This document shows positions 1 through 64,000 of a stretch of 64,000 bases of DNA, in pieces. The stretch's first letter is position 1. Every line of letters starts with the position of its first letter. The notes under the pieces are model-generated. The model was not told the DNA's origin. It was given only the letters and a program-made list of their open reading frames with translations, and made no database searches. The position numbers were made by a program, and so were the translations under genes. The stretch spans positions 6,341,675-6,405,674 of the forward strand of contig NC_087078.1 in the NCBI RefSeq assembly GCF_026151205.1, given 5' to 3'. Source of the stretch: Bolinopsis microptera (taxonomy: Eukaryota > Ctenophora > Tentaculata > Lobata > Bolinopsidae).

Positions 1-245
1 TGTATGATGTACATATTGTCATCCATGTTGTCACCCCAGTGTAGCACAAAATTTAAAATGCGACATTCACGCTGGGTAATATCTCTGTCTCTTGTCTGGA
101 CTCTTCTATTACTATTCCCTCTAATTCTATTCGTTACTTCGCCTTCTATTCCCTACACTGTTATCCCGGCAGTCGGCACCCTCTTGGTGTTCAACCAAAG
201 TACACTTCGTATTTAAGAGGGTAATAACGAACCAGTCCTTACCAG

Positions 246-405
246 AATTGTGGCACCGCCTGGTGGTCAAACGAGTATCAATCTGTACGGAAGGGGACAA
301 CCCGCCGCCCCACAACCAACAACCGCTGCCACAAAACCGACAGCCACTGCTCCACCACCGGCTAAAGCAGCCCCTGAACCAGCTGCTACTCCATTCTATC
401 GGTAG
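246..405 (+). CDS. Jupiter/HN1-like exon, tandem copy 1 (alternative last exon or relic)
   Basis: The exon starts after a TTACCAG splice acceptor at 239-245. It reads R/I-V-A-P-P-G-G, then a Pro/Ala/Thr-rich stretch, and ends PFYR-stop at 403-405. The PPGG motif followed by T-S-I-N-L-Y-G matches the repeated RPPGG..S-F motif of the Jupiter/HN1 (JPT) microtubule-associated family. The position where copies 2 and 3 have ATG is GTG here, so this copy cannot start translation there. It would be coding only if joined to an upstream exon ending in phase 2. A consensus AATAAA lies immediately after the stop (407-412). It is about 90% identical to copy 2, 492 bp downstream, including flanks. It could also be a decayed duplicate. 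Confidence 0.5.
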
Positions 406-406
406 A

Positions 407-412
407 AATAAA
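407..412 (+). terminator. Poly(A) signal after Jupiter-like copy 1
   Basis: AATAAA begins one base after the TAG of copy 1. The matching place in copy 2 has lost it through a short deletion, so copy 1 keeps the better 3'-end signal. Confidence 0.45.
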
Positions 413-737
413 GCATTCTGTTACTTCAAGTGTAGTATTTTCGGACCATAAATATTTAATAGTTTTGTTTGTTCTTATCGCTAAAATGTGATGTTAGGTG
501 CGATAATGTACTTTTTGTTGGACAGGTTATATTGTCAAGCTGTAAGTTAATTACTGCTTAACTGTTTTACCCAATACCCATGGATGGTAGTGAAATTTTC
601 GGAATGTTGTCAGGGTGCAGTTATGGAAGGGGATGAGTTTATACGTGAAGAAAATATGTTTCAGGCCATTATCCCCAAAAAATCAATCAAAGTGCATTCC
701 ATATTTTGGAAGGTAATAACGAACCAGTTCTTACCAG

Positions 738-897
738 AATTATGGCACCGCCTGGTGGTCAAACAAGTATCAATCTGTACGGAGGGGGACCACCCGCCGC
801 CCCACAACCAACAACCGCTGCCACAAAACCGACAGCCACTGCGCCACCACCGGCAAAAGTAGTCCCTGAACCTGCTGCTACTCCATTCTATCGGTAG
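738..897 (+). CDS. Jupiter/HN1-like exon, tandem copy 2
   Basis: It follows a TTCTTACCAG acceptor (728-737). It reads R/I-M-A-P-P-G-G-Q-T-S-I-N-L-Y-G, a Pro/Ala/Thr-rich segment and PFYR-stop (TAG 895-897). From the ATG at 742 it would be a 51-residue peptide with one PPGG motif and no second motif. The exon opens with one carried base, the same phase as copies 1 and 3. In vertebrate HN1 the PPGG segment is preceded by S-S-R-V-L, so the R-I-M here looks like an internal junction rather than a true N-terminus. Alternative last exon, short paralogue and pseudo-exon all remain possible. Confidence 0.55.
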
Positions 898-1242
898 AAA
901 GCATCATGTCACCTAAAGTGTAGCATTTTCGGAGCAAACATATTTTGTTCTTATCACTAAAATGTGATGTTACTTTTTGTTGGACAGGTTATATTTTCAA
1001 GTTTTTAGTTAATTAACTACTTTACCCATGAGTTAAGAGTGTAGAAAATGTGGTGTTTTGTTCTCCAAAGATGACCATTCCAGATGATTTTGAATATCCC
1101 AAATTTTTGCTACACTCTTAGGGAAACAACTCTCAGCCACCAGTAGAATTGCATAGAGAATCGCGCAGAATGTCGAGCAAAGCGTGCGCCTAATCAAACT
1201 GTGTCATATTTAGAAAGAAAGTAACGATCTCTTCCCTTTCAG

Positions 1243-1776
1243 AGTGATGGCACCTCCTGGTGGCAAGACTAGTATCAGCCTGTTTGGTGGGTACGGAGAA
1301 GACCCAGTCGCCCCAAAACCTAAAGCAGCTGCTCCTGCAGCAGCAGCCGCCCCAGCCCCTGCTGCTGCCTCCGCTTCAGCTCCAGCAGCAGCCCCTGCTC
1401 CAGCTGCAGCTGCTCCAGCCGCAGCTGCTGCCTCTGCAGGCGAACCGTTTGTGCCTGCTGGTCAGCGAGTAGCAAAGGTTTTTATTCTCAATCAGTTATT
1501 AATGCATCTTATTTATTCTTTTTGGAACCAGTAATTGCAGACTTTAGATTCAAACACTTTAGATAAAAACACATTTTACCTCAATTTATGAATTTAATAT
1601 TTTGCTAATTCTAATTTCCTCAGCCGGACAGATTCGAGAAGGAACACCAGGTGTCGAACTGCCAGAAAGCCAGGAACGAATCGAGTGTGTTCGGAGCCCC
1701 AGATCCCGGTGCAAGAAAACAAGTGGTCAAAATAGTCAGACCCCCTGGTGGCCAATCTTCCATCTCTTTCGGATAA
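1243..1776 (+). CDS. Jupiter/HN1-like microtubule-associated protein, main two-exon copy
   Basis: Exons are 1243-1477 and 1624-1776. The acceptor is CTTCCCTTTCAG (ends 1242), the donor AAG|GTTTTT and the second acceptor TTTCCTCAG. From the ATG at 1247 the product is 127 residues. It has an N-terminal PPGGKTSISLFGG motif, a roughly 45-residue Ala/Pro low-complexity linker, then SSVFGAPDPGARK and a C-terminal RPPGGQSSISFG-stop. The two PPGG boxes flanking an F-G-x-P motif are the signature of Jupiter/HN1 (JPT1/2), small unstructured proteins tied to microtubules and cell-cycle control. Phase is 0 across the intron. The exon begins with one carried base giving R-V-M-A-P-P-G-G, so a first coding exon may lie left of the window. 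The donor is weak (GTTTTT), but the frame and family motif continue exactly across it. Confidence 0.8.
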
Positions 1777-2420
1777 ACTGAGAGATTTTTTGTGGCTGTC
1801 ACATATTTGGGGTTGTCTGGCCAGGCCCTATGTGAGAGGATTATAATGTGACTGCATGTTGGACAATGTCATAATCTATGTATTTATTGCGCTGACCGCT
1901 TAATTGGATTTAGAACCTTCTTGAAGGTTCTAAAACCTCATTTCCCAGTTATTTCCCCTTTTTGACTACCTGTTTGCATGATATTGATCAGAATGATTCC
2001 AGTTATATTAGTTTGAGTAATTCAGAAGTTTTCTGCTTTTTTGATTGTCACAGCAATTCAATTACAAATTCACCGACTATATTATTTGAAGTTTTCCACC
2101 AAAGATGAAGTCTTAACATAGGCACTGATCAGTGATCAAGATATTTTCAGTAAACTCTCGTATACCTGTGTCAATTTATGTTGCTGAACAGTCACCAGTT
2201 TTAAAATTGGCATTGGATAGTTATTAATTTTAAGTTATAATTATACTGTATCAATAATATAGTTGTTTTACTGAATTTAGAAGCAATATAAAAATAACAA
2301 TTAAACAATTAATTTCAATTCGATGATGAGCATATACAAGCATTGTCATTTCTTAAATCACCTCATTATATTAATTTGAATTCATCAAATTCGTACAAAA
2401 CTAAAACTCTTCCATTTTAG
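1777..2420 (+). other. Jupiter 3' UTR / spacer before CWC25
   Basis: All frames are broken by stops. I searched by eye for the missing Cir_N exon of CWC25 and found none. The only structure is a hairpin at 1911-1932. Confidence 0.6.
1911..1932. repeat. Perfect hairpin in Jupiter 3' region
   Basis: TAGAACCTTC, a TT loop, then GAAGGTTCTA: 10 bp perfect arms, about 135 bp after the Jupiter stop codon. It could fold in the 3' UTR; function unknown. Confidence 0.6.
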
Positions 2421-3439
2421 CCCATCAGAACATGTCGGAGAAGCAGACAGAATGGATGTACTCCGGCACCAGCAAGCCTGATTTGGAACAGTATCTGCTG
2501 GGTCGGCGTATTGATGATGCGGTGGACCCTAACCAGGATACAGAGAAGGCCGCTGACTGGATCTCTGGAAAAGTTCCAGAGGATGGGGACATGGCGGGGC
2601 GGTCAGAAATGTGGAAAACTAGGGACGCTTTCGCTAAGGCTCGAGAGGATCCTATGTTCATTATTGAGAAGCAAAAGCGGAATGCTCATGTTGACTTGAA
2701 GAACAATCCGCTGAAAATGCAGAAAATAAAGGATCTGCTAGCATCAGAACTGAAAAAGGACTTGAAGAAGAAGAAAAAGAAGCGAAGGAAAAGTCGTGAA
2801 GAGGGCTCACCAGAGAGACGAGAAGAACCAATGTCATCATCCTCACGAAACAGATCTGATGTATCTGAACGTGGTTCAGATTCTCGGAGTGATAGGAAGC
2901 GCAGAATCAGTAGATCTCCAGAACAATCAGGTAGTAGACACAGATCTAGATCTCCTGTCAAACACAGAAACAAACGAGACAAGAATCGTTCTCGCAGCAG
3001 GTCGCGTGATAAACACCATCACAAACCTGGCTTCGGGCTTATAGTTAAATCCTCTACTAAACCCGCCACCGCTACTGAAAAACCCGCCACTTCTCAGAAT
3101 CCCACCTCGACAAAACCCGCCAAATCGAAATACCCAATCCCACGGGGCGGAAGTGGAATTAGCAAGAAAATGTCTGCGGAGGAAATGGCGAAAAAGAGGG
3201 AAGAAATGATGAGTAACGCTAAGGGTAGGGACGTAGAGCGAAGGGAACGATACAGCAAACACAAAGACACGGAACTAGAGGACACGGCTGCCAACAAAGA
3301 GGGTAAAGCTGAGTTCCTCCACAAGTTCAAAGTAGACTCGTACTCGTCTAATAGTACTACAGTGGAGGATAGGATAAAGAGTGGCATTTTCAGTAAGCAG
3401 AGGACTAAAGCTGATCTTGGGAAATTTCTGAAAAAATGA
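2421..3439 (+). CDS. CWC25: CWC25 spliceosome-associated protein (CCDC49), N-terminus not found
   Basis: CWC25 joins the activated spliceosome and promotes the first catalytic step. The exon begins after a TTCCATTTTAG acceptor (2410-2420). From the first ATG (2432) it encodes 335 residues: a W-M-Y-S-G segment, a YLLGRRID motif, D-P-M-F-I-I-E-K, N-N-P-L-K-M-Q-K-I-K-D-L-L, a Lys-rich coiled stretch, an Arg/Ser-rich middle (about residues 115-215), then K-M-S-A-E-E-M-A-K-K-R-E-E-M-M and a C-terminal block near V-E-D-R-I-K-S-G-I-F. These follow the order seen in animal CWC25. The conserved Cir_N block (G-G-G-D-L-N-L-K-K-S-W-H-P), normally the first 40-70 residues, is absent. The reading frame stays open from the acceptor to the ATG (P-H-Q-N-M), so the ATG may be internal, with a first exon beyond the Jupiter copies or lost. 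Confidence 0.9.
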
Positions 3440-4354
3440 TAAAATGCAGTTTTTTTAAAAGAGTTTTTAATGAAACCTGATTTGATGGCGAAACTGAATT
3501 TAACCACGATAATGATTATTGTCGGTATGACTGTTTTGAGATAATCTTTAAATAACTGACGACCATTTTAAAACAAGTTTGTGATATAAATTTGGGAATT
3601 TGACGTGATTTTAAGTTTATACACGCAGTTATTTATGTTCATTTAAAAAGATATTTAATTTCAAAACTTGATTCGTATATTTAAAAACAAGGATTTTTAT
3701 TGCATAAAACCGAACATCACCTCAATCTGATGATTTACTACTTAAATCTAAACAACACAGACTTGACGATCTTGTTAAAATAGAGAGGAAGGGAAGAGTG
3801 GGTTGTCAATTATATTTATCAATTTAAACTAGATTTATCGGGCCGGTCAAATTAAAGCCGATATGGTGGCTTCTATTTGAAGTGGCGTAGTAAAATGGTA
3901 TTTAGTGTTCACGTGAACAATTAAAACACTAACCTTTAGAGGTTGTAAATTGATTTAATTACAAAAGCAAAGAGCAAAAAGTATGGAAGTGAACGAACCA
4001 AGAGCAAAGAGCATGAGCAAAAAGTACGAAAATGCAGGACCTCATCAGCATCTGCACTCATGGACACGAAGGTATTTAAAAAATTTAATTAGGTAATAAT
4101 CAACTATTTTTGTTATTGGCCATTGGTATGCTAATGAAAGTTAAACATTAAAACAAATCGTTATACGTCCATGGTTGTGATCGTGGCAGTGCTTATAATA
4201 TAAATATAATTTTAATTAAAAACGTCCATAGTTCAGTTCAGACGAAAAATCTTGATCTTCACATAGCTCATTCAGTTCTGCAGTGTCTTTGGTAGCTTTA
4301 CGTTATCATCTATACTGTCCTCGTGTAAGATCAGGTCTCTGTAATACTGCATCC
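3440..4354. other. Intergenic region between convergent CWC25 (+) and GPCR (-)
   Basis: AT-rich, no supportable gene. It holds both 3' UTRs. A minus-strand AATAAA (TTTATT at 3696-3701) could end the GPCR transcript. A short purine-rich imperfect repeat of AGAGCAAAAAGTA type lies at 3966-4030. Confidence 0.55.
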
Positions 4355-5132
4355 AGCTCCACAGTATTAGTTTCACAGTTAGGATTGAGAACTTGCTGTA
4401 TGCTCAATATCTGTTTCACAGTTAGGAATGAGAGCTTGCTGTATGCTCAATATCTGTTTCACAGTTGGGAATGGGAACTTGCTCAATATCTGTTTCACAG
4501 TTAGGAATGAGAACTTGCTCAATATCTGTTTCACAGTTAGGAATGAGAACTTGCTCAATATCTGTTTCACAGTTGGGAATGGGAACTTGCTCAATATCTA
4601 TTTCACAGTTAGGAATGGGAACTTGCTCAATATCTGTTTCACAGTTAGGAATGAGAACTTGTTCAATATCTGTTTCACAGTTAGGAATGAGAACTTGCTC
4701 AATATCTGTTTCACAGTTAGGAATGAGAGCTTGCTCAATATCTGTTTCACAGTTAGGAATGAGAACTTGCTCAATATCTGTTTCACAGTTAGGAATGAGA
4801 ACTTGCTCAATATCTGTTTCACAGTTACGAATGAGAACTTTCTCAATATCTGTTTCAGAGTTACGAATGAGAACTTGCTCAATATCTGTTTCACAGTTAG
4901 GAATGGGAACTTGCTCAATATCTGTTTCACAGTTAGGAATGGGAACTTGCTCAATATCTGTTTCACAGTTGGGAATGGGAACTTGCTCAATATCTGTTTC
5001 ACAGTTAGGAATGAGAACTTGCTCAATATCTGTTTCACAGTTAGGAATGGGAACTTGCTCAATATCTGTTTCACAGTTAGGAATGGGAACTTGCTCAATG
5101 CCAGTTTCACAATTAGGAGTGCGGTTTTGCCC
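4355..5132 (-). repeat. 36-bp coding minisatellite in GPCR tail (about 21 units)
   Basis: Units of 36 bp encode a 12-residue repeat, V-[PL]-I-P-N-C-E-T-D-I-E-Q, nineteen times on the minus strand (to the stop at 4422). Two more units beyond the stop carry a 7-bp insertion (43 bp). Because 36 is divisible by three and the unit lacks stops in any frame, all six frames are open here. That creates long spurious plus-strand reading frames at 4428-5555 and 4465-5175. Confidence 0.95.
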
Positions 5133-8100
5133 TACGTCATTTTTAAGTTTAGGAGCAGGATCATGCTTGATATAAATATCAAGTTTAGGAGGGGTACCCT
5201 GCTCTTGAACTTTCACTTCCTGCATTTCTATCGCAACCATATTACTACTCACATCTACAGCTACTGTACTTTTTCTAAGAATGTCTGGAGAGATCTGATT
5301 AAAGAGCGTCATATGAGCCGCAACCCTAACAAACATTCTCCTGACCAGCTGGCTCACCTTGTCCGTTTGTCGCATCATTACCTCGCTGTACAAGAACGGG
5401 TTTATCACAGAGTTGATCGGCAGCAGGATGATCGAGAAGAGTCCATACTGGGGTGTGGCGTTCAGCACTTCAAAAAAGTGCAGGAAGCAAACCAAGATAA
5501 AGGGAACCCAACAAAGAAAGTCAGTGGTGATAATGGTGGCCACTTTCCGCTGTAGCTTTGAGTTTCTCTTGTTGACCATGTCAGCGGTTGGACCCTCGCC
5601 TTTTCTCAGGAAACTGGAGGATTTTATGGTGGAGATGTTGATGTAGACGTAAGCTGCAGTGACAATGACAAAGCAGATGATGTTGATAGTGAGGACTGAT
5701 ATTGTGAACAACCATTGGGGGTCATCTCGGGTCACGAAGTATTTGAAAAGGCAAACTCCGTCATTGCCATAGAAATCGACTCGTGCAATCTTGACATCAA
5801 GATTTCCATAGTCCGATGAAAACATAGACCTTACTAAATTTTCGATTAGGGCCCATCTAAGGATCCGCTTCTTCGACCTTCCGTAGTAATTTTGAATTAC
5901 GTTAAAATGCTTCGCTTTTCCAATCTGGCCTCGAAAAATTCTGATGGACTGGTCATAGACTAAACCATTCACAAAAAAGTCTTCCATAACTGGAAAAAGG
6001 GACACCACTGCAATGGCAACTGCAGAGATAATTATCAGTAAAATCAAAACTGCTACTTTCAATTTGTTTTTGCGGCTTATGGCACTATTTTCGCCATGAT
6101 GTTGGATTCGGTTCCTGTAAACTCCAATTGCCCGAATAGAGCTGAGTATAGTGAGAGAAAATAGGGAGACCTGGGTTCCAAAAGTACTGATAACACCCAT
6201 AAAATTGCAATATGAACTCGTCAGCCAACTGTACCGCATCTTGCAATATCCTTTGCCAGTTGACGTGGAGTCCGCAACAGCTACGAACACAAGATATAAC
6301 CCAACTAGTAGATCCCCAAGTCCGATCAGCATTACCAGGATTCTGTTTGTCAGGGACTCAGTCGACTTACATTGTCCAAAATTTCGTGCATTTTCGTAAA
6401 GAACGATAATGTTCAACACTGTTGCCAGCACACCAAGGCTCCAGGCAGCTACCTTGAGTGGTAACCCGTTAATGATTTCCTTTCCACACTCCGTGTTGCA
6501 TTCATCAGAGATGTCCCCACAGTCTGGGTTACCATCACATTTCTTATCCAGGGGGATATAACCCTGACTGTCATGACACTTGAAGCTGTTCGTACAAGCA
6601 GCTTCATCCGACCCATCTCCACAATCATCCCAAAGGTTGCACACCTTGTCGTAGTCTGTACACATGCCGTTGCCACACACGAAGTAGTCGTTGTGGTAGT
6701 CGTTGTGCCTCCTTGTTACAAATGTGAGGTGACTGTTATCAACCACTGTGTAGATACGGTCTGTGTACTGAGCCGGACAGTCTTGGAAGTCAACCCGTTT
6801 GGTCAGAGGGCAATCTGAGTTAGGACACTTTTGAAGACAGCTTAAAATGACATAGCCCTCACCAAAAAGGGAGTTACAGTCTGTTTCTTCTGCCGGATAA
6901 GTGACGATGGTTTTGCTACTCTTGCCATAAATATGCTGATCAAAAGGGCTGAACTCCTGGGAGACACACCCACTTATCTTCTCTATTAAATCCTCTAATC
7001 CTTTCAGGCAGTATTTAAGAACTTTTGTGTTTCCGTTAGTATAAACTGCGGTAGTCTCACTCGATAAGCCCTGTCCTATCTCACATATCAAATTTTCGCT
7101 TCCGCATTCATCCTCTCCGTTGCAAAGTTCAATCAAGGCTACGAATTTAAGCGCTCCATAGCACATGAAAACGTCTTGGCAGTCATCGACTTCATATCTC
7201 CTCGTGATGCCAGTTCCGCACTCAATTTTCCAATTCTCATCGACTCCATTTAAACAGTCCTCCACTCCGTCCATCAGCCATGCACCAGGTATAGGAAGTT
7301 TCCTGTTGGTCCGGTAGTTCCTGTAACACTCCTGATGGGTCTGAGCCCGACAGGAGGGATGAACCTCATCAGCGCCACTGGCACAGTCCGGGACCTTGTC
7401 ACAGAGTTGGTGCTTGTGAATGATGCAGGCTGGAGTCACCTGGATACATGCAACATCTAGACCATTGGTACAAAATCCCTTCCGAAACCTGCCACAGACC
7501 ATGGTTTTGGCGATCGTGCTGAGACCATATCCTTTGATGACGCATTGGACGGCTACCCTTGCTTCGTCACTGCAATTTGTCTGGTCTATATAGTCCAGGC
7601 AGTATGGGGTCCCTGTTTTGCTCACCTCTCTTTTGTTTGGATACCGAACGTAGGACTCTTCAGTGCTTGAGACAATAGCTGCACAGCGCGTTGAGTTAAA
7701 AATACGAATTCTCCGTTTGATGGACTTTCGTCTGTACAGCTCTCCGCCTATGCAGCTAGGTGTTTCTCGACTAATGTCATAGCATTCCCTTACTTCGTCC
7801 ACCGTTAACCCTGCTTGTACGTCCACACAATCACGAACACCATTGCACATCTCGTGGGGAGATATGTATGTAAAATGTAAGATTTTTTGGAGCACAATAC
7901 TGTATGAGGAGCACATTTCACCGTAAAAATAGCCATTGCACTGGCTTTCATCCAAGCAGTTCCAAACATCACAAATACTGTCGCAGACCATTTGCTCCGA
8001 AAAGGATTGGCAGTCACCCGGCTTATCCGTAGGACAATCTTTCACTTTCACGGAACCTATATCCCTTTCTTCATCACACCTAAGATTTTCTTCCTGGGCC

Positions 8101-9078
8101 TGGTTAAGATTTGTACATTCCATTTGGCATATTTCTTCTTTTAAGTTAGGAAGGACAGTGTCGTACTTATCCTCCTCGCAAAGGAGATATCCACATAAGG
8201 ACCATTGGTTGAAGCCAGACTCCGAGCCGATGTTGTTCCCGCACGCCTGAATTTGTATTTAAATCAATGAATTTGTACTGCTTAAATTTTTATATGTAAA
8301 TATGAAATTTACTAAAACTAGGTTTTCATTGTTACAGGTTACTGCAAAAGTTATGCAATTAACTTACACATCCTCAGCATTCTGTACTGACCAAACTATT
8401 AAAAAAAAGTAAACTTCCAGTGCTTGGTCCGAATCAGCACCTGCTGATTCAAATTGGGGTCGTTCACATATTACGTAATCAGCCGAGGGGGGAGCGGGGT
8501 TTCCAAATGATTACGCTTGTGTATTTTGTACATTACGGTCCCTAAGTATACGGGATACAACACCCACATTTACTTTCTGATGTAGCCACATTCGGACCAG
8601 TCACTAAGGTATTAAACAGTCAACAATCGGGAAATGGAAATGATTGGAATTGAATTTAGTAACCTGATAACCGTATGTGTCGTTGGAACAGGACGTATTG
8701 AAGATGTGTCTGTTACTGTAGGCGATCATAGGAGGTAGAATTCTGTAGAGATCTTCCGAATAAGCGCATTTGTATGTAGGGAACAATTCCAGTCCCCAGT
8801 CACATTTATTTTTAAGGTATCCTTTAACCTCTTGTATCTTACACGAACCTGAAACGGGGTTTATAATAAACGGGGTTATAAACGTTCTTTGAGTGTGCTA
8901 CCTCATTTATTACTTATCTTGTTTTAAAAAATGTTTCATTATTTGAAACCATAAAATGGCCAGTTAATGTATAAATTATAAATTATAATTACAAATTATA
9001 ATTACTTGATGTCGAAGTGTCCACTTGCGTGAGTAGTAAGAACACAAAACCAAGCTCCAGACGAGCTAATATCTTCAT
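4422..9078 (-). CDS. LDLa-repeat rhodopsin-class GPCR (relaxin-receptor/GRL101-like) with repetitive tail
   Basis: Three exons: 9078-9006, 8848-8664 and 8246-4422. The joins are in phase 1 and 0 and give about 1360 residues. Residues 1-22 are a signal peptide (M-K-I-L-A-R-L-E-L-G-F-V-F-L-L-L). A Cys-rich ectodomain to about 675 contains about five LDLa-like modules, the clearest near 605-671 (C-G-D-G-S-D-E and C-G-D-I-S-D-E-C). Seven hydrophobic segments run from about 680 to 1045, with a long second extracellular loop of about 95 residues and N-P-F-L-Y at the end of TM7. The D/E-R-Y position reads S-I-R. LDLa modules before a class A core are typical of relaxin-type and molluscan GRL101-type receptors, which sense extracellular ligands through G proteins. 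No leucine-rich repeats are seen. Residues from about 1124 to the end are nineteen 12-residue repeats. The ligand is unknown. Confidence 0.92.
8456..8550. mobile_element. Fragment of GGGTCGTTCACA-end transposon in GPCR intron 2
   Basis: The 37 bp from 8456 (GGGGTCGTTCACATATTACG and onward through CAGCCGAGGGGGG) match the reverse complement of the right end of the element at 62122-62787 with a single difference. The right border is uncertain. An ACATTACGGTCCC string at 8530-8542 may be a decayed opposite end. Confidence 0.75.
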
Positions 9079-9460
9079 TGCTGAGATGTATTTATAGCTA
9101 TCTAACCAGTAGAGATAGATCAACAAGAACGCTCGAAGGAGACCAGATTCAGCTACAATTGGGATATAAATATTTTTTGGTTTTTATGAGAGAAAAAAAT
9201 TAACAGTTGAATGATTTATTAATTTTGGAGTGAGGATTAACCGCACACCCCAATTTACTGCGGTTATTTCCTTTCCCCTTACTCCGCGGTTAATCTGAAA
9301 TTGGGGTTTAACTGTAACATGTAGTTGTACTATTGATATCGTCAATCATGGGTTTTCTGAAACGTATTGTATCTAAGCTGGCTAGCACTAAAAGTAAAAG
9401 TAAAGTGTTTGATTTGAATGCTTTAGGTCTTGGTTTTATACTACAAACATTCCTTTGTCT

Positions 9461-9682
9461 GCAGTGCTCACAAATCTTTTATCATTGCCCATTGCTCCAA
9501 AATATTTGAGTTTTCTTGCACAAAAGTTTGAGTTGAAATTTTTAAAATCTAGAGGTTATAAAACAAAATATAGCATATGCCTACGTCCTACGTAACCTCT
9601 AAAATTTCAACACAAACTTTAGTGAAAGAAAATTAAAATATTTTGGAGCAATGGACAATGATAAAAGATTTGTGAGCACTGC
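9461..9682. mobile_element. Foldback/MITE, 222 bp
   Basis: Inverted arms start GCAGTGCTCACAAATCTTTT at 9461 and end with its complement at 9682. The outer 47 bp differ at about one position. The inner arms (a TTTGAGTTGAAATTTT / AAAATTTCAACACAAA segment) are more diverged, and the loop is about 35 bp. No coding capacity. No clear target-site duplication was seen. Confidence 0.85.
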
Positions 9683-10283
9683 ATCTTGGAGCTTGCAATT
9701 TCAAAAAAAAGACAAAAAGGAAAAATATAACAACAAAATTCAATTTTAAGGATATGCAGCAATGATAATATCAGACACGATCACCTATTGTTATATAAAA
9801 ATTTGTCCATGTCTGAAAACATTTATCCCTTTCTCGCAATCTTTGGATTTACTCCGTCCTAATATGACGTATTTTCTAACTATTAAATTTGTTACAATAA
9901 ACTTAATAAATAAATTTTTGTGTTACTTGTTCTTCTACTTAACAAAAAAACTACACCTAAAACCTGAACTTTAAAATATTTGATCTAAAACTGAACGGCA
10001 TCGAAGAAAAAAAATTCACTTTAACTGACCAAGGTTCAGGAATGCTAAAATCAATTATATTTGTTATTATTATTGTATGTATAGTAAGTATGTACGTATC
10101 CTAGCGAAACAAACAATTTGATAATTCATGACCAAGTCGGTGTAAGATAGATTGTCAAATATCCCCAGATACATCTCCGCGAATTTCTTTTCAATTCCCT
10201 GGAAGCTGCCGAGTGTATATTTGGTAAGATTGTCCATTACACAGTCCAAAGCTGGACTAACTGAAGTCTTCGGACCAGTCCAG

Positions 10284-10449
10284 GGACTACTTATGACATG
10301 ATGGTAAACAGATTATATGAATGGTATCTTGGATGCAATTAGTTACAACTTGCATTAATTAACATGCTGGTAAATCCTGCTCCGCATACGACTTATTGCA
10401 TCCAAGATACCATTGAATGATCTGTTAACCATCATATCATAAGTAGTCC
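10284..10449. mobile_element. Foldback/MITE, 166 bp
   Basis: The left arm 10284-10339 begins GGACTACTTATGACATGATG. The right arm 10395-10449 is its inverted copy at roughly 88% identity, including ATGGTATCTTGGATGCAAT. The loop is about 55 bp and there is no reading frame. Confidence 0.85.
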
Positions 10450-11074
10450 GCAGACTGGGTCGGGCTTCTTGAATACTGCCACTTTATAAGCTGCTGCTCG
10501 TAAGCAGCTTCGTTATGCTGCATGGGAGAAGGCTTTGAAAGGAGACCAGTGAGAACCGAGAATGTCCTGTTACTTCCATGATCCATCTCTCGAAGAGGAG
10601 GTGGACCCCAGGAAATCACTGTGAGGTCAGTGGTTTAGAATCTGCGAGTGTATGGGTTTTTAATTCTTCCCATGGAACTTTGTTAAGATTCTGCCGGCAA
10701 TTTTGGTTCGTCACCGGCAAACATGTGACAACTATTAACCTTGATTTGTCAAACTCAACCCAGTATATTTTGGTGAGTAGTTTACTAGCTTGCATCTTTA
10801 TGCTTAATGTCGACAGTTTTGTCATTAATATGAACTTCAGAGCTATTTATCCCGTGAACAATAAACATCCTTTCCTCGCCCTGCATCTATTTAGCTGACC
10901 AATTAATCAGTTAATTAATTACCCAACCAATTATTCCTTATCCCGACCTCGGTTAGATTCCAGCCACCTTTTACGTTGTTGTTATACCAACAGTCCTTAG
11001 TTTGATTAACTGTCACTAATCCTTGTTTTGCATCGTTTAACAAGTCATTGTTCAGCTCAAAAGTCTTACTGTTA

Positions 11075-11102
<28 letters not shown>
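11075..11102. repeat. C28 homopolymer
   Basis: 28 consecutive C. Unlike the runs at 14429 and 18484, no matching inverted end is visible nearby. Confidence 0.9.
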
Positions 11103-11106
<4 letters not shown>

Positions 11107-11820
11107 TTTAAGGTTGTACGTGTGTTGTATAACTATAATCCACGAGGAGCGATCAGCGATCACAAGTTTACCACGGGGAATGGGGATGTCACACGGTAGC
11201 CTACCTGTAACGGTATTTGTAAACGGAAGTAAACCGACGATTATGAGCTCATTAATCAGCCATTACAAGCATTACAAGCACGAAAATCGCGTGTCAGAGC
11301 TTCCTGAACTACCGGGTTATACCGGGTTTTAGCACTGTATTTTGTAGTGGTGTACTTGTTGTGGTACTCACTGGTATTGATATTGTGGAAATGATAGATT
11401 TGGGGAGTCATTGCATCTCTTCTCATAATCCTGGGTTTTCGCTATAAGTATGACGACAATTGTGAAATTAACCTAAAATAAGACCAGAATGCAAAGTTTA
11501 GTTGGTTTCATTCCGCCATTCTCATCTTCACACGGGTTCTCGTTTCTCTTATATTATTGGTGTTTCACAAACTATGTGGGCCGCTTAAATAGTTGACCGT
11601 TTACGGAGAAACCCGTGGTTCCTGCGATTGGTATATCTCTTCAACCTATCAGTAATGACAATAGTCCCTGGTGTCTCGTGGTGCGGATAAGGCTTCCTGT
11701 ATTGTGGATGTTGTCAGGGCAGACAGCAATTCTGTCCTGACAAATATTTTAAACGGGCATATCCTGTCCAAACCCAGGATGCACTACATGAAGAATTCGT
11801 TGTAACTTTGTTTGAAAAGC

Positions 11821-11850
11821 ATTAATATGTTTCTTCAGAAACATATTAAT
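11821..11850. repeat. Perfect 13-bp hairpin
   Basis: ATTAATATGTTTC, a TTCA loop, then GAAACATATTAAT. Function unknown. Confidence 0.7.
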
Positions 11851-11860
11851 TAAACAACTC

Positions 11861-11905
11861 ATATCGTAGATTAAATTAGTTCCACCGGGATCTGGTAGCA
11901 CTCAT
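11861..11905. repeat. Dispersed 45-bp repeat, copy 1
   Basis: 39 of 45 bases match 26020-26064. The shared core is AAATTAGTTCCACC..GATCTGGTA. Probably a short remnant of a dispersed element. Confidence 0.6.
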
Positions 11906-12997
11906 CCACAGAGGTATGTGACATGTTGATGACTGCCTTGGTAACTTTGTCTGGTCTCTATATTGCACGTGATGCACCCTCCCCTGCAGAGACACTATGT
12001 TATAGTAGATAACATACTCCTGAACACTGAACAGTGAACATATTAATTTGATTTAAGTGCGAGGCATTTCTTTGAGACCTCCTGCACAGGGCACATTGAA
12101 TCACATCTTTCCCAAAGTTCGTTTTACTTTAAGAAGACTTGCTCATTTTAAAATTTACTATTACAATAGACTGTTACGATAGACAACAATAGAAGCTAGG
12201 CTTATGTACCGGGCCGATGTATATTTGGGCGGTGATACTGGTTTACAAGTCTAGAATCATAGCTCTCTTAGCAGTTTTAGTCTAAGAACGATCTGTTCTT
12301 TTGCTGAACATGGGAAGGAGGGTCTCGGTTCTTTTTGGTCTAAAAACATACGAAGATAGCTAGTCCCCCTGGGTCCTACACTGGCCCCTACCAATGTTTG
12401 TTACTGTAGCTATGATATTCATAGTAGGATCTATGAAGATACGCTAATTTTGCTATGTCAGTATGTTTACAGAGGGGTACTTGTGCAACATGAATCTTAT
12501 TTCCAGTCCAGTTATCTATAGTGTGATATAAATAATTGCTTCCAGTACGATCTAGTTTAGTGTACAGCACGTGCAGCTTGGGTGCACATGCACGTTGAGT
12601 GCACGTCATCTCTCTGCACGCTGTGCAAGAACCCGCGTGTATCAATCCCGACCTCTCATCTAACTGCTATCTTTCCTTCAATTAAACCCTACGATAAATA
12701 TCACGTGACCTCGTTATCTACGACGTGGGCAAAGTAACGAGATAAGAGCACAAGTTCTCTCATATCACAAGCTAGCTACCACACACACACGTACAAAGTG
12801 TGGTTTTGTGGTTCTTGTAGTTCTCCTTATTTCCGCTACATGACTTGCCTATAATAGAGGGTTAACATATTTGAAGATTTCATAAGCATTCTACCTCGTA
12901 ACAAGTTACTCTGCCTATTTTCTCATGCGCTAACAAAAATATTAACAGGTGTTTGATATGTTAGGGTATATTAAGTTAGGTTTATATTCTCTAATGG

Positions 12998-13065
12998 CAG
13001 AACCTTAATATTGGTGTTACCTCCTGACCTGATAGAACCTTAATATTGGTGTTACCTCCTCACCT
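12998..13065. repeat. Short tandem duplication
   Basis: An AGAACCTTAATATTGGTGTT-ACCTCC block occurs twice in direct order, about 37 bp apart. Confidence 0.75.
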
Positions 13066-14430
13066 GTTACTGCCAGTATTTATCCAGTCAGCATATTATA
13101 TTAACTACTTTACTAAACTCATTACTAACATCAACTCGAGACTTGTTACTTGTGATCAAACAGCTGATAAGATATGATAAACGGTCCTCATGTTCCATAC
13201 ACAATTACCCAATCATAAAACTTGGGAGAGATGAGTTCTTAGCTAACAAATACAATCATCCTAATTTGTATTTAATCGACACACCCTAGATAAGAACCCT
13301 GTTTTGTTTTGTCAATGTCAAGTCTAGGGAGAAAGATATGTCTTGATAATATAGGTAACTGTACGGCTGGATGTGTTTAATGCCGTATATTGTAGTCTAA
13401 GTGAGTATGAGAGCATACTGCATACTGCATATTCTAATACACCCCATTAGATAAGAATAGTTATATGGACTATGGGCGACACTCGGGTTGGTTTGGATTA
13501 TCTACCACCCTCTCTAATGGTCCATCTTTCTAGTTTGCTCCTCACGTGTTACTCCCAACATTTACTCGATATCATCCTTATTCCTTATACTCGTTGCTAT
13601 AACACGGTTGTATATTTGTTATGCCTTTGTGTTCTGTTGTCTAAGTGCGCATTCTTAAGTTGAGTATATTGTTAAACCTTCGGCGAAAAATGTATCAGAT
13701 AGCCGATCAGGGTTTACGGTAAATCGGGGTACAGCAAATTGGGATTTTACTGCAACTCGTGATAATTTAGTTATCCGTCCTTATTGTATTTGTTACGATT
13801 TGTACCTCTACCATTTCAATCTAACCACAAAAGAAACAACTGTTCTCGTTAGACACTCCTTGATCCTGGTCCAATTGAACAATTGTTACAATCTTATCCA
13901 GGAAGCAATTAGTGAATTAGCCGGCTTCAACTGTTCAACTGTCATAATTGTTATGACTTGTAGTGGGATATTGCTTTGAAGTTTCGACCTAGTTAGTCAG
14001 ATTTGGAGTGCACGTCCCGAACGTTCTGAAGTCAATTTATCAGTGTTTGTCAAGCTATTTTTGCGGTACCAATTTACCACAATGAATTGTCATAGGGGGA
14101 AGGAATGCCAAACATCAACAAAATGGGAGGAAAGAATTGTAACTTTGAATATTCACAATTCAACATAATTAGCCTAAAAGTCTCATAATTATAGTAATGA
14201 CTCATTTTAACTACTATAAAGTCACTAAACACTGTGCCATTATAGTGAGTCATTCTAACACATAACACTGCATAGTGTATACCAGCCACACTGTCCAATG
14301 TGTTTATTCATCTGTCTTAGCTATTTGTTAGTTATGTGTTATATATCCCTGTGCACCGGCGTAATAGCTACAAAAAAAACGTCCTTTATTTTATTTATTT
14401 GTTTAGATTGAGAGTTATTGAGCTGATTGG

Positions 14431-14835
14431 GGGGGGGGCCAATGACTACTTTTGGGGACTTGGGGAATTACGTCAACGATTTTACCCCGAGTCCCCATTT
14501 TTAGTCCCCATTAGTCCCCAAAAGTCTCCATTAGTCCCCATTTAGATTTCAAAAAATCTGGCTTCTCCAGACCAGATCGTAAACTTCTCAAGACTGAAGT
14601 CTAGAATATTTATAAATGGTCACTGGACATTCCTGACTTCTTGGGAGCTACTTGAGGGCTGTTAGAGTACCTAACTAACTTGAAAACCATAAATGACTGT
14701 CAAAAATTCTGGGGACTTATGGGGAAAAATGGTGAATTACGTCAACGAGTTGACCTCTAGTCCCCATGATTTTTAGTCCCCATTAGTCCCCAAAAGTCTC
14801 CATTGGTAGTCATTGGCCCCCCCCCCCCCCCCCCC
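14431..14835. mobile_element. Non-autonomous element with poly-G/poly-C ends and a target duplication
   Basis: The left end is a G-run followed by CCAATGACTAC. The right end is GTAGTCATTGG followed by a 19-base C-run, an exact inverted match. It is flanked by a direct repeat GCTGATTGG (14422-14430 and 14836-14844), consistent with a 7-9 bp target-site duplication; hAT elements make 8 bp. Inside, a segment of about 80 bp with AATTACGTCAACGA and repeated TAGTCCCCA is present twice in direct orientation (14462-14545 and 14731-14812). No transposase is encoded. Confidence 0.82.
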
Positions 14836-15198
14836 GCTGATTGGCTAAAGATGCTTCCAATGTTTCATGTGAAGCATCTAAATTCCATTCATAGCTGTTG
14901 TACTACTGTTTGTGTACTATTTTGTTGATGTTGGTTAGAAATATGTTGTCAGTATTCATACTCATAGTATGTATTGTACTTGCTTGGCTGGTAAAGTTGG
15001 TAAAAAGTTGGCAGCTTTTTGCGGTAGGAGACAACTATAGAATATAAATGTGAAATCTGCAGTCACGTCCATTTTACAATTTGTTAATCGTTGATTGGTT
15101 CTGATTCAAGAATAAATAAAATCACCTCGTAGTTTCTATTCGCTGTTTTTCTATTTTCGATTAGGTTTACTGGAAGATTGGTTGGTATACGACAGTTT

Positions 15199-15385
15199 GG
15201 TTCTTTTGCGATAGTCAAAACGCGACAACTAGCGCTAGTTGTCGCCATCCAGCGCTAGTTGTCGCTATCCAGCGCTGGATAACGTTGGCCAGCGCAAAAT
15301 ATATATGTTCGATAATTGTCGCTATCCAGCGCTAGTTGTCGCCATCCAGCGCTAGTTGTCGCGTTTTGACTATCGCAAAAGAACC
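15199..15385. mobile_element. Palindrome-rich MITE, 187 bp
   Basis: The ends are GGTTCTTTTGCGATAGTCAA and its inverted copy, with arms of 60 bp or more. The arms contain the self-complementary units AGCGCT and CTAGCGCTAG and repeated TTGTCGC, so each arm can also fold on itself. No reading frame. Confidence 0.88.
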
Positions 15386-15403
15386 GAAAGTTTAATTACT
15401 TAG

Positions 15404-15590
15404 AATAACGAATATTTAATAAATAGACCCATTAATTCGCAGACTTGGTTACAGTCGTTCAATTGTTCTGTAGGGTAAACTTAAAGAAATAAATAAAATT
15501 AACGAATATCTAATAAATAGTTTCATTGATCCACAGACTTGGCTACCGCTAATAAATTGTAAAATGTTCTGAAGGGAAAGCATCATTAGT
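15404..15590. repeat. Diverged tandem duplication, about 95 bp units
   Basis: Two direct copies share AACGAATAT[TC]TAATAAATAG, CA[GC]ACTTGG[TC]TAC and a downstream GTTCTG[TA]AGGG block. Confidence 0.7.
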
Positions 15591-18483
15591 CGTGATGCCA
15601 TCTGTGACCATTGAAGCATAATTGCTTCATGGATTGCTCCCCAGCCTGTATTAGAAACAGTAGACATCGTGCATAGACATCATTTACAATCTATATTGAA
15701 TAATAAGTTCCTTTTGATTGCCTATAACTAAGGTTTAGTGTAGCAATTTGTATCAATTTATGAGACAAATAACTAAACGCTGTTCATTAGGCGCTATAAT
15801 CTGAAAGACGGTTCATTAGATTCAACAAACGCATCCTTACTCCTTAGTACTGGAAGATGCTATCATCAGGAATATGGATTATACCACTTTATAATCGAAT
15901 CATCAGTTTTTCATCCTTCGATAGCACCAGTCAAAGAACTATAACCTTGGCGCCAGCGGCTTCAAATCATTTGTTTCAATAAGATAAACCTATTATTTGA
16001 AGATTAGACGCTCGCTTTGTCATTACTCATTAGGTCTCCCCCTCATCACTCTTCGTCATATATATCTATCTTTAAACGTTGAAACAGTGAACCTCTGTCA
16101 GATAGAGTGACGCGTAGTTGATGAAGAATGTTTGATGATGGGTCTTGTGATTATACCTCCATGCAGGTTGCAGGGGAAGTTGGTCTACTGCCAAACCTGT
16201 TTCATTAACATGTAGCATGACGACATTGAAATGATATGTTCCTTCTTTGTAATGACTTCTATTGTCTCAGTAATGTTGCTTTTGATCAAGCAGCTTGGTG
16301 AGGAATGTATATCATATGGTTCATTTCCTTTTAGTAACATTGTTGCATTATTTTCTGGTCAAACTGTCAATTTTGAGTTATTCTAAATCGTCACAACTTA
16401 ATATGTGAAAACTGCATCAAACTAGCATAGTTTGGGCTATCGAGTTGGTTTATAATGGGTAATATGTTTTAGTAAATCCAGGATGGTGTTTCAAATTTGT
16501 TGCTTTTCAGCCTTGTCGATTAAGGAACTCTCTCAAGTTAAATAGATGTGATATGAATGATATGCACATACTTCATAATACCTATGTCTCAATCCCCATC
16601 TATATCCCCGTGTTACAGATTTTCTTTTTAAATAATCATTTAGCATTTCTTGTCCAAATACAACGCATCCACGGCTCCAGTAACCATACCATAATCAATA
16701 CCCATTGTCTATATTAGCACCCCATTGGACTAACTTGGCTAATTTCGCCATTGTTCACACGTTAAAGTCTTTAATTCGCTGTCACTAGTCGGCACATATC
16801 TTAGAGATAGTCGGCGGTTTAACTCTTTGTTAGTAAGTTAGTGTATTGTTACCACTACTATGTTGTTACCACTACTATGCTAATTTGTTTACTTATTTTA
16901 ATTATTTTCCTTGTTCTATAACTTCGTAATAGTTATTTTATTACTGATGCTACGTTTGGTAAGGGGCGGTCATACTCTTTGAAGTTGCTTCCTTTGTTAC
17001 TTCTTTTATACTAGCACTCCATACTGTGAGGCTCATTTCGAGATGATCGTGCATTTGTTATGGTCCATGACATTCAGGTCACTAGTACCAAATAAGGAAC
17101 TATTTACTATAATCTCTGGTGCACCTGAATCTATCATCGTCCCCAACTAAGCCCTCACCTCCAGACATCTTACCTTTACGATTAGATTTCGACGAAGTAC
17201 CTGACCCAGTCTAACATAAGTATCCCACTCGTACTGTCTGACTTCGTAAAACTTATATTTTATATTCCTCATAACTAAAACCATCGGCTAGTCGACCATG
17301 TCATTTGTTCCGGACTACTTACTTAGTAGTTAACTGTTAAATTAATTTAATCCAACAAGATCCGGGTACGATTTCATTATCTTCGATGCTAGCCACTCAG
17401 ATCTTTTCCGCTTCACTGGGATTTGCACCGTAACGGTCAAATGGCTGCGCTTTCGTACCAGATCTCCTGAAAATTATGGTTAGAGTTGCAGTTATGTTAA
17501 TAATTTATCATTAACGTCTGAGATAGTATGTAAAGATAAATGGATTTTTCGTAAGATAAATGTCAGTATTCAATTTTACATTTTTCCCGAAAGTTCTGGT
17601 TTTGACTATTTACTATTAACCTTGTCTGGGCAGTCATTATTATGTAATAATATTATGTGTTCGTGGAAACACAAATGTTCGTACATGGTTATTGTCATAG
17701 GACCAAATTCAACGGCCGAAGTAAAATCTTATCATACGTTTCTTGTTTTCATTGAAAGAGGTAATGTAAAGGATGTTACCCTTTAACTTTATCTGTTTGG
17801 GTGAAGAGGCTTCTTGAATCAATGAATATTGAATAGTCTAGTGCACAACTATGACTCGTCGTACACTAGCAGTTTGCTTAGTGCCCTAGTGTCTGTATTA
17901 AATAAAAGAAGAGACTCAACATTCAGAGATACCAACCATCACCATGGGACACATTTTTGCACGAAATATAAAAACGGTTACATTTTTTCGTGGTCACTAC
18001 AACCAATCTTTACTTATAAAGATGTTTACAAGGACTGAAAATTGATTATTACATTAGTTTTCCCAGTATAATAGCTTGATATGTTGTTAACGCTCGTAAA
18101 TTGTAGCCTAATGTTGCAGCTATAAGTATTCTAAGTGATGTAGTAATTGGTTAATTTGGTCGATTTCAGAGGAGACTGCTCCGGTAATGATGGGAGTTGT
18201 TTTTCAAGCTAGACTTATTTACTGGTGTTCGTATTTAATTGTTTTTTTTTTCTCGTCGCTGATAAGTTTGAGATTGGAGTGTTTAGTAGGGAGCATCATG
18301 GCTCTCTACAGACAAAGTGAAGACAAATGACTGGTGAAAACTAAATGCAAAATAATCGACGTTTCGTCACTCATTGGCCTTTTACTAAGATTCGTATTTC
18401 GTAGTTTCTCTGTCGAGAGCCGTGATGATTCCTAATAAAGTAATAAACACTAAAATTTTAAAAACTCACACTAGTCCCTACCA

Positions 18484-18771
18484 GGGGGGGGGGGGGGGGG
18501 GGGGGGGATAAGGTACTAAGTTCTGTACGTGACGTCGACTAAGTGTAATTTTGGAATTTTGTCAAAAGACCCACCCACGCGGTACTAACTGTTTTTAAGA
18601 CACCCACAAAAAAACTGAGGTAAAATGGGTTTTTTGGGGTTGGACACCCCCCTTCGTACCATGTACTAACTGTTTCTGGGATACGTACCATGTACTAACT
18701 GTGTTTTGGAAGAAAATATGACCCACCCCCTCAACGTCACGTACGGTACTAAGTGTATGATCTCCCCCCAC
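18484..18771. mobile_element. Second element with poly-G/poly-C ends
   Basis: It begins with G24 (18484-18507), then ATAAGGTACTAAGT and GTACGTGACGT. It ends with ACGTCACGTACGGTACTAAG..GATCTCCCCCC. The inverted ends share GGGGGGA and GTACGTGACGT, with GGTACTAAGT in both. The interior repeats GTACTAACTGT three times. No convincing target duplication was found and no protein is encoded. Confidence 0.65.
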
Positions 18772-20573
18772 GTTCCATTTGCAGTATGAGTATCAAGACT
18801 AGATTTCTAATTCATACCTTGTATTCGCCAATCTCTTTAAAAGTTCATAGCTAGAAATACCCATAAAACAAATATCCAGGCCCGTGTCTGCTTGTGTACC
18901 TGATCAACATAATACAACATAATACATTAATTAAAGAATTATAACTCAATTTGTTTTCCAGAGAAACATTTGACTTGACGGTGGAGAGCGTGCAATAGTA
19001 AGCCATAAAATCGCGAAACTTCACCAAACATGCACGTGCACTTTCACCACTGTTCGTTCGCTCTTACCTGTAGAATTTGCATTGCATTCTTTAGCTTTGG
19101 AATTATTTTGAGCAGCTTCATTCCTTGGAAGCAATATTAGTATCTAATTAGTGGATATTTTTCATATGTTTTCGGAACTGAAACTGCTTTATCATGGGCC
19201 GAAGGTGCCGTTTATCTGATATTTTCAATAGAATTCAATACTTTGTGGCTTGCTCTCCTAGTAAGCTGTGTGTTTTGTTAATTTTGCCTGCTCCATGATA
19301 ATGAGACAATTCCAAAAGTCAACGGCGAAATATTTAATTTTCGTGTCACGTTTACGTCAAGTTTGTCTTACTAATGATGTTAAATTATCCCAAATATTTT
19401 GTAGATCTAATCCAGTGCAGCTCACGTTTGTCAACCACATTCGCTTCTGTTTGCGTGTCTAAATCTGGAGGTAAATCTTTGTTGTCAGCTCATTTAACTT
19501 TTGTTTTACGATAAATTTGATTTCATCGAACGTTTGTGTTGCTTAATGTGTTGCAAATCTGGGAATTGATGGATAATTTTCTATTGTACTACAATAATTG
19601 TAGTCGGTATGCCATTATACAGGGTGGCCGGAGAAAGCTGATCATTATCAATTGCTCATAATTTGCTCATTTTATATCCGCTTTTCACATTCTCTGACTT
19701 ATTTTGTACATAGTACATCTTTGTCTAGATGGTCACTCTCGATGAGGTAAAATAGCTGTAAAATAACTGATCTTTGGTCCAAACAAGTTCCAATATGCTT
19801 GAAACTCACACACAGTGTCTCATACTCATAGTGTCTAGAATGTATACGGTATGTAGAATGTATACGGAATGTATACGGTATACAGTATACCATCAAATTA
19901 CACTGTGGAATCTTTTTTCAGATCCGGCACCACCAAAACCACAAATTTGAGGCCTATATTATTATTGAGCTTTTCTTATGCTCAGAGGTTCTTGCAACCC
20001 TAATAATACGGTGTCCGTAGGAACAATGCCAAGCCAAAAAAAGGATGGTGCTGAATTTGAATGTCGAATAAACCCAAAATTCGTGATTTTATTAGATTTA
20101 AGTTTGCACACTTTCTAGACCTATAATTCATAAATTTGACCATCCTGGACTACTACATTTGAAGGTTTTGTTCATTCGGTGGTAATAAATAATTTATGTA
20201 GTTTTATGTAGAGGTAAAAACCATGTAGAAAATCGCAAAAAATGTGAATTATGTAAATCAGTCAGCTTCGGCTCAAAATATAATCTTGGTTTAGAATTTA
20301 GGCTTGTTTAGCTAAATTATTCGATCATACTGCATCTCAGTTTTAACAGAACTGATTTTGATTGCTCCGTTATCAAACAAGACTAAAATGGAAATTATCA
20401 GTTTTGTCTGATCCACCCTTATATTCTATTCTTTGGAATCAATATTAGTTTCAACTGCATCTTAATTCATGATAGTTTTTCACATGATAGTTTTGTGAAC
20501 TGAAACTCCATTATCTCAGTTGAAGAATAGAGTTTTATTCTCACATCGTTAAGTTAATCCGTTTCAGGAAGGC

Positions 20574-20632
20574 CCCTGTTCTAGACTACTGTCTAGACCC
20601 CTGTTCTAGACTACTGTCTAGACCCCTGTTCT
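20574..20632. repeat. 25-bp tandem repeat, about 2.4 copies
   Basis: The unit CCCCTGTTCTAGACTACTGT-CTAGA is repeated without change. Confidence 0.85.
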
Positions 20633-22300
20633 ACTCTCTTACATCACCAATGTGACCGATCATGACACCCTAAAACATGACCCGTTGCATATTACGACTA
20701 TTGACTATTTAGCCATTGAGGTTAATGTTATCGTTTTATTAACTCTCAGAGATTGAGTACCTTCCATTATTTAATATAATTCGGATTGCAATTGCATGCC
20801 TACGTAAAACAGTTCAATCAGAACGGTGGGCACATATTGAGCCATATTTGTTTTTAGTTTTTACACGAGACAATCATTCTTGCTTTTTATTGGTCACTAT
20901 GCATCTTAATTCAATAGCATGGTATGCAATGGACACCTTGGCTTGTAAAAAGTGTTTGTGAACCATTATATAAGATATCCGGGATAGTGAAGATGATATC
21001 ATGCAGGTTGTATTATCTGTTCATTATTGTGCACGTGTCACTATATTTCCTACGGGTTCTCACTAATTAACAATATCAAATATATCAAAAAACAATGCTG
21101 TGGGATAGTTCCTCTATATTTACTTTATTGCACTAGAGATGTTTTCGTAGCACACCAAGCATTCTTTAAAAGTGCATGTACTCCATTGCCTCAAATTGTG
21201 GGTCATCTGGTAACTTTATGACCTTATTGACTGCTACTTGCTTACTTCTTGGCCCTTGGGTAATGAAGAGATCTTTTCCGATTACTAGAAAGGAACTTTA
21301 CGTCGCTTCCTCTCAAGGTAGTCATCAGTCATGCAGGGAGAGTGGGGAGAGAGCGTAATAGGGCTGGGAGGCCAGTTTAGGCAAATAGGTACAATGCCGA
21401 CCGGCTATTAACTGGCTATTATCAGGTCTAAATTTTACCTATTTGCCGTCAGTTTATGCCAGGTGGGACCCAGTTAAACAAAACCTCTTTGTTGTTTTTA
21501 TATTTTATGGGGTATCATTCATCCGTATAAAATATGTCTGATCGCTCATTTTATTTGGGCTTTTGAGCCAGTAAGTTAACTTGAGCCAATAATTTAACAA
21601 TAACTATAATGCTATTGTAATAATATATCAGCCATATATAATAATAGACACTTACGAAATACCCAATAGAGCGTGGCCAAGTAATACGTTTCCTTTTTAT
21701 ACCCGGACCTATTCACCCCGAACAATCCCACGTCTCCCGGGCATCTGACCACTGATTAAGTCGACAAAAGAATGGTTGTCATGCCCAAATTACATTGGAA
21801 TTTTCTGCATTGTTTATGTGGGATATCGGTCTATGTTTAATCTCCTTTCCGTCTGGTTATGAAGAGTTTCAATACCACAACATTCAACATTTAGCCTGAA
21901 TGGAGTCACTGCTTAAGCCGACAAAACAATTCACTATATTTCATCTGGACTAGCGGTGAAATTAGGCTCATAACGCCTTCCCTGTCATTTATATTTGCTG
22001 GCATTACTCGCGGTTCACGTAGGTGTTCTAAGAGAATTGACTTGGGTGCCCAGGGTGCTAGCTTTGGATTATCATGTAATGGGCTCCCCGGTGCTCCGCT
22101 CTGTCTCCAGATACCACTTACACCACAGTCGCGAAAATACTGCGTTTAAATTCCGTGTGGTTTTAGGATAGTTATATTGTCGTTTCGAGCTTTTAGCGAT
22201 AAGCTTTCCGTGGTGGTACGATGGAGACTGGGCAGTCTTCACATTATAAGGTCAGCACATAGGGGATTAGGTGAAATCCTCACTCTAAAGTAGGGTTATT

Positions 22301-22600
22301 TGGACACAATAGTAATGTTTAAACGTGCTGCCGCTATTAAACCAGGGGCACCATCCTTACTGGGCTGATGAATTTTGTTACAAAAGCATGCAAAACCTAA
22401 TTTTGCCCTCCTCCGGGACGATGCTGCCATGCTGGGTAACTAGGCACCATTTAGTTGCACGGTGGTTGCAGAATTATCATGTACACAATAGCTGTAAGTA
22501 AACGTGCTTCCCACTGCTAAACTAGGGGCACAGTTCTTACCGGGGCCTGGAATTACTGTTACAAATAAACGTGTCCAGGAACAATGCCGGGTATTCATTA
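22301..22600. repeat. Diverged direct duplication, about 185 bp period
   Basis: The series ACACAATAG, AAACGTGCT, CTAAAC[CT]AGGGGCA, TTAC[TC]GGG and GTTACAAA recurs in order in both halves. Confidence 0.65.
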
Positions 22601-24621
22601 AGCTAAGTGCGGATCAGGCTGGATCCTGATTCCTGCAGTGCATATTCTGTCATGTCATATAATGGCGACTACTTTTAGTGCGACTGCGACTGCTACTACT
22701 ACGACTTAATATAATGCACGTACGAACAGTCACGAGCTCACTGCACTGTATCAAAAGATCATTAGACTGCTTTACACACTTCTCCTCACTTACAGTACCA
22801 GTTTTCTATTGTCTTTCTAACTATTGGCAAATCCGTGAGAGTCATGAGACCGACAGAGACATCTTGCCTTATCAATATGCTGTAGACTTGTAGTGGAGAC
22901 TAAAGGTTAGATTGTTCCTCTTATACACCAGGTCTTATAACGCACGTACTTCTGTTATCAAACAGCACTGTATCCTTGCATTGTACTGTATATGTGTTAG
23001 ATCGTTCATACCTCGAGCCTTTGTATCTTTACATAGTTCTGTAGTTTATGCCAAGATTGTAGTTTCAACTTTATGGTTGATTAAAGTTGAATAAATTCCA
23101 TAACTGCGGACAGATAATTTGCATTAAAGTTAAAGTAAAGAGTACGAAGTTGCACAAAGCACGAAGGGAGTGTTTCCTTCACGCTTCACACTTACCCTAG
23201 CCGGTCTAGGGATATGGGTCGTGTTAAACAATAGACCACATATTATGTACCTTCTTTGTCGTGTACGTGCTGCTCCCTGAAAGCTCAGAAAGCTCAGTAA
23301 AGCGCCTGTGGCACAGTCCCTGACACAGAAGGAAGGTGTCGAAGTACAGGACTCTGAACCGTCCCCGAGCACTGTTGTGCAGACGTTTTGTAGAGTCACG
23401 TTCTTTAGTGTGCAATCTTGGTACGGGTATATTTGGCAGCTGTTGTAGTGTTGTTGGCTGTTTTTAGAGTTTGCTTAAATATTTGGTGTGACTTTTGTGA
23501 GGCCTCTGTTAATATTTATTATGTAGCTTGATACTTGACTCTCTTTAACTTTTCTTTAGACTTCAATTTGACTGAGCCTGTCTTAAGCTTCACACTGATT
23601 TGTTAAAACATACGACCTGTTTAACTACTATTTAACAAGGGGGTGTTTTCAGAAACAATTATTCTGTGACCACCTTTAACAGCTCTAAGGTTATTCTTAC
23701 AAAGTTGTTTTTTGCGATTTATTTACGATTATATTTATAGTACTGTTACGCCAGTTATTGCACGGCTGACTTCATTTTCACAGTAACTGCCATGCCGTGA
23801 TCACTTTCTCGGCCTCGCCTCATTTAATTGGATTAATCTACGGCGCGCGGCACGTACGACAGTTAACCCCGTTACACCATTACTCCAAGTTATAAGATAA
23901 ATCCATTTAACCCTTCTCAGTTTAGCGTTTCACGCTTGTTTAACAGTCTTTAAGGAAGACTTCGTACCAATTTTAGGGTTACCAAATTGATGAATAATTC
24001 CATAAACATCGGTCTAACAATCCTGAAACACGCTGCACGTGCAGTGTGAAGTCTACTAAACGTTTTTTTTGCGTCATCACAGAGTCTGAGAGTCCGTTTA
24101 ACCACTTTGGACAAATGTTGTAGCTCTTATTTACGTGAGGTGTCACGTACAGTCGTAGCTGTCGTAGTACTAGTTAACTAGTAGGCACCCGTATATCATT
24201 TTAACGCAGCTGGACATGTTACAAATTTGGTTGTTTGAGCTTTTAATTATGAGTTATGTCTTAAAGCGTTTATCTTAGGACAAAGTTATGTACCAAACAT
24301 TATTCGCGCTATAAACCAAATTGTTTATTTTTAATTAATTATCTCGACAAATGTTTTAATTTTAAATTTATTAAAGCTGACATAATTACGATCTGACTGT
24401 TAATATTGCTGTCTGTAGCATGGTGCTACATTTGTACTCAGTGTCACAAATGTAACAGATCATAACAGAACAAGGAGAGTAATTAAAAACACTTGTAAAT
24501 ATTGTTAACACTAGTAATTAAATAATTAATAATTATCCATTCTGCCGTGATCTCAGTCGACTAAGGTACTGTTCTGCCAATTCTGGCCGGCAGCATTCAA
24601 CAGTTGCCATTAAATCTTGAT

Positions 24622-24697
24622 TTATATGGTAGTTAATGGCACCATGTCTGTTGTATGGGCCCATATAACAGACATGTTGCCATTAACTACCATATAA
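24622..24697. repeat. Near-perfect 76-bp palindrome without loop
   Basis: 38-bp arms meet at GGGCCC with only two mismatches (left arm TATATGGTAGTTAATGGCAC and onward). Such DNA could extrude a cruciform or, if transcribed, fold into a long hairpin. No matching copy was noticed elsewhere in the window. Confidence 0.9.
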
Positions 24698-26019
24698 CAG
24701 CTGCAAGTTCCATTTTATTAGGGTTCCTACTGTCATTTTCCTTAGCACCCTGTCCTTACACTGGCATTTATTTAATATTTGTTAAATGTATGGTATGTGT
24801 TTTCTCTGGCGCGAGTGACTCAGGGATGACTGACATCAACACATGACAGATATTATGTAAGATAAGTTGATAGACCTACAAATTATCTCATTAACAAAAT
24901 ATTAGTTTTAATAAGTTGGTATATAACTTTATCTTGTAATCTGATTAACGGAAAATAAATGTCTCATAACTTAAAGTGTTGATGTCTGCCCGACTCTTTA
25001 CTCCGACTACCCGCAACGAATGAATAGAATTTTTCCGCCCCAAGGTAAATATTATGTACTATTCATAAATCTTTGCATTAGTAATTTTGTACAGGACTTG
25101 GATTAGTGATGCGACATATTTATAACTTTACTTAATAATCATTACGGTACATCATAAGGTTAGTTACTCAATATCACTATGTAGCTGGTACATATAATAT
25201 TTTATAAATTTAGTATTTACCTCCTCACTGTAGTTCCTCGGTCCGGCTAGACTTGGGCTGGAGACTAGCTGTCTATTTAAGTTAGGGCAATTTAAATGAG
25301 GGTTCCCAAATAGACTTTAAGCTTGGATACCATTCAGATATTTGTCTCTGGATTAGTAATATTATACACTTACAGAATTAGTAAAGCGCCAAGTTTATTA
25401 GTTTACTTGATAATTATGGCTGTATTTTATATTTAGCTTCACCAATATGTATCTGCTATATGAGATTCTATAACCACCTCATTAACTACTCTACTTAACT
25501 AGACACAATGCTAGACATTAGCCTAGGATTAGCTGTCTAGTGTCTATTTACACTTTGGCACCCAAATAGACTCCATTACTTTTAGTTTGCCTACCATCAC
25601 AGATTAATTTATTGTGTTTTCAACTTATTGCTATCGGATGCGCTAAAATCAAATGATTTTGACAATGATAAGCAATGATACAATTTTTCATCTAGACAGA
25701 AAAGACTACCGCTAGTTAGTGATTAAGCCATGTGGAAAATTTGACTAATTTTAAGCTTAATTTTTATGCAGATTTAAATTTAGAAATCTATTTCTGACAG
25801 CATTGGTTTCAGTTAAAAACCGCACCCATCCAACAATGATCTATCCAGAGCCGAGTATTATAAATTATTCGCTTGGATGGTTTTGTATGGTCTGACCAGA
25901 TCATCTCATATCATGAGTCTTTTTAGCGCTCACCAGGTGGCTTTTAAACGAAGTATTTTACTGAGTTCAACAGATCCAAAATATAAACGAGTAAAGGCTA
26001 ATTCATAAGGCTTGCCGTG

Positions 26020-26064
26020 ATATGGTAGATCAAATTAGTTCCACCATGATCTGGTAATACTCAT
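26020..26064. repeat. Dispersed 45-bp repeat, copy 2
   Basis: Matches 11861-11905 at 39 of 45 positions, same orientation. Confidence 0.6.
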
Positions 26065-29000
26065 AATTCTGCGACCTCTACGTATTGTCATCTTGCACAA
26101 CTCTTTAAGAAAAATAGGTGTTGGGCATGTGAAAATTTGCAGTTTTCCAGACATTGCGATTGGGTTAACGAGGTGTTGTACGTCACCACGAGAATTAGCC
26201 TAATTCTGAGATTTGTAAAACTGTGACCGCAAGTGTCTTTTTGTACCCCAAAATAAGATATACAGGTATATGGAAGTTAATAGTTCTGTGGTCTGTTCTC
26301 TAGAACAACTGCTTTCTGAAAACAATTATTTTCTGTTTGCTACTTCAATCATAACTTCAACGGACATTAATTGGACGATGGAGGCCCTAACGTTTATTTT
26401 AATGTACGTTCAAATTTATTTTCGGTCACGCTATGTCCGATCAAATAATAGTATGTGACTGAGTTGCAGTACTTTAGTACGTTAGTACTTAAATTTGAAT
26501 TATATTTAATAATTATACACTATTTATAGCCATAGTCAATAGTCTATTGTATCAAGAAGCATTAAGCATCTAAAAGTCTACCGTAGGACCTTAAATAATT
26601 TCGTTCGTCCCCATGTAATTATATATAATAATTACATACATATATGCCTTCATTCAGTGCATACTGGATATATTTAACAGTTTAACTATTAGTCTTCAAA
26701 TCGAGTTATTTTCAGCTTTCAATACAGATCCTAACTTAGCCCTTAGGGTATATCTTTAGTGTTTACCAGATATTTCAGACCTGAAATATAGCATGTGGAA
26801 TGTGATATCCGAGATATTTTAGATCTGAAATTTAAATTCCAAGGTCTGACTCTCAAAGCTGAGATCTGATCTGATACCTGTGGTATTTCATTAATTAACA
26901 GGGCACGTACTCGTGAACTTTCGCACTGTATTTGGACGTTCTGAACTAAGCGTCCAATTAGACACACCCTGACCGGCTAATATTGAAAATATCAGTGATG
27001 ATCATACACAGTACACAATATCGAGTAATACTGTTATACCGTAGGATATCTTAGACCCATACATCACCAGGCTCACTCTTAATGAAACAGACGGTAAACT
27101 TTAGTATTTTTCACCGTGTTTTATAACTTTTGGCTGCATATAAGGAACTGAGCCAGATCTAAGATAGTTTCATCTGTTAAAGTAGGTGTATTAAGAGTGA
27201 GAGTGTGGTAGGTGGGTGTCAGTTCAATCAGACTAATCAAAGTATCCACCACCCTGGACCCTTAAAGTGGCAATAGATTAAACACAAGCGCTCCACTTGT
27301 CTCCCAGGTCGCAACGTCACCCTCTCTCTCCCTCTCTCTCTCACTCTTTCTCTCTCTATGGATTGGTATTAACTTTTTGTGATGTTCATCTTACAATGCC
27401 CCGTCCCCCTCCCTCTCTCTCTCTCTTTCACTCGATTAACCACGTGTTTGCTATTTTTGTTTTGATGAACATTGTTCGGTTAGCCCGTGACGATTGATGG
27501 TTTGTGTTGTGTGGGTATTGTTTTAGGAGAATAATGAAATATTACCAGCATAATATACCAGTGCTCATATTAAATTGGCTTCTAGCCAGGGACACCATCC
27601 AGCAGCCCTCAGAAGAATACAATTATATATAAAATTAGTATATGATGTTTTCAGCATTCAGGTGCCAAATTCATTTTAGAGCACTGTAATAATGAACCAA
27701 TTGGTGGACAAAGCTTTCGTCAGATTTCAGTTACCAAGAGTGCGTAGTGCACTTAGACATAAGCTTTTAATTTCACAGGTTCGTTGACTGTCATCGCCCC
27801 ACGCTTGCGATAACGTGAGGTATTTAAACAATTCACTTTTTGTCTGCTACCGGTCGCGATACAGACTTTCTTTAAATTCGAGGAGCTAGTTCTCAAAAAA
27901 TCCGGGTAGATAATGACTGGTAACAAAGTTCACTGTCACTCCCTCAATTGTCCGATTTGTAAATATTCTCATTGTCAAGGTTTCTCAGGTTAGCACCTCA
28001 AGAACTAAAAGTTTTTTCACCTAAATAAACTTTAGAAACCCATAAAAAGAGTCCTATAAAATAGATATTGCTTCGTTAGTAGTGCAAAAATGTTGCCATT
28101 GCGAAAATCTTCCAGACTTGTTGAGCTCTTTACGGCATGTAAAATATTCCTAGTGAAAATTTCGATAAACAATCGATTTTTATTTTTCATAGACTTGACC
28201 AAGTTAAATTGAATGTTGAGTTAGTCAGGAAATGATACATTTGGTTTGCTAAATCGAACGATTTTTCGTTTAAAAAAGGCCTAAAATTCTGGAGAAAGCG
28301 CACCTCACCCCCTCTGAATGTGCCCTTTGTTAAGCCTTTACTTCACTGATGGGGAGGTGACACAAATACCCCAACTAATTTAAATACAAAACCCTTAAAA
28401 TTACTCCGTTGCCATTGCGATTATTTCCACACGTCCTGTTGTATTCTTTACGGCATTCCTAGCTCCGTTTATTTGAGTAATGGTATACAATATACATCAT
28501 ATTATTTCCATCCAGTTTTACATCACATCCATCTTACTGTTCACACGGTTTTGATGTGCACGAAATTATCTACCGAGACGTGCATAATTCTAACCGTGCA
28601 GAACAGGAAAAATGATGATCAGACTGGGGACCTGTTGTCAAAATTGCATTCCTTGTCAACGAAAAAGGTCCACGATTAATAGCATTATAACCATGCTCAG
28701 TTTGAAACGTGTTAATTGCAAATGATAAAGCAGTCATGGCATAAACATTATTTTATCGAAAAAAACAATTTGATACATTCGAAACATTTGTTATTATCAT
28801 ATTATTATGATAACCTTCTTCGACGAACGACTTCTTACATTCCAAATGTTTCCTCATTGCAAATTTTAGAACAGGTGTAATATTGATTGTCTGACTCCAA
28901 TGTGGTTAGAATGATGCTCAGCTATTATAATTGTTCTTTATTATTATACAGTTTTCAAATTTTATTGCCGATGAAGATGGTAATTAGGACTCATGTTTTA

Positions 29001-29932
29001 CTATAGTTGTCAATTTACTGCAGTTTCTTGGTAGACAGATCTCCTCTTCGGCCTTCAAATTTCGGTACAGAACTTTAACTTCGTGGTCGTGTTCGCCTAA
29101 TTTCTATTTCTTCCCTCTTCTCCTCATTTCCTATCTTTGTGTACAAAGCACGACTAACTAGGAATTAGGATGTTTTCTTCAACCCGGATGACCTTAAGTT
29201 AGCAGTTTAAAACTTAAATGCTTGGCATTCTTCACTGCGACAATAACTGACTAGAACCTAATCCTCAACAGCAACAATCATGTGACTCCTACCATCCACT
29301 CTGATTGGTTAAAAGACGCAATAGAATAGAGACTCCAGGCACACTGTGACAATCTGGTGGTATTGCCCGTAGTGACCCGTACAGCTGTGTCATCACTTAT
29401 CACTAATGATGCTTTATTGCATGACTTGTCAGAGGAGTGTCCAAATTAATTGAGTAATTGACCAGTAATTGACCAGTAATGGGTAATTTGGGTATATTTG
29501 TTCCTTCTTTATCATGTCCTCAATTGCCTGATATTTTAGTCGCTCCTATTAGCAGCCCATTTAGCATCACTTTCCTGATTCCATCCCTGGCGAATCAGAT
29601 TGTCTCACGGAATTGCAGCAAGATGACACCTCCCAAACAGTGTGTGTCATTTTGCCGAAATTCCGCTGGTGCTGAATAAAGGGGACCGGTTTGACGCCTA
29701 AAATAATTACAAATATTTATCATAATTAGGATTTCTCGCACTTTCCAGTGTTTTGTTTCTTTTGTTGACGTACACAAACTTGTAACTGTAGGGGTCGCCA
29801 AAACTAAAACTAATTGTTACGTGTACCCCTGATGTTGTTAACGCAGTGATGCAGTGTGGAGTTTAGTAAAGTTTATAGTAATTGACTATGGTAGTTTTTA
29901 TATATAGTGTACTATGAAAGTTAACATATATA

Positions 29933-29982
29933 TACACGATATATGAACTACACGATATATCGTGCAGTTCATATATCGTGTA
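29933..29982. repeat. 50-bp palindrome
   Basis: 25-bp arms (TACACGATATATGAACT and onward) with one mismatch and no loop, ending in a CGATATATCG centre. Confidence 0.88.
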
Positions 29983-30880
29983 TTTAGAAAATATATCGAG
30001 ATATTATGGTGCACTTATGAGATGAAGTAGTCTCCTCAAAGGTGCTTAACACTTTACAGTGGGCAACACTAGGTTCAGGGCCGGTTCAATCAGCATATTA
30101 GTTCAGCAAGTATATATCACCTACACCGCACCCTCTAACTTCCCTGCAACTCCAGGATTAGTCATAACTGTGAGATTGTGGATTGCTTTTCTAACTGTGT
30201 GCACTGTGAATTGCGAAAGTGCTTTTCTCCTGCGTTTTATTAAACTTTTAGTGCGCTTAATCATATAAATCGTACTTTAAATACTGAACATTTTGTCCTA
30301 TTTTTTATCAGTCGGTCGACAAATCTTGGACAATTCCCCGCTGAGAGCATTTAATTTCTAATCGGTCTGTTGCACCGTTTAGACCTACATTGATCTCACC
30401 TTCAGCCTCACCAACGTACAATAACAAATGACAGTGTGTCGAAGTGGTGAGATGTGTTTATCTAATCACAAACCCTTACCCTGACTACTGAAAGTTAAGC
30501 TGAAACTATACTTGTAAAGCTTGCCTCCCATTATATATATTAGCGCTAGCAGCATTGTGCTCTCTCTTCATTGCAGATGTGTTAGCTCTGTGTAACTCTA
30601 GTTTTGGTTTCGGAATGGGAAGAGGGACACTGTTACTCTCCAAAATAGTGTATTATTATAGTGTTTTATTATTTGGGTCAGTTAGTTTATATTATTTATA
30701 ATGTATATTGTTGCACCGCTGCTACTCTCACCAACATAGTGAAAATTGTGGAACCCCCTCCCTGACACCCCCAACAACTTGTGTTACTGTGCACAATGTT
30801 TATTATGTCGTGTTCTGTGGCAGGATATTGTGTTAGTATAAGGTGTAGGTAAAGTTGACATTTGTACATCTTTGTGTGTT

Positions 30881-30881
<1 letters not shown>

Positions 30882-30936
<55 letters not shown>

Positions 30937-30945
30937 CTCTCTCTG
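30882..30945. repeat. (CT)n microsatellite
   Basis: About 25 uninterrupted CT units, then an interrupted TTCTTTCTCTCTCT tail. Confidence 0.95.
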
Positions 30946-31878
30946 GGTATTGTTTGTTACATATAATTAGTATTCTGATGTTTCTATGATTTTCACTTTC
31001 TTTTGTCCTTTTTAATGATAATTTAAATATTCAACACTGCACGTTAACATTCATCATCATGACAAAATGTAAATTTGCATCCAAGAAGAAACGTGATGGT
31101 TCAGATTGAAGGTTAAACACCAGCCCTCACTCGTATTTTACAACGAGTACTACCTGGCCACACTCTCTATACCTACAGGCTACACGTCATGTTACTCTGC
31201 AGTTAACTGTAACACGTACAGACATACAGACGTACAGGCTCTTCGCTCGTAGAGCTGTCTAGATGTTGCTGTTTTGGGGCTAGTGAACAATAAGAGCGTG
31301 CCTAAACCTATTTTAGTGACCAATAACAGGTCGCCTAAATCTCTTGTACCCATAATTACAACACTTGGTACTACTCCACTCTTATTTATTCGCTTGTGTC
31401 GGTTTCCTCCTGATTATTACAACTAATAATATAATCCTATCAAGGGGTCCAGTATTATTTTATATTCTTTTGTTATCACACGATATTTATTTTGATTTAC
31501 ATATGTTTAGTGCTAAACGAAGCCTCAAGTTACCTTATTCATATTTTGCAGTATTTCTGCTTGACACTAGCTCCTATTATTTAGCTCCTTTTAGTAGGAC
31601 TAGGAGCGGGTCAACATAACTACACTGTATTTCTGCAGAACCCTGCACTGAATTTTTGGTTAAATAATTAAATGAACTTAAAAGCTTGTAGGTTGTATAC
31701 ACAAATAGGATTCTGCAAATGACAGTCATCGTGATCCACGAATTTTACTGGTCGCTGTTGCAATTGTAAGCTGATCGGTTGGAGTAAATTACGCCATTTC
31801 CACATTATATTTTGTACGAGCATTTACAATTTCTCGCTGCAACCTTTAAAATGCTGTTCAGCAGTATTTTCTTTTGAC

Positions 31879-32023
31879 AAGTAAACCTAGATCAGTTGAA
31901 TTTCGTCGTAGACAATGTCGTCCAGCAATAGTTTCCAGTGAAAAGTAAACCTTGATCACTTGAATTTCGTCGTAGACAATGTCGTCCAGCAATAGTTTCC
32001 AGTGAAAAGTAAACCTTGATCAC
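31879..32023. repeat. 64-bp tandem repeat, about 2.3 copies
   Basis: Unit from AAGTAAACC to CAATAGTTTCCAGTGAA. The copies are nearly identical (changes only in CTAGATCAG / TTGATCACT). Confidence 0.92.
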
Positions 32024-35000
32024 TTACTGAGTGGAGTTGGGTTAAAAACATATAAGAGATACGATGATTTAACTTGTAGAAGCTTTCAATAAACATGTGT
32101 TAATCGTCGTCAGCTGAATGTGATGTGGTGGACAATGCTTATATGTGATTGAGTGGTGTCAGGGATGGAGGGTGGGGGAGGTGTGGGTGGGAAAGTGAAA
32201 ATTACAGTACAATGTCAATAAAAATTTAGTCTTCTGTTGAGGTTGAGAAGGAAATGCCAGATGGTCTGGACTTTAAGGATTTGGCAATTTTAGGAAGAAT
32301 TGATCACTTGAATTTCATCCTTGTTTGTCTCAGCACTGTCTGAGTTGTCTCGTTATCCTAAAGATAAGTCTCTTCCTTCCCACGTCAGCTATTTCGAGTA
32401 GATATTTAGATGCTCGCCCTGTTGAATTTGCGGACGACCAACCATTTCCTTTACTTTTATTGGCTAACTTAAAACTTTAATAGTTTAATCATTACAATAA
32501 TTTCTGTATAAAGGCTTCTTTTAATTTTTGTACTTTAGAGCTTTTGGGGTTGAAACTGTGAATCCAAAATAGATTCACAATTGCTTGCATTTTTGGCAAC
32601 TGAACTCTATGATTGCTTCAACATATTTGTAGAATCTTCCACAACATAATCATCTCTGAATTACAAATTACTAGATTGCATTTAAATTACATATTTCTCT
32701 TAAATTACATTTAAATTAAATATTTACCTTGATTAATTAAATGATTGCCTTATTATTTAATTATTAACCTCTGCAGCAGCTCAACAAAATGAGATTGCGG
32801 CGAAACAAGGGATGACTGGAACCTGGACTACGAACCACTGTAACCAAGTAAGTAACATTTGGCTCTACTCTTATATTAATTTAAATTATATGTCAAATAT
32901 ATTAATTCAAATATAAATTAGTAGTCATTGGTAAACTTGATTATACGTTAGTTTAGTTACTTAAGTAACGTTTTGAATCATCAAAGTCAGTACCACTTTA
33001 AGTAACATCTACAGTTAATTCTACCGCAATTATAACATGATTATTTTTTATAATTATAATCATAATCATACTTCATTGCCTAAATCTTCATCATAATTCA
33101 TAATCACAAGAGATTATGCCTATTTCTGAAAATAATTTGTCTGCACCAATACCAAATGTATGTACCAATGCTAGATCAAACATCAGAATCCATGAATATC
33201 TATTCTCAGCCTAGATAGAATGCACACTATCGAGCTATTACTCTATTACTCCATCCCTGTGTTAGTTGGTATTACTGCATTATCTGGGACGCTAATGCAA
33301 ATTATTATTATTATTAATATTATGTAAAAAAGCTAATGTAAATTATATTATTATATCATGCGAGCTAATGTAAATTACACGGATAGCGGTATAATTAATG
33401 TTTTCATCTTCAATTGCCCTTCTTGGCTTGCCTCCCTGACAGGTGTTAAAATACGTTATATAACGTACTATTTTTCTGTGTTGATACTCATTACTCAACA
33501 AGTATTACGCGGGCACCTGTCAAATCCGGGATGAAATCTATATAATGAAACTTTATAATATCTATATTATATTTTAAACTTGACGAAATTTCCCCGGCAA
33601 CGGGGACATAGAAGAAAAAACACCGAAAATCGACCTCAAAATGACCCTCTGGTGAAGCCAAACCCAGCTCGCAAATGGAGTTGAAACCTCGCCATTTTTA
33701 GCAGGGTTGTAGAAAAAGGATAGGAATAGGCTATAGCATTCTTAGAATTTTGATTTAGGCTTTAGATTTTGTATAATTAACGTCGGAAGTGAGGTTAAAT
33801 AATCGTTAGAATAATGGCGTTATTTTAGCAAAGGTTTACTGCGCTGTTGCGTAGCAACGATAAAAATGCACGTGCGCGAGCAAGAACATCTTAACTACGC
33901 GCGTTGTTATGCTGTATGCTACGTCATAACTTCAAAACTAGCTCACATTTACGCTCACGCTATGACTTATATTCATAACTTTGGTTGTGATTGGTATTTT
34001 TTGATGCGGTAAAAAGTATCGTTTTGGGAATCCGAATACTAACAACGCTGTCGCCATTGTTAAATAAATTCCATTATGTCTACTGTATAACAGACTGTAT
34101 GATGAAGAGAAATTAAAACATAACTGATTTTTAAAATTTCCTCGAACAAAGCTTTCGACTAGCGGGTTTCTAGTATATAATATAACTTTAATATAGTTTA
34201 TCTGCGCGTTTCACGTTACTTTATTGGGGATTGTTTAGTGTTTACTTCCCAAAGAATAATTCTGCCATATAATTTCAATCGTCTAAAAGTTTCTTGGTAA
34301 TGAATTTTTTACATTCCAGAGTTGACTTGATCTGGATTCCACGAACACGTCATGTTAAAAAAATAGCTAGCAAAAATGAATCAAACGTTAGATTCCTGTT
34401 ATAAGCTTATAGCCTGAAAATATTCATCATAGTTTTTAGAACATACATTTACAATCGATAAGTTGGTGATTAATAAAATTATTGGCTTATGTTCTTCGAA
34501 ATAATTGGCTTATGTTCTAAAAACCACTTCACCACCTAATCTGACCTCCTGGAACTCCTCCCACTTGGCTCGTTAGTCTTCACATATAAACATGGTGGAA
34601 CGGTGATAAGATGGAAATTGGGAACGCCCCTGTTATTGATTATATTTCATGAGGACATACTCGCTTCTTATCATGAGCATATCATAATATCATGAGCTTC
34701 TTGTCCAACTATACCACTATTACCTGAGGTTTATCACTATTATACCACTATCGTATCAGCTTACCTTCACTAGTTCATCAACTAATGTTCTAAAAACCAT
34801 TTCATTAGGAATGCTGATATATAGCTTATTATTATATTATATAGATCAGGTGGACACGTGGGATGTTTAATTTCAGGTCTGCATGATATGGTATAAAGCT
34901 TATTAGGTTTATTCATGTAAGGTAAGGCTTATTATTTAGATTAGGGTTATTTATTTTATTATATCCGGCTGAAAGGCTGATAGTTTTCTCTTCAAGAAGA

Positions 35001-35137
35001 ATGTCTTCATGTAGGACAGATCATATTTTTTAGGTCCTTCGTTTAAATAATTAACTGGTTGAGTGGAGCTCAGTTTAGGAGTCACATAGCGTATAACTAA
35101 CAAAGTGTACTTTTTATTTCTCCTCTGTAGAGCTGTA

Positions 35138-35287
35138 GTTGCGATCTCGACTGTTGAAATTTATAAAATACATTATCCACATTACTATGTGTATGTAACA
35201 AATAATTTGAGACTGATGAAGATGTTGTGCATCGGAAACATTTTGTTTAATGATATTTCGCTTAAATTGAACCGTCGAGATCGCAAC
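35138..35287. mobile_element. Inverted-repeat element with hammerhead-like core
   Basis: The ends are a perfect inverted 14-mer, GTTGCGATCTCGAC, with further diverged pairing inside. On the plus strand CTGATGA (35213-35219) is followed by GATG..CATC, then GAAAC (35235-35239) and ACATTTTGT, the order of conserved parts in hammerhead ribozymes. One extra G precedes GAAAC, and I could not find a convincing stem I. It may be a decayed copy. Short reading frames on both strands here result from the inverted symmetry. Confidence 0.55.
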
Positions 35288-35465
35288 TTTACCGAGGATA
35301 AATAAATTAATGTACACATTGTTAGTTCGTATCTACCGAAGAGTTAGTCCGTAGCCGACACAGCATTATTTACATATTGCTGCCAATACAATACGGTTGA
35401 GAAAGTAACGTTTCCCACTATACCAGATAAATTGAATTGACTCTTAAGATAAGCTTTAAGAACAT

Positions 35466-35565
35466 GTGTTAATTAATTAATAAACTGTTCAGGATTAATT
35501 AGTAAACTGTACATAATTAACTAGTAAACTGTATATAATTAATTAATAAACTATACATAATTAAT
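35466..35565. repeat. AT-rich tandem repeat, about 4 units of 25 bp
   Basis: Variants of AATTAATTAATAAACTGTAC are repeated four times with small changes. Confidence 0.8.
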
Positions 35566-36338
35566 GACGAGTGAATTTTTCATGGATTTTGCACCCCTTG
35601 TGGAATGTGGGCCTCTTGTTGAACTCTCCACAGCCTTATGTCGTCAGCACTCAGCCCTCCATTTTATTGGATTGTTATCAAAACATGTTCTTTCTCGTGG
35701 CTTTGCCAAATAAAATCGTTGATAATATAGCCAGATGTATAGCAATCATTATAGACAGTTGTTCAATGTTCATTCAGACGTGCTAATCTCCCTAATCTAT
35801 CAAGTAGTGTTTGAACTTTGAAATTTGAATTAAGCATCATTAGCTCGTCATTTTTGCGATGAAACGATTTTCACTTCAATTGACTCATCAACTGCTTGTG
35901 CATTTGTTTTTCTGTCGCCTCACAAAGTTTATCACGATAGACAAAGTGGGGATTATGCTTTCTCCTTCATTAAATCAATTTGGATCAACAAGATGCCGAT
36001 CATCGACGAACTGGGGTCTAAATTTTCACCTAATGAGCGTAATCAGGTAATTAATGAATCCGTGACGTCACAGGTTGGCGGACAAGACCACGACCCGGTT
36101 ATTAACGTGTTGCTTTCTTCCTTCTTATCTCAGTCCTACCTCGTGATGCCTTACCCGAAATGTTGTGAAATGATAGAGTTTATAGGGTTGGTTAAAGGTT
36201 CGGGTTATGGATTAGGCTTGTACTCGTTGATAAAGGCGTTGGGATTTCACATTTAGATATTATTGGTGAGAATCTTTTTCACGAATTAGTGGGACATGAT
36301 TGAACGATCTCGTTAGTATCAGAACATGCTATGAAGTA

Positions 36339-36398
36339 AAAATAGCGCACGTGTATCGTGTACATCAGCCGATGTACACGACACACGTGCGCTATTTT
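36339..36398. repeat. 60-bp palindrome abutting the TTAA element
   Basis: 28-bp arms (AAAATAGCGCACGTGT and onward) with one mismatch and a 4-base AGCC loop. It contains CACGTG and GTGTAC sites. Its last bases overlap the TTAA that borders the element starting at 36401. Confidence 0.9.
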
Positions 36399-36400
36399 AA

Positions 36401-37795
36401 AGGATGAGGGGACCTTAGAAAAAGTTTTTTCTCGTGCAAATCCTTTTATTACATTAATCGTATAAACCACTTTAGTGAAATCCGCAAAGTTGTATTTCAT
36501 TCGCGCGCCGATATATCCAGCCAAAACAATTTGAACCTGTGACGTCAATTATGTGAGTTGCTCTGATCCGCGCATATAGAAATACAGGTAAAATGAGCGT
36601 GCGGGCCGACTAAATTACTAATTAAGACTACATTAACAATTTACGATACTAACGAGCCTATAACCAGAGGAGAGGAGACTTTTTATGACCGGTTGAAAAA
36701 AGAATTATCACTCTACGATAACCATGAGCCGAGATACACCGCCTGGAATAAGATTGAAGTCACACAGAAAGGCATGTAAATTATGCATATTTATATCTCC
36801 CAACGTAACACCTAAGCAACTCCCTGTTTCGTACCACAGTTGATATATCAACATGTCATATCAACACAACACGGTCCTAATAAAAATGGATCGGGTAGGT
36901 ATGAAATGCATGTCTTCATTCCAGTTGGACAAGCACCAAGCACCAAGCTTTTAAGTTCTAACTCACTGTGTGACACTACTCATAACGTAAGCAAGATTTG
37001 CAACTTACACCAAGCAATATTATACCAAGCATAGCAGACGAACACATCCACATTTGTTACGCTTTACACTCAAGTCACAGCAAACTAAAACGGTAAATTA
37101 TAAATGAGTGTACAACTAAAGGCCGGTACACGCGCAGTGTCAAACCGCACGTGCGTACTCAGATAGGACTAGAGGCGCCAAGGGCCAGCTAGTATAATGT
37201 CTTCTACTACATCATACATTCTTTTTAATTGTGTCCATATCGGGTTTCAAACAAGTCAAAACAAAATAGCAGTTTGTGGTTTAGTTAGCGGATGCTACTT
37301 ACCTTAGCTATTTATAAATAGAAATACCTACTACATGACTACTTGTCATACGTTGTATGACCCGCCGCGCACGAAGTGCGCGGCTCCCCCTGTATCCACC
37401 TAGTGAAACGACCGTGGGTGTCACAACGTGATACAAATGACTACAAGAAAGCCTTTCTGAGTAACATTTAACTATTATTATCAAAGAGAATTATTCGTAA
37501 CTTAGACTAATTCAGTGCAACCAAAGATACCGCTCTCGCAAACGCCAAAGGTAACACGACGTAATTAAAACAGAACAGAACAAAATGTTGACACGAGCGA
37601 AGGGTGCGCGCGCACGTTGGCCTTAACACATAAGTGACGTCACAGCCCAAAATTGCTATCAGCCAGGAGCTAGGAGCGCGGCGTGATATTGCACGAATTA
37701 TCGATTTCACAGTCCGGCGTATTTTTTGATTCTACACACTTTCACAGGACTTAAACGCGAATATTTGGAAGTAAATTCTAAGGTCCCCTCATCCT
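36401..37795. mobile_element. 1.4 kb non-autonomous transposon with TTAA duplication
   Basis: Perfect 20-bp inverted ends, AGGATGAGGGGACCTTAGAA, at 36401-36420 and 37776-37795. TTAA lies directly outside both ends (36397-36400 and 37796-37799). A TTAA target duplication is typical of piggyBac-type transposons, but these ends do not begin with CCC as most do. The longest frames inside are about 65 codons, so no transposase is present. It carries a copy of a repeat shared with the 60.5 kb foldback (37345-37440). Confidence 0.85.
37345..37440. repeat. Dispersed repeat shared with 60.5 kb (inverted copy)
   Basis: GTCATACGTTGTATGACCCG, then CGCGCAC..GTGCGCGGCTCCCC and GTGAAACGACCGTGGG.GTCAC, match the reverse complement of about 60505-60615. 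A weaker third trace lies at 62820-62860. The CGCGCACGAAGTGCGCG part is itself a hairpin. Confidence 0.8.
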
Positions 37796-37799
37796 TTAA

Positions 37800-40700
37800 A
37801 GGTTATTTCGCGGTCCACGATCTCGCTATATTCTCCAGTGTACTTGGTTGTAGAGCATATATCTTGTGCCACCTGGCGCTCACCAGATGAGCACAGTTTT
37901 CAAAGTGAGTTTTGATTTTGACTCAAAATTAAACGTCTCGAATGATCTTTTTTGTACCTACGATATTGTAAGATCAAAGATTGTCCACAATGGAATATAA
38001 TGAAGATGAATTTTCTTTGTTTCACCCTGATGGATATAAATTGGATTATAATGTATAAAAAGCATGTGCATTTATCTAACACACACACGACACCTCCGTA
38101 TTAGTTCCACAGTGGTCAGGTAGAAAAGCTGGCACCAGATTTAGAAGATCTACATTGTACTGAGCCTAATAACCTACCATTGATACCACCACTACAAAAG
38201 ATTCTGATCAAGATATCAATTAGTAGGCTGTAGATCGTATCTTGCACTATTAGTATTACAAAATATCACGAGTTATTAGTTTAATCCTTACAATAAAATG
38301 TAATGCATGACCAGATTTTGTTCTGAAAACATGCCCGCAGTCTTTACTGAGGAGCTGTTTTACTTTTTCTCTACCGAATGTAACTATTGCTGGTAGATAG
38401 ATCCTTCGTGCCTGATCGTAATAATGTTTTGGTACTTGTGGACTGTAGTGATATTTATTGTTGCATTGACAGCTGGCAACGAGTACGCATTTCATATGAT
38501 CACGGATGTAATTTTGACTAAGTCGTTATGTTTGATACAAATTTAATATACTCGCGGTCAGTATCATATTGTACAGCATGTTATTGTTTGTTCAGCGTTA
38601 TTAGTACAGTTATGACATGGTTAGCTGTGGTCACGTGACAACAAATTATTGTTCGTTTGCCCTCATGAACAAGCTTTCGAAACAAAATGTTGAAATTATA
38701 GCACTGAAAATATAGATGTTATACAATTTATACCTATATTGCGTGTGATAGGTCATATTTATTACGTTTAGTGAATTAGAAACTTATGTAACAATAATAT
38801 AATATAATGTATATTACGTTTCTTTACATTTGGTGCCTGATTTTGTATCCACCCTGTATCAGTATCTATAGTCTTCTCAAATAAAGTTGGCCCTTATGCT
38901 AACAGTTTCAAATGTTGTCAATAGTTGCAATTGTTGCTTATATTTTCAAGTGAAGCTTAAAGTTGCAAGTGTTGATAATAGTTTGGAGTGTTGTTAACAG
39001 TTGCAGGACGTGTTTATAATAGTTTCAAATGTTTCTAATACGTCCGATAGTTAGTTAATTCAGTGCTGGCTATCCAGAGCGGTTCGTGCCTGGTTCTAGA
39101 TCGGATAGAACGGTTGGAGAGCGGTTCCTAGACTCTAGGGTGGTTCTTAAACCGCTTTTGACCGGATTCTGTCCCGTCTGGAGCGATGGTCGGTGTTTGA
39201 CCAAAGTCATTAACTAAAGTTATTTGCACTCCCTAACTCAACTTATTGACCGAACTCAATTAAGTGCGAGGGTCCAGGCGGGAGTGGATGACTTGAACTA
39301 GACCGAGACGTTGGTTATAAAGTTACAAACATAAACCTACAGTATTATTTCTAATACTAACTGCAACAAATAAATATAGGCAGTGTCTTAATAGTTGGGA
39401 ATCGGGCAGCACTTATCGCATAAATATCGTCCTCAGTCGATAGTTGGGCTTTAAAATAGTCACGTGGTTAGAATATGCATTGTTACTCCAGATTAATTGG
39501 TTTCAAATTATAGACATCAAAGCACTCGACTCATGGACTAGGAGCTTTGCACTGACAAATGACCGTTTTCGTCCAATTTGTGAAACTGATGGTTGGATTC
39601 TGTTCGTTTAATTCGCCTTTTTATTAGTTTACTACTAGTTTTAAGTAGTTACATGTAACACTAATCCCTATTGTAACTTAATAACTAACTCTGAATCCTT
39701 ATCAAATAGCTCACAATTGACAATTAAAAGTTACTATTCTGTTAGGTAGTTTGTCATTTGTGTTATGCTCAGCGTTGTACGTTACTAATTGTTTCAACAT
39801 TTTCCACCCAAATTGATAACAACGCTATTTGCCGTTTCTAACATGTACTAACACTGAAGTGCCCTTTTTTAATGAATTGGTAAAATTTACAAACAATTAC
39901 ACACGTACAATCATTTCCAAGCGTGGCACTGGACACAGGAGGAATTACATAGCACTAGAAATTACATAGCATAAAATATCTTGTTAATTCTATTTAGCTT
40001 GGTAATTGTGCTATAACTCGCTTCTATTTACATGCGTTAATTTAAAACAGTGTTAGATGCTTAGTATATTTGCAGCAGGTTTTTTGCTGTGTGTGCTCTG
40101 TGGTCAAACATTGACCGTCTCGGTATGTAAACTGGGAGAAAAGCTTGAGACTTACTCAAGGGGGTTTATACTTTATAGTACCCCAGCGTAGCTACTCTTT
40201 TTTTTTGTCCGTGTTTCTAGAAAACCGATATGTTTTACTAAGGTACTCTTTGTTCAATGTTCATGCTTCAGTACGTATGAAGTGAGCCAATCTGTTACAT
40301 CCAAAAATATCCAAATTTCCGGTAGTATCATTATGTGCTGCTCTTTAAAACCTCAGTCTACTTTAAATACTATTAACTTTAAGTAGTGGGAAGGTTTTTA
40401 TCGAATGAAATGCGTCATTGTTGGTACTTTGTTTGAAATAATCGAAGGCTGCCTTCATTGTGTCCCAGAATTTAGTTTTCTGAGAGACACTTGAGATGAA
40501 CTGGTAACAATTTTTAAGTGCAACGCAGCGCTTAAACATTGTTACTACTCCATCTAAATTTCCAACCGCGTCTTAGAAAACTTGCCCTGTGCCTTTTCTT
40601 TTGATTCCTTGTACAGACTACAGTATATCTTAACTAGGATATTATTCTCTCAGTGGTTATTTACTCTGCTAATAATGTTAGCTCGATAAAAAAGTAATCA

Positions 40701-43467
40701 CTAGTCGTTCACCATTTTGTTCGTAACTTCTGTTGATATTGACTGGTTCGTGGTTCCACAGTCTGTTTATCATGTCTGTTTATCAGGTCTCTACGATTTC
40801 TTTGTAACTAATAAAGCATAATAGTATTCGACTTATTCGAAGATTTTGGGATAGGTTAAAATCACTAGTCCATCTTACGTATAATCTCACTGTTGTTATT
40901 TCGTTTGAAATCACGCATCGTAAATCCTGAAACCAAATAAGTTACCACGGAACTTCAAAATTGTTTCCATTTTCATCATAATTTCCGTTCATAACGACTG
41001 TTAACCACGTCTTTACTACGTACACGGCCATGTCTCTACAATATTATGTCTAAATGTTATGTCTGGTCAAATGTATTGGTCTCCAAGTGGTACTGGCAGT
41101 GGTGATACATAAGGAAATGAAACAGTGCAGACCCGGTATACTAGTACTTCATTATGTGTTACGTAGTACTAGCAGCTCTTAACCCTCTTTGATACGTTAG
41201 TTTGTCTATCCTTCTCCTCTTAGATACTTCCTTCTCTTTTAGTATCTACAAGTGATGGTTAGATCACTCCTCCGCACTCTCATTTGCATAGAGGTCCACT
41301 GTAACGAGGTTTCAGCGAGGTTTCAGCGAGGTTTCAGCGAGGTCTGTGACTGATTCCAGCGTCCCCCGGGTTTCTTGTAACTGCCTCTGCAGTGCAGTGA
41401 CATTGGTTTCTGCCAAGTTACGACTACTAGTAATGCTGGTTAGCAGTGCTATTTATCATGATTTTAGTCTACTGTTGATGGTCACTAACTAAATTGCTCA
41501 ATTGTCATCGTGTATCTTGTCGAGTTTTGTACTCTCTTTTTTAGGTACCTCAATCTTCTCCCCGTTCTTTTGTGTTGAAATGCTGCATGATTCCTTCTAC
41601 AGGATACAGTCAAAAGATGGGTTCAATCTTAATGTCAACGTTAGTTACTGTAGAATTCTTTTAGTGAACGTCATCAGAACTTATATTAAGGAATCCAATG
41701 TGTCATAAAGATGCCCATGTTCACAGAACGATGTCTGAACAACATGTATCATTCTTCCTTATAAGAGAATTCCGCTGGACTTTGAGTTGCGTTTTTCTCA
41801 GTTGTGTGGCACTCCCTAGGTATTTTTAAGCATCTTGCGGTCGTTTAAATTAGCTAACATGATGCTTCCTGATTTAATGTATCGTTTCTGTTTTAGATCA
41901 TCGTTTTTGATACTTTATCTTTAATACCTTATTATTGAGTCATTAACTAACCATTACCGTTTGCTAATTATTAATTAGCCGTGTTATTTACCACAACCAA
42001 GCTCATCAGTTACATGCGCTTTAAACAGCTACAATACTATTACTCTAAGTCAACTTGTATGCTTTTACTCCTAGTTCCGTCCGCTTGTGACTGACTTGTA
42101 AGTTTTTATCTCGGTATTGTACCCGAACTTCTTTTGTCATCTCCATGCCCATAATACTCTTGTCTCTTCTAGTTCTATACCCATCCTCTTCTCGTAGTAA
42201 AAAGTTGACCGTGCAAAGTTGCTCGTGTTATTGAATGTACATATATTGCTTCCGGGTGTAAAGCACTAATGAGTAGATATCGAGGTATGAACCATGGTGG
42301 AAGCAACAGTTGGTAAAACATATTGGGATAACTTTAGATTTAAGGGTTTACTCAGTTTGGTATTTACTTGTTTGGTCTTGTTCTATTGCTGTATTCAGTC
42401 TACTAACTAATTAAAATCTGTCTCCAGACATTCACCCCTCAGAGTTTTAAACAAGGGTTTAAGGTTGTGATTGGGTTGGGAATAGAGTCATAGTTGTGGT
42501 TAGGTTTGTGTGTAAAGTTTTGTTTAAGGCATAGTTGGGGGGCGAAACGTCCTCAGTTGAAATGTCAGAGGATTAAAATAGTTCGTACACCCATTCTATT
42601 GCTGTCTTTACATTAACTGAGTGCGCGGCAGACTAAATCAGGACCAGTTCTATCTTACTATCCGGTGTCGCCGACCAGTTCCCCGTCTCGTTTACTTCTG
42701 TCGCCACCCCTCAGCCCTGACTCACGCAGCTTTCACCTCAGCTTTGTAAAGATTTCCAGCTTACTTGGCTCACAGACTGAGACTACAGAACTGTATTTAC
42801 ACTGATAACTCCCGGGCTGTAGACATGTACAGATTATTTGATAAGACATAATCGATGTCGTGTTGCTGTACCGGGGAGCCATCATTTGTACGCAGACAAT
42901 TGTACGTGTAGTGTTGTAGACCTAGTATTTGGGTTGAACAATCCAAGAGTACATACGGTATTATATCTACTACCGTCTTGATTGTACGAAACCAAATACC
43001 TACCTGCCTAATGATCACTGAACTACTATCAACTTGTCTGATGCTCTTTAAATATCTATCAATTCTTTGAATTGCACCACAGCCGCAAAAATTTGGCATC
43101 TATAAGTATAGTAAGGCCTTTTTTATATTTACATTTTATAAAGATGCAACTTGCCAAATCAATGGTGCCTCTCGGAATCGTTCAACTAGAGGTGGCCCCC
43201 ACTAAATTTTGACCTTTTAAAGTAAATATTCTGCAATTTCGATCATTTAACGACCAGTGCTATAGATATAATTTTGGAATTAATTCTTGCAAAATATTTA
43301 ATTGATCTCAATTGAGTAATTGAGTATTTAATGGCCGGATATGGCCTGCTAATTGGTGAATTAATGTGGCCTATCCTACCCAGGTCACACCCAGGTACAC
43401 ATCACACAACAAACTAATCCTAGTTTCACTCAAGTATGCTGCCAACTAATCCAGGTTTTACCCAGGT
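37800..43467. other. Gene-free region upstream of the guanylyl cyclase
   Basis: No supportable gene. GAGGTTTCAGC is tandemly repeated at 41306-41342. The last few hundred bases should contain the cyclase promoter and 5' leader. Short CCCAGGT and CAAGTATGCTGCC repeats occur at 43380-43470. Confidence 0.5.
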
Positions 43468-46400
43468 ATGCTGCTATGGGTAAAAACCGTTAAAAGTGTT
43501 CTCCTCTTCCTATCCCTGTTCCTGATATGTCAACAAAAGGACATTTCCCTGGGAATTCTCGTCCCCTGGACTGGTGCATCTTGGGATGAGGGCCCCAGGT
43601 GAGCCCTTAATTTAATACAAACGTTATTTTCCTTTTAAATCTTAATTATGATTTTCACTTTTTATTTTCTATTTCAATTTCTAACCTTAAATTTTAAATT
43701 TGAGTAGTCAAGTAGTATACTTGAGAATGTATTCACAACTATGCATGGCATCTATTTTGGAATGTTGATTCTGACTTCTGAGTCCACCAAAATATCACTA
43801 CACCATCTCTACAGGGCGATTGCAGCTGCCTATCTAGCAATAAACGAGATTAACGAAAACTCGGCCCTTCTCCCTGGCTACAAACTAGTACCACAGTGGC
43901 GTGATGACGCGTGCAGTGTCCCTGATTCTCTGGCCAATGTTACCGACTTGTGGTCTAAGAAGTATGTTTTTCAGCTTGAGGATGAAATCGGTCAATTTTG
44001 GAGAGTTTTGAAGTTAATTTTTATAGATTTTTGCCTGAGTGACCTCTTTTAGTCTTTCAGTCTTTCATGGTATCGATAAACGCAATTAATTATTCCAAAA
44101 TTTCACATGAAATTCTCATAGCTTCATTCTATAATTAACCCCCTAAAACCCACTAAAAACCCCATAAACCTCCCTTGTAACCCCACTCCCCTGACAGTGT
44201 AGACGCGTTTATCGGTCCTGCCTGCTCAGTGTCCTGTGAACAGACAGGTCACCTGGCAGCCCACTGGAACCTCCCCATGATCTCCTGGGCCTGTGCTAGT
44301 CCTGCTCTATCAGATAAGAAGACATACCCCACATTTGTCAGGACTGCTGGACCTTATAAAACTCTTGGCAAACCTTTCACAGGTTCGTTTTGAAACGGTT
44401 TTCGTTTAGATTGCTTCTTAGAATTACGATAAGAAAATTGTCTGTTTTATTTACTGAATTGTCCAATTTCTGTCAGTCTATTAAGTAACAAAGCATGTTG
44501 TCTAGATTTTTACACGATTTGTCTTACACGATTGCAAAGAATTTAGAATTTGACCACAGTGCAAATTGTAAAGTTAAATGCTCACCAAACGTCTTTCTTT
44601 GAACCGTCTCCCCCAGAACTGATGAAGCATTACAAGTGGTATAGGTGCGCTATCATCTCCGCTAACCAGAACCTTTTCGCTCAGTCAGCCAGACATATTC
44701 AGAAAGTTCTCGAAAAGGTTAGTTTTTAGGAAGTCCTCGAGAAGGTTAAGATTTATCAGAAATAAATCTTGAATTTTCTATGAGGCGTTCAGACAAAGAT
44801 TGTTCGGGAGTGTCGGGTATCTTTCCAGTTGAGCATGTTCTTATTCTAGCACTAAATTTGGTACAAAAGACTTGGAAACCTGTCGATAATAATAAAGAAG
44901 GATTGAACAATAACAGTCCATTATGCATTTCTGTCCATTTTACAGTGGGTTAGTGATTGCCTTTGGGAAAGTTGGAAGTCGTGCACCCTAACCCCCCAGT
45001 GTTTTAGTATCCTACAACTTACCCTAAACTCCTACAGGAGAAAGTGTCCGATAACCCGGAGGACTGTAAACCCGGAAGTGACGATTGCCAGATCAGTGTG
45101 GTGCTGTACAAACAGTTCTACTCCGGCAAGAACCCCGGTGCTAACCAAACACTAGCTATTGAGAGGAACGAGCTGATGAAGGAGATTAAGGAGAAGGCCC
45201 GGAGTAGGTCACCTTGCCTAAATAGTCTTGTTATAGTCTTGTTATAGTCTTGTTGTAGTCTTGTTATAGTCTTGTTATAGTCTTGTTATAGTCTTGTTAT
45301 AGTCTTGTTATAGTCTTGTTATAGTTTTGTTATAGTCTTTTTATAGTCTTGTTATAGTCTTGTTATAGTCTTGTTATAGTCTTGTTATAGTCTTGTTATA
45401 GTCTTGTTATAGTCCTGTTATAGTCTTGTTATAGTCTTGTTATAGTCTTGTTATAGTCTTGTTATAGTCTTGTTATAGTCTTGTTATAGTCTTGTTATAG
45501 TCTTGTTATAATCCTGTTATAGTCTTGTTATAATCTAGTTGTAGTCTTGTTATAGTCATGTTATAGTCTTGTTATAGTCCTGCTATAGTCTTGTTATAGT
45601 CTTGTTATAGTCTTGTTATAGTCATGTTATAGTCTTGTTATAGTCTTATTATAGTTTAGTTATAGTCTTGTTATAGTCATATTATATTCTTATGACTAAT
45701 GACAGTCTTTTTATTATTCATTCCTGTGTATCTGCTACACTGTAAATGTTGTACCATACAAATCAAATACTCGGGACATTCTGAATTGTCAAATACCTAA
45801 CATTTTTATAGAGGCCTTATACCGTCGGAAAATAAATCAAAAATGGTAAAATTTTCCACATTTGGCATAATACATACAAATATTGAGTAAGCTATTTATA
45901 CTTCGTTAGTTTCACATTCTCTCACTACATGTTATTAACAACACTGCATCTTCAGTAATCTTCATTTTGGGGTACACTGATGATGTGCGAGACTTTCTCC
46001 TCAGAGCTGAAGCTGAGGATATGCTCAATGGATACGTTTGGGTTGGGGTCGACATTTTGGGGTGGGTTATAATTAGTTTACCAGAATTTTTAAACATACT
46101 TGACGAATTTTGGCCTGTGTGTGAGTCAATATTTACTTTGAGAGGGTTCTCTCAATCGAGTAGCCTGAACCGAGGAACTGTGCATTTCATTTTCATAAAA
46201 TATTGAATTAAAATCTCGTTTTGCCTGAATCCAAGTTTACTGAACCAGATTCATAATAAAAAAGATGTCGTGCAAACCTTGGCGACTTTTTAATTTAATT
46301 TTCAATTAATAAACCGGTTGCGCCATGAGTACAGTAGCCCGTTCTCAACTTCCACACCACTTCCACTTATTCTCTCACCTCTATATGGACAGTGCTCTAG

Positions 46401-47976
46401 AAATAATACCTTGAAGACAAACAAAAACGTGATTTATCTATTAATTACCTTCATTAAAACTGCATCATCACTGAGTCTATTCAGAAAAAATCTGAAATTT
46501 TCTTGACAAATTCTATTATCATCCTGTTTATTGCCCTGATTGATTCTAATGATTTTTACAAAAGATATTAATTTAATGACAGTCTCGTTCTTTCAGACAC
46601 AAAGCTTCTGGCTGGATGGGCGGAGACGGCGCACAAGACGAGCGAGCTAAGCGGGCTTTTCAAGGTGAGAAACTTTCTTTGTCAAGCCTGCGTTAAGCAA
46701 ATCTGCTTTCGCACAATTTATGAATCTAGAAAACCGACTATTTGAGAAAGATAGCTTATACAAGAAAGTTTTATTTTGATTATGAGTTTGACGGTTAAAA
46801 ACAATCTCAGGTTTTATGTCGTACACCGTGAGGGTACCGAACACCCCGATATACAGGAAATTTGAAGCAGACCTTATCAGCTATACCAAAGAACATTTCA
46901 ACATTACCCCTAGTTATGTATGTTTGTTGTATTGATTTTAGTTGTTAGAATATAATTTTTTAAATTTGCCTGTATGAGGGGTAGTATTCATGTGGCCACG
47001 TTCTTAACATTTTTGACAATTATCCTAATAATCACATTAGTCCATTATGACCCCTTACCCTCTCGTAGGTAAGTACGTACGCTCAGAATCTGTACGATGC
47101 GGTGTACCTGTACGCTCTCTCCCTAAAGAGGCTGTTTGAGAATGAACCCGGAACCACGGACGTGAGACAGGGAAAGAAGCTGGCACAACTCATGATGAAC
47201 TATACTTTCGATGGTGCGGCACCTTTCTTACTTTAGTTACGGCTTTTAACATTAATTTGAATTAATTGTTGGTAGTAAATTTTGATATTAACACCCCAGA
47301 ACTCACTCCAATAAGCACCAATCTTGGTTGACATTCGAAATTTAAATATGACCACTGCACGTTTTTGAAGAACTTTAAACGAAACTTTAAACGAAGTTAA
47401 GACTTTGAAGACAGTTAATAATTTCAAGATAGTTAACTTAATTTTAAGACACATTATTAATAACATGACTGATTGATCGGCAAATTTTGCAGCTCTGGGC
47501 AGGAAAGTGTTGATAAACAGTGAGGGAGACAGGGAGAGTGATTACGAGATTACATCTTATCAAGGTCAGGGTTCAGTTTGGAGTTGAATGCTCAAGCTAG
47601 AAGCCAGCTTTAAGCTTCCACAATCGTGATTCTTTGACAAAAACATGATCTGAGAGAAACCATAAACCATGTCTATTAAAGAAATTACGATCTATACATT
47701 TTTCAATAATCTTCCACTTTAAAGTACCAAACAATGTCCCTTACATAAACAACACTATCAAACCCCCCCCCCCCCCCCCCCCCCCCCCCCTGATCACAGC
47801 CCACCTAACTAACATTGTATACGCAGGTGACTCGTTCGAGGGTATAGGATCCTACATCTCAGTGTTCAACAACATGACCCTGAAGACGGAGGGGTGGGAG
47901 TTCCCCGGGAACAGGTCTCTTGATGACACTCCTACTACATGTGGAGATGATGGTTTTATCTGTATCGACCCTGAAC
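43468..47976 (+). CDS. Receptor cyclase exons 1-11: leader and ligand-binding ectodomain
   Basis: Exons: 43468-43598, 43815-43961, 44198-44382, 44617-44717, 45038-45203, 45956-46061, 46597-46664, 46811-46917, 47069-47213, 47493-47564, 47827-47976. Landmarks of the ANF_receptor fold are the start [41 protein letters not shown] and [10 protein letters not shown]. Further on are [34 protein letters not shown] and Y-I-S-V-F-N. Several Cys pairs and N-x-S/T sites fit an extracellular position. The exon 6 donor (GG|GTGGGT) was chosen over a nearby one because only it continues into the conserved W-M-G-G-D-G block. Confidence 0.9.
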
Positions 47977-50900
47977 GTGAGATAGCTAGCCTTTATTTTG
48001 TATTTTAAGTTAAAGGAAACATGTTTTATTATTTAAGTTATTGCCATTTAATATGTTTACCGATCTTCGTTGTAGACTTATCAGATCTTTAGGTTGTTTA
48101 TTGTTAACTACTTCAAATTTGTGTCAAGTTCGATTATAATAACAAGGAAACATATTACTTTTCCAGTTTGAATTTATGAAATAATATTTAACAGTTTATA
48201 ATTTCAGATAATTCGCCTGATAAATACGTGATAGCAATAGTGGCGGTTCTGTTGGTTATCGTCATTATTTGTGTCGCTATTTTCATTTGGTGAGTTCAAG
48301 GATTATTTCACCAAACCTCATTAAAATCATTAATTAATAGGTTACTGGCTTCTCTATCATGTCAATATTCCTTAATTGTCCACAGTAATAATTTCATTGC
48401 TATCAGTCATCAGACACAACATAAAATAAGTTGAAATTATAACTTTTTACCTGTTACAACACTGTAACATGAAGACAGATAATTATTATCCCACACAACT
48501 AGGGTTAGACACCTCACATTACTGACATTCCCTCTTTCAACGTACTGCAGCTCTAATTAATTGTAAAGTTCACTACAAACTTGCTGTATAATTGTATGTA
48601 GTATTGCGATGAAAAGAAAATAATGAGATGATGAAAATGAATGGTTACCGATCGTTCGCGGTACATGGGATCATTTGTTAGTGCTAGCTATAATAGGTCA
48701 CCTCATCATTAAAGAGAGTTTTTGAAAATTTCGATTCAGAGCTACGTAGTGAACAAGTGATTTTACTCACCATATAAGGAGCTAGCACCATATACGGAGC
48801 TAACACCATATACGGAGCTAACACCATATACGGAGCTAACACCATATACGGAGCTAACACCATATAAGGAGCTAACACACAACCTTTCTCTCCAGGAGAC
48901 GACACGAACAAGCTGAGCGAGATAAGAAACTGTGGATCATACCTAAAGATGACCTGCAGATGGTCGGCTCTAAGTTCAGATCCTCTCTTAGTCTCGTAAG
49001 TAGTCGGTTATAATTAGGCTTTCGTAATATTGATTAGATTCTATAGGTCTAAAATCATTAACATTATTTGATGTAATTTGATAAGTAAACGTCGTTGTTT
49101 GTACTAACAATCGCTGGTGTGAATCCATTATATTTTATGATCGATACGGTGCGATAAATCTTACTGAGATTTGTCGCACGAAAATTGAAAACATGTCAAA
49201 GAACCCTGCAGATAACATCTCTTGTTGACTTCCCTAGTGATCCTCTACAAAACCCCAGGAGGGGGAGGGGGGACGGTTATCTTTTATATTTTCATAAAAA
49301 TAATTGCTCTTCAGTATTCCCGGTCAATCTGCGGAATGTCCATGGCGTCGAGCAATCGCAGTTACGCGGTGATTATTAGCTGATTCCTTTATATTTGATC
49401 AATCTGATCAATCTGATCTATCTGATCTATCTGATCTATCTGATCTATCTGATCTATCTGATCTATCTGATCTATCTGATCTATCTTGATCAATCTGATC
49501 TATTTTGCGTGTCCCTCTAATTCAACTGCTAATACCTGATGTCGTGTGAATTTGTGTTCAATCCTCTCTGTTTTATCTGATTTTGCCTTGGCAAGATGGC
49601 ATTGGCAATTATCTCATTTTTTCTAAAAGTGGGAAGTGCGAAATCTCTTGATCTCCTCTCAAGTTTGTCCGATTGACGTATTATAATAATTTTTTGCTAT
49701 CGTCCAGAAGTTTTTAATCACTTTAAATGACGAGATGACTTAGAACCGATTAGGTTTCTGATTTCTGGGTGTAAATCAACGCTGCTTAATTGCTATTCTC
49801 TCGATTGTGACTATCATATCTTCTGAGTCAGCTAATTATGACAAATGGATAATGGATATGATAGATTGAGTTCTTCATGTCCAATCTGCATGCGCTATCA
49901 TACGAATGAAACTAATTTTGATCTTGAGATTTATAAATTGCGAAACCTCACTCATGGCTATCTTCCAAAAATGCTTAAACACAATCACAGTGCTTGAAGT
50001 CTTGAACACTAACAATAAAAGTATAATGTTCTAATAAACATATTGAAAATAAGCATATTGAAACAAGTACTAAACCTAGCACCCCTCTTCCCAGAACGGA
50101 GATGAGACATCAAACAAGTCAGCTATCTCACTTGTATCTAATATGGACCAAGTCAAGAGCAATGGAGATAAGGCTATCTACAAGGTAATTATCTACCAGT
50201 AATATTTATGCCATTGTTAAGGGACAGTTTTTAAAAGAAATCTGTCAGTGGTTAACGTAGCTTCCATCTTCTAATGAAGATTTAAAAATCTGTAAAATAT
50301 TATGGTTTGAAGACTAGAAGTTCAAAAATGTCACTTTTGTTCAGGCAAACTACTCACCCACCCACAGTTTCTAATGATCAGTAACCGCAATCTCACCAGG
50401 GTCAACTAGTCAGTGTATCACGGTTAGCTAAGAACTCAGTAGCAATATCTCCAACTATCATCAAGGAGTTTAAGACAGTGAGGGAGTTGTCTCATGAGAA
50501 TGTGAACCCTATCTTGGGGGCATGTCCGGAACCTGGTAGTATCATGATTGTCAGCGGTGAGAACTTAACAAACTTTTTCTTGCTTTTTCTTTTTGTGAAG
50601 AACTCGGAATGAACTGCGGATTTAGTTAACTTTACTTTCGTCTAGAATTAACAGAATTTAAAAAGTGGAAACTGCTTAATCTGAATCCTTGATTTCTCAG
50701 GGGTGATGGGGAAGGGAACACTGCAAGATATTTTGAGTGACGAGAAGATTACTCTTGATGACATGTTTAAATCTTCCATGATTGGTGACGCTGCCAAGGT
50801 AATTGATTTGAATACTTACTTCTCAAATTCGCATCTTCTCGTCTCCCTTTACATAGTAAAACAAATTTTTAGTAAAACAAATTTTATTTTATACCCACAA

Positions 50901-53900
50901 TCAATTCATATTTAGTTCAAATATTTAAAGTCAAAATAACCATTTCACATAAGTGGTTATATTATAATAAAATAATTTGTGATAAATTAATAAATTAATT
51001 TACACTCAAAAATGAACAAAATATACACAATTTTTACCTAGTGCAACACTGGTTCAGCGCGCGGCTGATCGAAAAAGTTTGATTTGATTTACTAACTACA
51101 GTGTACAGCGTACATGAAAAAATTACTTACTGAATCTTTTAATACTAGACACATTTTAATTCAGATGTTGTTCAATGAGTTAGCCACAAAAATGTTCAAA
51201 TTATGTAGGAGGGTAAAGGACACAATTGCTAGTAGTGCTTCTTTGTGCCCACATAAATTCAGATGCTATCCTCAATTTTAAATAATTTATGAACGCAGCA
51301 TCTTTCAAAGCTTTAGTGATTTCAATCTTATATAGCTTTGATAATTTCGCCTATACGAGAACCTAAACAAAAAATCTGAACCTAACCCTAAATTTTCCTG
51401 GAAAATCCTATTTAAGTTTTACCACCACCACACTTCCCCCAGGCACTAGAGTATATCCACAAGTCAGTGCTACAATACCACGGTAACCTGAGTAGCAACT
51501 CTCTGGGAGTGGACTCACATTGGGTGCTGAAGATATCAGACTATGGGTTAAGGGACTTCAGGGCAGGTTGCATGGACACAGACGAAACTGAGGACCACAA
51601 ATATACCAGTGAGTTAGATCGGGGGTGATACAATTTAAGATGATATAATCGATTATGATTCGTTTTTATATAACGTAAATACATGCAATGTGTATAATCA
51701 ATTAATACATTACCCAGACAATAAATGGATAACAGAAGGTCTTAACTTTTATAACAACAAAACATGGAGTTATCGCAGCGATCATATTTTTAATTCCGTA
51801 AACAGTCTATTAACAATTGTTTCATGATCTATCGCAGTTTTAAATTATTATTAAATCTATATGGAAAATCTGCAATGAAATCAGTTCGAACTTTGATCAC
51901 TTAATTACTGTCCTCGCTTTGTGGTTCTACTTCTTTCTTGGCTTATTTTTCTTACCTTTAGGTTTCTTTATAGCTACCCCACAGCCAAGTAATCCAGCCA
52001 AAGCATCCATGAAACGTTGTGCGCCGGGGAGATTGTCTGATAGTACGGGAACATTATCATCCATAGTGACTGGTATTGCTGCTCGCATCTCCTCTGGTAG
52101 TTCCACTCTAGGCATATCGTTCCAGATAATAGCATTACCGCAACCGTAGTATTTTGAAGGATCAGTGCTGATGGTCTTTGGTATATTCCTTTTCCCACTT
52201 TTTAAGATGGAGAAAATTCCATCAGAGAACCGTTCGAACGTGAAAGTAGCCAGAATTCCAAAACTAGGATCCCTGAGATCTAGAGAAGTCGAAGGTCTGT
52301 TTCCGCAAGTTGTGGCTCCGTCACATCCCTCTACCTTGGTCCAGACTAAGTCACAATGAGGGCACCTTCTCGCCTGATCCACTCCGTGGGCACTTTGATA
52401 CTCTGCAGCTGCCACACGCACATCATACAGTACCACTCTCATCTGATTCACCATGTTGGCTATGTGCCCTGCTTCATTGGCACCTTCTTCTCCGGAGAAA
52501 GTGAAGTCGTTCTCTTCCGCTACTCTCCGTTGTGCAGCTTCTATCTCCCTCCTCATATAAGCTTGAAACTCGAAAATAAGATCAACTTTGTCATTTTCCT
52601 TATCGAACAGTTTTCTCTGTTTATCAAACCCTGCCTTATTTTTCTTGAAATCTTCTACCTCTCTGTTAGTGCATCTCAGGATTTTCAGACGGCTGTCGTT
52701 GATCTTAAAAACCTTTAAGAAGTTTTCGTTATCGATCGTTATCTCAACTCCTTTCACACAGATTTCCTTCATATCTTCAAGTAAAATCTCCCGCGGGGTA
52801 TCTAATCCGGAGAACACAACAGTTTCAATTCCTAATTCTTTTTCAAGCAAACTTTTAAAGTCTTCACCAGACCAAGTAACCGTATCCATATGGGTTATCA
52901 AAGCTCCCATCAGGTCCATCGGGAAGTCCAGCATTCGCTCTGCATACTTTCTGATTCCATCCAGCGTATTATCCATCCTGGTATCAGCTTTGGAGATGAT
53001 CATAATCCTCCAGACGGGGTTAAAGTTTAGAGCATGAGCTATGTGAATGTTGTGTCCAAGTTTGTCTTGAGCTGCGTTACTTCCTGGGGTATCACTGATA
53101 ACCATGCTGCTATCGTACGTCCAGAACTGCTCAGAAGTTCGAGTAAAACTGAGATCACTTTTAGAGCTCCGGCCAACTTCGTGTGATAATTTCTCAACGA
53201 TGGTTGACTTGCCCGTACCCACGTCTCCTATCATCACTATGTAGGGTGTGTCTGGGGTAAGGTGTCCGACCAGGGTGGATTCTCGTGATGAACCAGCCTG
53301 ATCCATCATTACAAGCAGAGAAAAATTTTTAAAAGCACTGCCACAAAATGTCAATCTAATTGATTTTTTTTAAAGTAACTACTGGTCAAAGCAATGTTGA
53401 CAGTTTAGAAAAGGCACGAGTTCTTTGAAAATCCAGCTGATTCCTTTGCTAAAAACTGTTTTGACTGTCACTTGGCGTATGTCGGTATTTATGGTCAATT
53501 TGTTGGTTTGTGCAAGCGTAGCAAGAAAGGGCATCTTACAAAAAGTAGTGTTAGATTTAATGGAACTGTTCTTTAATTGAACTGTTTGTTAATGATCGCA
53601 ATTAAGTCAAAGTTAAAGCTAAAGGTTAGCAATCTTTTTACTATTAACATGTCCTTGAATAACGCATACCAACAGCTGGAATAAACTCGTCCTAAAACTG
53701 GACGCAACAGAGCTGGTCACCAGGAAGATTGTGGTATGCTCGGCGAGTGGCCCATCTGAAAACCTCGATTTCTCCATTTTTATTAACAACTGACCACCTC
53801 TATGATTATCAAAACGTCTAACAAGTTAGATCGAACTCTCACTGAATCACATCTAATTTCTATAATTATCCGCAGTTTATTATCTCCTACTAATGGACTA

Positions 53901-56900
53901 AATACTTAACACACTGATTAGTTGAATTAATCACCTTCTCACCAGGTAAACTGTGGAGAGCTCCAGAGTTCATTCTCTCGGAGAATGACTTCAAGGGCTC
54001 CCAGAAGGGAGACATCTACTCTTTTGCAATAATCATCAACGAGATCCTCACCAGACAGTACCCCTTCGAAACCTACAGTGGTTCACCAAAAGGTACGACA
54101 GCATACACCACCGTTTACTGAAATAATTTTGCTTTTGATTTTTAACCATCTTGTGTGATTAAATAAGCTGCGATCAGCTCCTCGATTGTATCTAATTTGA
54201 GTGCATGGATCAAATGAGGCGATCCTAGTACGACCAATCCCAATGACTGCCAACAATGAATGATCTGTTGCAATTAATTGTTTTTTAATTAGTTAATTGT
54301 TTAATTATGTTCGGTCGATTTCACGGGCCATTGTCAAACAACTTAATGGGCATTGTGGAAAGATGATACTTACAATTTGGAATGGTCGTTGACTCTGAGG
54401 CGCCCAAAAAAGTAGGTTTCCTGTTTCCCACGATGCCACTAACCATGAATTATTATTTTATAACTTCAATTCCTTTATGGTATTAAACTCATGAAAGTTG
54501 TCGATACGTTTCTCATACCCATATCCATCCACTTTTAAACTGAAAACACATTCTATAAACGTTAAACAATAAACATATTATCTAGGCCTATAAACATTAA
54601 ACTTTCTATATAGGCCTATAAACATTAAACTTTCTATATAGGCCTATAAACGTTAAACATATTATCTAGGCCTATAAACATTAAACATATTATCAGATTC
54701 AAATGCTCCAAACTACCGAGGTTCGTTGCATGAACAGTTTAGCACTGCTTTTGCATGCTATAAGCGAAAGCATAGTCATCGAGATTAAATGAAGAAATAA
54801 GAAAATGTTTTTTAACGTTCTTAGGCAAATCAGTCGATTTCAATGTTTTCATATTAAACATCTAAAGGAACCTAAATTTGGCTTTGGTATCAACTATCAT
54901 GTTTGAAGGAGGCCCAGTTTAGTCAATATTTAATGTTTTCCTCACTATGTTAAATTTTTGCCACAAATTCGCGTGAGCATGACATCTAGTATGGGTTATC
55001 GTCTTGTTAAAGCCCTGCAATTTTTTAATGGTATTTATTTGGAATATGATCCCCATAGTTCTGAATTTTGTAATCCTCAATTCTCCATACAAAATGTTTC
55101 CTATAGTTTCTTTATCAAAAACCTTGTATGAAGTATTTAACTATTGCTCTTGATGCTTACTCTTTGCGCTCTTCAGTACTGCATTAAGATTTCATCTAAC
55201 TTCTTTAGAACTTAAACCAAGTCATCATAACTATCTTTCATGTTGCTCCACAATGATTAAAGCATCATCAGCATACTTCAAATTCTACTCTCCACGAGAA
55301 TTTCCTCAACGATTCTCGAAAATAATGATATTTGAACTTGAATTGTTCCTGCGTACCCTTGACCAGGGTAAGCTTAATTTCAAACTTTTCCAACAGAGAT
55401 AGTAGAGAGGATATCAACGTGCGAGGAACCTCCGTGTAGACCAGAGCTGGAGGAGAATAATAACGAACAGGTTATATTTTACTCTGAGTACTTAGACTTA
55501 CCCTTGCCTATTGCTAGCATCTTAGATATTTTGTAATATTCATAAATCGCAGGGAGTATAATTGGTAAATGATCCGAAATGATCGTAACAATAGCATGCT
55601 TAAGAAATAAGTTTTGTTAGAATGAAACAATTCGAACTAACATTTAAAAGCAATTGTGGGTCTAACTCTTCTTTACATCAGCTAACTAGTCTACAAAAGT
55701 TGGTCCGAGAGATGTGGTCTAACAACGACCTTGCCAGACCAGATATCGGAGTGATCAGACGACGACTCAAACACATCTACCCTGAAAAGTAGGATTATTT
55801 GATGATTTACTTCAGTTTCCTAGCTTAATGTTAAATAACCTACTGTAACTTAGTGACTGTGGTACAAGAGAAACACTTCCCAGTTCTTGCTACAGAAATA
55901 AAGAATACCACGATTCTCTAGATCACAGTTGAAGGGACTAGACCCTCAGAGTACTCAATAACTCCACTTTTACACCCCGATCCCTTCCCCAGATCACGGA
56001 GTATAACAGAGAGAGTGATAATGATGATGGAAAAGTACGCAGCTAACCTGGAGATCAAGGTAGACGAGAGAACTGCTGAGCTTCAGATCGAGAAACACAA
56101 AGCAGACCAGTTACTCTACCGTATGTTACCCAGGGCTGTTGCGGAGAAGATGAAACAAGGGCAGAGTATACGGGCGGAGTTGTTTGATACAGTGACCGTG
56201 TATTTCAGTGACGTGGTATCCTTTACCAACCTCTGTTCCCAGAGCACTCCCATGGAGGTCAGTACATCCAGCTCGCACTTAGTTTTCTGGAGTGTACACA
56301 ATCCTGGGGGATTCGACCAAAATGTCAATCAACAAACAATCATTGCTCCTTTAATTAATCACTTACCAGCTTACAAAAATAATTCATAGTTTAATGGTTC
56401 CAATTAGATATGAATAGTTATGCTATCCCTATTTATTGGTTGGTTGTAAAATTTAAAGTTTGTTTTACACATTCTCAGAGTTTTCATTGTTCTAACGTCA
56501 GGTGGTAGCGTTTCTGGACGACATGTACACTATGTTTGACTCCATCATAGAATCATACGACGTGTACAAAGTGGAAACTATTGGTGATGCTTACATGCTG
56601 GTATCCGGACTTCCTGATAGAAATGGTGCGTTATTGCTATTGTGCCACTTTTTGTATCCGTATTTTTTTTCCTTTCAAATTACTTACCAGATCTATAAGA
56701 TGTTCGTTTATGTTCTATTTTTGATTTGAATAAAAGGATACTAATACTAGTATTGTTTTCGTCCTTGACAGGGACGTATCATTAGAATCTCTAGAGCTTC
56801 AAAATCTCCACCGCAACTTTATCAATATACGATTCAAGCCAATAGAAAGTCTTTCTTACGCCGATTTTTGTTAGATTCTATTAAATCGAAACTTCCAAGT

Positions 56901-59379
56901 TATTCACACTTTTACCTTCAGGTGACTCCCACGTGATAGAGATAACAGAGACAGCTCTTGCTCTAATCGAGGGAACCAGGAACTTTAAAGTCAGACACAA
57001 ACCCGGCTATCAAATGCAGATACGAGTCGGTATACACTCAGGTTGGTATTTTTTAATTATAAACTCATTCATAAACCTTGTAAAACTAGTAAACATAAAC
57101 GACATTATAGACGCAAGTTTTGGTTAAAATAGCCGATCACATGGGAAAATTGTTTTGTTATATTATAGCATTAGCAATATTATTAACAGTTGTTGAACGT
57201 AAAGTTAAACCAAGCTCCGTTTTCAGGACCATGTTGTGCTGGGGTAGTGGGCAAACTTATGCCCAGATACTGTCTCTTCGGAGACACCATCAACACTGCA
57301 TCTAGAATGGAGAGCAACGGAATGCGTTAGTTATTTTACAGACTTTTTAGTTAGTTTTTAGTTAAGATAACCGAAAATAATTAAGAACAACCTAAAACAT
57401 ATTTGTGTTCCCCTTTCACTGATTTCACTTTCACTTTCACTGATTTCACTTTCAGCGATGAGAGTTCACATGTCCCAGTGTACATACGAACTGTTAGAAC
57501 AATACGATTGTTACAACTGCTCTGAACGAGGTGGTACTATCGAAGTGAAGGTAAACTTCAGATCAGTCTTTATCATACTTCATACTGAATTGTTTCGTTA
57601 ATGTTGTATGTTATTTCTCAATTGTTCAAATCCTTCCGGAGGTGCTGATTACCTTCACTGTAAACTCTTGACTTTCCTACTTTTATTCTTTGAAACTCAG
57701 CATACTCAACAATACTCAGCATACTCAACAATACTGTAGACTTTCAATCTCTATTTTCTAATTATAGCCTCCTGTATTTGTTGAATGTTAATCTACTCTT
57801 TATATTCATCTCAGTACTCTCAAATTATATTAACATCCAATTTCGACGACGATCAAAAACTTAATTTTGGTCTAAGAAAGTCGAACGTTAAACGGTAAAC
57901 TGCAGGGTAAAGGACCGATGAAAACGTATTTCTGTGAACACTCTGGGAAGGAGCGACCGCGGCTAATTAAAGAGCTGCGGAAAGAGGCACAACACAAACA
58001 TGTAAAAAATAAAATGAGTCCGGCGCTGAGCCACAGCCGGAACAGTCCAGCGCTAAGCCACAGCCAGAATAGTCCAGCGCTAAGCCACAGCGGACGCAGT
58101 GAGACTAGCTTTGCAGAGTCAGTTTTGGAGGGTGCTGCTAAAACTTGCGGTATTGAAGATAGTGATGGAGTGCGGGTCGGTTTTTTAGGGTTTTATGAGC
58201 CAGTTCCTGCTTGCTGAAATCCACGATTCAGTTGCTTTTACGTCATGTGTTGGCGGAGGCTAGGATACCACCCGGATTATTGTGTCATTGTTGAGGCATT
58301 TTATTTTTGAGATGAAGGTCTCCTTATTCTAACAAGGGAGCATTGAGCATCTCAATTGTGGGTTTTTAGTAAATTTTGTGTAGTTTTTTAACGTTAACTT
58401 TTACACTTTTTTTTGTGACATCACGTGAGCGGTGAGCTCGACAGCAGATTCAACACATTGAGCGTACCCTCAAGAACATTCGAAAATGTGATCGCCAGAA
58501 CTCCAATTCATTTAAACGAACAGCCGTCACTGGAAATTGAAAGTTCTGAGCATGAGTGAAAGGATGGAACTGTTATTCCTGTACCAGTTTGCTATTCTGG
58601 TACCAGTTTGCTATTCTGGTGCATTATACGGTGCTGTGAAAGATCGATTTAAAGGGTATTGCCATTGGTGTGAAGCATTTACCATGATTTTTGTAGCCAA
58701 TAGTAGCGTGTTTCTAGTTCGGGTACCACTGCACCTGCTATAGCTAATCAAACCAAATTCGAACTAGCCATATCTACAATATACTACCTACAGTTACAAA
58801 GAAATAGCTATAGCTATGAGTATGACTGCCTCAAAGATATAGCTAGTAACTAAGCTACAGTTGCTAAAGGCTATAATAAAGCATTACTTGCAGTTGCACT
58901 CTAACGCCAACGGGTATTTTCTCAAAAATCTCGGAATATGCTATAACAACTATTCTTACTCTTGTTCTCAAAGGTTTTGGTATCATGGCATAAGAGTAAC
59001 ATTGCTTTGGGTTTAAATAATTTTCCTAATTATGTAATTACCACTATAAGCACTCTCATGACTTGAATTTAACGAACACTGAAGTAAAACAATAATATTT
59101 CAGGGTAAAGGAGCAATGAAAACGTACTTCTGTGATGGAATTGACGACACCAAATTTCGTCCAAAACTAGTCAAAAGCACTGTTCCTGCACTAACTCCAG
59201 CTTCAGATGCCTCCAAAAGAGGGAGTCAAGTTCGGCCACCTCCTAAAGGGTACCGCCCTCTACCCAGAGCATCTCCCAACGGCTCAATTACGCGGTCACC
59301 TGGCGCCAACAAACGCGCCAACAAATCGTGCGAGCCACTCTTACGAGAACTCAACAATCTGGAAGATTCTGCAGTTTGA
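43468..59379 (+). CDS. Receptor guanylyl cyclase (natriuretic-peptide-receptor type), about 26 coding exons
   Basis: A single-pass receptor that would convert GTP to cGMP. Exons chained by splice sites keep phase throughout and give 1137 or 1125 residues depending on the last exon. Order: signal peptide (about 1-22), ANF-type ligand-binding ectodomain (to about 460), transmembrane helix (about 467-487), kinase-homology domain (about 520-800), short coiled linker (V-D-E-R-T-A-E-L-Q), cyclase catalytic domain (about 850-1034) and a variable C-terminus. The ATG at 43468 is chosen because it opens directly into the hydrophobic leader [10 protein letters not shown]. Intron lengths run from about 100 to 2340 bp. 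One intron holds an opposite-strand GTPase gene and several hold tandem repeats. Length and order are typical of animal receptor cyclases. The ligand cannot be inferred. Confidence 0.95.
45222..45690. repeat. 11-bp minisatellite in cyclase intron 5 (about 42 copies)
   Basis: The unit TAGTCTTGTTA is repeated from just after exon 5 (19 bp past the donor), with point variants toward the distal end. Confidence 0.95.
47763..47790. repeat. C28 homopolymer in cyclase intron 10
   Basis: 28 C, 36 bp upstream of exon 11. No paired G-run nearby. Confidence 0.9.
48208..55788 (+). CDS. Receptor cyclase exons 12-20: transmembrane helix and kinase-homology domain
   Basis: Exons: 48208-48289 (membrane helix [13 protein letters not shown]), 48896-48995, 50095-50184, 50400-50556, 50701-50798, 51443-51608, 53946-54092, 55397-55470, 55682-55788. 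Kinase-like motifs are [24 protein letters not shown] in place of the catalytic H-R-D, S-D-Y-G-L in place of [10 protein letters not shown] and [10 protein letters not shown]. Loss of the catalytic Asp is normal for receptor cyclases, whose kinase-homology domain is regulatory. Confidence 0.9.
48768..48878. repeat. 18-bp tandem repeat before exon 13, about 6 copies
   Basis: The unit GGAGCTAACACCATATAC is repeated and ends about 18 bp before exon 13, inside the acceptor region. Confidence 0.92.
49395..49505. repeat. 9-bp tandem repeat in cyclase intron 13
   Basis: The unit CTGATCTAT (with CTGATCAAT variants at both ends) is repeated about 12 times. Confidence 0.92.
51927..53309 (-). CDS. AIG1/GIMAP-like GTPase with C-terminal zinc-type Cys motif, nested in cyclase intron 17
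   Basis: Intronless. 461 residues from the ATG at 53309; an in-frame start 15 codons upstream is less likely. The N-terminal GTP-binding domain has a P-loop G-D-V-G-T-G-K-S-T (G1), S-D-T-P-G (G3), and L-I-T-H-M-D in the G4 place (T-K-x-D or, in AIG1 proteins, R/H-K-D). A charged helical linker follows (about 215-300). Then comes [22 protein letters not shown], resembling one zinc knuckle of IBR/RING-between-RING proteins. The C-terminus is Lys-rich ([13 protein letters not shown]). AIG1-type GTPases act at membranes in immunity and cell survival. The role here is unknown. It lies wholly within the intron between cyclase exons 17 and 18, on the opposite strand. Confidence 0.82.
   Translation of the reverse strand: MMDQAGSSRESTLVGHLTPDTPYIVMIGDVGTGKSTIVEKLSHEVGRSSKSDLSFTRTSEQFWTYDSSMVISDTPGSNAAQDKLGHNIHIAHALNFNPVWRIMIISKADTRMDNTLDGIRKYAERMLDFPMDLMGALITHMDTVTWSGEDFKSLLEKELGIETVVFSGLDTPREILLEDMKEICVKGVEITIDNENFLKVFKINDSRLKILRCTNREVEDFKKNKAGFDKQRKLFDKENDKVDLIFEFQAYMRREIEAAQRRVAEENDFTFSGEEGANEAGHIANMVNQMRVVLYDVRVAAAEYQSAHGVDQARRCPHCDLVWTKVEGCDGATTCGNRPSTSLDLRDPSFGILATFTFERFSDGIFSILKSGKRNIPKTISTDPSKYYGCGNAIIWNDMPRVELPEEMRAAIPVTMDDNVPVLSDNLPGAQRFMDALAGLLGCGVAIKKPKGKKNKPRKK
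54552..54693. repeat. Tandem repeat of about 32 bp in cyclase intron 18
   Basis: Units of AGGCCTATAAACATTAAAC with CTTTCTATAT or ATATTATCT linkers, about 4-5 copies. Confidence 0.88.
55993..57550 (+). CDS. Receptor cyclase exons 21-25: linker and guanylyl cyclase catalytic domain
   Basis: Exons: 55993-56257, 56502-56625, 56922-57041, 57227-57325, 57456-57550. The coiled linker ([14 protein letters not shown], then L-L-Y-R-M-L-P) leads into [10 protein letters not shown] (metal-binding Asp near residue 873). [10 protein letters not shown] follows, with the guanine-specifying Glu and the second metal Asp near 917. Next come [15 protein letters not shown] and [17 protein letters not shown] (guanine-contacting Cys, transition-state Asn and Arg). 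All residues needed for GTP rather than ATP use are present, so this should be an active guanylyl cyclase. Confidence 0.95.
57906..58217 (+). CDS. Receptor cyclase alternative last exon A
   Basis: It follows a TGCAG acceptor in phase 0, as exon 25 requires. It starts [10 protein letters not shown], the usual end of the cyclase domain, and continues for about 95 residues of variable tail. The tail contains three near-identical copies of S-P-A-L-S-H-S-x-x-N and ends P-V-P-A-C-stop. An AATAAA at 58875-58880 lies between this exon and exon B. Confidence 0.85.
   Translation, partial: GKGPMKTYFCEHSGKERPRLIKELRKEAQHKHVKNKMSPALSHSRNSPALSHSQNSPALSHSGRSETSFAESVLEGAAKTCGIEDSDGVRVGFLGFYEPVPAC
58875..58880 (+). 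terminator. Candidate poly(A) signal after last exon A
   Basis: AATAAA, 658 bp after the exon A stop and before exon B. Its use would commit the transcript to the exon A isoform. Confidence 0.4.
59104..59379 (+). CDS. Receptor cyclase alternative last exon B
   Basis: It follows a TATTTCAG acceptor in phase 0. It starts [11 protein letters not shown], nearly the same as exon A, then an unrelated basic Pro/Ser-rich tail ([12 protein letters not shown]) ending L-E-D-S-A-V-stop. The last four residues D-S-A-V resemble a class I PDZ ligand (S/T-x-V), which exon A lacks. A candidate AATAAA lies at 60391-60396. Confidence 0.85.
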   Translation, partial: GKGAMKTYFCDGIDDTKFRPKLVKSTVPALTPASDASKRGSQVRPPPKGYRPLPRASPNGSITRSPGANKRANKSCEPLLRELNNLEDSAV

Positions 59380-60504
59380 CAATGGCAGTGTCGTGTTAGT
59401 TGTTGTGATTACGTCATCAATCTATTATGGGGTTATGTTGGGTTATGGAGAGATTTGTAAAGATGAGGGTGACTGGGTATGTCAATGGCGAAGTCGATCA
59501 TTTGCATTTTATCAGAACTAGAAGACTGTTCAAATTCAAGAAAAAATTATATCTCATATCTTTGCAAAAGTGAAAAGTGTCAAGAATGATGATGGATTTG
59601 TCGGTAATGGTCAATTGGTCGGATAATGTCAGTTTAACTTGCCGTGGCTTGTTCGGAAATCGGTCGTGCATTAGTTTCCACCAGCGCTTGGTAACAAGTT
59701 AAAGCTTACTTTGGAGCGAGGAAGTCAACAACATATGTATTATGTAATGGACGTTGTGTTCCTATATTTACAGAATACGTCGGTAGAATTTCGCTCTGAG
59801 TTTTCAATTTTGTTACAATTTTCTACGTTTGTTTTTTAACATTGGTATCCTTGTCTTGTAAATATTAGAGTTTATGATTTTAGAGTTGACATGTATCTGT
59901 ATAACCAGGGCGTTGGATTGAAAATTGAAATATTCAATATCAAATATTGAATATTTAACCCACTTACTGCTTATAATTATATTATAGTCTAATATTGTAT
60001 TCCGATACTAGACACAAAATGGTTTGTGCTTTTATTGCTGAACAAGATAAACCCAATTAAATGCAGCTCAAAATGTCCTTCCTTTTTCGATTTAGTGAGT
60101 ACAGTTTGTAGGCACGCTCTTGTCCTTGGAAAATATTGAATGTGTGATATTCAATTAAATTAAACTTATTTCTTTTTGGAATGACGGTGTAAATAATATT
60201 TGACAAATCATCACACTATTTATTATTGACAATGTTGTCTTCAAAAAGTGTCGGTTTCACTTGTTTGACTTTATAATTATTATTGATTATCATTATCAAT
60301 GTTTCGGTTTACCTGGTACGCCAATCCACAATCCCTATGCGCCGATGCACGGCGCTCTTTTCACTTTTCAGTATCACCTATTTGCATTAAAATAAAACAT
60401 TCCGATGGAATTCAGCTGATGGGATTCAGTTTGTTTTATCCATTATCACTTATTAAATGGGGCTTCGTTTTTACTGATTTACTTGCCAGCGCCATCAAAG
60501 CATT
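59380..60504. other. 3' flank of the cyclase gene
   Basis: AT-rich 3' UTR and spacer. A candidate AATAAA lies at 60391-60396. A frame of 104 codons at 60299-60613 has no recognisable domain and runs into the repeat below. Confidence 0.5.
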
Positions 60505-61755
60505 ACTTGTCTTTGTATCACGTGGTGACCCCCACTGTCGCTTCACTATAGTAGAGTTTCTACGATACATGGGGAGCCGCGCACTCGTGCGCGGCGGGTC
60601 ATACAACGTATGACAAACTTGTCTCATGTCGTGCGCTCCCGCTAAATCGCTCCCCCAAATTTTAGGAAAATTCTTGTGAAAACTAGGCCCTGAGGGTATG
60701 ACGTAGGATAAAAACGCTTCCCAGGAAATTTACTGTTTTGGTCACGTGACAGGCTAGTTAAACACGGATTCGATTGTTTTGGGTTAGGGTTATTTAGGGT
60801 TATGGATAGCTTCGAGGTTACGATTAGGGTTGGGATTAGGGTTTTCGTAAAACCGTTTTGTTCGGCTGCAAAACCGTAAAAACCAAAGTCACGTGATAAT
60901 TTTGGGCGAGCGAATTAGTAAGAGCTTTGCCCTATCCAGAGCCCTTGCGCTTGCAGTAGCGCGCGCCCGCAGTGGCGCGAAAGCACATGGTTAGGTGAAG
61001 TAAGAGCCCACGCCGTGATCCTTTTTGTTATTTCATTTAATAAAAGCCACGATATATACGGCCACGCATTCGTACCCACAATTAACTAAGGCTCTTAATT
61101 ACTTATTCGCCAGCCCAAAAATTAGCACGTGACTTTGGTTTTTATGGTTTTGCAGCCGAACAAAACGGTTTTACTGTTTACATAAACCCTAATTTAATCC
61201 TAGCCCTAACTATAACTTAACCATAACCCTAAACTTAAGTTATGTATAACCTTAACCACAACCCTAACCCGAGCCCTATACAATCAAATTCGTGTTTTCA
61301 GTTTTACTAGCCTGTCACGTGTCAAGTGATCAAAACAGTTTTTTCCCATATCTCTCCAGGGAAGCATATTCAATTTTTACCCTACGTCGATCGGGGTGAT
61401 TCGGAATCAGCGTTCAAAAATACACCGATTACGATTACTTTCATTGTTCATACCCTCGATCAGGGCCTTTTCATTTAACGGGTGATACTCTTAAAATATT
61501 TGTTCATAATTGTTTCAAATATTCAAGACCGTCGACGAGTCCAATTCGGTGCGCATCTTGATATAAACCTACAACTTTTCACAAGAATTGTCTTAAATTT
61601 TGGGCGAGCCATTTAGTGGGAGCGCACAGCTAAACATGCATAGGCAAAGCATAACCAGACTGAGGCACGCCTTTCCTTTTCACAATTCACCTAGCGTACT
61701 GCGTGACATTGCTCTAACCAGAGCCCTTTCCTTTACTTTGTCATACGTTGTAGAC
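60505..61755. mobile_element. 1.2 kb foldback element with degenerate telomere-type repeats
   Basis: The left arm (about 60595-60935) and right arm (about 61086-61752) are imperfect inverted copies. Paired landmarks are ACAACGTATGACAAA / TTTGTCATACGTTGT, GGCCCTGAGGGTATG / CATACCCTCGATCAGGGCC, GGTCACGTGACAGGCTAGT and its complement, and AAAACCGTTTTGTTCGGCTG and its complement. Each arm carries TTAGGG-type units (60775-60845) or CCCTAA units (61185-61275). The loop is about 150 bp with GCGCGC-rich sequence. No protein is encoded. Confidence 0.8.
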
Positions 61756-62121
61756 TTGATTGACGGTGTCAACCCATCGAGATCGTTGCTCTGTTGACGG
61801 ATGTTACTCGTCTAAATTTCTTCGAAGTAGCGCGCGCCGCTTTCTTCTCGAAATGTTGGCCCGATGGCAAGAGCTACGAAGTAGCGCGCGCCGGGCCAGA
61901 TCATTAACAATGGTCAAGTTGCTCTGCAAAGATTTGCAGGTTTACAACCTACCAGGACGCGCGCCGAGTTGGACTCGTCGACGGATATTTTACTAGTATC
62001 ATCCGTTAATGCAACGATGCGAAGCAAAAATGCTAGTTTGCGCGGCGAAGTCCTCCAAGTTGTAAACTTGCCGCGCAGCGCACGAGTGCTCGGCTGTATC
62101 TAATCGTGGCCACGATATTAA
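61756..62121. repeat. GCGCGCG-rich repeated segment between elements
   Basis: GAAGTAGCGCGCGCCG occurs twice (about 61825 and 61880) and a related AGTAGCGCGCGCC at about 60955. GTTGACGG.. and GTCGACGGAT flank it. AGGTTTACAACCT and AAGTTGTAAACTTG are local hairpin parts. No gene seen. Confidence 0.5.
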
Positions 62122-62787
62122 GGGTCGTTCACATATTACGTTATCAATATTTTGGCAATTTTTACCCCCCTCCGTAATCAACCGTAATCAAGACCGAACC
62201 CCTTCCCCTATATTACTTGATTCACGATGTCAATCCTTCGCAGCTCGGTGAGGCACAGTGCATGGTGCATCTCGCCGATCTACCGGTGGTTGCGAGAAGA
62301 ATTATTTGATGCGCGCGCGACCCAGTAGTGCATCGCGCTACAAGTAATCAAGGTTTGACCCCCCCCCCCCGTAATCAAGACCCAACCCCCTCCTATATTA
62401 CGTAATCAAGATAAGACACCCCCCATTTTTGAGTTAAATTTTGATGTAAAGATACAAGAAATACACATTATATTATTCATTGCTGTCTGAGACTTGAAAA
62501 GAATTTTGATTACATAATTAATTATAACGAAAATTGTCCAATTAGTATTTCGAAAATCGGTAAAAAATTAAAATTTTGATTACGTAATCAACGACCAAAA
62601 CCTTACCTGCCACCTTTGGCTATTATGTTCATAAACATATTCAATATTGATATAGAGATTCGGCGGAATGACAGGCTGAGCGCAGCCCAGTAACCAAAAC
62701 CCCCCGCAATTTACTGTAAGCATTTGAATCAACCGGGGGTTTTTTGAAAACCCCCCTCGGCTGATTAAGTAATATGTGAACGACCCC
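62122..62787. mobile_element. Transposon with GGGTCGTTCACATATTAC inverted ends
   Basis: The left end GGGTCGTTCACATATTACGT (62122) and right end TAATATGTGAACGACCCC (to 62787) are inverted copies. The interior repeats GTAATCAAGAC.. blocks and C-rich tracts and carries an insertion of the palindrome-ended repeat (62625-62700). No transposase is visible. A related fragment is at 8456. Confidence 0.85.
62625..62700. repeat. Partial copy of palindrome-ended repeat inside the 62.1 kb element
   Basis: GAGATTCGGCGGAATGACAG plus GCTGAGCGC.GCCCAGTAA, the same sequence as at 63111-63149, preceded by TTATGTTCATAAAC. Confidence 0.8.
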
Positions 62788-62978
62788 TTAGAGTTAGTGG
62801 AACGTTGAACGTGGCCACTTAGTAAAACGACAATGGGCCATGGGGGTCACGACGTGATTTTCGCGCGCGGCGCGGCAGAAAATATTATTCTTTTCTGTGA
62901 AAAGTGGTATATATACAGCGTGTATCAAGCCTTTTTATGTGTTACCTAGCTTGCTAATCTACTGCTCGCTCCTCTTTA

Positions 62979-63212
62979 CCTGGGGACCCCAGGCTATAAT
63001 GTTCATAAATTACTGGGCCGCGCTCAGCCTGTCATTCCGCCAAATCTTTATTTTATAATGTTTATGAACATAATAGCCTGGGGTCCCCAGGTAAGTTCAT
63101 AAACCGAATAGAGATTCGGCGGAATGACAGGCTGAGCGCCGCCCAGTAAGCTCCTCTAGCCGAATATCTTTTATGTTTTAGTTTATGAACGTTATAGCCT
63201 GGGGTCCCCAGG
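62979..63212. repeat. Palindrome-ended repeat cluster (CCTGGGGWCCCCAGG)
   Basis: Three copies of the perfect palindrome CCTGGGG[AT]CCCCAGG lie at 62979-62993, 63077-63091 and 63198-63212. Between them are TATAATGTTCATAAA and the TTCGGCGGAATGACAGGCTG module, first in minus and then in plus orientation. Looks like head-to-head copies of a small foldback element. Confidence 0.85.
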
Positions 63213-64000
63213 CGAACCATGCGTTGCATGAGATCAAACATATTATTGCCCATTTCGGAGCTTAAATTGAGTTTATTTGTTATTGCACGCGCGGTCGACA
63301 AATTATATTTAGAGGTTTTGCGGCGCGTTATATAATAAAGGTGACCAATGAAATCACGGCGTTAAAATCACGTGTCAACTCGCTGGCGAGTGAATAAGTA
63401 AAATCTTTCTGTATGTGGTTTGGTTCAGTTAGTTAATTGTTGTTGGTTGTATAGATCACATCAAATTTCGCGCGGTGTTTTTTCTAGTGCAAATAATGCG
63501 TACATCATGTCACGTCATATCATTGTACCGCACACCAACTTTAATAAAGTCTTTTATTTGAATGTCATCCTGTCTCATCTTAGTTATTATTTGTATCTAA
63601 CATGACATTCACTATTATGTATTAATTTTCATAATTTTGATGCTAACTTGACAACAGAGCCCTTTAAGTTCAACCGCATTCTGCTATCTTATTTGCTTCC
63701 TGATCGTATATGCAAAGTACGATCTGTTTTCAATTATGTATTCGTTTTTAACCATTACATTCAGTTCCGAACTAATTAATGATTAGCCACGGTATAAGTT
63801 TATTTGTTATTTGTTTTGACACAGCCGAACTCGAGCACCGGGTATTTCACTTGGAATGTTTCAATAGAATAACACTTACATGGACGATTCCGTTTCGTCA
63901 TATTCCTCAATTAGGGTAAAATTTGACCTATTCGAGACTGGTGAAGTGTATATGGTATATCGGTCGTCAACCACCAGAGACTGGTTGCTGTGAGTGTAAT
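63213..64000. other. Right edge, no gene seen
   Basis: Unique AT-rich sequence. The longest frames are about 60-80 codons, with no recognisable domain. Confidence 0.5.

Follow-up and report, generated by a model that had tools for sequence, protein, structure and literature searches.

A coding minisatellite at the C-terminal end of a predicted class A receptor in the ctenophore Bolinopsis microptera

Introduction

The closest described counterpart of the repeat array analyzed here is the exon 3 VNTR of the human dopamine receptor D4 (DRD4), which is summarized in one published account as a coding repeat of 48 bp that lies in the third intracellular loop and is present in 2 to 11 copies (PMC3164202). 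Both are coding minisatellites in an intracellular part of a class A receptor, with a unit length that is a multiple of 3. As far as that account describes the human case, the two differ in position, since the present array lies in the C-terminal tail rather than the third intracellular loop, and also in form, with a 36-bp unit, 19 in-frame copies and a stop codon inside the array. In addition, the DRD4 VNTR is known to be polymorphic, whereas the present array is represented by one sequence only.

A looser parallel is offered by the cephalopod rhodopsins, whose C-termini are summarized as significantly longer and proline-rich (PMC9740569). As in the present case, these are class A receptors with a long C-terminus of unusual composition. 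However, the cephalopod tails are described as proline-rich, while the tail considered here consists of acidic 12-mers with Cys, and so the likeness is one of description and not of sequence. The C-termini of cephalopod rhodopsins are also known to contain repeats.

With respect to the rest of the receptor, the relevant systems are the leucine-rich-repeat-containing receptors (LGRs). Cnidarian LGRs with several LDLa modules are described as clustering with placozoan ones, and in the GRL101- and relaxin-type LGRs, according to the same description, LDLa is joined to a 7TM domain like that of the glycoprotein hormone receptors (PMC4079206). The present gene has this same combination, but unlike those receptors it has no leucine-rich repeats (LRRs) that we could find in the exon-3 ectodomain.

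The present array is thus the same kind of thing as the known receptor repeats, in another place and in another receptor. Among the matches listed in a literature search there is no receptor with a repeat-built C-terminal tail, although one may still be in print, and no description of a tail of 19 units with a stop codon inside the array.

In this manuscript, we use the term window to refer to the whole stretch of DNA that was analyzed (64,000 nucleotides of contig NC_087078.1), and all positions are numbered from its first letter.

Results

The receptor gene

The array lies in frame at the 3' end of a minus-strand ORF of 1278 aa (8258-4422). We propose two further exons upstream (Table 1), and the joined coding sequence of the three exons is a multiple of 3, contains no internal stop, and encodes a 1360-residue protein starting with MKILARLELGFVFLLLTQVDTSTS. 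The gene model is based on splice-site sequence and reading frame only. In this model, the 7TM domain and the entire tail fall within one exon.

Table 1. Positions in the window of the receptor gene, its repeat units and the features at the edges of the array.
Feature	Position	Strand	Basis
Proposed exon 1, start codon and signal-peptide-like N-terminus MKILARLELGFVFLLLTQVDTSTS	9006..9078	-	frame-compatible splice sites, donor CAA/GTAATT; signal-like by eye
Proposed exon 2, start of Cys-containing ectodomain	8664..8848	-	acceptor TTTCAG/, donor CAG/GTTACT
Exon 3: Cys-rich ectodomain with LDLa, 7TM, repeat tail, stop codon	4422..8246	-	ORF of 1278 aa; Pfam
Decayed unit GTPPKLDIYIKH	5163..5198	-	22/36 bases as in CCC-form unit, same register; codon-shuffle P 0.0004
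Decayed unit DPAPKLKNDVGQ	5127..5162	-	22/36 bases as in CCC-form unit, same register; codon-shuffle P 0.0004
First clear unit NRTPNCETGIEQ (NRTP unit)	5091..5126	-	27/36 bases as in CCC-form unit; 0/5000 shuffles
18 near-identical units V[PL]IPNCETDIEQ	4443..5090	-	unit survey, frame and variant counts
7-bp insertion ATACAGC at end of unit 18	4438..4444	-	read directly in sequence
Stop codon TAA	4422..4424	-	ORF end; unit survey; tail end HTASSHS
About 1.6 further units past the frameshift	4370..4435	-	untranslated beyond the stop in this sequence

The ORF matches the Pfam families 7tm_1 (43.3 bits; cut-off 30.5) and Ldl_recept_a (34.8 bits; cut-off 24.1). The best 7tm_1 stretch comprises residues 831-957 and covers the profile's second half (positions 133-260 of 260), while the 7TM part scanned alone gives two 7tm_1 stretches. 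The Kyte-Doolittle profile has peaks above 1.5 for TM1, 2, 4, 5, 6 and 7, and a peak of 1.45, just below this value, for TM3. Class A GPCRs have a CWxP motif in TM6 and an NPxxY motif in TM7, which are present in the translation as FLCWVPF and INPFLYS, respectively. An E/DRY-type motif is expected at the end of TM3 in this class; here the end of TM3 reads IRA by eye, with the Arg kept and the flanking residues not. With a 7tm_1 match above the cut-off, seven hydrophobic segments, and the CWxP and NPxxY motifs, the protein classifies as a class A (rhodopsin-like) GPCR. The best sequence matches, based on PDB chains only, are LHCGR (8e-12), TSHR (2.1e-11), FSHR (8.2e-11) and RXFP1 (5e-8), and the 7TM part accordingly resembles those of the glycoprotein hormone and relaxin receptors.

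The LDLa modules appear as two stretches at E 0.001, and as three at E 5 when the ectodomain is scanned alone. In GRL101-type receptors, LRRs are found between the LDLa modules and the 7TM domain. Of these two features the present receptor has the several LDLa modules; only Ldl_recept_a matches were obtained from the exon-3 ectodomain at E up to 5, and no LRRs, in a scan that was limited to exon 3 and in which the HMMER filters drop most weak matches. Because LRRs are lacking from the exon-3 ectodomain even at E 5, we do not assign the receptor to the LGRs or to the GRL101 type.

No paralogue was found in the window, the one match outside the gene being of 19 residues at E 0.88, and tRNA and Rfam scans of the window gave no matches. 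The neighboring ORF at 2405-3439 (plus strand) has a CWC25 splicing-factor domain (Pfam, 48.4 bits); it is convergent with the receptor gene and lies approximately 1 kb from the receptor stop codon.

Size, units and reading frames of the array

Tandem Repeats Finder (TRF) delimits the array at 4444-5118, with 18.8 copies of a 36-bp unit, 95% matches and a score of 1196, which is the highest among the 51 TRF rows of the window. The units are near-identical, in tandem, in frame, within 10-60 bp and a multiple of 3 in length, and the array therefore belongs to the coding minisatellites. When the tail is cut into 12-residue blocks, the in-frame part consists of NRTPNCETGIEQ followed by 18 units, and so 19 is the right count for this part. 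Each of the 18 units agrees with the DNA consensus at 33-36 of 36 bases, and the exact pattern V[PL]IPNCETDIEQ occurs in 13 of the 19. Among the matches listed, there are no more copies of the unit in the window, except for matches of 18 bp or less.

The first-pass annotation had described a receptor tail made by a minisatellite, with nineteen 12-residue repeats and about 230 repeated residues. This description is borne out by the TRF array, the ORF, and the position of 7tm_1 upstream in the same uninterrupted exon; counted from residue 1127, the tail has 234 residues, with 18 Cys and a net charge of -52. The annotation had also considered the array to be open in all six frames, which turns out to be incorrect. 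The numbers of stops over 4444-5118 are 0, 24 and 0 for frames +0, +1 and +2, and 54, 0 and 1 for frames -0, -1 and -2, such that three of the six frames are open across the array. The lone stop in the third of these last frames is made by the unit with a Thr-to-Ile variant. In the bare consensus unit four of the six frames are open, and this is the commonest outcome (36.5%) for tandemised random 36-mers from the same exon.

The related idea that copy number can change without loss of frame stands for whole units, because 36 is a multiple of 3, but it fails for other shifts. Measured from where each of the first 18 in-frame units (of 19 in total) begins, the stop-rich frame runs into a stop after 3-5 codons, and the other shifted frame after 7 to 175 codons.

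Edges of the array and the in-array stop codon

The 36-bp register of the array continues upstream through two decayed units (5127-5198). When the GTPP, DPAP, NRTP and CCC-form units are compared with each other, similarity is greatest at zero offset in all six pairs (shuffle P ≤0.0022). The next 12-mer outward, AIEMQEVKVQEQ (AIEM), is unrelated to the unit (P 0.30 to 0.63).

At the distal edge, unit 18 is 43 bp in length through the 7-bp insertion, and the reading frame is shifted. The insertion is flanked by two AGC triplets, which makes its exact placement ambiguous. A second copy of the insertion occurs in the next unit, at 4395-4401, and is followed by a partial unit.

The receptor stop codon is a product of the array, since the insertion shifts the frame onto a TAA of the following unit that is otherwise hidden. 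Out-of-frame copies of this TAA occur in 16 of the 19 in-frame units, spanning two codons (mostly CCT AAC, for Pro-Asn). The other three units have CCC for CCT and lack the TAA, but contain two TGA in that frame.

Past the array, no stop interrupts the frame of the unit over the 28 codons that begin with the partial unit (VLNPNCETNTVELDAVLQRPDLTRGQYR). We considered an ancestral distal tail in this region and dropped it as unsupported, not disproved: the codon-usage scores (best of three frames) are -0.004 for 4290-4392 and -0.182 for 4207-4330, both of which are below the 5% point of the coding range (0.030).

Variation among the units

The 18 units of 4443-5090 (i.e., without the NRTP unit and the two decayed units) differ at nine sites, and in the used frame seven of the variants are nonsynonymous and two synonymous. 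One of the nonsynonymous variants, CAA to CAT, results from the insertion, and leaving it out brings the count to 6 to 2. If single bases of the unit change at random, the neutral expectation is approximately 24% synonymous (20-27% depending on transition bias), and the probability of at least two synonymous variants under neutrality is 0.66 at nine sites and 0.60 for the 6 to 2 count. The same nine variants include five synonymous ones in one unused sense frame, which means that variation does not preferentially spare the used frame. The commonest variant is the Leu/Pro replacement, which divides the units 10 to 8. In the three older units, the conserved residues are not clearly above the neutral level (P 0.98, 0.57 and 0.07), although the NRTP unit, with 8 of 12 residues kept against a neutral mean of 5.99 (P 0.07), gives a hint toward constraint.

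The ratio of synonymous to nonsynonymous changes was one of the checks that the first-pass annotation had set beforehand for its own proposal, and the outcome goes against it: 7 nonsynonymous to 2 synonymous variants is what is expected without selection, at the low power given by nine variant sites. The variant counts remove the evidence for constraint, and they do not prove that constraint is absent, because homogenisation leaves few countable sites. The unit pattern is kept nearly throughout, with Thr in 18 of the 19 units, and homogenisation accounts equally well for this. Similarly, there is no stop and no frame-shifting indel in 4443-5126, which counts for little because an ORF by definition ends at the first such event.

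Alternative explanations of the tail

If the tail were selected as a docking or phosphorylation array, the Thr of each unit, with its acidic flanks (ETDIE), would be a target for a kinase of the CK2 or GRK type, the phosphorylated repeats would dock arrestin or a scaffold, and repeat number would set the strength or duration of signaling. The 322 residues after TM7 do contain 19 CK2-like [ST]xx[DE] sites. Eighteen of these are the unit Thr, present in all but one of the 19 units, and the remaining one is a SETD within a variant unit; on the basis of one Thr per unit, a multivalent phosphorylation array is possible. However, no constraint is visible in the variants. The arrestin code PxxPxxP/E/D does not occur, and PxPxxP/E/D was seen twice, once in the one variant unit where Ser replaces Cys and once in the C-terminus TASSHS that the frameshift creates. 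None of the simple patterns that we applied for SH3, WW, class I PDZ, PxIxIT (calcineurin), TRAF, 14-3-3 and dileucine is matched. We regard a selected array of this kind as rather doubtful. It is unlikely, too, that the tail is absent from the mature receptor, either because transcripts splice or end before the array or because the array is misassembled, in which case the open frame would be a by-product of a unit that is stop-free in that frame. A donor-like AAG/GTGAGC at 5357, just after TM7, fits this reading and scores 8/9, compared with 7/9 for both donors of the gene model, and there is an acceptor-like site at 4130. Against this, exon 3 alone has three donor-like sites that score 8/9, and in 3440-5357 a single acceptor-like site passes 10/15 pyrimidines, although this carries little weight, as the same threshold would miss the exon-3 acceptor of the gene model itself (7/15). 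Codon usage bears on both sides. With +0.121 in the used frame, the array scores lower than the maximum of 118 non-coding chunks (0.133), but it exceeds their 95% point (best of three frames, 0.070) and falls within the range of coding sequence from that exon (5% point 0.030, median 0.193); because one unit is repeated, it represents approximately 12 independent codons' worth.

A structural role, in which the tail would be wound into a beta-solenoid of 12 residues per turn, with the Cys residues forming a ladder, appears very improbable. AlphaFold2 (AF2), run on the 7TM part plus the tail (one sequence), predicts strands through most of the 12-residue tail units, and the tail has weak PDB sequence matches to 4gt6 (4.3e-5), 7crb (5.2e-4) and 4fs7 (0.0024), which we take to be chains of leucine-rich-repeat proteins. 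The pLDDT of the tail is nevertheless only about 48-57, and the mean for the model of 7TM and tail is 45.8. The antisense (plus-strand) reading of 4432-5172, where no gene is apparent and which is presumed to be untranslated, was modeled as a solenoid-like stack of strands (as read off the strand pattern of the model), with a mean pLDDT of 84.6 and a pTM of 0.84. These confidences are not strictly comparable, since the antisense control (247 residues) was modeled by itself and the tail within a sequence of 692 residues. According to a published study, when AF2 is given random sequences in perfect repeats it can produce solenoids that are confident but unrealistic (32 of 78 models; PMC11795689). 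Regarding the PDB alignments, no single stretch of the best match passes E 0.01 by itself, one stretch of the second does, and the other four of the seven matches (E 0.02 to 0.3) are unrelated viral glycoproteins, which indicates the noise level of the tail matches. We reject a beta-solenoid or LRR-like fold on the antisense control, the AF2 caution (PMC11795689) and these alignments, and we give no weight to the predicted tail fold because the antisense reading was also modeled as solenoid-like, and more confidently. The antisense fold is a natural-sequence example of the AF2 repeat artefact, and as such a useful caution. A match of the tail to DUF7476 (23.1 bits; cut-off 27) and the NCBIfam matches (four for the tail and three for the antisense reading, all far below the cut-offs) are likewise taken as repeat-driven noise.

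Other repeats and genes in the window

We examined 24 chosen arrays of the 51 TRF rows. The second-highest array (45222-45691) has 42.7 copies of the 11-bp unit ATAGTCTTGTT, with 92% matches and stops in all six frames. This array is non-coding, which shows that minisatellites arise in the window without coding function. It is located near a receptor guanylate cyclase-like gene (ANF_receptor-like match at 43708-44049, 23.7 bits, below the cut-off of 25.4).

At 58017-58091 (plus strand), there is an in-frame repeat (2.8 copies of 27 bp) in an ORF that looks like the C-terminus of a guanylate cyclase gene. No Pfam family matches this ORF, and the start of a cyclase domain is matched in 55922-56386. 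This is possibly a second signaling receptor in the window with a tail repeat and, in light of it, receptor tails that contain repeats may not be a rarity in this genome.

Two other regions drew our attention. In 1-1780 (plus strand), two near-copies of an exon-like stretch with APPGGQTSINLYG can be seen by eye at about 220-410 and 714-896, next to a third, Ala/Pro-rich exon-like stretch with PPGGKTSISLFGG at about 1245-1480. This looks like a partial tandem exon duplication of a gene that we take to be Jupiter/HN1-like; there is no Pfam match in 1214-1531. At 51927-53369 (minus strand), a 480-aa ORF has an MMR_HSR1 GTPase match (24.0 bits; cut-off 21.9) and a Cys-rich stretch, and resembles the GIMAP/AIG1-like proteins.

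Searches for relatives of the array and the receptor covered prokaryotic and viral collections, and the absence of relatives from these is for that reason uninformative on animals. A 24-base piece of the unit has no exact match in the viral contig collection, the prokaryotic genome contigs contain 11 stretches that match the unit pattern, none of which is a relative by tblastn, and the 7TM part has no relative in the viral contigs.

Discussion

On balance, we lean toward the view that the array is a coding minisatellite in an acidic tail, which serves as a tolerated and probably length-variable spacer whose exact sequence is little selected and contributes little or nothing to function. A short tail segment of an LDLa-bearing class A receptor would have been duplicated in 36-bp steps, and slippage or unequal exchange may then have kept the middle of the array homogeneous, with older units decaying at the membrane-proximal edge and frameshifted units at the distal edge. 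If translated, the product would be a strongly acidic, repetitive and probably disordered extension of 234 residues, and any effect of the tail would presumably come from its net charge and from the 18 acidic-flanked Thr sites past TM7. The frame would be safe only for changes of whole units, since a shift into the stop-rich frame would bring translation to a stop after 3-5 codons of the next unit. The present receptor stop codon is reached by a shift of this type.

One could go further and suppose a mutable tail, in which both the length and the very end depend on the state of the minisatellite (...EHTASSHS when a 43-bp unit frames the hidden TAA), repeat number is a heritable phosphorylation dial, and frameshifted units are exchangeable stops that shift the C-terminus along the array. 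We consider this to be quite improbable. On present evidence, the array is a coding minisatellite of an ordinary sort, with no sign of selection.

The C-terminal tail usually controls receptor desensitisation. If the present tail is translated and variable in length, it would be a further natural case, beside the DRD4 VNTR, of an intracellular receptor part that changes in discrete steps, and it would make possible a direct test of whether tail length alone alters signaling. The in-array stop codon illustrates how the point at which a protein ends can be determined by a minisatellite.
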